Assembly: GCA_028280105.1 (NCBI GenBank)
Contig: JANQML010000217.1
Coordinates: forward strand, 1-46,436
Direction of reading: 5' to 3'
DNA: 46,436 nucleotides
DNA from: Desulfobacula sp.
GTDB taxonomy: Bacteria > Desulfobacterota > Desulfobacteria > Desulfobacterales > Desulfobacteraceae
The notes under the pieces are model-generated. The model had not been told where the DNA came from and did not search any database. It was given only the letters and a program-made list of their open reading frames with translations. The position numbers were made by a program, and so were the translations under genes. Shown one piece after another: positions 1 through 46,436 of the stretch (position 1 is its first letter; every line of letters begins with the position of its first letter).

Positions 1-1
1 A

Positions 2-397
2 CCGTTGTGCGGGGCATGCAAAGAGGCCTGTTCCGTAAACATTGATCTGCCGCGGATGTTGCTGGCACTTCGGGCCAGGGTGGCGGACGGTGACCCGAAA
101 CGGGGCGTCAAGCCGGCCAGCAAATTGGAAAAATACCTGTTCCGGGTCTGGTCGATGATCATCAGAAACCGAAAAACCTATGATCTGGCATTAAAACTGG
201 GAGGACTAATTCAAAAAATCCTGCCCCGGCACAACGGGTTAATATCCAAACTGCCCTTTGGATTGAAAGGCTGGACACAGAGCCGGGATCTGGTTCCCAT
301 TGCACCGGCCTCTTTTTTAACCCAATACCGTCAGAGCCGGATGAAACAGCAAAAAATCGATTCGGACACACCAAAGGGATCAGGCAATGAACGATAA
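2..397 (+). CDS. lutB: LutB-type iron-sulfur lactate oxidation subunit, C-terminal part (5' end outside window)
   Basis: The reading frame is open from the window edge and ends at the TAA overlapping the start of the next gene. The visible part begins with a Pro-Leu-Cys-Gly-Ala-Cys-Lys-Glu-Ala-Cys motif, a 4Fe-4S ligand set as in the LutB/YkgF family, followed by the basic helical C-terminus of that family. LutB works with LutA and LutC in oxidation of L-lactate to pyruvate in the cytoplasm. The 11-bp overlap with the LUD-domain gene downstream (start 387) supports a lutBC operon. Only about 131 residues are seen, so the N-terminal LUD domain and the first cluster motif cannot be checked. The first methionine-type codon at position 5 is internal and not the real start. 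Confidence 0.85.
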   Translation, partial: PLCGACKEACSVNIDLPRMLLALRARVADGDPKRGVKPASKLEKYLFRVWSMIIRNRKTYDLALKLGGLIQKILPRHNGLISKLPFGLKGWTQSRDLVPIAPASFLTQYRQSRMKQQKIDSDTPKGSGNER

Positions 398-1139
398 TCA
401 GGATACCTTTATCAGCACGGTTCGCCAGGCCTTGGGAAAATCATCCCAATCACAGGCAGCAGATGTTTTCGAAAAAAGGCCCGATGATGCGGAACAATGG
501 CTGACTGAATATAAAAACAGAAGCCGGGCGGATCGTCATGCATTGCTTGACGCGTTTATGGTGCAGGCCGAACTGGCCCATATCACCGCCACCCCTGTCA
601 AAACCATATCCCAGGCGGCTGAAGGTATTCAAGAACTGGTTCACAACACCGCGCCTGAATGGGGCAGTGAAAAATCCGTCATCACCTGGAACCACCCGTT
701 AATCCGGCAATTGGATCTGAAACAGCGGTTGGAGCCGGAAGGGATTGATCTTTTTACCCCTTCTGTTGACGGCATACCGGACGAACGGCAGCGGCAGGAT
801 CATCGCCGCCAGTTGATCCGATCCTATATCGGCATCACATCTGCTGATTTTTGTGTTGCCCGGTCCGCCACCCTGGTGATGCGGACCCGGCCCGGCCAGC
901 CGCGGGCCGTCTCACTCGTGCCCTCCGTCCACGTAGCGGTGATCCGCCTGGATCAGGTGATAGATGATTTAAAAGAACTCTATTTCAGGCTCAGATGGGA
1001 TCCGGATGAACAGAAACTGGGGCTCACCAATTGCATGACCTTTATTTCAGGTCCCAGCAAAACCGGAGATATCGAGCTTGAGATGGTCTATGGTGCCCAT
1101 GGCCCCAGACAGGTTTATATCTTTGTCATCACCGGCTGA
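387..1139 (+). CDS. lutC: LutC/YkgG-type LUD-domain protein, lactate utilisation
   Basis: A 250-residue protein with the LUD fold of LutC/YkgG. The C-terminal half carries the family-typical run around residues 140-185 (TSADFCVARSATLVM, then PRAVSLVPSVHVAVI) and the ending GPSKTGDIE...GAHGPRQVYIFVI. LutC is one of three subunits that let cells oxidise L-lactate. Its ATG lies inside the 3' end of lutB and is preceded by AAGGGAT, so translation is probably coupled. Length fits the family. No iron-sulfur motif is expected or seen. Good match to family; the substrate is inferred from homology and operon context. Confidence 0.88.
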   Translation: MNDNQDTFISTVRQALGKSSQSQAADVFEKRPDDAEQWLTEYKNRSRADRHALLDAFMVQAELAHITATPVKTISQAAEGIQELVHNTAPEWGSEKSVITWNHPLIRQLDLKQRLEPEGIDLFTPSVDGIPDERQRQDHRRQLIRSYIGITSADFCVARSATLVMRTRPGQPRAVSLVPSVHVAVIRLDQVIDDLKELYFRLRWDPDEQKLGLTNCMTFISGPSKTGDIELEMVYGAHGPRQVYIFVITG

Positions 1140-1168
1140 TCCGGTCCACAACGGAACAGGAGCATACC

Positions 1169-2431
1169 ATGAAGTATCCTGAAATGTATTCGGTTCGACA
1201 GACCATAGAAACACCGGCTGTCGAAAATATCGGCCAAACCGTCACCACGGAGCTGGCCCGTCTCGGCCTTGCCGAACGGATCAAGCCCGGAGACCGCATT
1301 GCCGTGACCGCGGGCAGCCGGGGGATCAATCATATTGATCAGATACTCAAAAAGGTCATCGATGTTCTAAAAACCCTTCGTGCAGATCCGTTTATTGTAC
1401 CGGCCATGGGCAGTCACGGTGGGGGTACCGCCCAAGGCCAGGTCGACATTTTAAACAGCCTGAATATTTCCGAAACCAGCATGGGGGTACCGGTCCGGTC
1501 GTCAATGGCGGTTGTGGAAATCGGCACCTCTTCCAACGGGTTCCCGGTATTGGTTGATAAACACGCGGCTGAGGCCGACGGCATTGTCGTTATCAACCGC
1601 ATTAAACCCCATACGGAATTTGAAGGTCCCATTGAAAGCGGGCTGATGAAAATGATGGCCATCGGCCTGGGGAACCATGCCGGGTGTTTCCAGGTTCACC
1701 GGCAAACCGTTAATTACGGATACAGCACCGTTATTCCTGAAATCGGTTCCATGATCCTGGACCGGCTTCCCGTCCTCTTCGGCCTGGGAATTGTGGAAAA
1801 CCTTTATGATGAAACCGCCTCTATCCGGGCATGCCTGCCGGATCAATTCCATGAAACCGAATCCAGGCTTTTGAGCAAGGCTAAACAATACATGGCCCGT
1901 ATCCCCTTTGACGAGATCGATATCCTGATCGTGGATGAGATGGGCAAAAATATCAGCGGTACGGGCATGGATACCAACGTGATCGGCCGGATCATGTTTA
2001 TCGGTGAAAAAGAACCGGTTTCTCCGTCAATTACCCGGATCGTCGTTCTGGGTTTAACCCCGGAATCCCATGGAAACGCCGTTGGAATCGGTCTTGCCGA
2101 TTTAACCACCCGCCATGTGATCGACAGACTCGACACCCGCGCCCTGGCCACCAATGCCCTGGCCGCCATGACCCCGGAAAAGGCGAGAATTCCGGTGGGC
2201 CTTCCCACAGACCGTGACGCCGTGGATGCGGCTTTCCAGACTATCGGAGCCGTGGACCCGGCCCGGGCCCGGGTGATTCATATCAAAAATACCCTTGAAA
2301 TGGGGACGTTTCACGCCTCCCGCGCCTTTAAAGATGAGGTGGTTGCAAGAAAGGATCTCAAGCAAATCAATGCCCTAGGCCCGCTCTCTTTTGATGAGAC
2401 CGGCAGGCTTGCCGGCGTCTGTTTATATTAA
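1169..2431 (+). CDS. LarA/DUF2088-family protein (lactate racemase-like)
   Basis: A 420-residue protein of the DUF2088/LarA superfamily, whose founding member is the nickel-pincer lactate racemase. Recognisable parts are AMGSHGGGT near residue 80, VVINRIKPHTEFEGPIESG near 140-160 followed by LMKMMAIGLGNHAG, and DEMGKNISGTGMDTNVIGR near 255-270. A good ribosome site (AGGAG) lies 6 nt before the ATG, and the gene starts 29 bp after lutC, so it belongs to the lactate operon. Members of this superfamily act on different 2-hydroxy acids, so racemase or epimerase activity on lactate is inference. Its last 80 bp are repeated at 4220-4300, including a 40-bp exact copy, next to an AT-rich island. Confidence 0.75.
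   Translation: MKYPEMYSVRQTIETPAVENIGQTVTTELARLGLAERIKPGDRIAVTAGSRGINHIDQILKKVIDVLKTLRADPFIVPAMGSHGGGTAQGQVDILNSLNISETSMGVPVRSSMAVVEIGTSSNGFPVLVDKHAAEADGIVVINRIKPHTEFEGPIESGLMKMMAIGLGNHAGCFQVHRQTVNYGYSTVIPEIGSMILDRLPVLFGLGIVENLYDETASIRACLPDQFHETESRLLSKAKQYMARIPFDEIDILIVDEMGKNISGTGMDTNVIGRIMFIGEKEPVSPSITRIVVLGLTPESHGNAVGIGLADLTTRHVIDRLDTRALATNALAAMTPEKARIPVGLPTDRDAVDAAFQTIGAVDPARARVIHIKNTLEMGTFHASRAFKDEVVARKDLKQINALGPLSFDETGRLAGVCLY
2382..2421 (+). repeat. 40-bp exact direct repeat, copy 1 (inside 3' end of LarA-like gene)
   Basis: The stretch starting CGCTCTCTTTTGATGAGACC and ending GCCGGCGTCTG is identical to 4251-4290. Here it encodes the last codons of the intact LarA-like gene. The two copies bracket the AT-rich island that holds the methyltransferase gene. 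Confidence 0.9.
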
Positions 2432-2481
2432 TTGACACCGGGTTCCCCCACTTGAAAAACACAGGATAAGTACAAAATCAA

Positions 2482-2500
2482 ATCAGGTTTCCTGATCTTT
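2482..2500 (+). terminator. Weak candidate terminator after the lactate operon
   Basis: Six-bp arms ATCAGG and CCTGAT with a TTT loop, followed by CTTTCTT, lie 50 bp after the LarA-like stop codon. The stem is short and the T tract is broken, so this is only a candidate. Confidence 0.3.
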
Positions 2501-2698
2501 CTTCCATGTCTGCATTCTGCCCAACCGATATAAGGCTCTCAAGATTTACATTCCAATGTAGTGGACCGATCCAGCCCATGATCTTTATACTTTATAGAAG
2601 CCATACCTGTTTTTAACCCTACGCTTTATAAAAATTTTTAGCCCGAAAAGCGGTAAAGGCCGACTGAAAAAGTTATACGAACTACTACCGGTATAATA

Positions 2699-2728
2699 GT
2701 TCCAGGCTCAAAAGAAGCTGCCTGGAAC
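2699..2728. repeat. 9-bp inverted repeat in the AT-rich island
   Basis: Perfect arms GTTCCAGGC (2699-2707) and GCCTGGAAC (2720-2728) with a 12-nt spacer. They directly overlap a second dyad, GAACTA/TAGTTC (2679-2684/2697-2702) with palindromic TACCGGTA between. Function unknown. Confidence 0.6.
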
Positions 2729-3117
2729 ACCCCTTAAGAGGATTGCTGATCTCAAAAAATTTGTGATAGTAATATCGACTATAGGCCATCTTGGAGTGTA
2801 CTTTGGAACAGGTCTCTCGAAATCAGGCCTGCCCTAATCCGAAGAGCATGGAATATATGACAGACGAAATCCGAAATTCTAATCAGTTTTTTTATAATTA
2901 TACTTGCTTGGCCAAGTAGCAAGCGATATAAACCCCATAGTCAGAAAATTTTTTATCCTGCACTGTTCAACAACGTTTTATCAATAACCTCTCCATCCAG
3001 AACTAACGGTTAGGTTTTGCAGGAAAGTTGCATCTAATTAAAAATTGAAGTCTCATATATGCTGACCTATCTGATAAAACACTTTTAGTTGAGCATGATC
3101 CAATCCAAGGAGGAAAA

Positions 3118-4065
3118 ATGGGTTTTTACAATCTTGAGGAAATTGTAACTAATAAAAATTTTGATGAAGAATCGTACCTTATAGCTAACCCTGATGTAGC
3201 TGAAGCCGTAAGAAAAGGAACGATTAAATCAGGCTACAGGCATTTTCAATTTTTTGGGAAAAATGAAAAAAGAAAAATACGGTTTTCGCCATCTGTTATA
3301 TCAAAAGCTAAAAGAAAAAAGCTTGAAAAAATTAAACCAATACTTCGGCCTGATATGGAATACATCAAAACGTCAGTCTATTATGATTTTTTAAATGATG
3401 AATTACGTTCAAAATTCAAGGTTGTTGACACCGAGGCAATAAGTAGTAATGGATATGATTGTTACGGGATGAATCTTATTAATAACAATAAAAATGGATT
3501 GGTATTGGATTGCGGTGCAGGTAGAAGACCAGTGTATTTTGATAATGTTGTTAATTTCGAAATCGCCGATTATGACACAACAGATGTCCGTGGGGTTGGT
3601 GAAGTTCTTCCATTTATTGATGAATCTTTTGATGCCGTACTTTCCATAGCTGTCTTGGAACATGTAAAAGACCCCTTTTTGTGTGCAAGAGAAATTGCCA
3701 GGGTTTTAAAATCAGGTGGAAATCTCATGTGTTGTGTCCCATTTCTTCAACCACGTCATGGGTATCCTCACCATTACTATAATATGACAGGTCAAGGGTT
3801 AGAAAACCTATTCACAGATTTTCTAACAATTGATGAAATTACTGTATATGAAAGCATATATCCTATTTGGTCCCTTTCGTGGATTTTACGGAGTTGGGCA
3901 GCGGGTCTTCATGGAAAAACGAGGAAGAATTTTATGAAAATGAAAGTTTCCGATCTTGTTGGAAATGTTGATAGCTATTTGAATATGCCATTTGTTAAAG
4001 AACTATCAATGGAAAAAAATTTGGAACTTGCTAGTGCAACAGTTCTATTTGCACACAGACCATAA
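3118..4065 (+). CDS. SAM-dependent methyltransferase with an N-terminal surface-polysaccharide-type domain
   Basis: A 315-residue protein. Residues about 10-55 (FDEESYLIANPDVAEAVRKG, then SGYRHFQFFGKNEKR) match a short module often fused to glycosyltransferases and other cell-surface carbohydrate enzymes. Residues about 120-230 are a class I methyltransferase: LVLDCGAGRRP is motif I, EVLPFIDESFDAVLSIAVLEHV the downstream motif, then ARVLKSGGNLMCCVPF. The substrate is unknown. A strong AAGGAGG site lies 5 nt before the ATG. The gene is clearly more AT-rich than its neighbours and stands alone on an island between two copies of the LarA 3' end, which suggests horizontal acquisition. Confidence 0.75.
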   Translation: MGFYNLEEIVTNKNFDEESYLIANPDVAEAVRKGTIKSGYRHFQFFGKNEKRKIRFSPSVISKAKRKKLEKIKPILRPDMEYIKTSVYYDFLNDELRSKFKVVDTEAISSNGYDCYGMNLINNNKNGLVLDCGAGRRPVYFDNVVNFEIADYDTTDVRGVGEVLPFIDESFDAVLSIAVLEHVKDPFLCAREIARVLKSGGNLMCCVPFLQPRHGYPHHYYNMTGQGLENLFTDFLTIDEITVYESIYPIWSLSWILRSWAAGLHGKTRKNFMKMKVSDLVGNVDSYLNMPFVKELSMEKNLELASATVLFAHRP

Positions 4066-4170
4066 GGTCGTGCCAACAAGAATTCTCAGGCTATAACAAT
4101 CCACATCAAATTAACTGCGCAAGTGAGCTAAATTTTGATATGACGACTGTTCCCAAATGCTTCACCGCAA

Positions 4171-4218
4171 TCAACAGGTGCAATTTTTCCCGACGAAAGT
4201 GTTTCGGCCCGCGGTTTT
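4171..4218 (-). pseudogene. Remnant: 3' end of a GGDEF-type gene
   Basis: Read on the minus strand, this stretch encodes KTAGRNTFVGKNCTC followed by a stop. The intact diguanylate cyclase gene at 8447-9376 ends KAGGRNNVVGTDCTC and a stop, and the DNA is similar across the whole length and a few bases past the stop codon. The frame is cut at its upstream side where the LarA-like remnant begins. It is therefore the tail of a lost GGDEF gene joined to another gene tail. Confidence 0.6.
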
Positions 4219-4300
4219 GAAAGACCTCAAGCGGATCAACGCCCTCGGCACGCTCTCTTTTGATGAGACCGGCAGGCTTGCCGGCGTCTGCTTATCATAG
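4214..4300 (+). pseudogene. Remnant: 3' end of a second LarA/DUF2088-like gene
   Basis: In frame this encodes KDLKRINALGTLSF...GRLAGVCLS and a TAG stop, against KDLKQINALGPLSF...GRLAGVCLY in the intact gene at 1169-2431. Most base differences are at third codon positions, so the copy came from a gene that had been under protein selection, and the last 40 bp of shared sequence are identical. Nothing homologous is left upstream of about 4214, where the GGDEF tail begins on the other strand. Confidence 0.75.
4251..4290 (+). repeat. 40-bp exact direct repeat, copy 2
   Basis: Identical to 2382-2421. It lies in the LarA-like remnant at the right edge of the AT-rich island. The pair could mark an integration or recombination event; no integrase gene is present between the copies. 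Confidence 0.9.
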
Positions 4301-4384
4301 AACCGCCGTCCGTCTGCCCCGTTTCTCCATGTCTGATTTTTTCCAGCCGGCATACCGGTTTGTGAAGTACCCGGGCTGCAAACC

Positions 4385-4449
4385 GCCCGGAGAAAGCCTC
4401 CCGTCCCCGAGATTGGTAAACCCTCAACGGAGGCTTCGATTCTCCGGGC
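4385..4449 (-). terminator. Long GC-rich hairpin at the 3' end of the first small heat-shock operon
   Basis: Outer arms GCCCGGAGAA (4385-4394) and TTCTCCGGGC (4440-4449) pair over 10 bp, and inner arms AGCCTCC (4395-4401) and GGAGGCT (4429-4435) over 7 bp. It lies 10 bp beyond the stop codon of the last heat-shock gene. There is no T tract, so it may protect the mRNA 3' end rather than act as a classic terminator. Confidence 0.5.
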
Positions 4450-4459
4450 AGGATATGCC

Positions 4460-4846
4460 TTATGCGGTTTTTATCTCAATATGCCTGGGTTTGGCCATTT
4501 CAGATTTAGGCAGGTGGAGCCTTAATACGCCGTTTTTCAATTCAGCTTCGACTTTTTCAACATCAATGGTCTGGGGAACGGAAAAACTCCTTACATATTC
4601 TACATCTGAAAACTCTTCATATGTTGCCGCACCTTTTGTTTCAAATTTTCTGACACCGGTTATTGATAAGGTTCCGTTGTCAATATCAACCGAAATATCT
4701 TCTTTGACCACTCCGGGCATGTCGGCATGGAGAAGGATCTCATTTTCATTCTCATAAATATCCACTGCAGGGGTTGCTTCATACATTTCGCGTGTTTTCT
4801 CGATCTTTTTTTCATCCTGTTTTACGATTTCTTGTGACTTATCCAT
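4460..4846 (-). CDS. Hsp20/alpha-crystallin small heat-shock protein (pair 1, second gene)
   Basis: A 128-residue small heat-shock protein. The alpha-crystallin domain covers roughly residues 28-118: VDIYENENEILLHADMPGV, then DISVDIDNGTLSITG, and the family signature ELKNGVLRLHLPK. The C-terminus IEIKTA contains an I-x-I motif used in oligomer assembly. The charged N-terminus (DKSQEIVKQDEKKIEKTRE) is short. Such proteins hold unfolding proteins in the cytoplasm without using ATP. The start has a strong GGAGG site, and the gene follows 4880-5320 by 33 bp in one operon. It is about 70 percent identical by eye to the gene at 5745-6125, so the two pairs are duplicates. Confidence 0.93.
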   Translation of the reverse strand: MDKSQEIVKQDEKKIEKTREMYEATPAVDIYENENEILLHADMPGVVKEDISVDIDNGTLSITGVRKFETKGAATYEEFSDVEYVRSFSVPQTIDVEKVEAELKNGVLRLHLPKSEMAKPRHIEIKTA

Positions 4847-4879
4847 GGTAACCTCCTTTAATGGGATTTCTTCTAAAAT

Positions 4880-5320
4880 CTAACCGATGCTTATCTTTTT
4901 GGGTTTTGCCGCCTCGTGTTTGGGAAGTGTGAGATACAGCACGCCGTCTTTAAGTGTGGCTTCAACCTTTGTCGAGTCAACATCAGAAGGCAGTGTAAAA
5001 CTTCTGGAAAAAGATCCGATTCCTCTTTCGGTTTTATGGGTTTTATATCCGTCAGGTGCATTGGATCTTCTTTCACCGGTAATTTCAAGGTAGTTGCCCT
5101 GGATCTTTACATTCAAGTCATCTTTTTCAATTCCCGGGAGTTCAGCCCTGATTTCAAAATGGTCGCCGTGCTCATAGAGGTTTGTCCTGGGAGCGGCTTG
5201 TTCCAGTTCCCACCTGTAAGCGGATGGTCTTCCATAGTCGCCGTAAATGTTGTCCAGCTTCTTCTGAAGAAGATTCATGGTCCCGAACAATCTGTTGATG
5301 TCACTCATCCTTGTAAACAT
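4880..5320 (-). CDS. Hsp20/alpha-crystallin small heat-shock protein (pair 1, first gene)
   Basis: A 146-residue small heat-shock protein that opens with MFTRMSDINRLFGTMNLLQKK, nearly the same as its counterpart at 6181-6627. The alpha-crystallin domain runs from about residue 50 (TNLYEHGDHFEIRAELPGI) to 140, with LNVKIQGNYLEITGERR and the signature TLKDGVLYLTLPKHEAAKPKKISIG; ISIG is the terminal I-x-I motif. AAGGAGG lies just before the ATG. It is the first gene of the pair and is driven by the promoter at 5470-5497, which matches that of the periplasmic protease gene. The two members of the pair differ in N-terminus and could form mixed oligomers; that is inference. Confidence 0.93.
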   Translation of the reverse strand: MFTRMSDINRLFGTMNLLQKKLDNIYGDYGRPSAYRWELEQAAPRTNLYEHGDHFEIRAELPGIEKDDLNVKIQGNYLEITGERRSNAPDGYKTHKTERGIGSFSRSFTLPSDVDSTKVEATLKDGVLYLTLPKHEAAKPKKISIG

Positions 5321-5469
5321 AATTCTTCCTCCTTATGATACGATGTTTTTTAGGGTCGCTGCAGGAACCGGTTGGTATATTCGAATCGACATTCTCATGA
5401 AAGTTTAAGGCATCTCCAATCCTATTTACAAAACCTTTGCTCCCACAAAATCATCTCTGTTTTTGCCTA

Positions 5470-5497
5470 AATTAATTCCGGTTTTTTTCATGTCAAT
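5470..5497 (-). promoter_or_regulatory. Stress promoter of small heat-shock pair 1 (shared block, copy 1)
   Basis: On the minus strand TTGACA (5497-5492) is followed after 16 nt by TAATTT (5475-5470). The surrounding block of about 60 bp (roughly 5440-5503), with CCGGAATTAATTTAGGC and CAGAGATGATTTT, recurs almost identically before the HtrA-type protease gene (25984-26043). Neither a CIRCE repeat nor a clear sigma-32 consensus was seen. Confidence 0.7.
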
Positions 5498-5665
5498 AGT
5501 GTTCTATTATTTTTTATAAAAATTTAATTTCAGTAATTATTATCGATTTTTGAATTTGCTTTTTAAATTGAATATCAAGATTTTAGGCACATTTAACTTC
5601 GATCTGTTTCACATTGTTTCCGGGAATTCCCACTCTAATTGTCGTTGCTCTATTTTTGCCAAAGG

Positions 5666-5699
5666 CGGCTGCGGGAAGTTTAACGGGTTCCCGCAGCCG
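5666..5699 (-). terminator. Perfect 12-bp hairpin at the 3' end of small heat-shock pair 2
   Basis: Arms CGGCTGCGGGAA (5666-5677) and TTCCCGCAGCCG (5688-5699) with a 10-nt loop, 46 bp past the stop codon of the second pair. As at 4385-4449 there is no T tract. Both heat-shock pairs thus end in strong GC-rich hairpins. The rest of 5321-5744 holds the promoter of pair 1 and no gene. Confidence 0.55.
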
Positions 5700-5744
5700 T
5701 CAACGGGACAGATTGAGTGCCATACGAGTGGCGGTGTCCAGATC

Positions 5745-6125
5745 TTATGCCGCCTTTATTTCAATCATTTTGGGTTTGGCAGCTTCAGATTTAGGAAGAT
5801 GCAGTTTAAGCACACCATCTTTGAGTTCTGCATTCACCTTTTCAACATCAATACTCTGGGGCACTGAGAAAGTTCTGACATATTCAACATCAAAAAATTC
5901 CTCCCACGTGGAGACCCCCTTATTGTTAAACCGGCGTACACCGGAAAGGGAAAGGGTCCCGTTGTCGATATTGATTGAAACATCATCCTTTTTTACTCCG
6001 GGCATGTCTGCATGGAGAAGGATCTCATCTTCATTCTCATAGATATCAACCGAGGGAATGGCAGTCCTTAACTCTCTGGTCTTTTCGATTGTTTTTTCTT
6101 CTTTTTTGGCAATCTCTTTATTCAT
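5745..6125 (-). CDS. Hsp20/alpha-crystallin small heat-shock protein (pair 2, second gene)
   Basis: A 126-residue small heat-shock protein, the paralogue of 4460-4846. It has the same plan: charged N-terminus (NKEIAKKEEKTIEKTRE), alpha-crystallin domain from VDIYENEDEILLHADMPGV to ELKDGVLKLHLPKSEAAKPK, and a terminal IEIKAA with the I-x-I motif. AGGAGG precedes the ATG. It follows 6181-6627 by 55 bp in the same orientation and order as in pair 1, so the whole two-gene module was duplicated. Divergence between the copies is spread over the protein, which argues for an old duplication with both copies kept. Confidence 0.93.
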   Translation of the reverse strand: MNKEIAKKEEKTIEKTRELRTAIPSVDIYENEDEILLHADMPGVKKDDVSINIDNGTLSLSGVRRFNNKGVSTWEEFFDVEYVRTFSVPQSIDVEKVNAELKDGVLKLHLPKSEAAKPKMIEIKAA

Positions 6126-6180
6126 GATAACCTCCTGATCCGTTTTAAACCGTAACTTCTTTACACTGTAAACTCAGTGA

Positions 6181-6627
6181 CTAATTGATTGTAATCTGTC
6201 TGGGTTTGGCAGTATCCGACTTCGGCAGAGTCAGGTACAGGATGCCGTTCTCAAGCCGTGCATCTGCCTTATCGGCATCTAGCTCATCGGGCAGGGTAAA
6301 GCAGCGTGAAAAGGTGCTGCCGCCCCTTTCATTCCTGTGGACTTTATATCCATCCGGTGTGTCCACGGAACGGTTGCCGCTGATTTCAAGATAATTGCCC
6401 TGGATTTTGATATCCAGGTCTTCTCTGGCAATACCGGGCACCTCTGCCTGAACTTCAAAGCTGTCTCCATTTTCCATAAGATTGGTTCTAGGTGAATTGG
6501 AGGCCAGCCGGTATCCGGGACCTGAAATCCGGGAACGGTCATAGTCACTGAAAATTCTGTCCATTCTGTTTCGGAGCAGATCCATGGCGCCGAACATTCT
6601 GTTGATGTCACTCATTCTTGTAAACAT
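6181..6627 (-). CDS. Hsp20/alpha-crystallin small heat-shock protein (pair 2, first gene)
   Basis: A 148-residue small heat-shock protein, the paralogue of 4880-5320, starting MFTRMSDINRMFGAMDLLRNRM. The alpha-crystallin domain (TNLMENGDSFEVQAEVPGI, LDIKIQGNYLEISGNRS, RLENGILYLTLPK) is complete and the end ITIN gives the I-x-I motif. AAGGAG lies 8 nt before the ATG. The 5' untranslated region holds a 6-bp hairpin (GGGTTG/CAACCC at 6662-6682), and the promoter at 6702-6729 faces that of the divergent gene 6813-7412. Its promoter lacks most of the block seen before pair 1, so the two pairs may be induced differently. Confidence 0.93.
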   Translation of the reverse strand: MFTRMSDINRMFGAMDLLRNRMDRIFSDYDRSRISGPGYRLASNSPRTNLMENGDSFEVQAEVPGIAREDLDIKIQGNYLEISGNRSVDTPDGYKVHRNERGGSTFSRCFTLPDELDADKADARLENGILYLTLPKSDTAKPRQITIN

Positions 6628-6701
6628 AATTTCATCTCCTTCTTACCTGTTTTTAGTTGCGGGGTTGAGCTTTTTCCAACCCTGGATTTGATTTTGAAGC
6701 T

Positions 6702-6729
6702 AATGTAAATATAAAAAACTGCATGTCAA
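6702..6729 (-). promoter_or_regulatory. Promoter of small heat-shock pair 2
   Basis: On the minus strand TTGACA (6729-6724) is followed after 16 nt by TACATT (6707-6702). It shares the TATTGACAT core with the promoters at 5470-5497 and 25988-26015 but not the CCGGAATTAATTTAGGC block. Confidence 0.55.
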
Positions 6730-6758
6730 TAAAATTTTCATTATTATTTTCTTTTTTA

Positions 6759-6787
6759 TTGACATAGTAATGACACTGATTTATTTT
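6759..6787 (+). promoter_or_regulatory. Promoter of the ribbon-helix-helix-like gene
   Basis: TTGACA (6759-6764), a 17-nt spacer and TATTTT (6782-6787), then AGGAGG 6 nt before the ATG at 6813. It is divergent from the small heat-shock promoter about 30 bp away, so one regulator could control both. Confidence 0.6.
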
Positions 6788-6812
6788 TTTTATTAAAAAA
6801 AGGAGGCCCGAG

Positions 6813-7412
6813 ATGATGAACCAATCGAAATCAAAAAAAACGAATTTTTCTTTCGATGCATTAAAAGGGAGGCAATCGGTTCGGGCAACGTTCACCCTGC
6901 CCAAACACTCCATCACCCTGCCCAAACACTCCATCAACCTGCTCTCCACGGTTGCAAGCCAGCTTGGTGTAAAACAAAAATCGATATTTGACCACTTAAT
7001 CGAAGACAAAAAGTCTTTGGATCGGATTGCTGATGAAGTACGGCATTACGAACCCAAGCAACACCAGCGGAAACAGAAAACCTTTGTTTTAAGCAGGAAT
7101 TGTTTAACTGCCCTGGATACCTTTGCCAGGGAGTATAAATTATCAAGAGATTCACTTGTGGAATTTTCCATCAAACAGCTTCACCCGGTTATTGCACAGG
7201 AAAAAAAACGGCATGAGAATCGCAAAACTTTGTTAAAAGAGATGGAGAATTTTCGTAAATTGGGGTCACAATTGATGAAAAAAGCCCGGTTTCTTGTCGG
7301 AGATGATGATATCGTCCAAAAGCTGGACAGTTTCTTCCACCAGTATGATAAAAGCATGGAGGAACTTAAAACCGGCATTGAAAAGGGGAAATGTATGGAG
7401 GAATTTCAATAA
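6813..7412 (+). CDS. Uncharacterised protein with two ribbon-helix-helix-like segments
   Basis: A 199-residue protein not assigned to a named family. Two segments have the strand-helix-helix look of CopG/Arc DNA-binding units: residues about 21-63 (SVRATFTLP, then INLLSTVASQLGVKQKSIFDHLIED) and about 88-122 (KTFVLSRNCLTALDTFAREYK, then RDSLVEFSIKQL). The C-terminal third is basic and helical, probably coiled coil. An exact 21-bp tandem duplication repeats the peptide TLPKHSI. The gene is divergent from the small heat-shock operon and shares its control region, so a role as regulator of that operon is possible, but this is inference. Start is set by AGGAGG at 6801. Confidence 0.6.
   Translation: MMNQSKSKKTNFSFDALKGRQSVRATFTLPKHSITLPKHSINLLSTVASQLGVKQKSIFDHLIEDKKSLDRIADEVRHYEPKQHQRKQKTFVLSRNCLTALDTFAREYKLSRDSLVEFSIKQLHPVIAQEKKRHENRKTLLKEMENFRKLGSQLMKKARFLVGDDDIVQKLDSFFHQYDKSMEELKTGIEKGKCMEEFQ
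6894..6935 (+). repeat. 21-bp exact tandem duplication inside a coding region
   Basis: The unit ACCCTGCCCAAACACTCCATC occurs twice head to tail (6894-6914 and 6915-6935). It keeps the frame and adds seven residues (TLPKHSI) next to the putative DNA-contacting strand. Confidence 0.95.
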
Positions 7413-7449
7413 CCGCAGATACGGATTATAATATGATTCATATTTTACG

Positions 7450-7466
7450 GCGTTAAAACGCTTTTT
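7450..7466 (+). terminator. Weak candidate terminator
   Basis: GCGT and ACGC pair around a TAAA loop and are followed by TTTTT, 38 bp after the stop codon of the ribbon-helix-helix-like gene. The stem is only 4 bp. Confidence 0.35.
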
Positions 7467-7555
7467 AACCGGATAATTATCAGGGTCATCTCATGTAAAA
7501 TTCCGTATAGATGATTTCAGATATTTACATGATGAAGGCAAACGCAGATAAACTT

Positions 7556-7583
7556 TTAACAAGAGCTAAGAACTTAATATTAT
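7556..7583 (+). promoter_or_regulatory. Promoter candidate of the DnaJ-like gene, bracketed by an inverted repeat
   Basis: TTAACA (7556-7561), a 16-nt spacer and TATTAT (7578-7583). It lies between perfect 9-bp arms GGCAAACGC (7537-7545) and GCGTTTGCC (7613-7621), which could be operator half sites or a looping signal. Confidence 0.45.
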
Positions 7584-7707
7584 AGATGATCAAAAAACGT
7601 GCGTTTCTATAGGCGTTTGCCCTGGGATAATTATATTTACTCAAGAGATTCAAATACGAATTGTGGTATAGTTCGATTGAATATTTTTTTATCAGGGAGG
7701 TGGTATC

Positions 7708-8421
7708 ATGCCCAAGGACTATTACCTTATTTTAGGAATCACTTCAGAGGCGACACCGGATGATATCAAAGACGCATACCGGCGGCTGGCCAAAGAGTTT
7801 CATCCGGATTATTACGGGGATAATCACTCTCCGTTTCTTGCCATACAGGAGGCATATTCCGTACTGTCAGACCCGGTTAAACGACAAACCCATGACCGCG
7901 AGACCCTGAATCGGAAAAAAAAGTGGCTGCCCCGTTACAGGGAAAGGATAAGACCCGCTCCAAGGAGACAGGTCGAACCCTTAATACCGGATCAGGAAGA
8001 ACCGATGGATTTGGGAACTGCAAGCTTTACCCGGTCCTTTCAACCGCATCGGCCACCGCTTGACCCAATACCTGACGGAATATTCAGCCATTTCAGACAG
8101 GCATTTCGGCCTAAAAAAAGCCCCCTTGAAAATCTCAATCTAGTCATACCATTAACACCTGAACAGGCATTTCAAGGTGGACGAATCAGAGTCGCAATGC
8201 CTGTTCAAAGAAATTGTCCATCCTGTTCCGGGCAAAGGCGGCTGGGTGTATACGGTTGTCGACAGTGCAACGGTGAGGGTAAGCTGTCAGGAGAGTATCC
8301 GGTCATGATCACTTATCCGTCAGGAATATCAGAGAACCATTCGGTACACATCCCTTTGAACAGATATGGGATGGGAGATCGTTGTTTAACGGTCTATTTT
8401 CGCATCTATAAAATGCAATAG
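7708..8421 (+). CDS. Truncated DnaJ-type co-chaperone (J domain plus half zinc-finger)
   Basis: A 237-residue protein. Residues 3-67 are a J domain (KDYYLILGITSEATPDDIKD, AYRRLAKEFHPDYYGDN, IQEAYSVLSDPVKRQ) with the HPD motif that stimulates Hsp70 ATPase. After a basic, Pro-rich linker comes a C-terminal-domain-like piece (LVIPLTPEQAFQGGRIRV) interrupted by one zinc-binding unit, CPSCSG...CRQCNGEG. A standard DnaJ has four CxxCxGxG motifs and about 370 residues, so this is a shortened form with two. A strong GGGAGGTGG site fixes the start. Its position beside four small heat-shock genes suggests hand-over of clients to Hsp70. It is convergent with the GGDEF gene, with 25 bp between them. Confidence 0.85.
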   Translation: MPKDYYLILGITSEATPDDIKDAYRRLAKEFHPDYYGDNHSPFLAIQEAYSVLSDPVKRQTHDRETLNRKKKWLPRYRERIRPAPRRQVEPLIPDQEEPMDLGTASFTRSFQPHRPPLDPIPDGIFSHFRQAFRPKKSPLENLNLVIPLTPEQAFQGGRIRVAMPVQRNCPSCSGQRRLGVYGCRQCNGEGKLSGEYPVMITYPSGISENHSVHIPLNRYGMGDRCLTVYFRIYKMQ

Positions 8422-8446
8422 ATTTAAAAATCCTCTTATAATGCAA

Positions 8447-9376
8447 TTAACAGGTGCAATCTGTCCCGACCACATTGTTCCGGCCCCCGGCTTTTGCCGA
8501 ATAGAGATTTTCGTCGGCAATTTTAATCAGATTATCCGGTGTGACTCGCCCATCCGGTATAATGGTGGCGACACCAAAGCTTGCCGTGAGAAATTCACTG
8601 ACATCGGACGCCTCATTAACGATTTTTTGGGCCAGTATGTTTTCACGGATTTTATAGGCGATTAACATGGCGTCTTCATAACCGCTGAGCGGGAGAAGAC
8701 AACAAAATTCTTCGCCGCCGTAACGCGCAACCAGATCCAGGGACCGTTGAACCGTAAGGGAAAGGATACGGCTGATCTGTTTTAGGCAATCATCCCCTGC
8801 CAGATGCCCGTAGGTGTCGTTAAACCGTTTGAAATAATCAATATCCAGCAGTATCAGGGATAACGGTGCCATGGGTTTGCGGGGGCCGGAGCACTCTTTT
8901 TCAAGCCTGGCATCCAGATGCCGCCGGTTGGCAAGGTTGGTCAACCCGTCGGTTGAAGACAGTTCAGATAATTTCGAAAGTGCCCGGGTCAGTTTCATAT
9001 GGTTGCTGACACGCATCAGCACAATCGGGGGACTGATGGGTTTGGTGATATAATCCACGGCACCGGCTTTCAATCCTTTTGTCTCATCGGCAATATCGGA
9101 CAGACCGGTCACAAAAATAACCGGGATTTCGGCCACGTCAGGGCTCGCCTTCAATTGTCTGCAAACCTCATATCCATCCATTTCAGGCATGATAATATCC
9201 AGGATGATCAGATCGGGGGTTTCATCCCGGGCAATTCTAAGTGCGTCCCTTCCGTTGGTGGCAAATAATATCTCATGTTTGTCTTCCAATATTTCCGACA
9301 ATATATTGATATTCATGGGATCGTCATCGACGATCAATATGGTTCCTTTTTCATCTATCCCCAATGTCTTTTCCAT
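8447..9376 (-). CDS. Response regulator with GGDEF domain (diguanylate cyclase)
   Basis: A 309-residue protein. Residues 11-125 are a receiver domain (ILIVDDDPMNINILSEIL, phosphoacceptor Asp60 in DLIILDIIMPEMDGYE, Lys in YITKP). Residues about 140-305 are a GGDEF domain with an intact active site GGEEF (220-224) and an RxxD inhibitory site (RSLD, 211-214) five residues before it, so it should make cyclic di-GMP and be product-inhibited. The ATG at 9376 is 4 bp past the stop of the 2377-residue kinase, so the two are co-expressed and the kinase is the likely phosphate donor. A longer upstream frame exists but would run into the kinase gene. Its 3' end has a fossil copy at 4171-4218. Confidence 0.92.
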   Translation of the reverse strand: MEKTLGIDEKGTILIVDDDPMNINILSEILEDKHEILFATNGRDALRIARDETPDLIILDIIMPEMDGYEVCRQLKASPDVAEIPVIFVTGLSDIADETKGLKAGAVDYITKPISPPIVLMRVSNHMKLTRALSKLSELSSTDGLTNLANRRHLDARLEKECSGPRKPMAPLSLILLDIDYFKRFNDTYGHLAGDDCLKQISRILSLTVQRSLDLVARYGGEEFCCLLPLSGYEDAMLIAYKIRENILAQKIVNEASDVSEFLTASFGVATIIPDGRVTPDNLIKIADENLYSAKAGGRNNVVGTDCTC

Positions 9377-9380
9377 ACAC

Positions 9381-12300
9381 TCAATCCATAGCCTCGATTT
9401 TTTGAGCCAACAAAGTGAGATTGTCCAGGGCGGTCTTGAAATCCAGTTTTTCAACAGCAACGGTGATGGATGCCAGCTCGTCATCAACACCATGGCCGTC
9501 AAGGGTTTTCTGAAAGGCCGGATATTTTTTCTTTGCCTTCATACTGTTTTTCTTGAACAGCTGTTCCAACTCTTCAATCATATCCGCGATCAGGCTCATA
9601 TCCGGAGCATGCTGTAATTTATCGCTCTGTTCCATTTGCCGATCTTCATCTTTTTCATGCTGTTGCAGGGTGTTAACTGCGTTAATCGCGGAAATCAAAG
9701 CGGTTTCAAGTTCGGACAAATGCCGGTTTATTTGCGGTATTTTCCGCTCCGCAATCCCCTTTTCCAAACTCAAGGCCGCCTCATAAACGGACTGGGCAGC
9801 CAATGTCCCGGCAATGCCTTTAAGGGTGTGAACATCTATTTTTGCCTTTTCATATTGTCCGGTTTCAATCATTTGGTTCAGCCCGGCGGTAAAATCTTTA
9901 TACTGGTCATGAAAATTCACCAACAGGTTGTAAAGAAACTGCTGTTTTCCCCCGACTTGAAACAATGCCTTATCCAAATCAAATCCGGGCAGGCTGTCGG
10001 GAAGCAGATGAAAGACGGATTGATCAGGAGCGGTTGCCGGATGTTCTTTATCTCTCTTTTTAGCCGTGGAAGCGGACCATTTGGCAACGGCAGCAAAAAG
10101 TACGTATGGGTCAATGGGCTTGGTGATATGATCATTCAACCCGTATGACAGGGACTTTTCTTTTTCATTGGCCATGGCATGGGCCGTCATTGCCAGGATC
10201 GGCAGCTCATTTTTGTTATGATCTTTCCGGATATGAGCCGTTGCCTCATATCCATCCATCACCGGCATCTGGATATCCATCAAAACAAGGTCGAAGACAC
10301 CCGGGTTCTCTTTCACCGCTTCGACCGCTTTTTTACCGTCGTCCACCATGGTGACGGCGACCCCCTCACCTTCCAGCAGTTCCCGGGCAACCTGCTGATT
10401 GATGATGTTATCTTCCACAACCAGCACACGGATCCCCTGCAGATTATATTGCTCCCTTTTTTCGATAACCGACTGCACTTCAGGAGCGCCTTCAACTGCG
10501 AGCGCATTTACAATGGCATTAAAGAGCCCCGAAGCGGTCACGGGTTTATGAAGCAGGCCGTCGAGCAGATCATCGCCGGCCTTCTCCCTGGCCTCTGCTT
10601 CATCAAATCCGGTCACCATGATGATGACCGGGGCCTTGCGGATCATTTTCTGCGATTTAATTCTTCTGGATGTTTCAATTCCGTCCAGACCCGGCATTTT
10701 CCAGTCCATCAGAATGATATCATAATCCGGGTAATCATCCTCTCTGCCGACCCGCTCCAGTTCTTCCAGAGCCGCCTCACCGGACGAGACGGCAACCACG
10801 TGGAAACGAAGAGATCCTGCCAGTTCAGATAAAATCTTACGGGCTGCGGCATTGTCATCCACCACAAGGATGCGCTTTCCCCTAAGATCCTTGCCCACTG
10901 AAATCATCCCGTTGCTGTGTTCATGATCCAAACGGAATGTTGCCGTAAAACGGAATGTACTGCCGACATCCGGCTGACTTTCCACACTGATTTCACCATC
11001 CATCAGACTGACAATTTTTTTGGAAATGGCAAGGCCAAGGCCGGTACCGCCATACTTCCGTGTTGTGGATGCATCTGCCTGTGAAAAAGACTGAAAGAGT
11101 CTGCCCATCTGCTCCTCGGTCATGCCGATGCCGGTGTCTGTCACAGAGAATGCCAACGTAACCGTATCATCCGTTTTTTTCAATTGGCTGACCGAAATGA
11201 TGACTTCACCCTTTTCAGTGAATTTTATGGAATTGCCGGCAAGATTGAGAAGGACCTGACCCAGTCTTAAGGAATCACCAATCAGGTTGGTCGAAACCCC
11301 CTGGGGACAGGAGATGGCGATCTCAATCCCTTTGGCTTTTGCCCGGGCACCGATCAGGTTTGATAAATCTTTTAACACCTGTTCAAGGGAAAAAGGGGCC
11401 AGATCCATGGTAAGTTTACCGGCTTCAATTTTTGAAAAGTCCAGAATATCGTTAATAATGCCCAGTAAATTTTGAGACGCATCGCTGATCAATGTCAAAT
11501 AATCACGCTGCTGTACGGTCAGCTTTGTTTTCAGGGCAAGATGGCTCAGACCGATGATCGCATTCATGGGGGTTCGGATTTCATGGCTCATATTTGCCAG
11601 AAAGTCGCTCTTTGCCTGTGTGGCCGCCTCTGCCCGTTCTTTTTCAATCTTTAGTATTTCAGCTCTTCTCTTCTGCCCGATATCCTCTATATTGCCTTCA
11701 ACATAGAGAAAATTCCGGTTGCTGTCATAGACGTTATGGGCGTTGATCGAAACGTCTATCTTTGTGCCGTCTTTCTTATACAACCGTGTTTCAAATCCTT
11801 TGATATGGTCCTGTGACCTTAAACTCTTCTGAAATGCCCGGATATCCTGCTGATCGACAAAAAATTGTCTGACCCTTTTTGAAGAGTCTTCCAGAACATG
11901 CCCTGCAGAATCATATCCCAGTATCTTTGCAAGTGATTCATTGGCCGTTAGTATTCGTCCGTCTTTTAAGGCTTGAAAAATACCCTCTGTGGCGTTCTCA
12001 AATATGGATCTGTATTTTTTCTCCGATTCATCCAGACTCTGGTAGAGCCTTGCATTTTCAATGGAAATGGCAGCCTGGGAAGAGAGCAGGCTTAACAGCA
12101 TAACCCGTTCGGATGTAAAGGCGGCCGGTACCAGATCGTTTTCCAGATAGAGGAGTCCGATCAGCTTGCCCTGGTAAACAAAGGGAATACAAAGTATGGA
12201 TTTCTTTTTTGTTTTTGAAAAATACGGATCAGCGGAAAACAGATGCTTTTCAGAAGCATTGTCAAGAATGACCGTCTCAATTTTTCTGGCTGAATAATTC

Positions 12301-15300
12301 ACCAGATTTGCCGGGATCTCTGAATATGTATCAATCTGAATCGATTGCAAAACAGCCACCTGTTTGTCATCGATATGACTTTCGGCCTCAATTTTCAGGG
12401 TGCCGTCTCTATCCAGGATAAAAACACCCCGTTGTGCACCGGCATTTTCGATCATGATTTCCAGCATCTTTTTAAGAAGCGTGCTCAGTACAATTTCACC
12501 GGAAATGGTTTGGGACGCTTTCAACATGGAATTCCAATCAAGATCCGCCGCCGTGGTCTGCTGGGTGTTTGTCACTTCAACCGCCACCTCTTCGTTCCTT
12601 GCGGCCGGAAGTAATTGCGGATATTTTTTTTCAATAAATTCCGCCTTTGCCGTCGCCCCCCATTTATAGTATTCGTAATGGGCATTTGTCATATAGGCCT
12701 TGGCAATTGTCATAAACCCGTTGTGTAAAAAGTATTTTGCAGCGCACTCATTGGCAATGGCCTTGTTTTGTGAATACCCGCTCTCTTCGGCAGATTTGAT
12801 GGCCTGTTCATACAAAACGGGGGCATTATTCCTTTTTCCCAGGATAGCATCCATTTGTGCCTGGATAAGCAGGTATTTATGGCGAAAATTTTCCGGTGAG
12901 CAATCAGACCATTTTCTTAATTTTTTAAGGTTCTTTCTTAAAATTTTCAAATAGTATTTCCTGTCACTGTCCGATGCATCCGGATATAAGCTTGTCAGTG
13001 CCAGGGAATAATAAAAAGAGTGCTCCGGAAGGGCGATGTTTCCAATAATGGTCTCAAGATTCTTCTCGGTTTTTTCAGCTGTTTTTAAGGCTTTTTCATA
13101 GGCTTCAAACAGGAAAAACGTCTGGGTTTTGATAATATGGTACCATATTATCGCAAAGGGTATCTCGTTTTCCTTTCCCACCTGTTCGACATATTGATCT
13201 TCGTCGAATCGATCATCGTCAAGGGAGGTGGTATCCGTTGTCAATCCCTTTAAACACAGGATCATCTGCCTGGTAAATATGAAAAACGGCAGACAATCAT
13301 CATACTTGATCCGGTAAATAAATCCCCTGTACTTTTGTTCTTCACTTAAAACATGATCAAGATTATCTCCTAAAATTAATCTGGTAATCACAAGATAAAT
13401 CGCAGCATAGCCGGAAAAGAGCAGATTACCGGCTTCAATGCCTGATTTATATGCGATGGCAAAAGACTCCAGATTCGTTTTTGCATGATTTTCCCAATGA
13501 TTGATGGATCTTGCAAAAATTAAATGGGTTTTGCAAATTAAGTTGTTATCATTTGACTTTTCCAAAAATTTTAACCCTGATTTTCCGAATTCATACCCGG
13601 ACCGATAGCTTTCAAATGCGCCGCAAAGAATGTATCCGTATACGGCATAGATAAAAGCGGAAAATTCCGAATTACCGTATTTTAAGGTTAAGTTGAGCAT
13701 CTTTAAAGAGATGTAGGCCTGTAAATCCTTTGAAAGAAAAACAGCGGACGGCCCGATAATGCTGAGAGACTCCATGATCACCCGGATCTCTTTTTTTTGC
13801 ATCTCAGGCAGGTTAATCAAATCCTGTTTTTTCTTATTGCGCAGGCTTATCCTGGCTTTTATAATTTCTATTATGTTTGATACTTTACCCGGGGATGGGG
13901 GTAGCTTCATCCCCATCAACTGGATTGCTTTAAGGCCTATTTCAACCGCTTCAGAGGCCCTTCCGCGGATTTGGTACATGGGAATTTTCGTATTATAAAC
14001 CCTTGCCTTTTCCATATCGGTTTTAACGTTGTCGATAATTTTCTCAAAAAGCGCTTCAGACGCTTCAAAATTACCGATGAGGTATTCACATTCGGCCCGT
14101 TCAAGAGAAAGTGAGAGTGCCAGATCGTAATCAATCGTCCATCTGTCTTCGGTCAAAAGTTCCAGGCCTGTTTTAAAATGGTTCCTAGCCGTCTCATAAG
14201 CGGTTGAAGTTTTTGCTTTTTTTCCTGCGATATGATTCAGGGTTGCCAGCTCATATTTTTCCGCCGGGTCTGTAATCAATTCACGGCTGAAGTTCAGCCG
14301 GCTCACAATATCAAATACCCGGTCTTCCACCCCATCGGGTTTTATATTTTTTAGAAGCCGCCTGCCGATTTGAAGGTTGGCCTCTTGTTTGTCCTTTTCC
14401 GGAAACAATGAATAGGCTGCCTGCTGGACACGGTCATGGAGGAATTTAAACTCTATACCGTCAACAAAATCCGGCGCTTCCCCGTTGATTTCCATCATTG
14501 CCTGAACATGCTTATAATTTTCTCCGATAGGTATAATCATTCCGTCCTTAACGGCCGGCCAGAGATCTTGAATGGTTTGGCTGATCGTTTTTTTACAAAC
14601 AATCGCAAGAATGGAAAGATGAAACCGGTTTCCGAAACAGGATGCCATGGTCAGGGCGTATCGGGTGCTTTTCTTAAACTTTTGGATTTTGTCCTTCATC
14701 AGGTCGATAACATTGTCGGTCATTCCCATCTCTTGAATTTTCGTTACATCCCATTTCCATATACTTTCATCCGGCTCAAAACATAATAACTTTTCCTGAT
14801 AGAGTGATTTTAAAAATTCCTGGACAAAAAAAGGATTTCCGGCTGTTTTTTCATAAATCAATCCGGACAGGGAGCCGGCCCGTTCACCGCAGCTTAATGT
14901 TTCCCTGACAAGCTGATCGATCATCCCTTTACTCAACGGTTTTAAAACAATTTGATTTGTGCTCACCGTTTTTTCAATCTCACCCAAAGTAATCATCAAC
15001 GGGTGTGAAGGGTTGACTTCATTGTCCCTGTAAGCTCCGATAACGTTAAAATATTGAGTGCGCGGATCTGATAAAAAAAGTTTCAGCAGTTTTAAAGAAG
15101 CCGCATCCGCCCATTGCAAATCATCAAGGAATAAAACAAGGGGATGCTCTTTTTTTGTGAATACATTGATAAAATTCTGGAAAATGATGTTGAATCTGTT
15201 TTGAGCGTCAATTGGGGGAAGCGCCTTTATAGACGGTTGTTTGCCGATGATGAGTTCCAAATCCGGTATACAGTCGATGATGACCTGCCCGCTTGAATCC

Positions 15301-16514
15301 AATGCCCCTAATATTTCGGTCTTCCATATCTCCAGTTCATCCTCGGGCCGGGTCAACAATTGACCGATCAACTCATTAAAGGCAGAAATAATCGAATGAT
15401 AGGGAATGTCACGTTTAAACTGATCAAATTTGCCGGAAATAAAAAAACCGCTCTGATCTGCAATTAAGTTATGTATTTCGTGAATCAGGGATGTTTTGCC
15501 GACCCCGGAATACCCGGAGACCAGCATCAGTTCCGTATTCCCACGGCAAATCCTTTCAAATGATTTTGACAGGATCCCTATCTCGTTTTCCCTTCCAAAC
15601 AATTTTTGCGGTATTTGAAGTGTTTCGGAAAAATCTTTTTTCCCCAAGGGAAAAACACTTATGGTTCCGGTGGATTCAAGACTGTCGATACACTGCTTTA
15701 GATCCGAGATTATCCCGAATGCGCTCTGATATCGATCTTCAGAACGTTTGGCCATTAATTTTAATATGATACCGGATAATTGGGCAGGAATCCCGGGAGT
15801 GATCTCATGGGGCGGGCGGGGGGGTTTGGCAATATGAGAATGGACCAATTCCATGGCATCCTTTGATTTAAACGGCAAGGTATGGGTCAGCAGTTCATAA
15901 AAAGTTATTCCAAACGAATAAAAATCCGCACGGTAATCGACGATCCTGTTCATCCGGCCGGTCTGTTCCGGGGAAATATAAGTCAGCGTGCCTTCGGCAA
16001 ATTCCGGGTTCTGGAATTCACGATTCTCTTTGGACAATTCTGCTGCAATACCAAAATCAATAATTCTGACCTGGCCGGTATTCCGGTTCCATACGATATT
16101 GGACGGATTGATGTCCTTATGTATAATCCCCTGCCGGTGGATCCGCCCAAGGATCTCCAGAATATGAATTGCCAGTAATATTTTTTTCGGCAGATCAATC
16201 TCCTGAAAGGGGAAAATACGATCCAGGGATTTTCCTCCGATATCTTCCAAAAAAAAAGCCAGGCTGTTTTGATGCTTTTCAATGTCGTAAACCTGGCTGA
16301 CCCCTTCAACTTCAAGCCTTTGCATAATCTTGTACTCTGTCCTGAAACGGGCCAGATCCAGGAGCGTTGGATATTCCTTGTTCAATTGCTTGAGAATGAA
16401 TGGCTGTTGATTGCCGGATCGAATCACTCTGTTGACAATTGAGCTGTTACTTTCGTAAAGCGGTTCAATTATTTTGTACTCGGAAAAGGATTGTGGTGCT
16501 GCCATAGCGTTCAT
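9381..16514 (-). CDS. Giant Ser/Thr kinase - AAA ATPase - GAF - PAS - hybrid histidine kinase
   Basis: A 2377-residue sensor. Order by residue: Ser/Thr protein kinase 12-270 (HKDINPSN near 133, DFG near 152, SPEQTGR); AAA/predictor ATPase 305-500 (Walker [10 protein letters not shown] near 333, Walker [13 protein letters not shown] near 462); helical TPR-like region 640-1250; GAF 1335-1480; PAS 1500-1610; HisKA near 1644 ([11 protein letters not shown]); HATPase 1750-1870 (GTGLGLAI); receiver 1 near 1884; receiver 2 near 2031; HPt near 2229 (HTLKGIAG). This is the trifunctional kinase architecture known from cyanobacteria and deltaproteobacteria. No membrane segment was seen, so it is probably cytoplasmic. 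AAGGG lies 5 nt before the ATG. It is co-transcribed with the GGDEF regulator. The signal is unknown. Confidence 0.93.
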
Positions 16515-16624
16515 ACATGCCCTTAAGATTGCAATATTTTACACCTAGACAAGAAATCAATAGTTGTGTTTTTTATATAATAGATGTTAGGAGATGTCTA
16601 TCTTTTAAACGGTAGAGAGAAATA

Positions 16625-18166
16625 GTGGAAATGAAAAAAAAAAAGATCCTCATTGTCAACTGTTATATCGACGAATTCAGAATTCCTGTTCAAAGAAAAA
16701 CAAAATTTCCCCAGTCTATGACATCTGCATTTCTAGCGGGTATTTTTTCCCCTGACCGCTGTGATATCAGATTGTATGACGAAGTATTCAGCGGACCGCT
16801 GGAAGATGAACAACTCCTCTCATTTCCGGACATGCTGGTTCTTACGGGCTTGAATTCGGCTTTTGACCGAATGCTTCATATAACGGCCTATGCAAGAACC
16901 AAGAATAAAGACGTTATCGTTGTTGCCGGCGGCCCGATTATTCGCGTACTCCATCATTACTCGACACATTTTTTTGATTATTGCTGTACCGGTGATATTG
17001 AGCAGATGGCCGAAGTCATCGAGGATGCGTTTGACAACACGTATGTTTCAGAAAATTTTCTGGAAAAGGGGTGGACGATTCCAAGATATGACCTTGCCTA
17101 TTGGATGACCACGGTCGGCTATGTCGAATCCAGCAGAAATTGTTGTTACAGCTGTGATTTTTGCTCTCTGACAGGAGAAAAAACAAAATATGAAGAATAC
17201 CCGATAGAATACTTAAAAGAGCAATTTATCGCCCTGGGAAAGCGAAAAAAAGATATTATTTTCCTGGATAATAATTTTGGCGGGACAAACAGACAATTTC
17301 TATTAGACCGGTTTGAACTTCTTGGCGAACTCAAGGAAAGAGGCTACCTTAAGCGATGGTGCGCCATTACAACCAATGATTTTTTCCTTGAAGATGAAAA
17401 TCTTGAACTTGCCCGTCAATCCGGATGTGCAAATCTTTTCAGCGGTGTTGAATCCTTTGATAAAACTGCGCTGATAAATTTTAAAAAATACCATAATGTG
17501 CGAATCCCGCAGGTGGAGGTCATACAAAAATGCCTGGACGCAGGCATATCATTTTACTACGGCCTGATCTTTGACGCCTCAACCCGACCCATAGCAGAAT
17601 TCAAAGAAGAACTCGACTTTATCGTTAATAATCCGGAGATCCCCTTGCCATGTTTTCTCACCCTGGCAATCCCCCTTTTGGGAACACCGTCATTTTATCA
17701 ATGTCTTAATGAGAATCGATTTTTACCCCATATTAAACTCCGGGATCTAGACGGGACGACTTTGGCGTTAAAACCCTTAGATCCAATGAACGAAACGATC
17801 CGGTTTATCAAAGAGATCCAAAATCTTTCAGGCTACAGGCGTAAAATTTTCCATCACAGCTTAAAGTTTTTTAACCGATACAAGAACAGACTCTCATGGT
17901 ATCCCATGGCGGTTGCAATGCTGAATGCACCCCTCATCTGTGCACCGAAATTGACAACGGCACGGTCGGAGTTCGTCAGGTACTTTCAAAAAGGGTATAA
18001 AAAACATACACGGTCCTTTGTCGGCTCCACCGAGCCTTTGGATGCCGTATATTCACCCGCTTTCAGGGTTGATTCCCGCTATGAACACTATTTTAACCCC
18101 ACAATGCTTACGGATGCCCATGGGAATTTATCAGAAAAGCTTTATATGGATTTATATCAAAATTAA
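16625..18166 (+). CDS. Radical SAM protein with N-terminal B12-binding-like domain
   Basis: A 513-residue protein. Residues 1-130 resemble a cobalamin-binding domain (KKILIVNCYIDEF at the start, later LVLTGLNSAFDR and VIVVAGGPI), though the classic DxHxxG is not present. The radical SAM core starts near 160 with Cys173, Cys177 and Cys180 (CCYSCDFC), the 4Fe-4S ligands that cleave S-adenosylmethionine; IIFLDNNFGG follows as in B12-radical SAM enzymes. The substrate is unknown; such proteins often modify lipids, hopanoids or small molecules. It is followed 30 bp later by a patatin-type lipase, so a lipid substrate is plausible. Start GTG at 16625 or ATG at 16631 cannot be separated. A TATAAT lies at 16576-16581. 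Confidence 0.8.
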   Translation: MEMKKKKILIVNCYIDEFRIPVQRKTKFPQSMTSAFLAGIFSPDRCDIRLYDEVFSGPLEDEQLLSFPDMLVLTGLNSAFDRMLHITAYARTKNKDVIVVAGGPIIRVLHHYSTHFFDYCCTGDIEQMAEVIEDAFDNTYVSENFLEKGWTIPRYDLAYWMTTVGYVESSRNCCYSCDFCSLTGEKTKYEEYPIEYLKEQFIALGKRKKDIIFLDNNFGGTNRQFLLDRFELLGELKERGYLKRWCAITTNDFFLEDENLELARQSGCANLFSGVESFDKTALINFKKYHNVRIPQVEVIQKCLDAGISFYYGLIFDASTRPIAEFKEELDFIVNNPEIPLPCFLTLAIPLLGTPSFYQCLNENRFLPHIKLRDLDGTTLALKPLDPMNETIRFIKEIQNLSGYRRKIFHHSLKFFNRYKNRLSWYPMAVAMLNAPLICAPKLTTARSEFVRYFQKGYKKHTRSFVGSTEPLDAVYSPAFRVDSRYEHYFNPTMLTDAHGNLSEKLYMDLYQN

Positions 18167-18196
18167 GACCTAACCTTTATAGCCAAAGGGGAAAAC

Positions 18197-19831
18197 ATGA
18201 ATGAAGAGAACCTATTAAAACCGTTGGGAATCACATTGTCAGGAGGGGGATCAAGGGCTGCCGCCTTTCATCTCGGCGTCCTTTCCTACCTGGATCGCAC
18301 CGGGCTCATTTCACGATTGAAAATGCTTTCCACGGTTTCCGGCGGGTCCTTTACCGGGGCAAAGTATGCATTGTCACTGGCCGAAAAAAAAGATTTCCAA
18401 ACGTTTTTCCGCGAATATTATGAAGACCTTAAAACCATCGAACTGATTAAACTGGGGTTTGACTGCCTTGCAAAAGGGGAAATAACCCCGCCCTCGGGCC
18501 GGAAGGATCTGATCATTGCCTTTGCCCAGGTTTATGCTGACACATTTTTAAAAAACAAAGATGGGGATCCCGCGCTTTTTGAAACCATTTTAAACAGTGA
18601 GACCCAACTGGAGGAAATCATATTCAATACCACCGAATTTCGGAACGGCATCGATTTCCGTTTTCAGAAAAGCAAAAGTCCTGGGGCCCGTATCGGCAAC
18701 AATAAGATGTCCATCCCCCGAAAGGCTGCTGGAAGTATCCGCCTGGCGGATATCGTGGCGGCTTCCTCCTGTGTCACCGGCGGATTTGAGCCCATTGCCT
18801 TTCCGGATGATTTTATCTGGCCGGACGGAAAAATTCCGCCTCCCATCAGGGATAAATTTCTAAAAGATAACCAGCCCTGGCCGGTTGCTCTCATGGACGG
18901 CGGAATCTATGACAACCAGGGCGTTACCAGCCTGATGCTGGCAAATGAACGGAACGAGGACGAACTGGGTCTGGTGATTATTTCAGATGTATCCCAGATA
19001 TCTGATGACTATCTGCCGTTCCCCAATAAAAAAACAGAAGGATTATTAACCTTAAACAGCCTGAATATCTTTTCTTTTGTTCTGATGGCGGTCTGCGCAC
19101 TGACCGTACTATCTGCCGGATATAAGATGTGGGAAGAGATTGTGGCTGATAATTTTAAATTTTTCTGGGATTTTTTCATGTACCTGATCCCATTCCTGCT
19201 GGCCGGTCTGACTGCCGGGTCCATCTTTTCGATCAGACGATTTATCCGGAAAAATATTTTCTCCCATATTCCCCAGATCGGAAAAGTGGTGTGGCAGGAC
19301 CTGAAACACCTGAAGCTGAAACAGATCGTCGACATGATCGACATGCGTACAAAATCACTTTTCACCCTGACCAACTCCATTTTCATGGACCGGATCCGGT
19401 CACTGGTATACGATATGATATATAAAGACAAAACATACGTTGGAAAACGGATTTCAAATCTGATCTACAACCTGAAATCAAATGAACCCTTTTACAAAAA
19501 GCTGGCAAATATGCCCGGTATAAAAAAACCGAGCCCGGCCCTTTATCGGGTCACCGACATTGCCGCCGACATGCCGACAGAACTCTGGTTTGACTCTGAT
19601 TACAAGCAACCCTGCCTTGTGGCCTGCGGTCAGGCAACGCTTTGTTATAACCTGATGAAATATCTGGTCCGAACCTATGGAAAAGATCCTTCAGCATATT
19701 CGGCCCCTGTCCGGAACCTTTGGGATCAGACCACGGCAGATTGGAACAAAATGGTGGAGGATCCTTATGCATTGCTCCGGGAACGCCTTCCGGACGAGAC
19801 GTTTCCGCAGCCACCCAAAAGCGGAACCTGA
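18197..19831 (+). CDS. Patatin-like phospholipase with membrane segments
   Basis: A 544-residue patatin-family acyl hydrolase. The oxyanion hole GGGSR is at residues 16-20, the nucleophile Ser48 sits in TVSGGS (first Gly of GxSxG replaced by Thr), and the catalytic Asp is in MDGGIYDNQG near residue 235. Two hydrophobic stretches (about residues 290-315, FSFVLMAVCALTVLSAGY, and 325-345, MYLIPFLLAGLTAGSIF) lie inside the C-terminal half, so the protein is probably tethered to the inner membrane with the catalytic domain in the cytoplasm. AAAGGGG precedes the ATG. It forms a two-gene unit with the radical SAM gene and ends at a strong terminator. Patatins release fatty acids from phospholipids; the in vivo substrate is unknown. 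Confidence 0.85.
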   Translation: MNEENLLKPLGITLSGGGSRAAAFHLGVLSYLDRTGLISRLKMLSTVSGGSFTGAKYALSLAEKKDFQTFFREYYEDLKTIELIKLGFDCLAKGEITPPSGRKDLIIAFAQVYADTFLKNKDGDPALFETILNSETQLEEIIFNTTEFRNGIDFRFQKSKSPGARIGNNKMSIPRKAAGSIRLADIVAASSCVTGGFEPIAFPDDFIWPDGKIPPPIRDKFLKDNQPWPVALMDGGIYDNQGVTSLMLANERNEDELGLVIISDVSQISDDYLPFPNKKTEGLLTLNSLNIFSFVLMAVCALTVLSAGYKMWEEIVADNFKFFWDFFMYLIPFLLAGLTAGSIFSIRRFIRKNIFSHIPQIGKVVWQDLKHLKLKQIVDMIDMRTKSLFTLTNSIFMDRIRSLVYDMIYKDKTYVGKRISNLIYNLKSNEPFYKKLANMPGIKKPSPALYRVTDIAADMPTELWFDSDYKQPCLVACGQATLCYNLMKYLVRTYGKDPSAYSAPVRNLWDQTTADWNKMVEDPYALLRERLPDETFPQPPKSGT

Positions 19832-19861
19832 AAAAAGGGAAAATATGTCCGTATCAGACTG

Positions 19862-19891
19862 AAAAAGGGGGATCATTACTTCCCCCTTTTT
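19862..19891. terminator. Bidirectional rho-independent terminator
   Basis: Perfect 10-bp stem, AAAAAGGGGG (19862-19871) and CCCCCTTTTT (19882-19891), with a 10-nt loop. It sits between the patatin gene (plus) and the response regulator gene (minus), so the T tract serves both directions. Confidence 0.9.
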
Positions 19892-19964
19892 AATAAATTC
19901 TGCGGCTATATTTTATATTTGCGCTGTCAATGAAATATCATGAATCAACAGGCCGACAGTCGGT

Positions 19965-20582
19965 TCAGGTCTTTTTTTTCCTCTCTTTCATTTTTTTATA
20001 CCACTGCTCTTCGCCGTACAGGTTGTCGGAACAATCCGGGCACATCCCATGGCTGAACTTGGCCTCTGAATACTCTTCCAGATACATCTCAACCTGTTTC
20101 CAGTATCCCTTGTCATCCCGGATTTTTTTACAGCAGGAACAGATGGGTAAAAGACCGTTGAGCCTTTTGACCTCTTTCAAGGCACTTTCAAGCGCCTGCA
20201 GAGTCGAGCTTAATTTAATATGGGTGTTGATACGGGCTTTCACCGTAACCGGGTTAAATGGTTTGGTAACATAATCAACCGCTCCTATCTCAAAGGCTCT
20301 GGCCGCATCCATGGCCTCGGAGACAGCCGTGACAAAGACGATGGGGATATGTGCCGTGCTCCTGTCGGCTTTGATTTGCTCGCAAACTTCATACCCGTCC
20401 ATTTCAGGCATCAGGATATCCAGGAGGATCAAGTCGGGAGGAAGAGGGCCGGCCACAGCTTTCAGTGCCTTGCCACCGGATTCGGCAGTCATTATTTTGT
20501 AATCGTTATTCAAAATTTCCGTCAATACACTGATGTTGAACTGATCATCATCTACAATCAGTATCCGGTTTTTTTTATCCAT
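19965..20582 (-). CDS. Response regulator with Cys-rich C-terminal module
   Basis: A 205-residue protein. Residues 6-122 are a receiver (ILIVDDDQFNISVLTEIL, phosphoacceptor Asp in DLILLDILMPEMDGYE, YVTKPFN). After a short coiled-coil linker, residues about 148-190 hold a module with four Cys and one His: PICSCCKKIRDDKGYWKQ...FSHGMCPDC. The same module ends the GAF protein at 21780-22619 and occurs in other sensor proteins; it looks able to bind a metal, but its role is not known to me. AAGGTG lies 6 nt before the ATG. No DNA-binding domain is present, so it should act through protein contacts. Confidence 0.85.
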   Translation of the reverse strand: MDKKNRILIVDDDQFNISVLTEILNNDYKIMTAESGGKALKAVAGPLPPDLILLDILMPEMDGYEVCEQIKADRSTAHIPIVFVTAVSEAMDAARAFEIGAVDYVTKPFNPVTVKARINTHIKLSSTLQALESALKEVKRLNGLLPICSCCKKIRDDKGYWKQVEMYLEEYSEAKFSHGMCPDCSDNLYGEEQWYKKMKERKKKT

Positions 20583-20869
20583 TCATCACCTTTCCGTTTA
20601 TCCGGTTCCGATCACTTGACCGGTTCCTGTCTCCGGCCCTGGTTCGAAAATATAGAATATCTATATTATTAACAGATGGATCGGTCCCAGGTCAATCTAT
20701 TGTCCAAAGATTGCCGGTGCCAATCCGATGCCGGTTAGCCTCTGGTTTCCTATTTTTATTATTCCTGCTATATGTCCGTTATTTGATTTTCAAAAAAATT
20801 ATCAATTGGATAGAAAAGAGCCGATTCACCTGAACCGTGTCAAACACTATAAAAAGGAGACTGCAACCA

Positions 20870-21517
20870 TTGAGAAAACAGCGTCCCTCTTATTTCAACC
20901 GATACGTGAAACCCGTTGTCATCATAGGTTTGATCCTTGTCCTGAGCAGCTGCGCCACCATGAGAAAAGAAGAATGCCTTACAGCGGACTGGTACCAGGT
21001 CGGATATGAGGACGGATCAAAAGGTTTTCTCACATCCCGTATCGCAAAGCACCGGAAGGCTTGCTTAAAATACGACATCACACCGGATCTGGAGGCCTAT
21101 CTCAATGGCCGTGCCAGGGGATTGGAAGAGTATTGCACACCCTATAACGGTTATCAACTGGGCGTTTGGGGTCTTCCCTATATGAACCAGTGCCGGGGAG
21201 AGATGGAAGATCTTTTTTTAAACGCTTACAATAGAGGAAAAGATATCTACTATTTTAAACAGCAAATTTCCAAAGAAGAAAAAAGCCTGAAAAAGATGAA
21301 ACACAGGTTGTCAGAGCTGAATGAGGAGATAACCGGCAAAGAACAGGCATTGTCTCAAGAGTGTTCGGACCAAAACCGTTGTAAACAAATCCTGGACCAT
21401 ATCCGGGTGCTGGATGGTGAAAAGAACAGACTTGTGTATGACATCACCCGAACGGAAGAACAGATCAGCCATATGGAACAGACCCTGGCAGATATGCAGA
21501 ACCAAAACCGGTTTTAG
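20870..21517 (+). CDS. DUF2799-family lipoprotein
   Basis: A protein of about 215 residues with a basic N-terminus, a hydrophobic core (VVIIGLILVL) and a lipobox ending LSSC, so it is a lipoprotein exported by Sec and anchored through its N-terminal Cys. The mature part matches DUF2799: ADWYQVGYEDGSKG, ARGLEEYCTPYNGYQLG, AYNRGKDIYYF. The C-terminal 80 residues are coiled coil. The start is taken as TTG at 20870 because GGAG lies 10 nt upstream and the signal peptide is then of normal length; a GTG at 20837 in the same frame would overlap that ribosome site. Function of the family is unknown. Confidence 0.75.
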   Translation: MRKQRPSYFNRYVKPVVIIGLILVLSSCATMRKEECLTADWYQVGYEDGSKGFLTSRIAKHRKACLKYDITPDLEAYLNGRARGLEEYCTPYNGYQLGVWGLPYMNQCRGEMEDLFLNAYNRGKDIYYFKQQISKEEKSLKKMKHRLSELNEEITGKEQALSQECSDQNRCKQILDHIRVLDGEKNRLVYDITRTEEQISHMEQTLADMQNQNRF

Positions 21518-21779
21518 CAAGGGTCTACTCCGGCCGTGGTTTAAAGAACGCCATCTGCCGGTGGGCTGGCTGACACCAAAAAGGAGCATGCATCATCTGT
21601 TTTGAGGGGAGTTTTCATTGATCCTCCAACCGGGTGACCGGCATACAACCATAGCCTAACACGGATAATACTCCCGGTTTTCGGCTCATCACGATCTGTC
21701 TTCTTTATTAATTGGGTATGACAAATGGTCAGGTCTATTGATTCAGCTTTCAGGAACCGGCCTGATGATCCTGCCCGGT

Positions 21780-22619
21780 TCAGGTCAGAACATCCGTATC
21801 TATCTGCGGGTAAAGCTTTTTGGCACAATCCGCACAAATTCCATGGTTGAATTCAACATCGGAATGGGTTTTAAAATATGTCTCCATCTGGGTCCAGCTG
21901 CCTTCTTCATCGCGAATATCTTTACAGCTGCTGCATATCGGAATAATTCCTTTCAACACTTTTATCTCTTCAAGTGATTCTTTAAGCTTTGTATAGGTCC
22001 GGCTGTTTTGTACGGCCAGGCCGATTTGTCCGGCAATCATCTCCAAATATTCGATGAGATCTTCTGTAAATCTATTTTTTGAAAAATCATTTAACTGAAT
22101 CAAACCGATTCTTTTTTCTGCCACCTTAATGGGTATCAGTGCAACCGATTCATAACCGCAGGAGTTACAATAATTACGGGTACCGCTTTGCCGATCCTCT
22201 TCCGTGGTATCGCGCAGCAAAGCCGAGGTGTGATTGGCCCAGAAACTGCCGTTTTCCGTAAAAAAGGGCAACGATGCATCAAATCTGCCCTGGATAATAT
22301 TCCCGCACATGCAGTCCAGCAAGTATCCGTTTTCATCCGGCAAAGGAATTCGATTGCCGTCTTCATCCTTTGCACACAGGCTGTTTTCTTTTTCTATAAA
22401 CGACTCAGGAAATCCGTCATATACAAAATACGGATAATCGCCGTCTTCATGCAGCCGAATACTCACTGCCATACATCCGGTCAACTTTTTAACGTGATCC
22501 ATGACGGTCATGAGTACATCTTTTAAATTGACAAAATTATTCAGCTCTGCGCAGATAATTTTAGCGGTCTTTTCTTTTTCCAGCATTTGTTTAAGTATCT
22601 TCTCGGAATTGTCGACCAT
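21780..22619 (-). CDS. GAF-domain sensor with Cys-rich C-terminal module
   Basis: A 279-residue protein with a GAF domain at about residues 25-205 (VLMTVMDHVKKLTGCMAVSIRL near the start, ESVALIPIKVAEKRIGLIQLND near the end). A coiled-coil linker leads to a module with PICSSCKDIRDEEGSW...FNHGICADC, the same arrangement as in 19965-20582. The GAF domain contains several Cys (SLCAKDEDG, LDCMCGNI, YCNSCGYE) that could bind a cofactor or metal. There is no kinase or output enzyme, so it may pass the signal to a partner. GGAGGTG precedes the ATG. Sensor role is inferred from domains. Confidence 0.78.
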   Translation of the reverse strand: MVDNSEKILKQMLEKEKTAKIICAELNNFVNLKDVLMTVMDHVKKLTGCMAVSIRLHEDGDYPYFVYDGFPESFIEKENSLCAKDEDGNRIPLPDENGYLLDCMCGNIIQGRFDASLPFFTENGSFWANHTSALLRDTTEEDRQSGTRNYCNSCGYESVALIPIKVAEKRIGLIQLNDFSKNRFTEDLIEYLEMIAGQIGLAVQNSRTYTKLKESLEEIKVLKGIIPICSSCKDIRDEEGSWTQMETYFKTHSDVEFNHGICADCAKKLYPQIDTDVLT

Positions 22620-22663
22620 TTCACACCTCCAGTGATGTCTGGGTTCCTATGAGTGACTGATGA

Positions 22664-22705
22664 GCACCTCTTTTAAATTAAGATTTTTTTTTTAAAATGA
22701 GGTGC
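22664..22705 (-). terminator. Hairpin in the gap 22620-23022, probable end of the ECF operon
   Basis: Arms GCACCTCTTTTAAA (22664-22677) and TTTAAAATGAGGTGC (22691-22705) pair with one bulged base. It lies about 320 bp past the stop codon of the anti-sigma-like gene and just before the GAF gene promoter region. The remainder of 22620-23022 is AT-rich and shows no gene. Confidence 0.45.
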
Positions 22706-23022
22706 CTTGATTTATTGCTTTTTTTTAAAAGAAAGCCGTTTGAGAGAATAGGCCTTATCTTTTTCCGGTCATACCCTGTAAACAAAGGGACCGGGCCGGC
22801 TCTGACAAAGGATTTAAGTGCAATGTACTGATTTGTATGGGATTGAGAAAACAGTACGAATTAAATTATTGATCACTATTAATAATAAAACAATCATGTT
22901 TTTTAAAAAAATGCAAACAATTCCTGCTTTGTTATCCTCTCAGACATCCGTGTATTGTAAAACAAATGGATGCCGGCAGATTTTTTTATGTCCGTCTATT
23001 TCTGCGGATGGAATTTGCAGGG

Positions 23023-23655
23023 TCAATGATAATTTTTTGCCATTCCGAAAAAGAATCCAGCCTCCTGCCATTGCTGAACAACAACCCCGTTGACACGATA
23101 TTCTCTCTCCGGAAGCCGGCTGAGTTCATCGTTCAGTTCGGTCTGATAAAGGGTATAGTACTCACCATTTTCACCCAGCAGTTTATACTGGCAGGCAAGC
23201 TGGCCAAGGATGGAGCAATACCGGGCACCGACCAGCATGAGTCCGGCATCCTGAACACGCTTGGGCGGCAGCGGCTTGAAACCCAGGCGGTTCATTTGAG
23301 CGTATAGTTCGATATAATCCCGGGCCTTGAACTCCAGTGCCAGGCGCTTGTTGTGATTCAGGGCGATTTCCCTTGAGGCCAGTGCGGCCAGTTTGGAAGA
23401 GGATGTATACCTGGCTTCCCAAATATAGACACTCATGAAAACAACCACCAGGATAGATGCGGTCAGTGCCAGGCCCCGCCGCCGGAACCAATGGGGGCAG
23501 AATACGGATTTTAACCATTTAAAAATAATGTCACGTTTAAAAGGGCGCGGCTGGGAATTTTCGGCCAACTTCAATAAGGCCTCTAATTTACCCGGACGCA
23601 GTTGTTTCGTATGATAATAATCCTGAATCTGTTTATCAATTGATTGTTCTTTCAT
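23023..23655 (-). CDS. Single-span membrane protein, probable anti-sigma factor
   Basis: A 210-residue protein with an N-terminal cytoplasmic part (1-75), one membrane span near residues 80-100 (LALTASILVVVFMSVYIW) and a periplasmic C-terminal domain. Its start overlaps the end of the ECF sigma gene by 4 bp, the usual place for a cognate anti-sigma factor, and the topology fits. It lacks the HxxxCxxC zinc motif of the common ZAS family, so the assignment rests on context and topology. Two Cys in the periplasmic part (ARYCSILGQLACQ) might respond to redox. It would hold the sigma factor inactive at the membrane until a signal arrives. Confidence 0.6.
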   Translation of the reverse strand: MKEQSIDKQIQDYYHTKQLRPGKLEALLKLAENSQPRPFKRDIIFKWLKSVFCPHWFRRRGLALTASILVVVFMSVYIWEARYTSSSKLAALASREIALNHNKRLALEFKARDYIELYAQMNRLGFKPLPPKRVQDAGLMLVGARYCSILGQLACQYKLLGENGEYYTLYQTELNDELSRLPEREYRVNGVVVQQWQEAGFFFGMAKNYH

Positions 23656-24134
23656 GGCTTCACCTTCCGGACCTCGTATCCTAAAAAGCGACGAAGCTTT
23701 TGCTTTGACCGGTGAATCAAACTTAACACGCTGCCCCGGGACTGCTTCGTCCGTTTAGAGATTTCGCCTGCCGTATACCCTTCTACGACATACAGATACA
23801 AAGCTTCCCTCTCCACGGGTCGTAACTTAGCCAGTGCGTCTTCCAGATTCTCCTGATCAAAATGGGAACCGGCCGGGGAGAACGCCTGCCCCCCGGCCTC
23901 ATTCCTGAACTCATCAAGTGATACAAAAGAGACCAGGCGTTCTCTCCTGTTATGATTAAGAAACCGGGTCCGGATAGCGCTGAACAGATACCCTTTTTTG
24001 GGGGGACCGCCCGCCCGCAATACGGCAAGCCACGCTTCATGCAACAGATCTTCCGCCTGGGAAGGGTCATGTGTGAGCGATAAAGCATACCGATATCCGT
24101 GTTGTAGCAAATCGGCGAGCGGTTTAGATGACAT
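23652..24134 (-). CDS. ECF-type RNA polymerase sigma factor
   Basis: A 160-residue sigma-70-family factor of the ECF class. Region 2 is at about residues 8-70 (YRYALSLTHDPSQAEDLLHEAW, then FSAIRTRFLNHNRRE) and region 4 at about 98-150 (LRPVEREALYLYVVEGYTAGEISKRTKQSRGSVLSLIHRSKQKLRR). AAGGGA lies before the ATG, 23 bp after the stop of the rhodanese gene. Gene order permease, rhodanese, sigma, anti-sigma on one strand with overlaps or tiny gaps suggests a single operon that the sigma factor may control. The GCPPKKG-type linker is short. Target promoters were not identified. Confidence 0.88.
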   Translation of the reverse strand: MSSKPLADLLQHGYRYALSLTHDPSQAEDLLHEAWLAVLRAGGPPKKGYLFSAIRTRFLNHNRRERLVSFVSLDEFRNEAGGQAFSPAGSHFDQENLEDALAKLRPVEREALYLYVVEGYTAGEISKRTKQSRGSVLSLIHRSKQKLRRFLGYEVRKVKP

Positions 24135-24157
24135 CCGGTGTTCCCTTAAAAAGACGG

Positions 24158-24571
24158 TTACTTTTCTACTGTTGGAAATTTAGCCCGGGACCATTCCCGC
24201 CAACCGCCTAATAATGCATATACGTTTTTATACCCTTCTGATTTCAGTGTTCGTCCCAACCTGAGACTTGTGGCTTCATTCGGTCAGGCGCAATACAATA
24301 CCACCGTATTCTCTTTTGATGCGTAGATGGCATCGGCAGAAAATTTTTTCGGATCAATATACTTTGCGTTTTTAATTTTAAACTCTGAAGAACTCCAGTC
24401 CCTGCCCGAGCGAACATCAAGGATCGTGACCGTGTCCGTATCAATAATTTTTTTCAGGTCTTCCTTGCTCATGGTTTTGACTTCTGCAGCCATCAGGCTG
24501 GCGCCTGTCATGAATATGAATGAGATTATCATGATAATCCCAATCAATGATTTTGTTTTAAAACGTTTCAT
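24158..24571 (-). CDS. Periplasmic rhodanese-like protein, probable selenoprotein (UGA at codon 96)
   Basis: Read through the in-frame TGA at 24286-24284, the gene encodes 137 residues: a signal peptide (MKRFKTKSLIG, then IIMIISFIFM, cleavage near ASLMAA), then a single rhodanese domain with ILDVRSGRDWSSSEFKI and, after the active-site loop, YKNVYALLGGWREWSRAKFP. The loop reads VVLYCA-UGA-PNEATS. Homologues known to me, such as the rhodanese domain attached to DedA proteins, have C-x-C-P-N-E-A here, so the UGA stands at a Cys position. The frame beyond is intact for 41 codons and keeps family residues. A SECIS-like hairpin follows 21 nt later (24253-24267). The ATG overlaps the permease stop (ATGA). 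A nonsense mutation is the alternative. It would move sulfur or selenium, or act as a redox protein. Confidence 0.72.
24253..24267 (-). promoter_or_regulatory. SECIS-like hairpin in the rhodanese gene
   Basis: On the mRNA, GUCUC and GGGAC pair around the loop AGGUU, beginning 21 nt after the UGA. The loop resembles the AGGUCU loop of the E. coli fdhF SECIS and the loops of the two other UGA genes of this window. Confidence 0.6.
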
Positions 24572-25887
24572 AATTCTTCTTCCTTTAATTTGATGGTTTG
24601 TTGTTTCAATCTTATTGTCAACCACCCGATCAGGGTGATCCCAAATAAAATTGCTGAAAACGTTATCAATGCAATCGACTCATCGTTCGTAAGCACTAAC
24701 ATAATTATACCTGACAAAAATACCATGCCAGGAATAACATTTTTTATTATTTTTAAACTGTATTTCAAGCCATCATCAACAGACGCAGCTGTCACCCGCT
24801 TTAAATGAATCAAGGAGATCAGTGCGTAAAAGCTCAGCCAGAAAATCAATGCACCCCGGATAAGGATTTCAAGGACGGTATATCCGGCCAAACCGCCTGC
24901 CATTAAAACGGCAATACTGATTCCGATGACACCAATACCTGCAGTGGGGGCCACACGAGCCAAAGCGCTTGCTTCTCCTCCCGTTTCAATGATCCTTGCC
25001 AGTTGCATTTTAATACTTGTAAACAAGGCATGGACAGCCGCCAGCGTTCCGGCAATGACGATTACACCCATAATAATCCGCCCGGTATTTCCGAGAATTG
25101 ATCTTGAGACGATAATGTGAGAAATCGTTGTCTGTGACAACCGTTCCATGGGAACGAATTTCAATGCAACGATCCCCCAGGCGGCAATTAAAAGAAGAAC
25201 CAGCCCCACACTGACTGACAATTGAAGTTTGGTAGTCTCTTTTTTCCGGCCGAACACATTCATTCCCATGTCCAAACCGATGAATATCAATAGGGGAATA
25301 AATACCATACCGACCGGATTATTTGGGCTGAAAGCAATGCCGGAACCCGTCATCCGGGTTGCATCGGGCAGACTGAAAAATCCCGTGATGATAAGGATCA
25401 GCAACCCTGAAATAACGATGCCGACAAAAGATAACTGCAGGCGGATCATCGTATTTTGACTCAAAAACTGAAAGCCCGCCAGGATAAATAAAAGCAAAAA
25501 TGCAAAACCAAAATTGGGGAACCAATAGACAAAAACCTCGTTAAATATAAAACCCGAGGAGACCAGCATGCCGGTCGCCAGGAAAAGAACCGCGGCTATC
25601 TTTACAGTCAAAGAAAATATCATTAAAAAGGACTGCATGGATCTTTCCGGCTTACCGGTGCCCCGGCCTTGTTTTAAAACCGGGGAGAAGGTATCAACAT
25701 ACTGGGGCAGAAAGAGCAGATAGGCAAGCCCGGCAGCCGCCACCGCCAATATACCGATCATCCCGGTATTGCCGTAAAAACCGCCGGCCATCACCAGTGT
25801 ATCCGGAGACAGCATAATGCCTGCCCCGAACAGGAATGGGACAATGACCTGAATTTGGGAACGCGATGGGTTTGGTGAATTACTCAA
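24568..25887 (-). CDS. Polytopic membrane permease, APC-like
   Basis: A 439-residue, very hydrophobic protein with about 11-12 membrane spans. The first span with a glycine-rich break (VPFLFGAGIMLSPDTLVMAGG) is like TM1 of APC/LeuT-fold transporters, but the family was not pinned down. The start is TTG at 25887, preceded by AGGAGG. Its stop codon overlaps the start of the rhodanese gene, which ties transport to the rhodanese and then to the ECF sigma pair downstream. Import or export of a sulfur or selenium compound, or of an amino acid, would fit that context; nothing in the sequence decides it. Confidence 0.65.
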   Translation of the reverse strand: MSNSPNPSRSQIQVIVPFLFGAGIMLSPDTLVMAGGFYGNTGMIGILAVAAAGLAYLLFLPQYVDTFSPVLKQGRGTGKPERSMQSFLMIFSLTVKIAAVLFLATGMLVSSGFIFNEVFVYWFPNFGFAFLLLFILAGFQFLSQNTMIRLQLSFVGIVISGLLILIITGFFSLPDATRMTGSGIAFSPNNPVGMVFIPLLIFIGLDMGMNVFGRKKETTKLQLSVSVGLVLLLIAAWGIVALKFVPMERLSQTTISHIIVSRSILGNTGRIIMGVIVIAGTLAAVHALFTSIKMQLARIIETGGEASALARVAPTAGIGVIGISIAVLMAGGLAGYTVLEILIRGALIFWLSFYALISLIHLKRVTAASVDDGLKYSLKIIKNVIPGMVFLSGIIMLVLTNDESIALITFSAILFGITLIGWLTIRLKQQTIKLKEEEL

Positions 25888-25987
25888 AGGCCGCCTCCTG
25901 TTTTTTTAATCATTCTTCTTAAATATATAACAACTGAAACGGTGTTTTGATTGCGTGAAAATTATTTTTTAAAAAAATTGACACCTA

Positions 25988-26015
25988 TTGACATAAAAAA
26001 AACCGGAATTAATTT
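25988..26015 (+). promoter_or_regulatory. Stress promoter of the HtrA/DegP-type gene (shared block, copy 2)
   Basis: TTGACA (25988-25993), a 16-nt spacer and TAATTT (26010-26015). The block 25984-26043 repeats the one before small heat-shock pair 1 with only a few changes and one single-base gap, including CCGGAATTAATTTAGGC and CAGAGATGATTTT. Conservation runs past the -10 region into the start of the transcript. Confidence 0.7.
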
Positions 26016-26103
26016 AGGCAAAACAGAGATGATTTTATGGGAGAAACGGTCATAAAAGATAAAATAAACGGCAACTTAAATCTTACATAAAGAGGAAACA
26101 CCC

Positions 26104-27561
26104 ATGAAGAGACTGACACTTAGATCAGATTTAGACAGTTTGTTGAAAATAATGCTGTTAACTGTTCTTGTATATTCAATCATCATCTTTAACGCCTCAG
26201 GTGCATTTGCCGACAGTAAAAGAGTGCTTCTCGGTTTGGACAGCAGTCTCATTTCGGACGTGGCGGAAAAGCGGATTGAAAGCATTGTCAACATATCATC
26301 CACAAAAGTCGTTAAGACCAATGAAGGGCAACGGTCGCATCCCTTTTTTAATGACCCTTTTTTTAAACATTTCTTTGGACAGGGCTTTTTTGACGTCCCC
26401 AGGGAGAGAAGGGAAAGAAGCCTTGGATCAGGGGTTATCGTTTCCGAGGACGGGCTTGTCCTGACCAACAACCATGTGATTGAGAATGCCGAAGAGATAA
26501 GGATTACCCTTGCGGACAGAAGGGAAATGAAAGCCGAAATAGTGGGGACGGACCCCCAAAGTGATGTTGCGGTAATACGGCTTGTGGGCGATCTGAGGGA
26601 TATCAAACCGATTCCGATCGGAGATTCCACCCAACTTCGGCTTGGAGAAATCGTACTGGCCATGGGAAATCCTTTCGGCCTTAAGCACACGGTTACAATG
26701 GGGATCGTATCTGCCAAAGGACGTGCCAATATCGGGATCACCGATTATGAGGATTTTATCCAGACGGATGCGGCCATCAACCCTGGAAACTCAGGGGGTG
26801 CCTTAATCAATTTAAAGGGAGAACTGGTAGGAATAAATACGGCCATCATCAGCCGTTCCGGAGGATACCAGGGAATCGGCTTTGCGATCCCTTCGGAGAT
26901 GGCCAAGGGAATCATGAACAGCCTTGTCAAACATGGCAAAGTCATGCGGGGCTGGTTAGGCGTTTCGATCCAGGATTTAAATCAAGAGCTTGCAAAAGCC
27001 ATGGGTTTAGAGCAGACAAAAGGTGTTCTTGTTTCTGAAGTTGTAAAAGGCAGTCCTGCACAAAAATCAGGAGTCAAACGGGGGGACGTTATCTTAAAGA
27101 TCAACGACAGACCGGTCAATAGCACCGGACAATTAAAAAATATTGTGGCTTCAATGGGTGCGGGAACCGAAGTATCTGTCGAATATATCAGAGACAAAAA
27201 AACAGGCACTAGATCTGTTGAACTGGGGCTGATACCTGAAAACCAGGCAGATCACTCATTGTCTGAAAAAGATGCCGGCGCGTTAAGCGGTATTACGGTG
27301 GCACCGCTGAACGATGAAAACAGGGTGCGGTTCCGAATTCCCGAGCAGGTCAATCAAGGTGTCGTGATTGCGTCCGTTAGTCAGGGAAGCCCGGCTCAAA
27401 GGGCCAATCTCAGACCCGGTGATATCATCCTGGAAGTCAACCGGATGGATGTTAACTCAGTGGATGATTTCAAAGAGGCATATAAAAAATCACCCGCTGA
27501 AGAGACGCTTTTGCTTGTATATCGAAACGGCAGAACCTATTTTCTGGTTCTTAGAAAATAG
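26104..27561 (+). CDS. degP: HtrA/DegP (Do-family) periplasmic serine protease
   Basis: A 485-residue Do-family protease-chaperone. A signal peptide (MLLTVLVYSIIIF...GAFA) ends near residue 36. The trypsin-like domain has the triad His124 (TNNHVIEN), Asp154 (PQSDVAVI) and Ser230 (NPGNSGGAL). Two PDZ domains follow, about 265-350 (GWLGVSIQDL, GVLVSEVVKGSPAQKSGVKRGDVILKIND) and 385-480 (GVVIASVSQGSPAQRANLRPGDIILEVNR). It degrades or refolds damaged periplasmic proteins. Length and layout are normal for DegP/DegQ; the choice between these names is not certain. It shares its promoter block with the cytoplasmic small heat-shock operon, so it belongs to the same stress response. A perfect 17-bp hairpin follows the stop codon. 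Confidence 0.93.
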   Translation: MKRLTLRSDLDSLLKIMLLTVLVYSIIIFNASGAFADSKRVLLGLDSSLISDVAEKRIESIVNISSTKVVKTNEGQRSHPFFNDPFFKHFFGQGFFDVPRERRERSLGSGVIVSEDGLVLTNNHVIENAEEIRITLADRREMKAEIVGTDPQSDVAVIRLVGDLRDIKPIPIGDSTQLRLGEIVLAMGNPFGLKHTVTMGIVSAKGRANIGITDYEDFIQTDAAINPGNSGGALINLKGELVGINTAIISRSGGYQGIGFAIPSEMAKGIMNSLVKHGKVMRGWLGVSIQDLNQELAKAMGLEQTKGVLVSEVVKGSPAQKSGVKRGDVILKINDRPVNSTGQLKNIVASMGAGTEVSVEYIRDKKTGTRSVELGLIPENQADHSLSEKDAGALSGITVAPLNDENRVRFRIPEQVNQGVVIASVSQGSPAQRANLRPGDIILEVNRMDVNSVDDFKEAYKKSPAEETLLLVYRNGRTYFLVLRK

Positions 27562-27577
27562 GGGATGGCTTCAACAT

Positions 27578-27616
27578 CCCGAAAGCCATGAAGATATTGT
27601 CTTCATGGCTTTCGGG
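27578..27616 (+). terminator. Perfect 17-bp hairpin after the protease gene
   Basis: Arms CCCGAAAGCCATGAAGA (27578-27594) and TCTTCATGGCTTTCGGG (27600-27616) with a 5-nt loop, 17 bp past the stop. No T tract follows, so it could also be a 3' stabiliser. The stretch up to 27848 shows no convincing gene. Confidence 0.65.
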
Positions 27617-27848
27617 AGAAAATCTTATAATCCCTTTATTTTACATATCCGTTCTCTGTTTGTTGAGAATTCAGTGGTCGTAAATAGTCACCGTTTTACG
27701 GATCAGGCCGCATCCGTTCAGGACTTAATTGAAAAAAGCTTGAAATTAATTACACCGGCGGTTCCGCCGCAGATTGTTCCAACCCGCTTTATTGCCCGTC
27801 AGGTTGAATCCTGCAATTTATGGATAGACAATAACCGAAAGGAAAAAA

Positions 27849-28313
27849 ATGGAGATCAGACAGGCCCGTACCAAAACAGAGATTGAAGAGGTGCGCCGGC
27901 TCTTCCGGGAGTATGAATCATTCTTGGATGTCGATCTCTGCTTTCAAAGTTTTGAAGAGGAACTGGCCGGCCTGCCCGGGAAATACACGCCGCCCGACGG
28001 CGGTCTTCTTATTGCGGTTGACGGTGAGCGGACAGTGGGATGTGTTGCCGTCCGCCGACTGATCCCGGAAATATGCGAAATGAAACGTCTCTATGTGAAA
28101 CCCGAAGCCCGGGGAACGGGTCTGGGCAGAACCCTTGCCCGACAGATCGTTGAGACGGCAAAAGGAATCGGATATTCAAAAATGCGGTTGGATACCCTTG
28201 ATAAACTGAGGACAGCCCGCCGGATCTATACATTCATGGGGTTTAAAGAGACAATCCCCTACTATGAAAATCCGATTCCAGGTGTGGTATACATGGAACT
28301 GGCACTGTCTTGA
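27849..28313 (+). CDS. GNAT-family N-acetyltransferase
   Basis: A 154-residue GNAT protein. The acetyl-CoA binding loop is KPEARGTGLGRTLARQIVETAKG (near residues 86-108), i.e. the R-x-x-G-x-G/A motif, preceded by the strand CEMKRLYVKP and followed by MRLDTLDKLRTARRIYTFMGFKE. It transfers an acetyl group from acetyl-CoA to an unknown amine. AAAGGA precedes the ATG. It is a monocistronic gene between the protease gene and the convergent kinase operon. Length fits a stand-alone GNAT. Confidence 0.88.
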   Translation: MEIRQARTKTEIEEVRRLFREYESFLDVDLCFQSFEEELAGLPGKYTPPDGGLLIAVDGERTVGCVAVRRLIPEICEMKRLYVKPEARGTGLGRTLARQIVETAKGIGYSKMRLDTLDKLRTARRIYTFMGFKETIPYYENPIPGVVYMELALS

Positions 28314-28351
28314 AAAAAAGGACGGGCTGACAGATCGTTTCCTGCAAACCG

Positions 28352-31033
28352 CTATGAAGCACCCGGCCCGGACTCATCCAGCAGGTGCCTGACCTTGGCG
28401 GCCAAAACAGGAATGGAAAGGGGTTTTCGGCAATAGGCATCAATCCCTATCTGCTTGATCTCTTCCTCTGAAATCTTTTGGCTGAAACCGGTGCATAGAA
28501 TAACAGGGACATCGGAACGGATTTTTTTAATCTTTTTTACAAGCACATCCCCGGTCATATCCGGCATGGCCATATCCGTGATGACCAGATCAAATTTCCC
28601 GGGATCCGACCTGAAAACAGAGAGAGCCTCAACACTGGATGTTTTTGCCGTTACGGTGTAATCAAGCCCCTCTAAAATCTTTTTTGTCATCTTGGCGATG
28701 ATCTGTTCATCATCTACAAAAAGAATCGACTCCGTGCCACGGGCGATCTTTCCTTTGCCCATCGGGGCCCGTGCCGAATGAGAAGGGGGATCTGAAACCG
28801 GCAGATAAATGGTAAAGCAGGTGCCGACATCACGCGTGCTTTCTACAAATATCTCACCGTTCATACTTTTTACCGCCCCCTGACAGACCGCCAACCCCAA
28901 TCCGGTTCCTTCCCCGGACGCTTTGGTGGTAAAATACGGTTCAAATATCATATTGACGTTTTCGGATGCAATCCCGGCCCCTGTATCTGAAACAGATAGC
29001 AGGACATAGCTGCCCGGCTTCAGGCCGTGTCTATTGCGGTCATCGTCTTCTTTAATCCTTATATTTTTCAAAATGACTTTAATCACGCCGGACTCATCGT
29101 TGAGAGCGTGAAATGCATTGGTGCACAGGTTCATGACAATCTGATGGATCTGGGTGGGATCGGCCATGACATGATCGCAATTACCGATATCAGACTGAAT
29201 ATCGACATTCATCGGCAAAGAAGATCGCATGAACTTTAATGTCTCTTTCACCACCGGATTGATTTTTATGGGGCTGATCCCCTCATCCGACCGCCTGGCA
29301 AAGGTGAGAATCTGCCGGACCAGCTCTTTTGCCCGCATGGCCGCCTTGGTGATTTCATTTAGATTATCTTCCAGCACCGATCCTTTTTCAACGCTGCCCA
29401 TGGATAACTGGGAAAATCCGAGAATCGGGGACAGGATATTGTTAAAATCGTGGGCAATACCGCCGGCAAGCGTCCCGATGGATTCCATTTTCTGGCTTTG
29501 CCGGAGCATCTTCTCCTTAGCCAGTTCCTCTGTTATATCTCTTTTTACGGCAATATAATGGGTCACCTCCCGGTTATTATCAAGGACCGGAGAAACACTG
29601 GCCTTTTCATGATAGAGCGTCCCATCTTTCTTTTTGTTGATAAAGACACCCGTCCAGATCTGTTTCCGGTTCAACGTCCGCCACAGATCGGCGTAGAAAT
29701 CCTTGCTATGTTTCCCGCTTTTGAGAATACGCGGACTCATACCGATCAGTTCTTTTTGCGAATATCCGGACACGGTCTCAAATGCGGCATTGATATATTC
29801 GATCCTGCCCCGGGTATCGGTAATGCAGATACTTTCCACGGATTGTTCCACAGCGGTTTTCAAAAGCCTGATCTGGGATTCGGCCGCTTTCCGCTCGGTA
29901 ATATCCTGGATGGTGCCGTCCACCCGAATGTCATCATCTGAAATTTGAATTTTTGAGATATTCCCGCTCACCCAGCGGGTCTGCCCGTTCTTATCTATAA
30001 TTCGATACTCACGGTGATCCGATGTTGCCCGGGCAGACATAAACGTGTTAACTGCCCGGTTGATCCGTTCCGTGTCATCCGGATGGATCAGATCCTTATA
30101 GCTCACCTTTCCGGAGATAAAATCCAGATCCGTATACCCGGTAATCGATTCAACATTACCGGTCATAAAATCAATGGAGAGATCTTCATATCCGCGAAAT
30201 GCGATCCCCTGGAAATTTTCCACAAATGTCCGGTATTTTTCTTCGCTGGCGCGCAGTGCCTGTTCAGCCGCCTTGTTTTTGGTGTCATCCTGAAAAACGA
30301 TCACCACACCGGTGATCTCCCCGTTCTCCATAACAATGGGCGAACCGCTTTCTTTGACGGGCAAGGCCTCTCCGTTTTTACCGATCAGAAGTGTCTGGCC
30401 GGCCGGTCCCACCGTTCCGTCGGCCTGAAGAATTTTTTCAGCCAGGTTGTCAAAGCGGTTCCGGCTGACCTCGTCAACAATATGAAACACCGTCTCCAAA
30501 GGATTTCCCACGGCATCCGAAGATCTCCAGCCGGTCAGGGTTTCAGCCACCGGGTTCAGGTAATTTACATTTCCATGCTTATCCGTTGTGATGACCCCGT
30601 CTCCGATGCTGCGAAGAATGGTTCCCAGCCATTGTTCATTCTTTTTTACCCTGATATTGGCCTGGTATTTGTACAACGCGACTTCAACCGTGGATTGCAG
30701 TTCCTGATCGCCAAAGGGCTTGACAAGATATCCGAACGGTTCTGTCTTTTTGGCCCGGTCAATGGTCTTCCGGTCTGCGTGGGCCGTTAAATAGATCACG
30801 GGAATCTGGTATTCTTTATTAAATTGTTCGGCGACACTGATCCCGTTTATCCCTTTGCCCAGGTTGATGTCCATCAAAGCAATATCCACGGAAACGGTTT
30901 TTACCAGCGCCAGCGCTTTCTTGCCGGAGGTGGCAATCCCCGAGACCGTATACCCGAGCTTGACAAGGGTCTGCTTAATATCTTCGGCAACGATCCGGTT
31001 ATCCTCTACAATCAATATCCGTGCCGTTTTCAT
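28352..31033 (-). CDS. Hybrid histidine kinase: REC-PAS(x3)-HisKA-HATPase-REC
   Basis: An 893-residue cytoplasmic hybrid kinase. An N-terminal receiver (ILIVEDNRIVAEDIKQ, ALMDINLG) is followed by about three PAS domains (near residues 130-250, 265-375 and 390-505), a HisKA domain with GGIAHDFNNILSPILGFSQ, a HATPase (SDTGAGIASENVNMIFEPYF, GEGTGLGLAV) and a C-terminal receiver (ILFVDDEQIIAKMTKKIL, DLVITDMAMPDMTGD). The start overlaps the end of the upstream kinase gene by 4 bp (ATGA). It is the last gene of a four-gene signalling operon and may receive phosphate from 31030-32781 on its first receiver. No output domain is seen. Confidence 0.92.
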   Translation of the reverse strand: MKTARILIVEDNRIVAEDIKQTLVKLGYTVSGIATSGKKALALVKTVSVDIALMDINLGKGINGISVAEQFNKEYQIPVIYLTAHADRKTIDRAKKTEPFGYLVKPFGDQELQSTVEVALYKYQANIRVKKNEQWLGTILRSIGDGVITTDKHGNVNYLNPVAETLTGWRSSDAVGNPLETVFHIVDEVSRNRFDNLAEKILQADGTVGPAGQTLLIGKNGEALPVKESGSPIVMENGEITGVVIVFQDDTKNKAAEQALRASEEKYRTFVENFQGIAFRGYEDLSIDFMTGNVESITGYTDLDFISGKVSYKDLIHPDDTERINRAVNTFMSARATSDHREYRIIDKNGQTRWVSGNISKIQISDDDIRVDGTIQDITERKAAESQIRLLKTAVEQSVESICITDTRGRIEYINAAFETVSGYSQKELIGMSPRILKSGKHSKDFYADLWRTLNRKQIWTGVFINKKKDGTLYHEKASVSPVLDNNREVTHYIAVKRDITEELAKEKMLRQSQKMESIGTLAGGIAHDFNNILSPILGFSQLSMGSVEKGSVLEDNLNEITKAAMRAKELVRQILTFARRSDEGISPIKINPVVKETLKFMRSSLPMNVDIQSDIGNCDHVMADPTQIHQIVMNLCTNAFHALNDESGVIKVILKNIRIKEDDDRNRHGLKPGSYVLLSVSDTGAGIASENVNMIFEPYFTTKASGEGTGLGLAVCQGAVKSMNGEIFVESTRDVGTCFTIYLPVSDPPSHSARAPMGKGKIARGTESILFVDDEQIIAKMTKKILEGLDYTVTAKTSSVEALSVFRSDPGKFDLVITDMAMPDMTGDVLVKKIKKIRSDVPVILCTGFSQKISEEEIKQIGIDAYCRKPLSIPVLAAKVRHLLDESGPGAS

Positions 31034-32781
31034 ATCTGTTCTTCCTCATCCCTCAACGGGAAATCAATACAAAAAGAAAGCCGCTCTCCCTGGACAATGG
31101 ACAGATTTCCGTCCAGCTGGTCTTGGGCCAGCATCTGGACGATCTTCAGTCCCAGCGTTTCGATATGGTCCGGGTCAATGGATTCTGACAGGCCGGTACC
31201 GGTGTCGCTCACAACCAGAAAGATCCGATTGGGTGCTTCCTGCTTAAACCGGATATGGATTTCTCTTTTTTCAATATCCGTAAATGCATATTTCAGTGCA
31301 TTGGTTACCAGCTCATTGATAATCAGCCCGCAGGCAATGGACTTGTCCAGATCAAGACAGATTTCGTCAATATCCAGATCAATGTGAACCGGCCGGTTCG
31401 GGTCGATATAGATTTTGCTCAAATACGAGGTGATCTGCCCCACATATACCCGAATTTCCAGGTTTGCAAGATCGTCGGACAGGTAGAGGGTCTCATGAAT
31501 AAGGGCCATGGATTTGATCCGGTTGTTGGAATCCTGAAACACCCGCACCAGGTCCGGATTGTCAAATTTTCCCATCTGAAGGTTCAACAGGCTCTGTATG
31601 ATCTGCATATTATTTTTGACCCGGTGATGGATTTCCCGCAGCAGGACCTCTTTTTCTTTAACCGAGGCCAGCAGTTTTTCATTGGAAGCCAATCGTTCCG
31701 TGATATCCAGAATAACGGCGGCAAATACGGAGACGGAGTCAAATCGCATCAATTGAAGATAGACTTCAACCGGATAGGTCGAATGGTCTTTTCGCCTGTG
31801 AACCGTGTTGAAATGCAGTGCGGTCTCCTCTCCGGATAAAAGCGGTTCAATCAGCTCGGCATAGGATGACCGGTTATATTCGGACTGTATTTCCAGGGGG
31901 GTCATCCGCTCCAGTTCCGCCATGGCATACCCGATATTCTTTTTCGCCCCCTCATTCACCATTACAAATTTTAAATCCACGGCATCAAACACATAGATTT
32001 CGTTCATGGACTGCTCAAGAATACCCGCAAGAACGGAGGAGTGTTCTTCAGCGGCTTTCCGGACGGCAATTTCCTGTTCCAGTTCGTCTCTGGATGCCAT
32101 TGTCGCCTGCAGATTCTCTACCATCTGATCAAAGGCCTTGGCCACCGTACCGATTTCATCCTGGGTGTCAATCCGGATACGGGCATCCAGGTTCCCTCTG
32201 GAAATTTGATTGACCGAGCGTTCAAACTCTTTTAGCGGAATAAATATATGCTTTTTAGACAGGTAAAATGTTGTGACAAATATGGCAACAATGTTGATAA
32301 ATGCGAGGCTGATGATGATCAGGCTCTGCTTCATCATCTGACGGCGAATCCGCTCTTTGGACAAGACCATGACCACATGGCCGACCCGATTCTCCTGGTA
32401 AAAAATGGGGTGTTCCTTAAATATAAATTTGGAATCTTCTCTGAAACGCGGCAGATCTTCGGGTTGAAACTTTGGATGGAATTTTTCCGTTACAACTTCC
32501 CCGTCACTTTTGATACAGGTATAGACCAGATCTTCGTTGATAAAAACAGAATCAACATACTCGGCCACATGATCGTGGTTAAATTTCCACAGGGCACTGG
32601 GCAGGCTGATGCCGGTTTTACTCAATATGTTGTCAAACGTCTGGTTCAGTGTCTTTTCACCTGCCTTAAAATTATAGACCACCAGGGCAGCGGAAAGCGT
32701 CAGCATGATCATCAAGATGATAACCATCAGACTGAAGGTGAATTTGTGGATGATACTTGCGGATTTGAACCAGTTCAGCAA
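31030..32781 (-). CDS. Membrane histidine kinase: sensor-HAMP-PAS-HisKA_2-HATPase
   Basis: A 583-residue protein with two membrane spans (about residues 12-33, FSLMVIILMIMLTLSAALVV, and about 150-172, LIIISLAFINIVAIFVTTFYL) around a periplasmic sensor segment. HAMP follows (ISRGNLDARIRIDTQDEIGTVAKAFDQM), then PAS and a HisKA_2 phosphoacceptor (LLREIHHRVKNNMQIIQSLLNLQ) with a HATPase. The HisKA_2 type often phosphorylates stand-alone receivers, which fits the receiver at the N-terminus of the next gene. The start is TTG at 32781, with AAGGAG 7 nt upstream. The periplasmic binding protein encoded just upstream could supply its ligand signal; that is inference. Confidence 0.9.
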   Translation of the reverse strand: MLNWFKSASIIHKFTFSLMVIILMIMLTLSAALVVYNFKAGEKTLNQTFDNILSKTGISLPSALWKFNHDHVAEYVDSVFINEDLVYTCIKSDGEVVTEKFHPKFQPEDLPRFREDSKFIFKEHPIFYQENRVGHVVMVLSKERIRRQMMKQSLIIISLAFINIVAIFVTTFYLSKKHIFIPLKEFERSVNQISRGNLDARIRIDTQDEIGTVAKAFDQMVENLQATMASRDELEQEIAVRKAAEEHSSVLAGILEQSMNEIYVFDAVDLKFVMVNEGAKKNIGYAMAELERMTPLEIQSEYNRSSYAELIEPLLSGEETALHFNTVHRRKDHSTYPVEVYLQLMRFDSVSVFAAVILDITERLASNEKLLASVKEKEVLLREIHHRVKNNMQIIQSLLNLQMGKFDNPDLVRVFQDSNNRIKSMALIHETLYLSDDLANLEIRVYVGQITSYLSKIYIDPNRPVHIDLDIDEICLDLDKSIACGLIINELVTNALKYAFTDIEKREIHIRFKQEAPNRIFLVVSDTGTGLSESIDPDHIETLGLKIVQMLAQDQLDGNLSIVQGERLSFCIDFPLRDEEEQI

Positions 32782-32845
32782 AGCCGATCTCCTTTTTTAC
32801 CCCGGTTTGACACCGCCGCCGGGGTCTGGCCCGGGTAACCGGATT

Positions 32846-33643
32846 CTAATCTTTATTTTCCGGGTCCGGCACCTTGATTCCGTCTAAAAACCGATTGATG
32901 ATCTGCTGCGTTTCACCGGATGTGACCAGATGGGTCAGACGCTCGCTTATCAGGGGGGCCCATTTTAAATGGTCGGATTTTCGGGACATGCCCACATAAA
33001 GGTCATACCCGGTTTTTGAATAGGCCATTTTTTCAAAATGATGATCCAGTCCCCGGGTCAACAGCCGATATTCCGTTGCCCGTTCAAACCCGATGAACAG
33101 ATCAATCCTCCGGCTCAATGCCATTTTTAATATTTGATCCATTCGGGTCACCTCGACTTTTTTCAATTTTTCATCCCGGTCAAATCGGTCAAAAAACGCC
33201 GACCCTTTGGTCACACCAATGGATTTGCCATAAAGATCCTCAAACGAGTTAACCTGCAGCTTATTTTGTTTCAATCCGTAAAAATGGATCACCGATCGAG
33301 TATAGGGAAGTGCCAAATAGATGGCAAACGCCTCTCTTTGCCTGGTTTTACCAAAGCTTGTGATCAAATCCGCATCTCCGGTTCTGATCATTTCCACACA
33401 TCTCTGCCAGGGGCATTCTTTAAATTCAAACCGGATATTCAGCGGCTCCCCAACCGCTTTTAAAATATCGCTGTCGATTCCGCCAAATCGTTTTTCATCG
33501 ATGATATTCCAGGGCGGCCAATGGGCAAATGCAACCGTGAGTGCGGAATTTTGAGCAATTGCTCCGGTTTGGAAAAAAGGACCGGCAGCCGAAAAAGAAA
33601 CGGTACACAGGCAGACAATGAATATCTTTTTCATCATTTTCAA
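32846..33643 (-). CDS. Periplasmic solute-binding protein, family 3 (SBP_bac_3)
   Basis: A 265-residue protein with a signal peptide (KKIFIVCLCTVSFSAAG) and the family 3 fold: LTVAFAHWPPWNII, GGIDSDILKAV, FKECPWQRCVEMIRTGDADLITSFGKT, YGKSIGVTKGSAFF. There is no permease or ATPase next to it; instead histidine kinase genes lie on both sides, 32 bp and 64 bp away. It is therefore more likely a ligand receptor for signalling than a transporter part. Start TTG at 33643 or the ATG two codons later are both possible. The ligand, probably an amino acid-like compound, is unknown. Confidence 0.82.
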   Translation of the reverse strand: MKMMKKIFIVCLCTVSFSAAGPFFQTGAIAQNSALTVAFAHWPPWNIIDEKRFGGIDSDILKAVGEPLNIRFEFKECPWQRCVEMIRTGDADLITSFGKTRQREAFAIYLALPYTRSVIHFYGLKQNKLQVNSFEDLYGKSIGVTKGSAFFDRFDRDEKLKKVEVTRMDQILKMALSRRIDLFIGFERATEYRLLTRGLDHHFEKMAYSKTGYDLYVGMSRKSDHLKWAPLISERLTHLVTSGETQQIINRFLDGIKVPDPENKD

Positions 33644-33675
33644 AACAACCTTCCCTTCAGCAGCGTTGGGGTTTA

Positions 33676-34932
33676 TTATTCCCGGTCGATCTGCACCGGC
33701 AGGGAGATGGTAAAACAGGTCCCTTCTCCGGGCCGGGTATCAATTTCAAGCTTGCCGCCATGCCGGTCCACGATCACGGACCGGGAAATGGCAAGTCCCT
33801 GCCCCGTGCCTTTCCCGATTTCCTTGGTTGTAAAAAACGGATCAAACACCTTATCGATAATGGTTTCGGGAATACCCGTTCCGGTATCGGAGATCATGAT
33901 CCGGCCCCACTTGTCTTGATGTGCGGTCCGGATTGTGATGGTCCCTTTTTCAGTGATTTCCGGCCCGTTTTTTTCCAGGATGGCGTGGGCGGCATTGACA
34001 ATCAGATTCAACAGCACCTGGCCGATCTCTCCGGGATCACAGCGAATCATTGGAAAACCCGGTTCAAGATCCAGGACCAGGTCGGCGCAGTATTTCCATT
34101 CATTACCGGCGATTGTTACCGTGTTTTCAATGGTATGATGAATATCGGTCATGGCTTTCTTCCCTTCCCCCGGATGGGAAAACGTCTTCATCGACTGCAC
34201 GATTTTTCGAACCTGCCCCACTCCCTCAAGGGTCTGTTTGACAGAGAGGGGGATTTCCGTTGATAGAAAATCCACATCCGCTTCCAGCAAAGTGTTTTCC
34301 ATCTTTTGAATCATCTGTTCATCTATGGAGCCGTTCTTTGCATAATTCAGACACGTTTTATGCTGATTCACCACGGCCAGCAGATGGTTGAATGCATCCT
34401 GAATAAAAACCGCATTATCACCGATGTATTGGATCGGCGTATTAATTTCGTGGGCAATACCGGCGGCGAGCAATCCGATGGATTCAAGCTTCTGGGCCTG
34501 GGCAAGTTCTTTGTGGGAGCGAATTAACTCATTTTTCAAATACCGTTCCCGCAACACTCTTTTCAATCTCAGCACCAATTCCTCAGGGATGATCGGTTTT
34601 TGAATAAAATCGTCAGCACCGAGGCTGATAAGACTTTCGTAACGATATTCATGAATTTGGCCGGTCATTGCAATCACACCGCAGGAAAATTTGTCTCTGA
34701 CTTTTTTAATCAACTCCAGTCCTCCCATTCGCGGCATGGCAATGTCTGTGACAACCACATCAATGGCTTGGGTTTCAAGCAGGGATACCGCTTCCATCCC
34801 GTCACCGGCCAGCCAGACCCGGCAGTCAAAATTGATGAACAGCCGTTCCAGAAGTTTTCTGATCGATTCTTCATCGTCCACCACTAAAATACGGGTCAAA
34901 CCCTGATCCAACGGTTCTACGAATTCATTCAT
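33676..34932 (-). CDS. REC-HisKA-HATPase sensor kinase
   Basis: A 418-residue cytoplasmic protein: receiver at residues 14-130 (ILVVDDEESIRKLLERL, phosphoacceptor in DVVVTDIAMPRMGG, FIQKPI), HisKA near 155 (LAAGIAHEINTPIQYIGDN), and HATPase (LNLIVNAAHAIL, ISDTGTGIPETIIDKVFDPFFTTK, GTGQGLAI). It is the first gene of the operon 34932-28352. AAAAGG precedes the ATG. The receiver at the front means its kinase activity is set by phosphorylation from another kinase, so a relay within the operon is likely. No DNA-binding partner was seen nearby. Confidence 0.9.
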   Translation of the reverse strand: MNEFVEPLDQGLTRILVVDDEESIRKLLERLFINFDCRVWLAGDGMEAVSLLETQAIDVVVTDIAMPRMGGLELIKKVRDKFSCGVIAMTGQIHEYRYESLISLGADDFIQKPIIPEELVLRLKRVLRERYLKNELIRSHKELAQAQKLESIGLLAAGIAHEINTPIQYIGDNAVFIQDAFNHLLAVVNQHKTCLNYAKNGSIDEQMIQKMENTLLEADVDFLSTEIPLSVKQTLEGVGQVRKIVQSMKTFSHPGEGKKAMTDIHHTIENTVTIAGNEWKYCADLVLDLEPGFPMIRCDPGEIGQVLLNLIVNAAHAILEKNGPEITEKGTITIRTAHQDKWGRIMISDTGTGIPETIIDKVFDPFFTTKEIGKGTGQGLAISRSVIVDRHGGKLEIDTRPGEGTCFTISLPVQIDRE

Positions 34933-35350
34933 AAAAACCTTTTACGAAAAAATTATGAAGATTTCGTTTTAGTGTTATCCCCACCCTAAAATTGCAATCC
35001 TGATCTCTTGAAAATACTGTATTCAAGATGTTTGAAACGTTAGGGTCATACGGTAATGGTTATAAATTCAGGAAATTAAATATGGTTAATGATACGATAC
35101 CGGTGCAGGAACAGTCAAGCCTAAAAATATTCCCTGATCCACCATACGGCACCGCCTGCTGTGTTGCCTGCGATCGCTCCACCCTGCGGAGTATGGCTGA
35201 TACGCCCTCAGTCGTCACTCCTTGCCGCCTTGCATCCGGCACCTTGCTGAAGGCCAGGGAGACGGTGCAACCCATGGCCCATATGCTAAACAAAAATTTA
35301 ATGGTGGATTTGGATATTCAACTTAAAAATACTAAAATATATTCAAATGG
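34933..35350. other. Non-coding gap with a GC-rich repeat-like segment
   Basis: No convincing gene is present. The first 180 bp are AT-rich and probably hold the promoter of the signalling operon. The segment 35120-35290 has different, GC-rich composition (for example CGATCGCTCCACCCTGCGG and GGCTGATACGCCCTCAGTCG) and does not look coding. It may be an interspersed intergenic repeat, but only one copy is present in the window. Confidence 0.4.
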
Positions 35351-35584
35351 TTAAATATTTTTCAATGCCGGATCATTGGCCGGCAGAATATTACAGGTCT
35401 GAGAGGCGGAATCAAAGACAATGACAGCGGTTTTATTTTTAAGCTGGGCCCGAATCTGCGATATTTTGGTTTCAAGGCTGACTTCGGTTGGTCCGTAATC
35501 GGTGCCGTCGCGGGTGACAAACTCTTCAATCACACCGTTCAAGGCTTCTTTACTGAGCTGGTCATGGGGAATAACAACCGCCAC
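35351..35584 (-). CDS. yheU: YheU family (UPF0270) small protein
   Basis: A 77-residue protein matching the YheU/UPF0270 family along its whole length: VIPHDQLSKEALNGVIEEFV, TRDGTDYGPTEVSLETKISQI, and the ending KTAVIVFDSASQTCNILPAND. The conserved EEFVTRDGTDYG stretch is decisive. The family function is unknown. It starts 3 bp after the GIY-YIG gene and probably shares its transcript. Confidence 0.88.
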   Translation of the reverse strand: MAVVIPHDQLSKEALNGVIEEFVTRDGTDYGPTEVSLETKISQIRAQLKNKTAVIVFDSASQTCNILPANDPALKNI

Positions 35585-35587
35585 GGG

Positions 35588-35842
35588 TTAATCCGATTCC
35601 AATAGTGTGGGAATTTTTTTTGATGCCGGGATCTTTTTGATCCGATACTCCAGCCGGAAGGCGTCTTGTTTGGAAAGATCCGACCGGCAGGCTGCCAGGG
35701 TGACAGGAAGCCGGGATCGTGTATACTTGGATGCACGACCCCGGTTGTGTTGGATAATACGGCTTTCAATATTTTTGGTGACCCCGCAATACAGGGTGTT
35801 GTCACAGCATTTTAACAGGTAGACGGACCAGGTTTCAGGCAT
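35588..35842 (-). CDS. GIY-YIG nuclease-fold protein (UPF0213/YhbQ type)
   Basis: An 84-residue single-domain GIY-YIG protein. The signature appears as WSVYLLKCCDNTLYCGVTKN (VYL and YCG in place of GIY and YIG), followed by IESRIIQHNRGRASKYTRSRLPV and EYRIKKIPASKK, as in YhbQ/UPF0213. Such proteins have the fold of DNA nucleases; the cellular role is not settled. It overlaps the 3' end of the HU/IHF gene by 8 bp, so the two are co-transcribed. Confidence 0.9.
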   Translation of the reverse strand: MPETWSVYLLKCCDNTLYCGVTKNIESRIIQHNRGRASKYTRSRLPVTLAACRSDLSKQDAFRLEYRIKKIPASKKIPTLLESD

Positions 35843-36125
35843 CTGTCTTGTTCATGGCATCCCGCAGCTTGCCGGAGCACTTGAAGGTAACCACCCGCCG
35901 CTTATCAAGAATCATTTCATCTCCTGTGGCCGGGTTTCTTCCTTTTCTTGCCGCTTTTTCATTGATCTGAAACTTGCCGAAACCGGTAATCATCACTTCC
36001 TCTCCGGAAGCCAGGGAAGATTTTACAATCTCAAGCAGAATTTCAACAGTCTCTTTGGCCTGGGCGGGTTTGAGAATCTCTTTCTCACTAATCTTTTCAA
36101 TGATGTCTGTTTTATTCAGGGTCAA
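35835..36125 (-). CDS. HU/IHF-family DNA-bending protein
   Basis: About 96 residues from the preferred start, typical for this family. LTLNKTDIIEKISEKEIL begins the helical part, GEEVMITGFGKFQINEKAARKGRNPATGDEMI is the beta-arm with the RNP motif that enters the DNA minor groove, and RRVVTFKCSGKLRDAMN the end; the pattern is closer to IHF-alpha than to HU. The start is set at TTG 36125 because AAAGGA lies about 10 nt upstream and homologues begin here; an ATG at 36191 in frame would add 22 unrelated residues. It is the first gene of the small operon with GIY-YIG and YheU. Confidence 0.85.
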   Translation of the reverse strand: MTLNKTDIIEKISEKEILKPAQAKETVEILLEIVKSSLASGEEVMITGFGKFQINEKAARKGRNPATGDEMILDKRRVVTFKCSGKLRDAMNKTDA

Positions 36126-36317
36126 AACGCATGTGTCCTTTTCATTAAGATTTACATATAATTTCATACAACTATCTACGCTCACCGGCAAATAATGTCA
36201 AGAGGAGTTATCGCACATACCTTGTAATGAATCGTGTTTTTTTTTATCATCAATCATGCTAATAAAAAGCTTTTCTGTGTATTAAATGCCACATATTCAT
36301 CCTTTTTTGAAGGCATA

Positions 36318-36363
36318 AAAAAGGGCATTTCCAATTTATCGAGATGAATGGAATGCCCTTTTT
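36318..36363. terminator. Strong bidirectional terminator hairpin
   Basis: Arms AAAAAGGGCATTTCCA (36318-36333) and TGGAATGCCCTTTTT (36349-36363) pair over 15 bp with one bulged base, with A and T tracts on the flanks. It lies between the HU/IHF gene start and structured element A, on the far side of which is the end of metF. It could end the Met/Hdr operon on the minus strand. Confidence 0.8.
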
Positions 36364-36415
36364 ATTCCCTTTTAAACAACAACTTGTTATTTTAATGAAT
36401 AAACCTCATCGTTGC

Positions 36416-36536
36416 AAAAAGCGTTAAGGTTCCAGCTTCAAGGCGCCAAGGTTGCCGCTGTAGTAATCTACCGCAAAACATTGGGAACGAAGAAGATGGA
36501 ATCTTCACGCTTTTCCCAAAGGGTAAGAATTTGTAA
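36416..36536. repeat. Structured element, copy A
   Basis: Closing arms at 36416-36433 and 36498-36514 (AAAGCG/CGCTTT, AAG/CTT, TTCC/GGAA) form a stem of about 16 bp with one mismatch. Inside are CTTC/GAAG, CCAA/TTGG (36446-36449/36481-36484) and a hairpin GTAG/CTAC (36460-36463/36468-36471) flanked by GCT and CGCAAA. A CCCAAAGGGT run and AATTTGTAA follow. The same plan is seen at 46314-46429 with other bases in the stems. No other gene is visible in 36192-36707. Confidence 0.6.
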
Positions 36537-36707
36537 AAAAAGATGAAATGGCGGAACCCACTTATGATGAAGTCTTGAAAGCGTCTTTAAATTCAAAGCT
36601 TTTTTTGTATCGTCAAGTGATTTCATCTTTTATGATAAAATTTTTATGCAACGTTGAGGTAAAGTTAACTATGGTAATGTCGTGTGCCGATAATCACAAC
36701 AACCGCA

Positions 36708-37640
36708 TTAAACCGAGGGACGGGGAAGTACCTTTGCCCTTTCCGCAATTTCAGGCACTTTATGTTCCCACTCAATGGCCATCATATGAACCCCTGCCAC
36801 CCCTTCCATCTCTTTGAACTCTTCGACCTGTTCAAGGGCAAATTTAATGCCTTCTTCAGCCTGGTCCTTTTTGTCCACGCCTTTAAGCCGTTTGATCAAC
36901 GAGTCGGGAATGTCCATTCCCGGAACGAATTTGGACATAAAATTGGCCATTCCGGCGTTTTTCATGGGCGTGACACCTGCCAGAATATAACATTTTTCAT
37001 GCAGCCCCATATCCACGGTTTTTTTCATAAAATCCCTGAATTTTTCCATGTTGAAAATACACTGGGTCTGGATAAAGTCCGCCCCGGCCTTGATTTTGGT
37101 TGCCAGACGGTGAACCCTGAATTCATACGGGTCGGCAAACGGATTACAGGCCGCGCCAACAAACATCCGGGGCGGCACGTCAATCTCTTCGCCATTTAGA
37201 AATTTGCCTTCATCACGCATCATTCTGACCATATCGATCAACTGCATGGAATCCAGGTCATGGACATTTTTGGCCTCCGGATGGTTGCCAAAGGACTGGT
37301 GGTCCCCGGACAGGCAGAGCATATTCCGGATCCCCAGGGCATAGGCCCCTAAAACATCCCCCATCATGGCCAGGCGGTTGCGGTCCCTGCAGACCATCTG
37401 AAAGTTGGGTTCCAGGCCCTCTTCCAGCATCAGGGCTGAACCGGCAATGGAAGACATCCGGACCACGGCGGTCTGATTATCTGTCATGTTCACGGCATCC
37501 ACATTGCCCTTAAGATATTTAAATTTTTCTTTTAAATGCTCTACATTGGCGCCCTTAGGAGGACCGCATTCTCCTGTAAACGCAAAATGGCCGGCTTTTA
37601 AAATCTTTTCAAGATTACTTCCCGATTTGAGTTCACTCAT
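36708..37640 (-). CDS. metF: Methylenetetrahydrofolate reductase (MetF)
   Basis: A 310-residue MetF-family protein: FTGECGPPKGANVEHLKEK with the catalytic Glu of the N-terminal strand, VDAVNMTDNQTAVVRMSSI, CRDRNRLAMMGDVLGAYALG, MLCLSGDHQ, and the C-terminal GVTPMKNAGMANFM. It interconverts methylene- and methyl-tetrahydrofolate in the methyl branch of the Wood-Ljungdahl pathway. As in other anaerobes it is next to a MetV-type partner and Hdr genes, so electrons probably come from the Hdr/MvhD complex rather than directly from NAD(P)H. AAAGGGAG precedes the ATG. It is the last gene of the operon that begins at 46117. Confidence 0.92.
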   Translation of the reverse strand: MSELKSGSNLEKILKAGHFAFTGECGPPKGANVEHLKEKFKYLKGNVDAVNMTDNQTAVVRMSSIAGSALMLEEGLEPNFQMVCRDRNRLAMMGDVLGAYALGIRNMLCLSGDHQSFGNHPEAKNVHDLDSMQLIDMVRMMRDEGKFLNGEEIDVPPRMFVGAACNPFADPYEFRVHRLATKIKAGADFIQTQCIFNMEKFRDFMKKTVDMGLHEKCYILAGVTPMKNAGMANFMSKFVPGMDIPDSLIKRLKGVDKKDQAEEGIKFALEQVEEFKEMEGVAGVHMMAIEWEHKVPEIAERAKVLPRPSV

Positions 37641-37658
37641 TTTGGGTCTCCCTTTTGG

Positions 37659-38336
37659 TTAAATATTTCCCTGGATCAGTTCTTCCCTGATACTCTTTCT
37701 CGGGCCACCGTCCCGGGCCGTTTTCCAGTTCTTGGCCGGTTTAACGCCCAACACATCCTCTATCTGCCCCTGATCCATTTTCTTTCTGACAATGGAATCC
37801 CATATACATTCGGTATCTTTGTTGATTTCACAGCTTCCGCCGGACGACCCGCCGCAGGGCCCGTGGAGCAGGCTTTTGGCACACCGGGCAATCGGGCAGA
37901 GCCCGCCGAATTTATGAATCCCGCAGGTCCCGCAACCGGCACAGCGTTCTTCCCAGATTCCGTGATCGGTGGCCCCGCCGAAAAAAGTCGTGTCCACCGT
38001 CGGGTAAAAGACCTGATCGGTGTACATCTCCGAGAGAAACTGGGGGCCCACGCCGCAGGCCATGGAGAGAACCGCCTCATAATCTGCCACGGTTTCACTG
38101 ATCTGCTCGACATACTCTTTGTCGCACTGCCGCTCCAGCACCCGGGTGTCGATCTCTATCTTTCCGCCTTCTTTTTGCCGGGCGATCTTCATGGTGGATG
38201 CCAGAATCTCAACCTCTTTTGCTCCCCCGACATTACAAACGGTAACGCACCCTTTACATCCGACGATGAGAATCTTTTTATTGTCCGCAACCATCGCCAT
38301 AATCTCATCCAGAGACTTACGATCTGCAACTATCAT
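37659..38336 (-). CDS. metV: MetV-type zinc/iron-sulfur partner of MetF
   Basis: A 225-residue protein of the family named methylenetetrahydrofolate reductase C-terminal domain. Two Cys clusters are visible: VGCKGCVTVCNVGG near residue 25 and ERCAGCGTCGIHKFGGLCPIARCAK near 130-155, followed by SLLHGPCGGSSGG. In acetogens the MetFV pair is the core of methylenetetrahydrofolate reductase, MetV carrying an iron-sulfur cluster and zinc. GAGGTG lies before the ATG, and metF starts 18 bp downstream. Role assigned from family and gene order. Confidence 0.88.
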   Translation of the reverse strand: MIVADRKSLDEIMAMVADNKKILIVGCKGCVTVCNVGGAKEVEILASTMKIARQKEGGKIEIDTRVLERQCDKEYVEQISETVADYEAVLSMACGVGPQFLSEMYTDQVFYPTVDTTFFGGATDHGIWEERCAGCGTCGIHKFGGLCPIARCAKSLLHGPCGGSSGGSCEINKDTECIWDSIVRKKMDQGQIEDVLGVKPAKNWKTARDGGPRKSIREELIQGNI

Positions 38337-38417
38337 GTTTCACCTCTATTTTTAATTTTGCCGAGATCCGGCCGGAATCAACCGACCGGGATCCCCGTGC
38401 AATGTGGTTTATATCCG

Positions 38418-38843
38418 TCAGGCCGCATCATTTTTTTTTACCGGTGTCGGTCCGAGAGCCGTTATCTTTTCAGCCATTTCATTGGCAATTTCGGCAAACC
38501 GGGCCCCTTGGGCGGAACTCAGATTATACATCTGCATCCGTTCCGGGTCGACGCCTATCTCCGTCAGCGTCCGCCGGACATATTCAACCTTTTTCCGGGC
38601 CTTAAGGTTTCCGGCGATATAATGGCATTCGCCTTCCAGGCAGCCGGCCACATAGACACCGTCTGCCCCGTCTTCAAAGGCATTGAGAAGATGAATAATG
38701 TCCACCCGTCCGGTACACGGTAACTGAATGATCTTTACATTTGCAGGATATGACAATCTCATGGAACCTGCCAGGTCCCCGGCTGCATACGCTCAATACT
38801 GGCAGCAAAAAGCAATGATCCTGGGTTCAAATTCTTGGGTCAT
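38418..38843 (-). CDS. mvhD: MvhD-type hydrogenase/Hdr delta subunit, selenoprotein (UGA at codon 17)
   Basis: Read through the TGA at 38795-38793, this gives a 141-residue MvhD/FrhD-family protein: TQEFEPRIIAFCCQY-U-AYAAGDLAG, then SYPANVKIIQLPCTGRVD and GVYVAGCLEGECHY. The Cys-rich N-terminus binds a 2Fe-2S cluster, and Sec in place of Cys at this site is known in the family. GGAGG precedes the ATG at 38843; starting at the methionine after the UGA (38762) would lose the cluster ligands. MvhD passes electrons between HdrA and its donors or acceptors. A SECIS-like hairpin lies 19 nt after the UGA. It is flanked by hdrA upstream and metV downstream. Confidence 0.93.
38763..38779 (-). promoter_or_regulatory. 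SECIS-like hairpin in mvhD
   Basis: On the mRNA GGGACC and GGUUCC pair (one G-U) around the loop UGGCA, which begins 19 nt after the UGA. Confidence 0.7.
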
Positions 38844-38883
38844 GATCAACCTCCGTTTGTCCTGAACTTGTTTTGATTTTCAT

Positions 38884-41800
38884 CTAAGACACCTCTTCAA
38901 CCTCAAACAAGGCATCGGTTTTGGCGATAATCTGCTTATCTGTAAAATGATTGAGATGGATGGCCTTGCCCGGACATTCCCCCACACAGGCACCGCATCC
39001 GTGGCATTCCGACGGATCTATGACAGCATAGCCGTCCTCATGGATATAGGGAATCTCATAGGGGCAGGTCCTGACACAGGTCAGGCAAACCGCACATTTC
39101 TCTCTGGTCACCTCGGCCACAACACCGCCCACCATGAGCGAATCCCGGCTTAGGATGGTCATGGCCCGGGCCACGGCAGCCCGTGCCTGGGCAATACTCT
39201 CTTCCAGGGGTTTGGGGTAATGGGCCAGGCCGGCCACAAATAGGCCGTCGGATGCAAAATCGACCGGCCGCAGCTTGGCGTGGGCCTCCACCAGGAATCC
39301 CTCACTGTTCACCGGCACTTTGAATTTTTCAAACAAAGCCTTGTTGTCGCCCGGCTGAATGCCCGCTGCCAGTACCACCAGATCCGGGTTGATCTTGACT
39401 TCCATTTGAAGCACGTGATCGATGACAGTAAATTCAAGATCGTTATTGCTGTTCTTTCTTAGTTCGGGCATCTTTTCAAGGTCATACCGTATGAACAGAA
39501 CCCCCATGGCACGGGCCTCCTTATAAACGTCTTCCCGGAATCCATAGGACCTGAGATCCCGATAGACCACATAGACCCGTTTGCGCCTGTCTTTTTTCTT
39601 TAAGGCCAGGGCGCTTTTTAAACTATGCGTGCAGCAGATCTTTGAACAGAACGGATTTTCATCGTTCCGTGATCCCACACACTGGACAAAGACAACGGAT
39701 TTGGCTGCATCCAACCGCGGATCATCTTCCCGCAGTGCCGCATCCATATCCAGGTGGGTCATCACGTTGGGTTCTTCACCGTACAGGAATTCTTTCGGCC
39801 TGTATTCGGTTCCGCCCGTGGCAAGGACGGTTGCACCGTGTTCGATGGGAACCGTTTCCCCCCCGTCATTGGGTGTGACCCGGGTGACAAAATTACCCAT
39901 GGATCCGGTGGTGGCCGTCACCTGGGAATCCAGATGGACTGAAATGCGGGAGTGTGATGTTACGGACCGGATCAGCCGGTCCAGGTAATCCCGGATCGGT
40001 TCTCCCTGCCAGGTGGCATTCAGCTGTTTTGCAATACCGCCCAATCCCCCTGTTTTCTCTACCAGGTGGACGTCAACGCCCTGATCGGCGGCCGTAAGTG
40101 CGGCTTCCATACCGGCGGCACCGCCGCCCACAATCAGAACGGATTTTTTAATGGGCAGGCTGACCTGGTGCAGGGGCTCAATAAACGCCGCTTTGGCCAC
40201 AGCCATGCGGACCAGATCTTTGGCCTTTGTCGTGGCCACTTCCGAGTCTGCCATATGGACCCAGGTGTTCTGATCCCGGATATTGGCCATTTCAAACAGA
40301 TACTTGTTCAGCCCGGCGTCCCGGATGGTCTCCTGGAACAGGGGTTCATGGGTTCTGGGCGAACAGGCCGCCACAACAATCCGGTTGAGTTTGTGTTCGG
40401 CAATCACCTCTTTCATGTGATCCTGGGAATCCTGGGAACAGGTAAACAACTTATCTTCCACATGAACCACATAGGGCAGTTTAGACGCGTAATCCCGGAC
40501 AGCCGGCACATCGGCCACCCCCCCGATGTTGATTCCGCAGTTGCAGACCCAGACACCGATTCTGGGGGCCTGTCCTGTAAAGTCATGTTCCGGCGGCAGG
40601 TCTTTGGTTCGTGTCATGGCCCACCGCTGATCCGCCATGGTGCTGGTGGCCGTTGCCGCCGCCGCCGATGCCTCCATCACCGATGAGGGGATATCTTTGG
40701 GCTCCTGGAATGCCCCGCAGACGTAGATCCCCTCACGGCTGGTATGCACCGGGCTCAAATTGTCCGTTTTTGCAAACCCGTGTTCATTGAGATCAATCCC
40801 CACTTTTTCCGCTAACTGGCGGGCGTCTTTGTTCGGGGACAGCCCCACGGACAGGACGACCATGTCAAAGATCTCTTCCACGGTGTTTCCGGCTTCGGTG
40901 GCATAAACGATCCGATAGGTGTCGCCCGGCTCCGGGAATACGGAATGGATTCGTGAGCGGACAAACCGGACACCGTTATCATCTGCCGCCCGGATATTGT
41001 ACTTATCAAATTCCTTTCCATGGGTTCTCATGTCCATGAAAAAGATGGCGCAATCCAGATCGGCGCCATTGTGTTCCTTGGCGATAATGGCCTGCTTGTT
41101 GGCATACATGCAGCAGACCCCGGAGCAATAGGAGTGATCGCCTTTGTTGATATCTCTTGAGCCCACACATTGGAGCCAGGCAATCTTTTTGGGTTCCTCG
41201 TTGTCCGACGGCCGGACCAGATGGCCGCCATAGGGGCCCGAGGCGGACAAAATTCGTTCAAACTCCACACTGGTCATCACATTGGGGCTGTGCCCGTAAC
41301 AATAGGTGACCATCTGGGTGGGTTCAAAGGGGGTAAATCCGGGTGCCATAATAACGGCCCCCACATTGACGGTATGTTTCCGGCCCGTCAGGGAATGGTC
41401 CACGGCATCGGCCATACAGGCGTCCACACACTGCATACATTCGGAACAATATCCACAGTTCAGACACCGGGCCGCCTCTTTTTGCCCTTCCTCGCGTCCA
41501 TACCCCAGCTCCACCTCTTTAAAATTACCGGCACGGGCGGCAATTTCCAGCTCCGGCATCTTATAGCGGGCCTCGGTCTCCATCTCTTCGTCCACCGGCC
41601 TGAACACGGGATTTTCCACAGTGGGGATCTCCCGGCCCTCTGCCATATCCACTCCGGTCAGGTAGCGGTGAATGGATTCAGCCGCTTCCATACCCGCTCC
41701 GATGGCGGCAATGGCCACACTGGGTCCGGTCTGAAGATCCCCGCCTGCAAAGACCCCTTCCATATCGGTTTCAAGTGTCACCGGATGGACTTCCGTGGTA

Positions 41801-43326
41801 TCCCATTTGCTGATCTTGACCCCTGTCAGCGCTTCCAGACCGGACAGGTCCGGCCGCTGGCCAATGGCCGGGATGAGCTGATCGATCTCAATATCGTATT
41901 CTGATCCGGGAACGGGCACCGGCCGTCTTCTGCCCGAAGAATCCGGCTCACCCAGCTCCATCCGGATGACACGAAGGGCTTTGACCCGGCCCGCGTCCGC
42001 CAGTATCTCCTGGGGAGCGGCAAGGTATTCAATTCGGGTCCCTTCATCTTCAGCCGCGCAGATCTCCTCTTCCCATGCCGGCATCTCTTTTCTGGTCCTG
42101 CGGTAGAGGATGGTGGTCTCTTCGGCGCCCATGCGAATGGCCGACCTGGCCACATCAATGGCCACATTTCCGCCGCCGATGATGGCCACTTTTTTCCCGA
42201 CCGCTGTTTTCCCGGTCAGGTTGAGTTCCCTTAAGAAATCCACTCCCTGGCGGACACCGTCCAGTTCCTCTCCGGGAATTCCCAGGGAGATCCCCTTGTG
42301 GGCACCCAGACCTAAAAAGACGGCGTCATATCCGTCGGATTTAAGTCCTTCAACCGTAATATCCTTACCCAGCATCTTATTGTACTGAATTTCAACCCCC
42401 AGGTTGGTGACCACCTCGATATCCTTGTCCAGAACTTCAGGAGGCAGCCGGTGATCCGGGATCCCCACCCGGAGCATTCCCCCGGCCTGTGGCAACGCCT
42501 CAAATATAGTCGAATCCACCCCTTTTTTCGCCAGGTGGTATCCGGCAGACAGCCCGGCCGGTCCCGATCCGATGATCGCCACTTTTTTACCGATTTTAGG
42601 CGCACATTTAATCTCGACTTTCCTCGGGTCGTAAGAATCGGCCGCCAGCCGTTTTAAATCCCTGATGGCAACCGGATCATCCACCTGGCATCGACGGCAG
42701 GCATCCTCGCATTCATGGGGGCAGACCCTGCCCAGGACACCCGGCAGGGGCAACTGTTCCATGATGATTTCAAGGGATTCCTTGTACTTGCCCTCTTTAA
42801 CCATCTGGACATATCCCTGGACATTGAGACCGGCAGGACAGGTCAGACGACAGGGGGCGGTATCTTTTTTTTCAATGGCAAACCCCGACGGCATGGCCTG
42901 GGGATAGAGTTTAAACGCCGCCTTTCTGTCACGAAGATTTTCATCAAACTCACTGGGCAGATCCACGGGACAGATCTTTTCGCATTCGCCGCAGGCCGTA
43001 CATTTTTCAAGATCGATAAACCGGGGCTCTTCTTTTAACGTGACCGTGAAATCACCCACTTTCCCCTGGATGTCTTCCACCTGGGTCATGGTCATCAATT
43101 CAATGTTCAGGTGCCGCCCGGCTTCCACCAGCTTTGGAGAGATAATACACATGGAGCAGTCATTGGTGGGAAAGGTCTTGTCCAGTTGTGCCATTGTTCC
43201 GCCAATCGCTGTGTTTTTATCCACCAGATATACCAGATATCCTGAATCTGCTAAGTCCAAAGACGCCTGGATACCGGCAATGCCGGCACCGACGACCATT
43301 ACGGACCCTTTACCGTTTTGGGCCAT
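38884..43326 (-). CDS. hdrA: HdrA-GltD-HdrA fusion, multi-flavin heterodisulfide-reductase-type oxidoreductase
   Basis: A 1480-residue fusion. Residues 1-150: HdrA-type FAD domain (VVGAGIAGIQASLDLADSG, DCSMCIISPKL) with a ferredoxin motif (CTACGECEKICP). Residues about 155-600: an inserted GltD/NfnB-like module with Cys-rich start (CRLTCPAGLNVQGY, GRVCPHECEDACRR), FAD motif near 249 (IIGSGPAGLSAGYHL) and NAD(P)H motif near 384 (IIGGGNVAIDVARSA). Near 620 comes CLNCGYCSECMQC, then the rest of the first HdrA. From about 920 a second HdrA: VCNCGINIGG, FAD motif near 1062 (IVGGGAAGMEAALTAADQG), and two ferredoxin motifs at the end (near 1408 and 1440). A normal HdrA has about 650 residues and one FAD. 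AAGGAGGG precedes the ATG. It could accept NAD(P)H and bifurcate or confurcate electrons. Confidence 0.9.
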   Translation of the reverse strand: MAQNGKGSVMVVGAGIAGIQASLDLADSGYLVYLVDKNTAIGGTMAQLDKTFPTNDCSMCIISPKLVEAGRHLNIELMTMTQVEDIQGKVGDFTVTLKEEPRFIDLEKCTACGECEKICPVDLPSEFDENLRDRKAAFKLYPQAMPSGFAIEKKDTAPCRLTCPAGLNVQGYVQMVKEGKYKESLEIIMEQLPLPGVLGRVCPHECEDACRRCQVDDPVAIRDLKRLAADSYDPRKVEIKCAPKIGKKVAIIGSGPAGLSAGYHLAKKGVDSTIFEALPQAGGMLRVGIPDHRLPPEVLDKDIEVVTNLGVEIQYNKMLGKDITVEGLKSDGYDAVFLGLGAHKGISLGIPGEELDGVRQGVDFLRELNLTGKTAVGKKVAIIGGGNVAIDVARSAIRMGAEETTILYRRTRKEMPAWEEEICAAEDEGTRIEYLAAPQEILADAGRVKALRVIRMELGEPDSSGRRRPVPVPGSEYDIEIDQLIPAIGQRPDLSGLEALTGVKISKWDTTEVHPVTLETDMEGVFAGGDLQTGPSVAIAAIGAGMEAAESIHRYLTGVDMAEGREIPTVENPVFRPVDEEMETEARYKMPELEIAARAGNFKEVELGYGREEGQKEAARCLNCGYCSECMQCVDACMADAVDHSLTGRKHTVNVGAVIMAPGFTPFEPTQMVTYCYGHSPNVMTSVEFERILSASGPYGGHLVRPSDNEEPKKIAWLQCVGSRDINKGDHSYCSGVCCMYANKQAIIAKEHNGADLDCAIFFMDMRTHGKEFDKYNIRAADDNGVRFVRSRIHSVFPEPGDTYRIVYATEAGNTVEEIFDMVVLSVGLSPNKDARQLAEKVGIDLNEHGFAKTDNLSPVHTSREGIYVCGAFQEPKDIPSSVMEASAAAATATSTMADQRWAMTRTKDLPPEHDFTGQAPRIGVWVCNCGINIGGVADVPAVRDYASKLPYVVHVEDKLFTCSQDSQDHMKEVIAEHKLNRIVVAACSPRTHEPLFQETIRDAGLNKYLFEMANIRDQNTWVHMADSEVATTKAKDLVRMAVAKAAFIEPLHQVSLPIKKSVLIVGGGAAGMEAALTAADQGVDVHLVEKTGGLGGIAKQLNATWQGEPIRDYLDRLIRSVTSHSRISVHLDSQVTATTGSMGNFVTRVTPNDGGETVPIEHGATVLATGGTEYRPKEFLYGEEPNVMTHLDMDAALREDDPRLDAAKSVVFVQCVGSRNDENPFCSKICCTHSLKSALALKKKDRRKRVYVVYRDLRSYGFREDVYKEARAMGVLFIRYDLEKMPELRKNSNNDLEFTVIDHVLQMEVKINPDLVVLAAGIQPGDNKALFEKFKVPVNSEGFLVEAHAKLRPVDFASDGLFVAGLAHYPKPLEESIAQARAAVARAMTILSRDSLMVGGVVAEVTREKCAVCLTCVRTCPYEIPYIHEDGYAVIDPSECHGCGACVGECPGKAIHLNHFTDKQIIAKTDALFEVEEVS

Positions 43327-43345
43327 TTTAGGAACCCTCCTTTAT

Positions 43346-44641
43346 TTAAAGTCCCACTTCAGCCAGATCCGGCCCAAGATAGGTTCGTTCGGTTTCACTT
43401 AACATTCCCATGGCCAGGCAGATGATGGTCCACAGATGAACCACATGCCACCCGCCGCCGAATTGCTCGCCAATGTCTTCCACCTGTCCGTGGCAATTGT
43501 GGCAGGGGGCGATCACATAGGTGGCGCCGGTGGCTTTAAGCTGGTTGAATTTGGTTCGGCCGTATGCGCGACGGGCATCGGGAAATCCTGCCTGCAGGGC
43601 ACCGCCGCCGCCGCCGCAGCAGTAATTGTTTCCCCGGCTGGGTACGGTGTCGATAAAATTTTCCTCACCCACCACGGTTTTAATTACAAATCTTAAATCA
43701 TCCACAATTTTATTGGAACCGCTCTTCCTGCCGATATTACACGGGTCCTGAATGGTAAATTTTGCACCGATCTCTTTGTTCCAGTCGGAGTTGACATTCA
43801 GCTTACCTTCCCGGATCCACTGGGCATACAGCTCAATGATGGTGATCAGTTTAAATTTGTGGGGTATCTTAAATCTGCGCAACCCTTCCAGGATTGCAAA
43901 ATAGGAATGCCCTCACTCGGTGTTGACCACCAAAGGACTTTTCAAGTTATTGTCCACATGAAGTACAAACTCCTCGACAATATACTTCCATCCTTCCAGA
44001 TCAGCCATGAACATGCAGTAGTTTTCACCCGCCCACATAACGGACGGATAGGTCCAGTCCGCACCCACGGTATGGAGGATCTTCCATAGCGGCCCCATCT
44101 CTTCGGGTTCGGTCACCGGTTCCCTGGAGTTCTGATTGAGCACCATGGTGGCACCCACCCGGTCGACACTGACTTCAAGGTCTTCAAAACCGGGGTGTTC
44201 CTCTCTGATCTCTTCAGCCACATCCAGAACCGTAAATTCAAAATCCTCTTTCTGAGCCCCCATGGCACTTCCGGTCCGGATGTGCTGATCACAGGACCCC
44301 AATATCCCTTTGGGCCGTTTATCTCTCGGTACACTGGCCCTAAGATTAAATACCAGGGCCGGTATATTAATATTCATGGGACAGGCCGACACACACCGGG
44401 TACACATGCTGCACACCCATTTCCAGTCAGACTTCAGTACCTCGTCATCCATACCCAGATTCAACATCCGTACGAGCTTTCGGGGGTCCATATCCATCAG
44501 CTCCGAGGCTGCACACCCCCCTGTGCAGGTCCCGCAGGTCAAACATAAATCAAAATTCGCATCCGGTACTTTTCCCAACACCTCCTCTTTGAATTCAATA
44601 TCCAGTTCGTCAATATTTATCGCCTCTGCCATTTTAGACAT
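43346..44641 (-). CDS. hdrBC: HdrC-HdrB fusion, probable selenoprotein (UGA at codon 243)
   Basis: Two open frames, 44641-43916 and 43912-43346, are joined by one in-frame TGA at 43915-43913; read through they give 431 residues. The first 110 residues are HdrC (CLTCGTCTGGCAA and CSMCTRCVSACPM, two 4Fe-4S sites). The rest is HdrB-like with one clear CCG domain (DPCNIGRKSG...YCCGGGGGALQAG...APCHNCHGQ). The UGA sits in NTE-U-GHSYFAI, where CCG proteins usually have E-C-G-H, so Sec replaces a conserved Cys. A SECIS-like hairpin follows. HdrB carries the unusual Fe-S cluster that reduces a disulfide or similar acceptor. The ribosome site GGGAGGG is only 1 nt before the ATG at 44641, so the ATG at 44632 may be the true start. 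Confidence 0.88.
43879..43897 (-). promoter_or_regulatory. SECIS-like hairpin in hdrBC
   Basis: On the mRNA GCAAUCC and GGGUUGC pair over 7 bp (one G-U) around the loop UGGAA, which begins 22 nt after the UGA. Confidence 0.7.
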
Positions 44642-44651
44642 CCCTCCCTAT

Positions 44652-45530
44652 CTATCTTAGTTTGGCTGCGTTCAGATACGGTACCAGATTGTCGGCTCCG
44701 CCAATGGTAATAATATGTACTCCCTGGCAGATGTCCTTGAGACTGTTAACCGTATCGGCAAACAATTCCAGGCTTGCCTTCTGTTTATTCGGTGCTTTCA
44801 TTAGCTTTTGTATCACCCATTCGGGAACCAGGCCGGATTTAAAGTGGCGATTCAAAAAACGGCCCATGCCGGCGGTTCTCAAAATCATCACCTCTGCAAT
44901 AACAGGGACGTTAAAGGGTTCAACCTGCCGCATGAATTTGGCAAACTGGTCAACATCGAATATAGGCGTGGTCAGAAAATACCCGGCCCCCACATTCATC
45001 ATGTCTTCCATCTCTTCCATGCCTTTTTTGGGCATATTTCTCCCCCATGGCGTCTGCACCCCCGAACCGAGTGTGAAATCAACTTTGCTCTCCAGCTCAT
45101 TCCCCTCAATGGTCACCCCCTGTTTTAAATGGTCCATTACAGAGGCCAGTTTTCCCGAATCCACATGAAAAAACATCTCTTCCTGAAGGGTATCCCCGGA
45201 TATCCGGTAATCTTCGGTAAATACCAGCAAATTTTCAACACCGGTCTCATGGGCCTGTGTCAGGTCTTTTTGGAGCTGATACCGATTTTTGTCCCGTGTG
45301 GTGGTTTGATAGATCGCGTTTAGATTATTCTCTTTTAGCAGGCTACAGCTTTTGATGGTGTCGGTGACCACCCCTTCAAATTCGATTTCAGTGACGGCAA
45401 CACCGTCCACCCGGCCTTTTACCCGGCTTAAGGACTCCATAATCGTCTCGGGTTCTTCATCCCCCAGAGGAACCTGGACTTCGGACGTCACGACAAATCG
45501 TTTCTTTTCCAAAGACTCTTTTAATTTCAT
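44652..45530 (-). CDS. Second MetF-family protein
   Basis: A 292-residue protein of the methylenetetrahydrofolate reductase fold, distinct from metF at 36708-37640: VTSEVQVPLGDEEPETIMES at the N-terminus with the catalytic-type Glu, VDGVAVTEIEFEG, YQTTTRDKNRYQLQKDLTQA, LLVFTEDYRI, and FDVDQFAKFMRQVEPFNVPVIAEVMIL. It keeps the barrel landmarks but is diverged from metF. It lies between the regulator gene and hdrBC, with AAGGAGG before the ATG. A cluster with two MetF-like proteins may use one as catalytic and one as accessory subunit, or act on another pterin; this cannot be decided here. Confidence 0.8.
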   Translation of the reverse strand: MKLKESLEKKRFVVTSEVQVPLGDEEPETIMESLSRVKGRVDGVAVTEIEFEGVVTDTIKSCSLLKENNLNAIYQTTTRDKNRYQLQKDLTQAHETGVENLLVFTEDYRISGDTLQEEMFFHVDSGKLASVMDHLKQGVTIEGNELESKVDFTLGSGVQTPWGRNMPKKGMEEMEDMMNVGAGYFLTTPIFDVDQFAKFMRQVEPFNVPVIAEVMILRTAGMGRFLNRHFKSGLVPEWVIQKLMKAPNKQKASLELFADTVNSLKDICQGVHIITIGGADNLVPYLNAAKLR

Positions 45531-45544
45531 GATCTGCCTCCTTC

Positions 45545-46117
45545 CTATTTTAATCCGAGTAATTTTGCCACTTCATCTTTGAGCTGGGGCAGGGGTAATG
45601 GTTTGGAAAAACAGACGTCTGCGCCGTTTTCTTTCATCTGGGCGAACTTATCGTCATCCAGATATGCAGACAGAACGATAATTTTGGTGTCCTCTGTTTT
45701 TTTATTGCTTTTAATCTTTTTGCAGACTTCATATCCTTTAATATCCGGCATCATAATATCGAGAATCAACAGGTCGGGCTGAAAATGATTCACCTGAAGC
45801 CCGGCCTCAAATCCGTCTGATGCGGAAATCACCTCATAGTCGAATTCATCCTCTTCCAGTGCCTGGACAATGGATTCCACAATGATCATATCATCGTCAA
45901 CCACCAGGATCTTTTTCCTGCCGACATCCTGCTCCTCATCCGGAATGGGGATCCCCTGGGCCCGCATAAACGATTCAAGGTCTGATTTTTTAATCCTACG
46001 ATGTCCGCCAACTGTGCGATATGCCTTGATATGACCGGCCTCAACCCAGTTTATAATGGTTTTTGACGAAACATTGCAGTATTTGCTTGCCGTAAATACA
46101 GTCAACGTGTCTTCCAT
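45545..46117 (-). CDS. HTH (MerR/excisionase-type) - receiver fusion regulator
   Basis: A 190-residue protein. Residues 6-55 are a helix-turn-helix of the MerR/excisionase type (VFTASKYCNVSSKTIINWVEAGHIKAYRTVGGHRRI), and residues 68-185 a receiver (ILVVDDDMIIVESIVQALEE, phosphoacceptor Asp in DLLILDIMMPDIKGYE, VCFSKPL). DNA binding at the front and receiver at the back is the reverse of most response regulators. AAAGGAGG precedes the ATG. It is the first gene of the Met/Hdr operon and likely controls it. The upstream region has repeated 13-bp and 8-bp AT-rich motifs suited to be its operator. The partner kinase is not in the operon. Confidence 0.9.
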   Translation of the reverse strand: MEDTLTVFTASKYCNVSSKTIINWVEAGHIKAYRTVGGHRRIKKSDLESFMRAQGIPIPDEEQDVGRKKILVVDDDMIIVESIVQALEEDEFDYEVISASDGFEAGLQVNHFQPDLLILDIMMPDIKGYEVCKKIKSNKKTEDTKIIVLSAYLDDDKFAQMKENGADVCFSKPLPLPQLKDEVAKLLGLK

Positions 46118-46150
46118 GGCACCTCCTTTGTAGGGATGTTTCGATTTAGG

Positions 46151-46223
46151 TATTATAGTTATTTCATAAAATAGCCATTGTCAAGCAATTTTTTTAATTT
46201 GAATAACTATAATAGCTATAATA
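46151..46223 (-). promoter_or_regulatory. Control region of the Met/Hdr operon: promoter and repeated operator-like motifs
   Basis: TATTATAGTTATT (46151-46163) recurs inverted as AATAACTATAATA (46202-46214), and CTATAATA is repeated directly at 46207-46214 and 46216-46223. On the minus strand TTGACA (46184-46179) lies between them, 17 nt from TAACTA (46161-46156) or 21 nt from TATAAT (46157-46152). The layout fits autoregulation by the HTH-receiver protein. Confidence 0.5.
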
Positions 46224-46313
46224 ACTGAACAAAAAATTCATAATCTATCTGGATTGGCGGGGAAGACCCCGTTGCGGCACCGATGCCGCAGACAACCCGG
46301 ATATTTCACGAAT

Positions 46314-46429
46314 CGATTTTACTTTAGCTGTTAGGCACAGGTCGTGAAGCTGTAGTTGCCCTACCGCAAACGATCTGTAACGACACAGATGAAGTAAAAT
46401 CGGTTCGCCCAAAGGGTGACAATTTGTAA
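46314..46429. repeat. Structured element, copy B
   Basis: Perfect 11-bp closing arms CGATTTTACTT (46314-46324) and AAGTAAAATCG (46392-46402). Inside are CTGT/ACAG (46328-46331/46385-46388), ACAG.TCG/CGA.CTGT (46337-46344/46371-46378) and a hairpin GTAG/CTAC (46352-46355/46361-46364) with GCT before and CGCAAA after, as in copy A. CCCAAAGGGTGACAATTTGT follows. A separate hairpin GCGGCA/TGCCGC lies at 46274-46289. Confidence 0.6.
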
Positions 46430-46436
46430 TGTTTAT

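Follow-up and report, generated by a model that had tools for sequence, protein, structure and literature searches.

Selenocysteine-containing (Sec-containing) rhodaneses are already known. In the available portion of a 2026 review (PMC13188914), the curated NCBIfam family NF041203 corresponds to ‘Rhodanese-like domain-containing protein form 3’, described as possessing a CxU motif and one Sec, and there the 2005 bSECISearch paper is cited for this form. The accessible text of a 2022 review (PMC9312934) lists a ‘COG0607 form 2 (CxU)’, the example accession being the same as that found in PMC13188914. A rhodanese-like domain also is among the 34 putative selenoproteins indicated, in the part of that paper at hand, for marine Deltaproteobacteria (PMC8318568), and a separate rhodanese-related family, COG2897, is listed in what could be seen of PMC1088965. 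Within the literature searched, i.e., open-access papers that were available in part, NF041203 appears as a catalogued, predicted selenoprotein only. Fusions between DedA and rhodanese domains, in turn, are noted in the available text of PMC10127716.

Considered here is a gene found within a 46,436-nt stretch of DNA from Desulfobacula sp., with that whole stretch described as the window. The gene is an added member of the above, already known and curated family. A first-pass annotation of the window had proposed an exported, single-domain Sec-rhodanese as something unusual. Such a protein is what is found, but as the family is both curated (NF041203) and listed in two reviews, it is less unusual than had been proposed. 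New instead are the pairing of family members with a transporter, forms with two selenocysteines (UxU), and fusions to cytochromes, none of which were found for NF041203 in the open-access literature searched, to the extent that those texts were available.

The Gene and Its Product

24158..24571, minus strand: Sec-rhodanese gene, 137 residues, Sec at residue 96, N-terminal export signal (approximately residues 1-29, as read by hand)
24284..24286, minus strand: UGA, by homology with aligned relatives decoded as selenocysteine 96

The frame begins with the ATG at 24571, reaches a TGA (24286-24284) immediately following VVLYCA, and then continues in frame as PNEATSLRLGRTLKSEGYKNVYALLGGWREWSRAKFPTVEK up to the TAA at 24160-24158. 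Re-reading of the minus strand returned frame, UGA, and TAA at the positions originally given for them. The further suggestion that rhodanese features are retained beyond the UGA holds as well, since the Pfam Rhodanese domain (PF00581) matches residues 36-129 of the read-through protein (E 1.3e-13, 51.7 bits versus a cut-off of 22.2). That one domain constitutes the whole fold of the 137-residue product as modelled (mean pLDDT 90.9), and the solved structures which are closest to this model, upon structure search, are rhodaneses. The product scores 148.1 bits against NF041203 (rhodanese_LYCAU, ‘rhodanese-related (seleno)protein’; cut-off 115), with residues 15-137 spanning model positions 4-126, with the LYCAU motif shared, and with the C-x-U pair that is expected of this family present as Cys94 and Sec96. 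The N-terminal signal, as read by hand, points to a protein that is exported.

Openness of the frame was considered as evidence for Sec and was rejected: 267 of the 1956 TGAs found in the window, both strands, precede at least 41 open codons. As open frames following a TGA thus are common in this window, the case for Sec rests on relatives, that is, on homology. Over the 40 codons that follow the UGA, the window differs from 31 relatives 336, 400, and 668 times at codon positions 1, 2, and 3, respectively, a comparison that leaves out L023, the second gene of L023, L025, and L026. To judge from such differences, the post-UGA stretch is changing as protein-coding DNA does. Locus L023 carries two Sec-rhodanese genes in tandem.

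The Sec Column among Relatives

Relatives were obtained from GTDB contigs (the best 80 of 156 encoding stretches) together with 58 genomes, i.e., the window's own plus those of 57 relatives, among which 11 of the 58 carry NF041203 over its cut-off. From the resulting 125 loci, 35 were picked by hand as a close set, including that of the window and supplying 36 rows as L023 represents two genes. The 34 relative loci all match at a tblastn E of 2e-15 or better, with L070 and L072 left out. Excluding the window's own row, the codon aligned with the window UGA is TGA in 34 of 35 rows and TGT (Cys) in the remaining one, L049. More distantly, all 55 aligned relatives (L070-L125 without L072) possess Cys at this column, a result that is partly one of selection since the peptide pattern used for fetching, YCACPNEA, contains that same Cys. 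The original claim that UGA here replaces Cys thus is upheld by the TGA of 34 of 35 rows, by L049, and by these 55 partly selected relatives. Random stops and frameshifts in the second half of the gene, which had been named as what would speak against Sec, are rare, with the post-UGA frame continuing in 34 of 35 close rows and only L026 breaking early, 21 codons on.

Locus L049 (169-573, Desulfatitalea) has TGT at the Sec codon and yet an intact SECIS-like hairpin, as if the TGT were a recent change or instead a sequencing difference. The rhodanese of genome G012 (L021), a genome of the same genus as the window, is identical to that of a contig of Desulfobacula sp. SM1_1_2 (L055).

A wider set consists of 83 family rows from 82 loci (L046-L069 plus loci fetched from genomes, with some matches not included), among which two proteins are each represented by two rows. 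At columns 94 and 96 these rows are C/U (64), U/U (10), C/C (3), C/S (3), C/T (1), and C/A (1), with one unreadable. The Ser, Thr, and Ala rows (three, one, and one; L179, L184, L185, L186, and L187) are family paralogues, and these five of 83 count against a strict requirement for Sec.

A SECIS-Like Hairpin

24253..24267, minus strand: SECIS-like hairpin GUCUC-AGGUU-GGGAC, stem 24267-24263 with 24257-24253, loop 24262-24258

A hairpin with loop AGGUU had been placed as starting 21 nt after the UGA. The hairpin is present, but 21 nt is the distance to the start of the loop, whereas the 5-bp stem itself begins 16 nt on. In the available text of PMC13188914, a bacterial SECIS element is modelled as a loop of 3-9 nt upon a stem of 4-16 bp, with the loop 16-37 nt from the UGA, a G within the first two loop positions, and a free energy of no more than -7.5 kcal/mol. 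The geometry of the window hairpin (5-nt loop AGGUU, 5-bp stem, 21 nt) lies within the ranges given in that portion of the review, while its energy, -6.4 kcal/mol for a 49-nt stretch of the window, falls short of the limit given there. That folding energy also is not significant (z 0.62), and single-sequence folding consequently was set aside as evidence for SECIS. Scans of the window using Rfam, at gathering thresholds, and for tRNAs returned no match.

Evidence for the hairpin comes instead from comparison among relatives, for which 30 of the 36 close rows were used; the six left out (L049, L055, L060, L061, L064, and L066) keep the stem too, as judged by eye. Over those 30 sequences, pairing within the stem holds for 99.3% of 150 cells, with one failing. 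Shuffles were 95.5% paired, with none of 500 being as high as observed nor reaching the observed covariation score, and sliding of the stem partners reduces pairing to 22.7-50.7%. Two stem pairs are changed on both sides, a count reached by 22 of the 500 shuffles. The window itself has its own compensatory C-G where others carry G-C, five other sequences have C-G for U-A, and the second loop position is an invariant G.

The Decoding Machinery and Other UGA Genes

38418..38843, minus strand: VhuD/MvhD-like gene with UGA (38795-38793) in CCQYU
43346..44641, minus strand: HmcF/TmcB/DsrK-like Fer4/cysteine-rich-domain gene with UGA (43915-43913) in NTEUGHS

The Sec machinery that had been predicted for this organism is found in full within the same assembly (98.25% complete, 6.51% contamination), that is, selB (367.8 bits), selA (606.5), selD (367.2), and tRNA-Sec, selC (75.9), all over cut-off, with selD possessing one in-frame TGA of its own. 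As to the two further UGA genes that had been indicated for the window, both exist and both match known families, but with scores under curated cut-offs, these being 156 bits versus 215 for the first (NF045873) and, at best, 171 bits versus 750 for the second. A Deltaproteobacteria selenoprotein operon consisting of frhA, hdrA, frhD, and a GlpC-like gene is described in the accessible part of PMC13188914.

By homology along with covariation, the UGA would be read as Sec by way of SelB and Sec-tRNA, as directed by the hairpin, and the window gene almost certainly is a genuine selenoprotein gene. That the UGA could instead be a true stop, with the gene a truncated remnant, might be suggested by the lack of significance of the hairpin as a single sequence, and by copies that carry TAA or break early (L147, L183, L026). 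That many genera retain the UGA, the frame, and a hairpin that covaries, and that the Sec machinery is complete, nevertheless leaves such a reading very improbable indeed.

Cys94, Sec96, and the Rhodanese Loop

24290..24292, minus strand: Cys94 codon (TGC), at the column in which ordinary rhodaneses have their persulfide cysteine

Sec had been assigned to the active-site loop, and Sec96 does lie there, within a C-x-U pair. It is Cys94, however, rather than Sec96, with which the persulfide cysteine aligns. Thus, given 18 ordinary rhodaneses (from L027-L045, of related genomes) and 21 family members as aligned under three MAFFT modes, the loop cysteine of the ordinary rhodaneses falls on column 94 in 16 of 18 and on column 96 in none, with two of 18 having no letters there. 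Profile-profile alignment agrees, and in the structure model a strand (89-93) is followed directly by Cys94. Local alignments to solved structures place the cysteine of 6mxv domain 2, of 1qxn, and of the second YnjE domain on Cys94; the first YnjE domain is without cysteine at that point, and 6mxv domain 1 has its cysteine on residue 96. This last alignment would put Sec96 at the persulfide position, an assignment that was rejected as the MAFFT counts, 16 of 18 versus none, favour Cys94.

Residues D52, R54, C94, C/U96, P97, and E99 are invariant across 28 sequences, with P97 varying in the 83-row set. We take D52 and R54 to be residues which rhodaneses keep, and column 94 presumably is that of the persulfide carrier. 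Given this alignment of loop cysteines on column 94, the persulfide most likely would be formed on Cys94, with Sec96 as second redox residue of the C-x-U pair.

A Predicted Transporter Partner

24568..25887, minus strand: partner membrane protein, 439 residues, predicted APC-superfamily fold; ATGA overlap between its stop and the start of the rhodanese gene

The rhodanese gene overlaps, by 4 nt, an upstream gene whose product had no match by sequence to Pfam, NCBIfam, or PDB, with only chance-level hits up to an E of 10. The partner is predicted to possess an APC-superfamily fold: its model (pLDDT 88.6, pTM 0.90) best matches AdiC, at a TM of 0.71, and KimA, ApcT, and LAT1 as well.

This transporter gene is found 5' of the rhodanese gene, on the same strand, at 28 of the 35 close loci, the window's own included, and 34 of the 83 family rows are transporter-linked. 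The pair is present as well at locus L068, from the cultured relative Desulfogranum mediterraneum DSM 13871. Among the 58 genomes, 11 of which have the rhodanese, all six with a strong transporter match (E < 1e-90) have an NF041203 gene adjacent. The same is true of all seven such genomes (E < 1e-70) among 247 from the phylum, of which 36 have the rhodanese. The window's genome is present in both samples, so that six plus seven represents 12 different genomes. Every strong match shares its contig and strand with the NF041203 gene next to it, though with approximately 0.65 kb between the two matches in G263; no strong copy of the transporter lacking an adjacent Sec-rhodanese was seen in the genomes searched (58 and 247). 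Chance values for this co-occurrence are 1.1e-5 (58 genomes) and 8.2e-7 (247), as calculated with genomes treated as independent despite their kinship, and the profile used, having been built from rhodanese-adjacent copies, favours such copies. Two of the six matches from the smaller sample run over one stop, their ORFs being 403 and 434 residues in length.

The converse of this pairing fails. That is, five of 11 and 29 of 36 rhodanese-possessing genomes have no strong transporter copy, and 30 of the 64 C-x-U rows have no transporter in available flanking DNA, some of these with little upstream sequence. Weak matches were obtained in G037 (4.4e-11, partial) and, at 3e-24 and 4e-22, for a second copy in G198 and for one in G104, respectively. 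The weak match of G104 (L173, G104:C228), a distant relative of the transporter, and a family rhodanese encoded on the opposite strand are separated by approximately 0.8 kb.

It could be that Sec96 binds a metal or metalloid, with the pair then serving as a detoxification device. D52 and R54, however, which rhodaneses presumably keep, are invariant here, and a scan of 20 window proteins brought out none recognisable as conferring metal resistance. Metal binding is, on the other hand, suggested for Sec in some other transporter-linked selenoproteins in the available text of PMC13188914. Overall we consider a role in metal detoxification to be quite improbable.

Downstream Neighbours

23652..24134, minus strand: ECF-type sigma factor, 23 nt downstream of the Sec-rhodanese gene

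After the Sec-rhodanese gene come, at 23023-24134 of the minus strand, the gene for this ECF sigma factor and one whose 210-residue product has no match in Pfam. The sigma factor possibly is on the same transcript as the Sec-rhodanese, and the 210-residue protein may be, though this is a guess, a putative anti-sigma factor to it. The window sigma factor is absent from the neighbour clusters that are common to at least three loci.

Among Desulfocapsa-like relatives, the gene following that of the Sec-rhodanese specifies a glucokinase, a DedA-type protein, or a pyridine nucleotide-disulfide oxidoreductase, as based on Pfam for members from L047, L048, and L062 only. The corresponding clusters, 4, 6, and 5, include L047, L048, L052, L056, L064, L065, and L066; L048, L060, and L066; and L062 plus others, respectively. 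As each is present in just four to seven loci, none was accepted as a conserved downstream neighbour. The DedA-type neighbour recalls the DedA-rhodanese fusions.

Double-Sec and Cytochrome-Fused Forms

In ten family rows, from nine genomes, the codon of column 94 also is UGA, giving rise to YUxU (L025, L146, L152, L153, L161, L166, L167, L170, L171, and L176). All ten display TGA-N3-TGA followed, 16 nt on, by the same kind of hairpin. None of the ten is transporter-linked, as assessed over 0.9-1.5 kb of upstream DNA, whereas all 34 transporter-linked rows are C/U. A single origin of UxU was not supported: within a family tree of 130 columns, in which 43 of the 84 inner branches lack resolution, starred branches join U/U rows with C/U rows (L161 with L150, L167 with L157). 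Since the U/U rows do not form one group in that tree, Cys and Sec would seem to have been exchanged at column 94 more than once.

Four of the 83 family rows are fused to a cytochrome with eight CxxCH motifs, these being L025 (352-1932, minus strand), L165, L170, and L171, of which three are U/U and one is C/U. There is no stop or further UGA between the two parts, and Pfam, as run on L025 alone, identifies Multi-haem_cyto. Locus L167 has a gene with seven CxxCH approximately 70 nt downstream, cut by the end of the locus. The existence, in other lineages, of fusions to an octahaem cytochrome suggests that the enzyme may exchange electrons with cytochromes.

These same four fusions, along with the 7-CxxCH neighbour in L167, might be read as indicating an enzyme that is mainly a periplasmic chalcogen reductase (of polysulfide, tetrathionate, selenite, or tellurite), supplied with electrons by multihaem cytochromes and with the transporter secondary. 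Consistent with that possibility is a Geobacter cluster of a rhodanese-like protein and multihaem cytochromes which the accessible portion of PMC5877670 links to the reduction of selenite and tellurite; by analogy, that cluster, so far as the same text describes it, may provide a loose precedent for the mechanism of the Sec-rhodanese. No ORF with at least three CxxCH is found, however, in the available DNA surrounding the 34 transporter-linked rhodaneses, and the chalcogen-reductase reading seems unlikely, though not so much so as metal detoxification.

A Possible Mechanism

The explanation that we prefer as a whole, and which we judge to be somewhat probable, is of a genuine Sec gene the product of which performs selenol/persulfide redox chemistry in the periplasm on behalf of either a transporter or a cytochrome. 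Cys94 would take up sulfane sulfur, or instead would attack an oxidised sulfur or selenium substrate. Sec96 then would resolve the Cys94 intermediate as a selenenylsulfide, which in turn would be reduced by a periplasmic donor. In the window lineage the working partner, going by the pairing, would be the APC-fold transporter, with the enzyme perhaps readying or clearing the cargo of that transporter, a small compound that would be sulfur-, selenium-, or amino-acid-like.

More tentatively, and here we would sooner bet against than for, the two could constitute a dedicated two-part system, that is, a transporter family with an adjacent Sec-rhodanese, acting upon a sulfur or selenium solute whose redox state in the periplasm is set by Cys94/Sec96, while sister lineages would couple the rhodanese with octahaem cytochromes, with UxU as a possible form. 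According to the available text of PMC13188914, prokaryotes have yet to yield any specific high-affinity system for selenium transport, and the substrate of this transporter for that reason is of interest. The family now offers three handles on its function: the transporter link, the octahaem cytochrome fusion, and the exchange of Cys with Sec at the persulfide position.

Comparison with Known Systems

Relative to the NF041203 family, the window protein itself shows no difference. GlpE, the Wolinella polysulfide-sulfur transferase, and other rhodaneses consisting of a single domain have the same fold and the same post-strand cysteine as the window protein; to our knowledge, these are without such a C-x-C or C-x-U pair. 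The partner shares its predicted fold with AdiC, KimA, ApcT, and LAT1, at a TM of approximately 0.65-0.72 on the query, but is just 12-15% or so identical to these and has no match to them as a sequence family.

The distant, Cys-containing relatives, as seen with 18 inspected ORFs, are 307-528 residues long with their rhodanese part late in the ORF, and both of the two that were checked by Pfam have a DedA (VTT) domain. Such DedA-rhodanese fusions, of Betaproteobacteria and others, differ from the window pair in being fused rather than separate, in possessing DedA rather than an APC fold, and in being 28-44% identical over the matched parts. They nonetheless have in their CACPNEA loop a Cys in place of Sec, and they are, like the window pair, rhodaneses coupled to a membrane protein.
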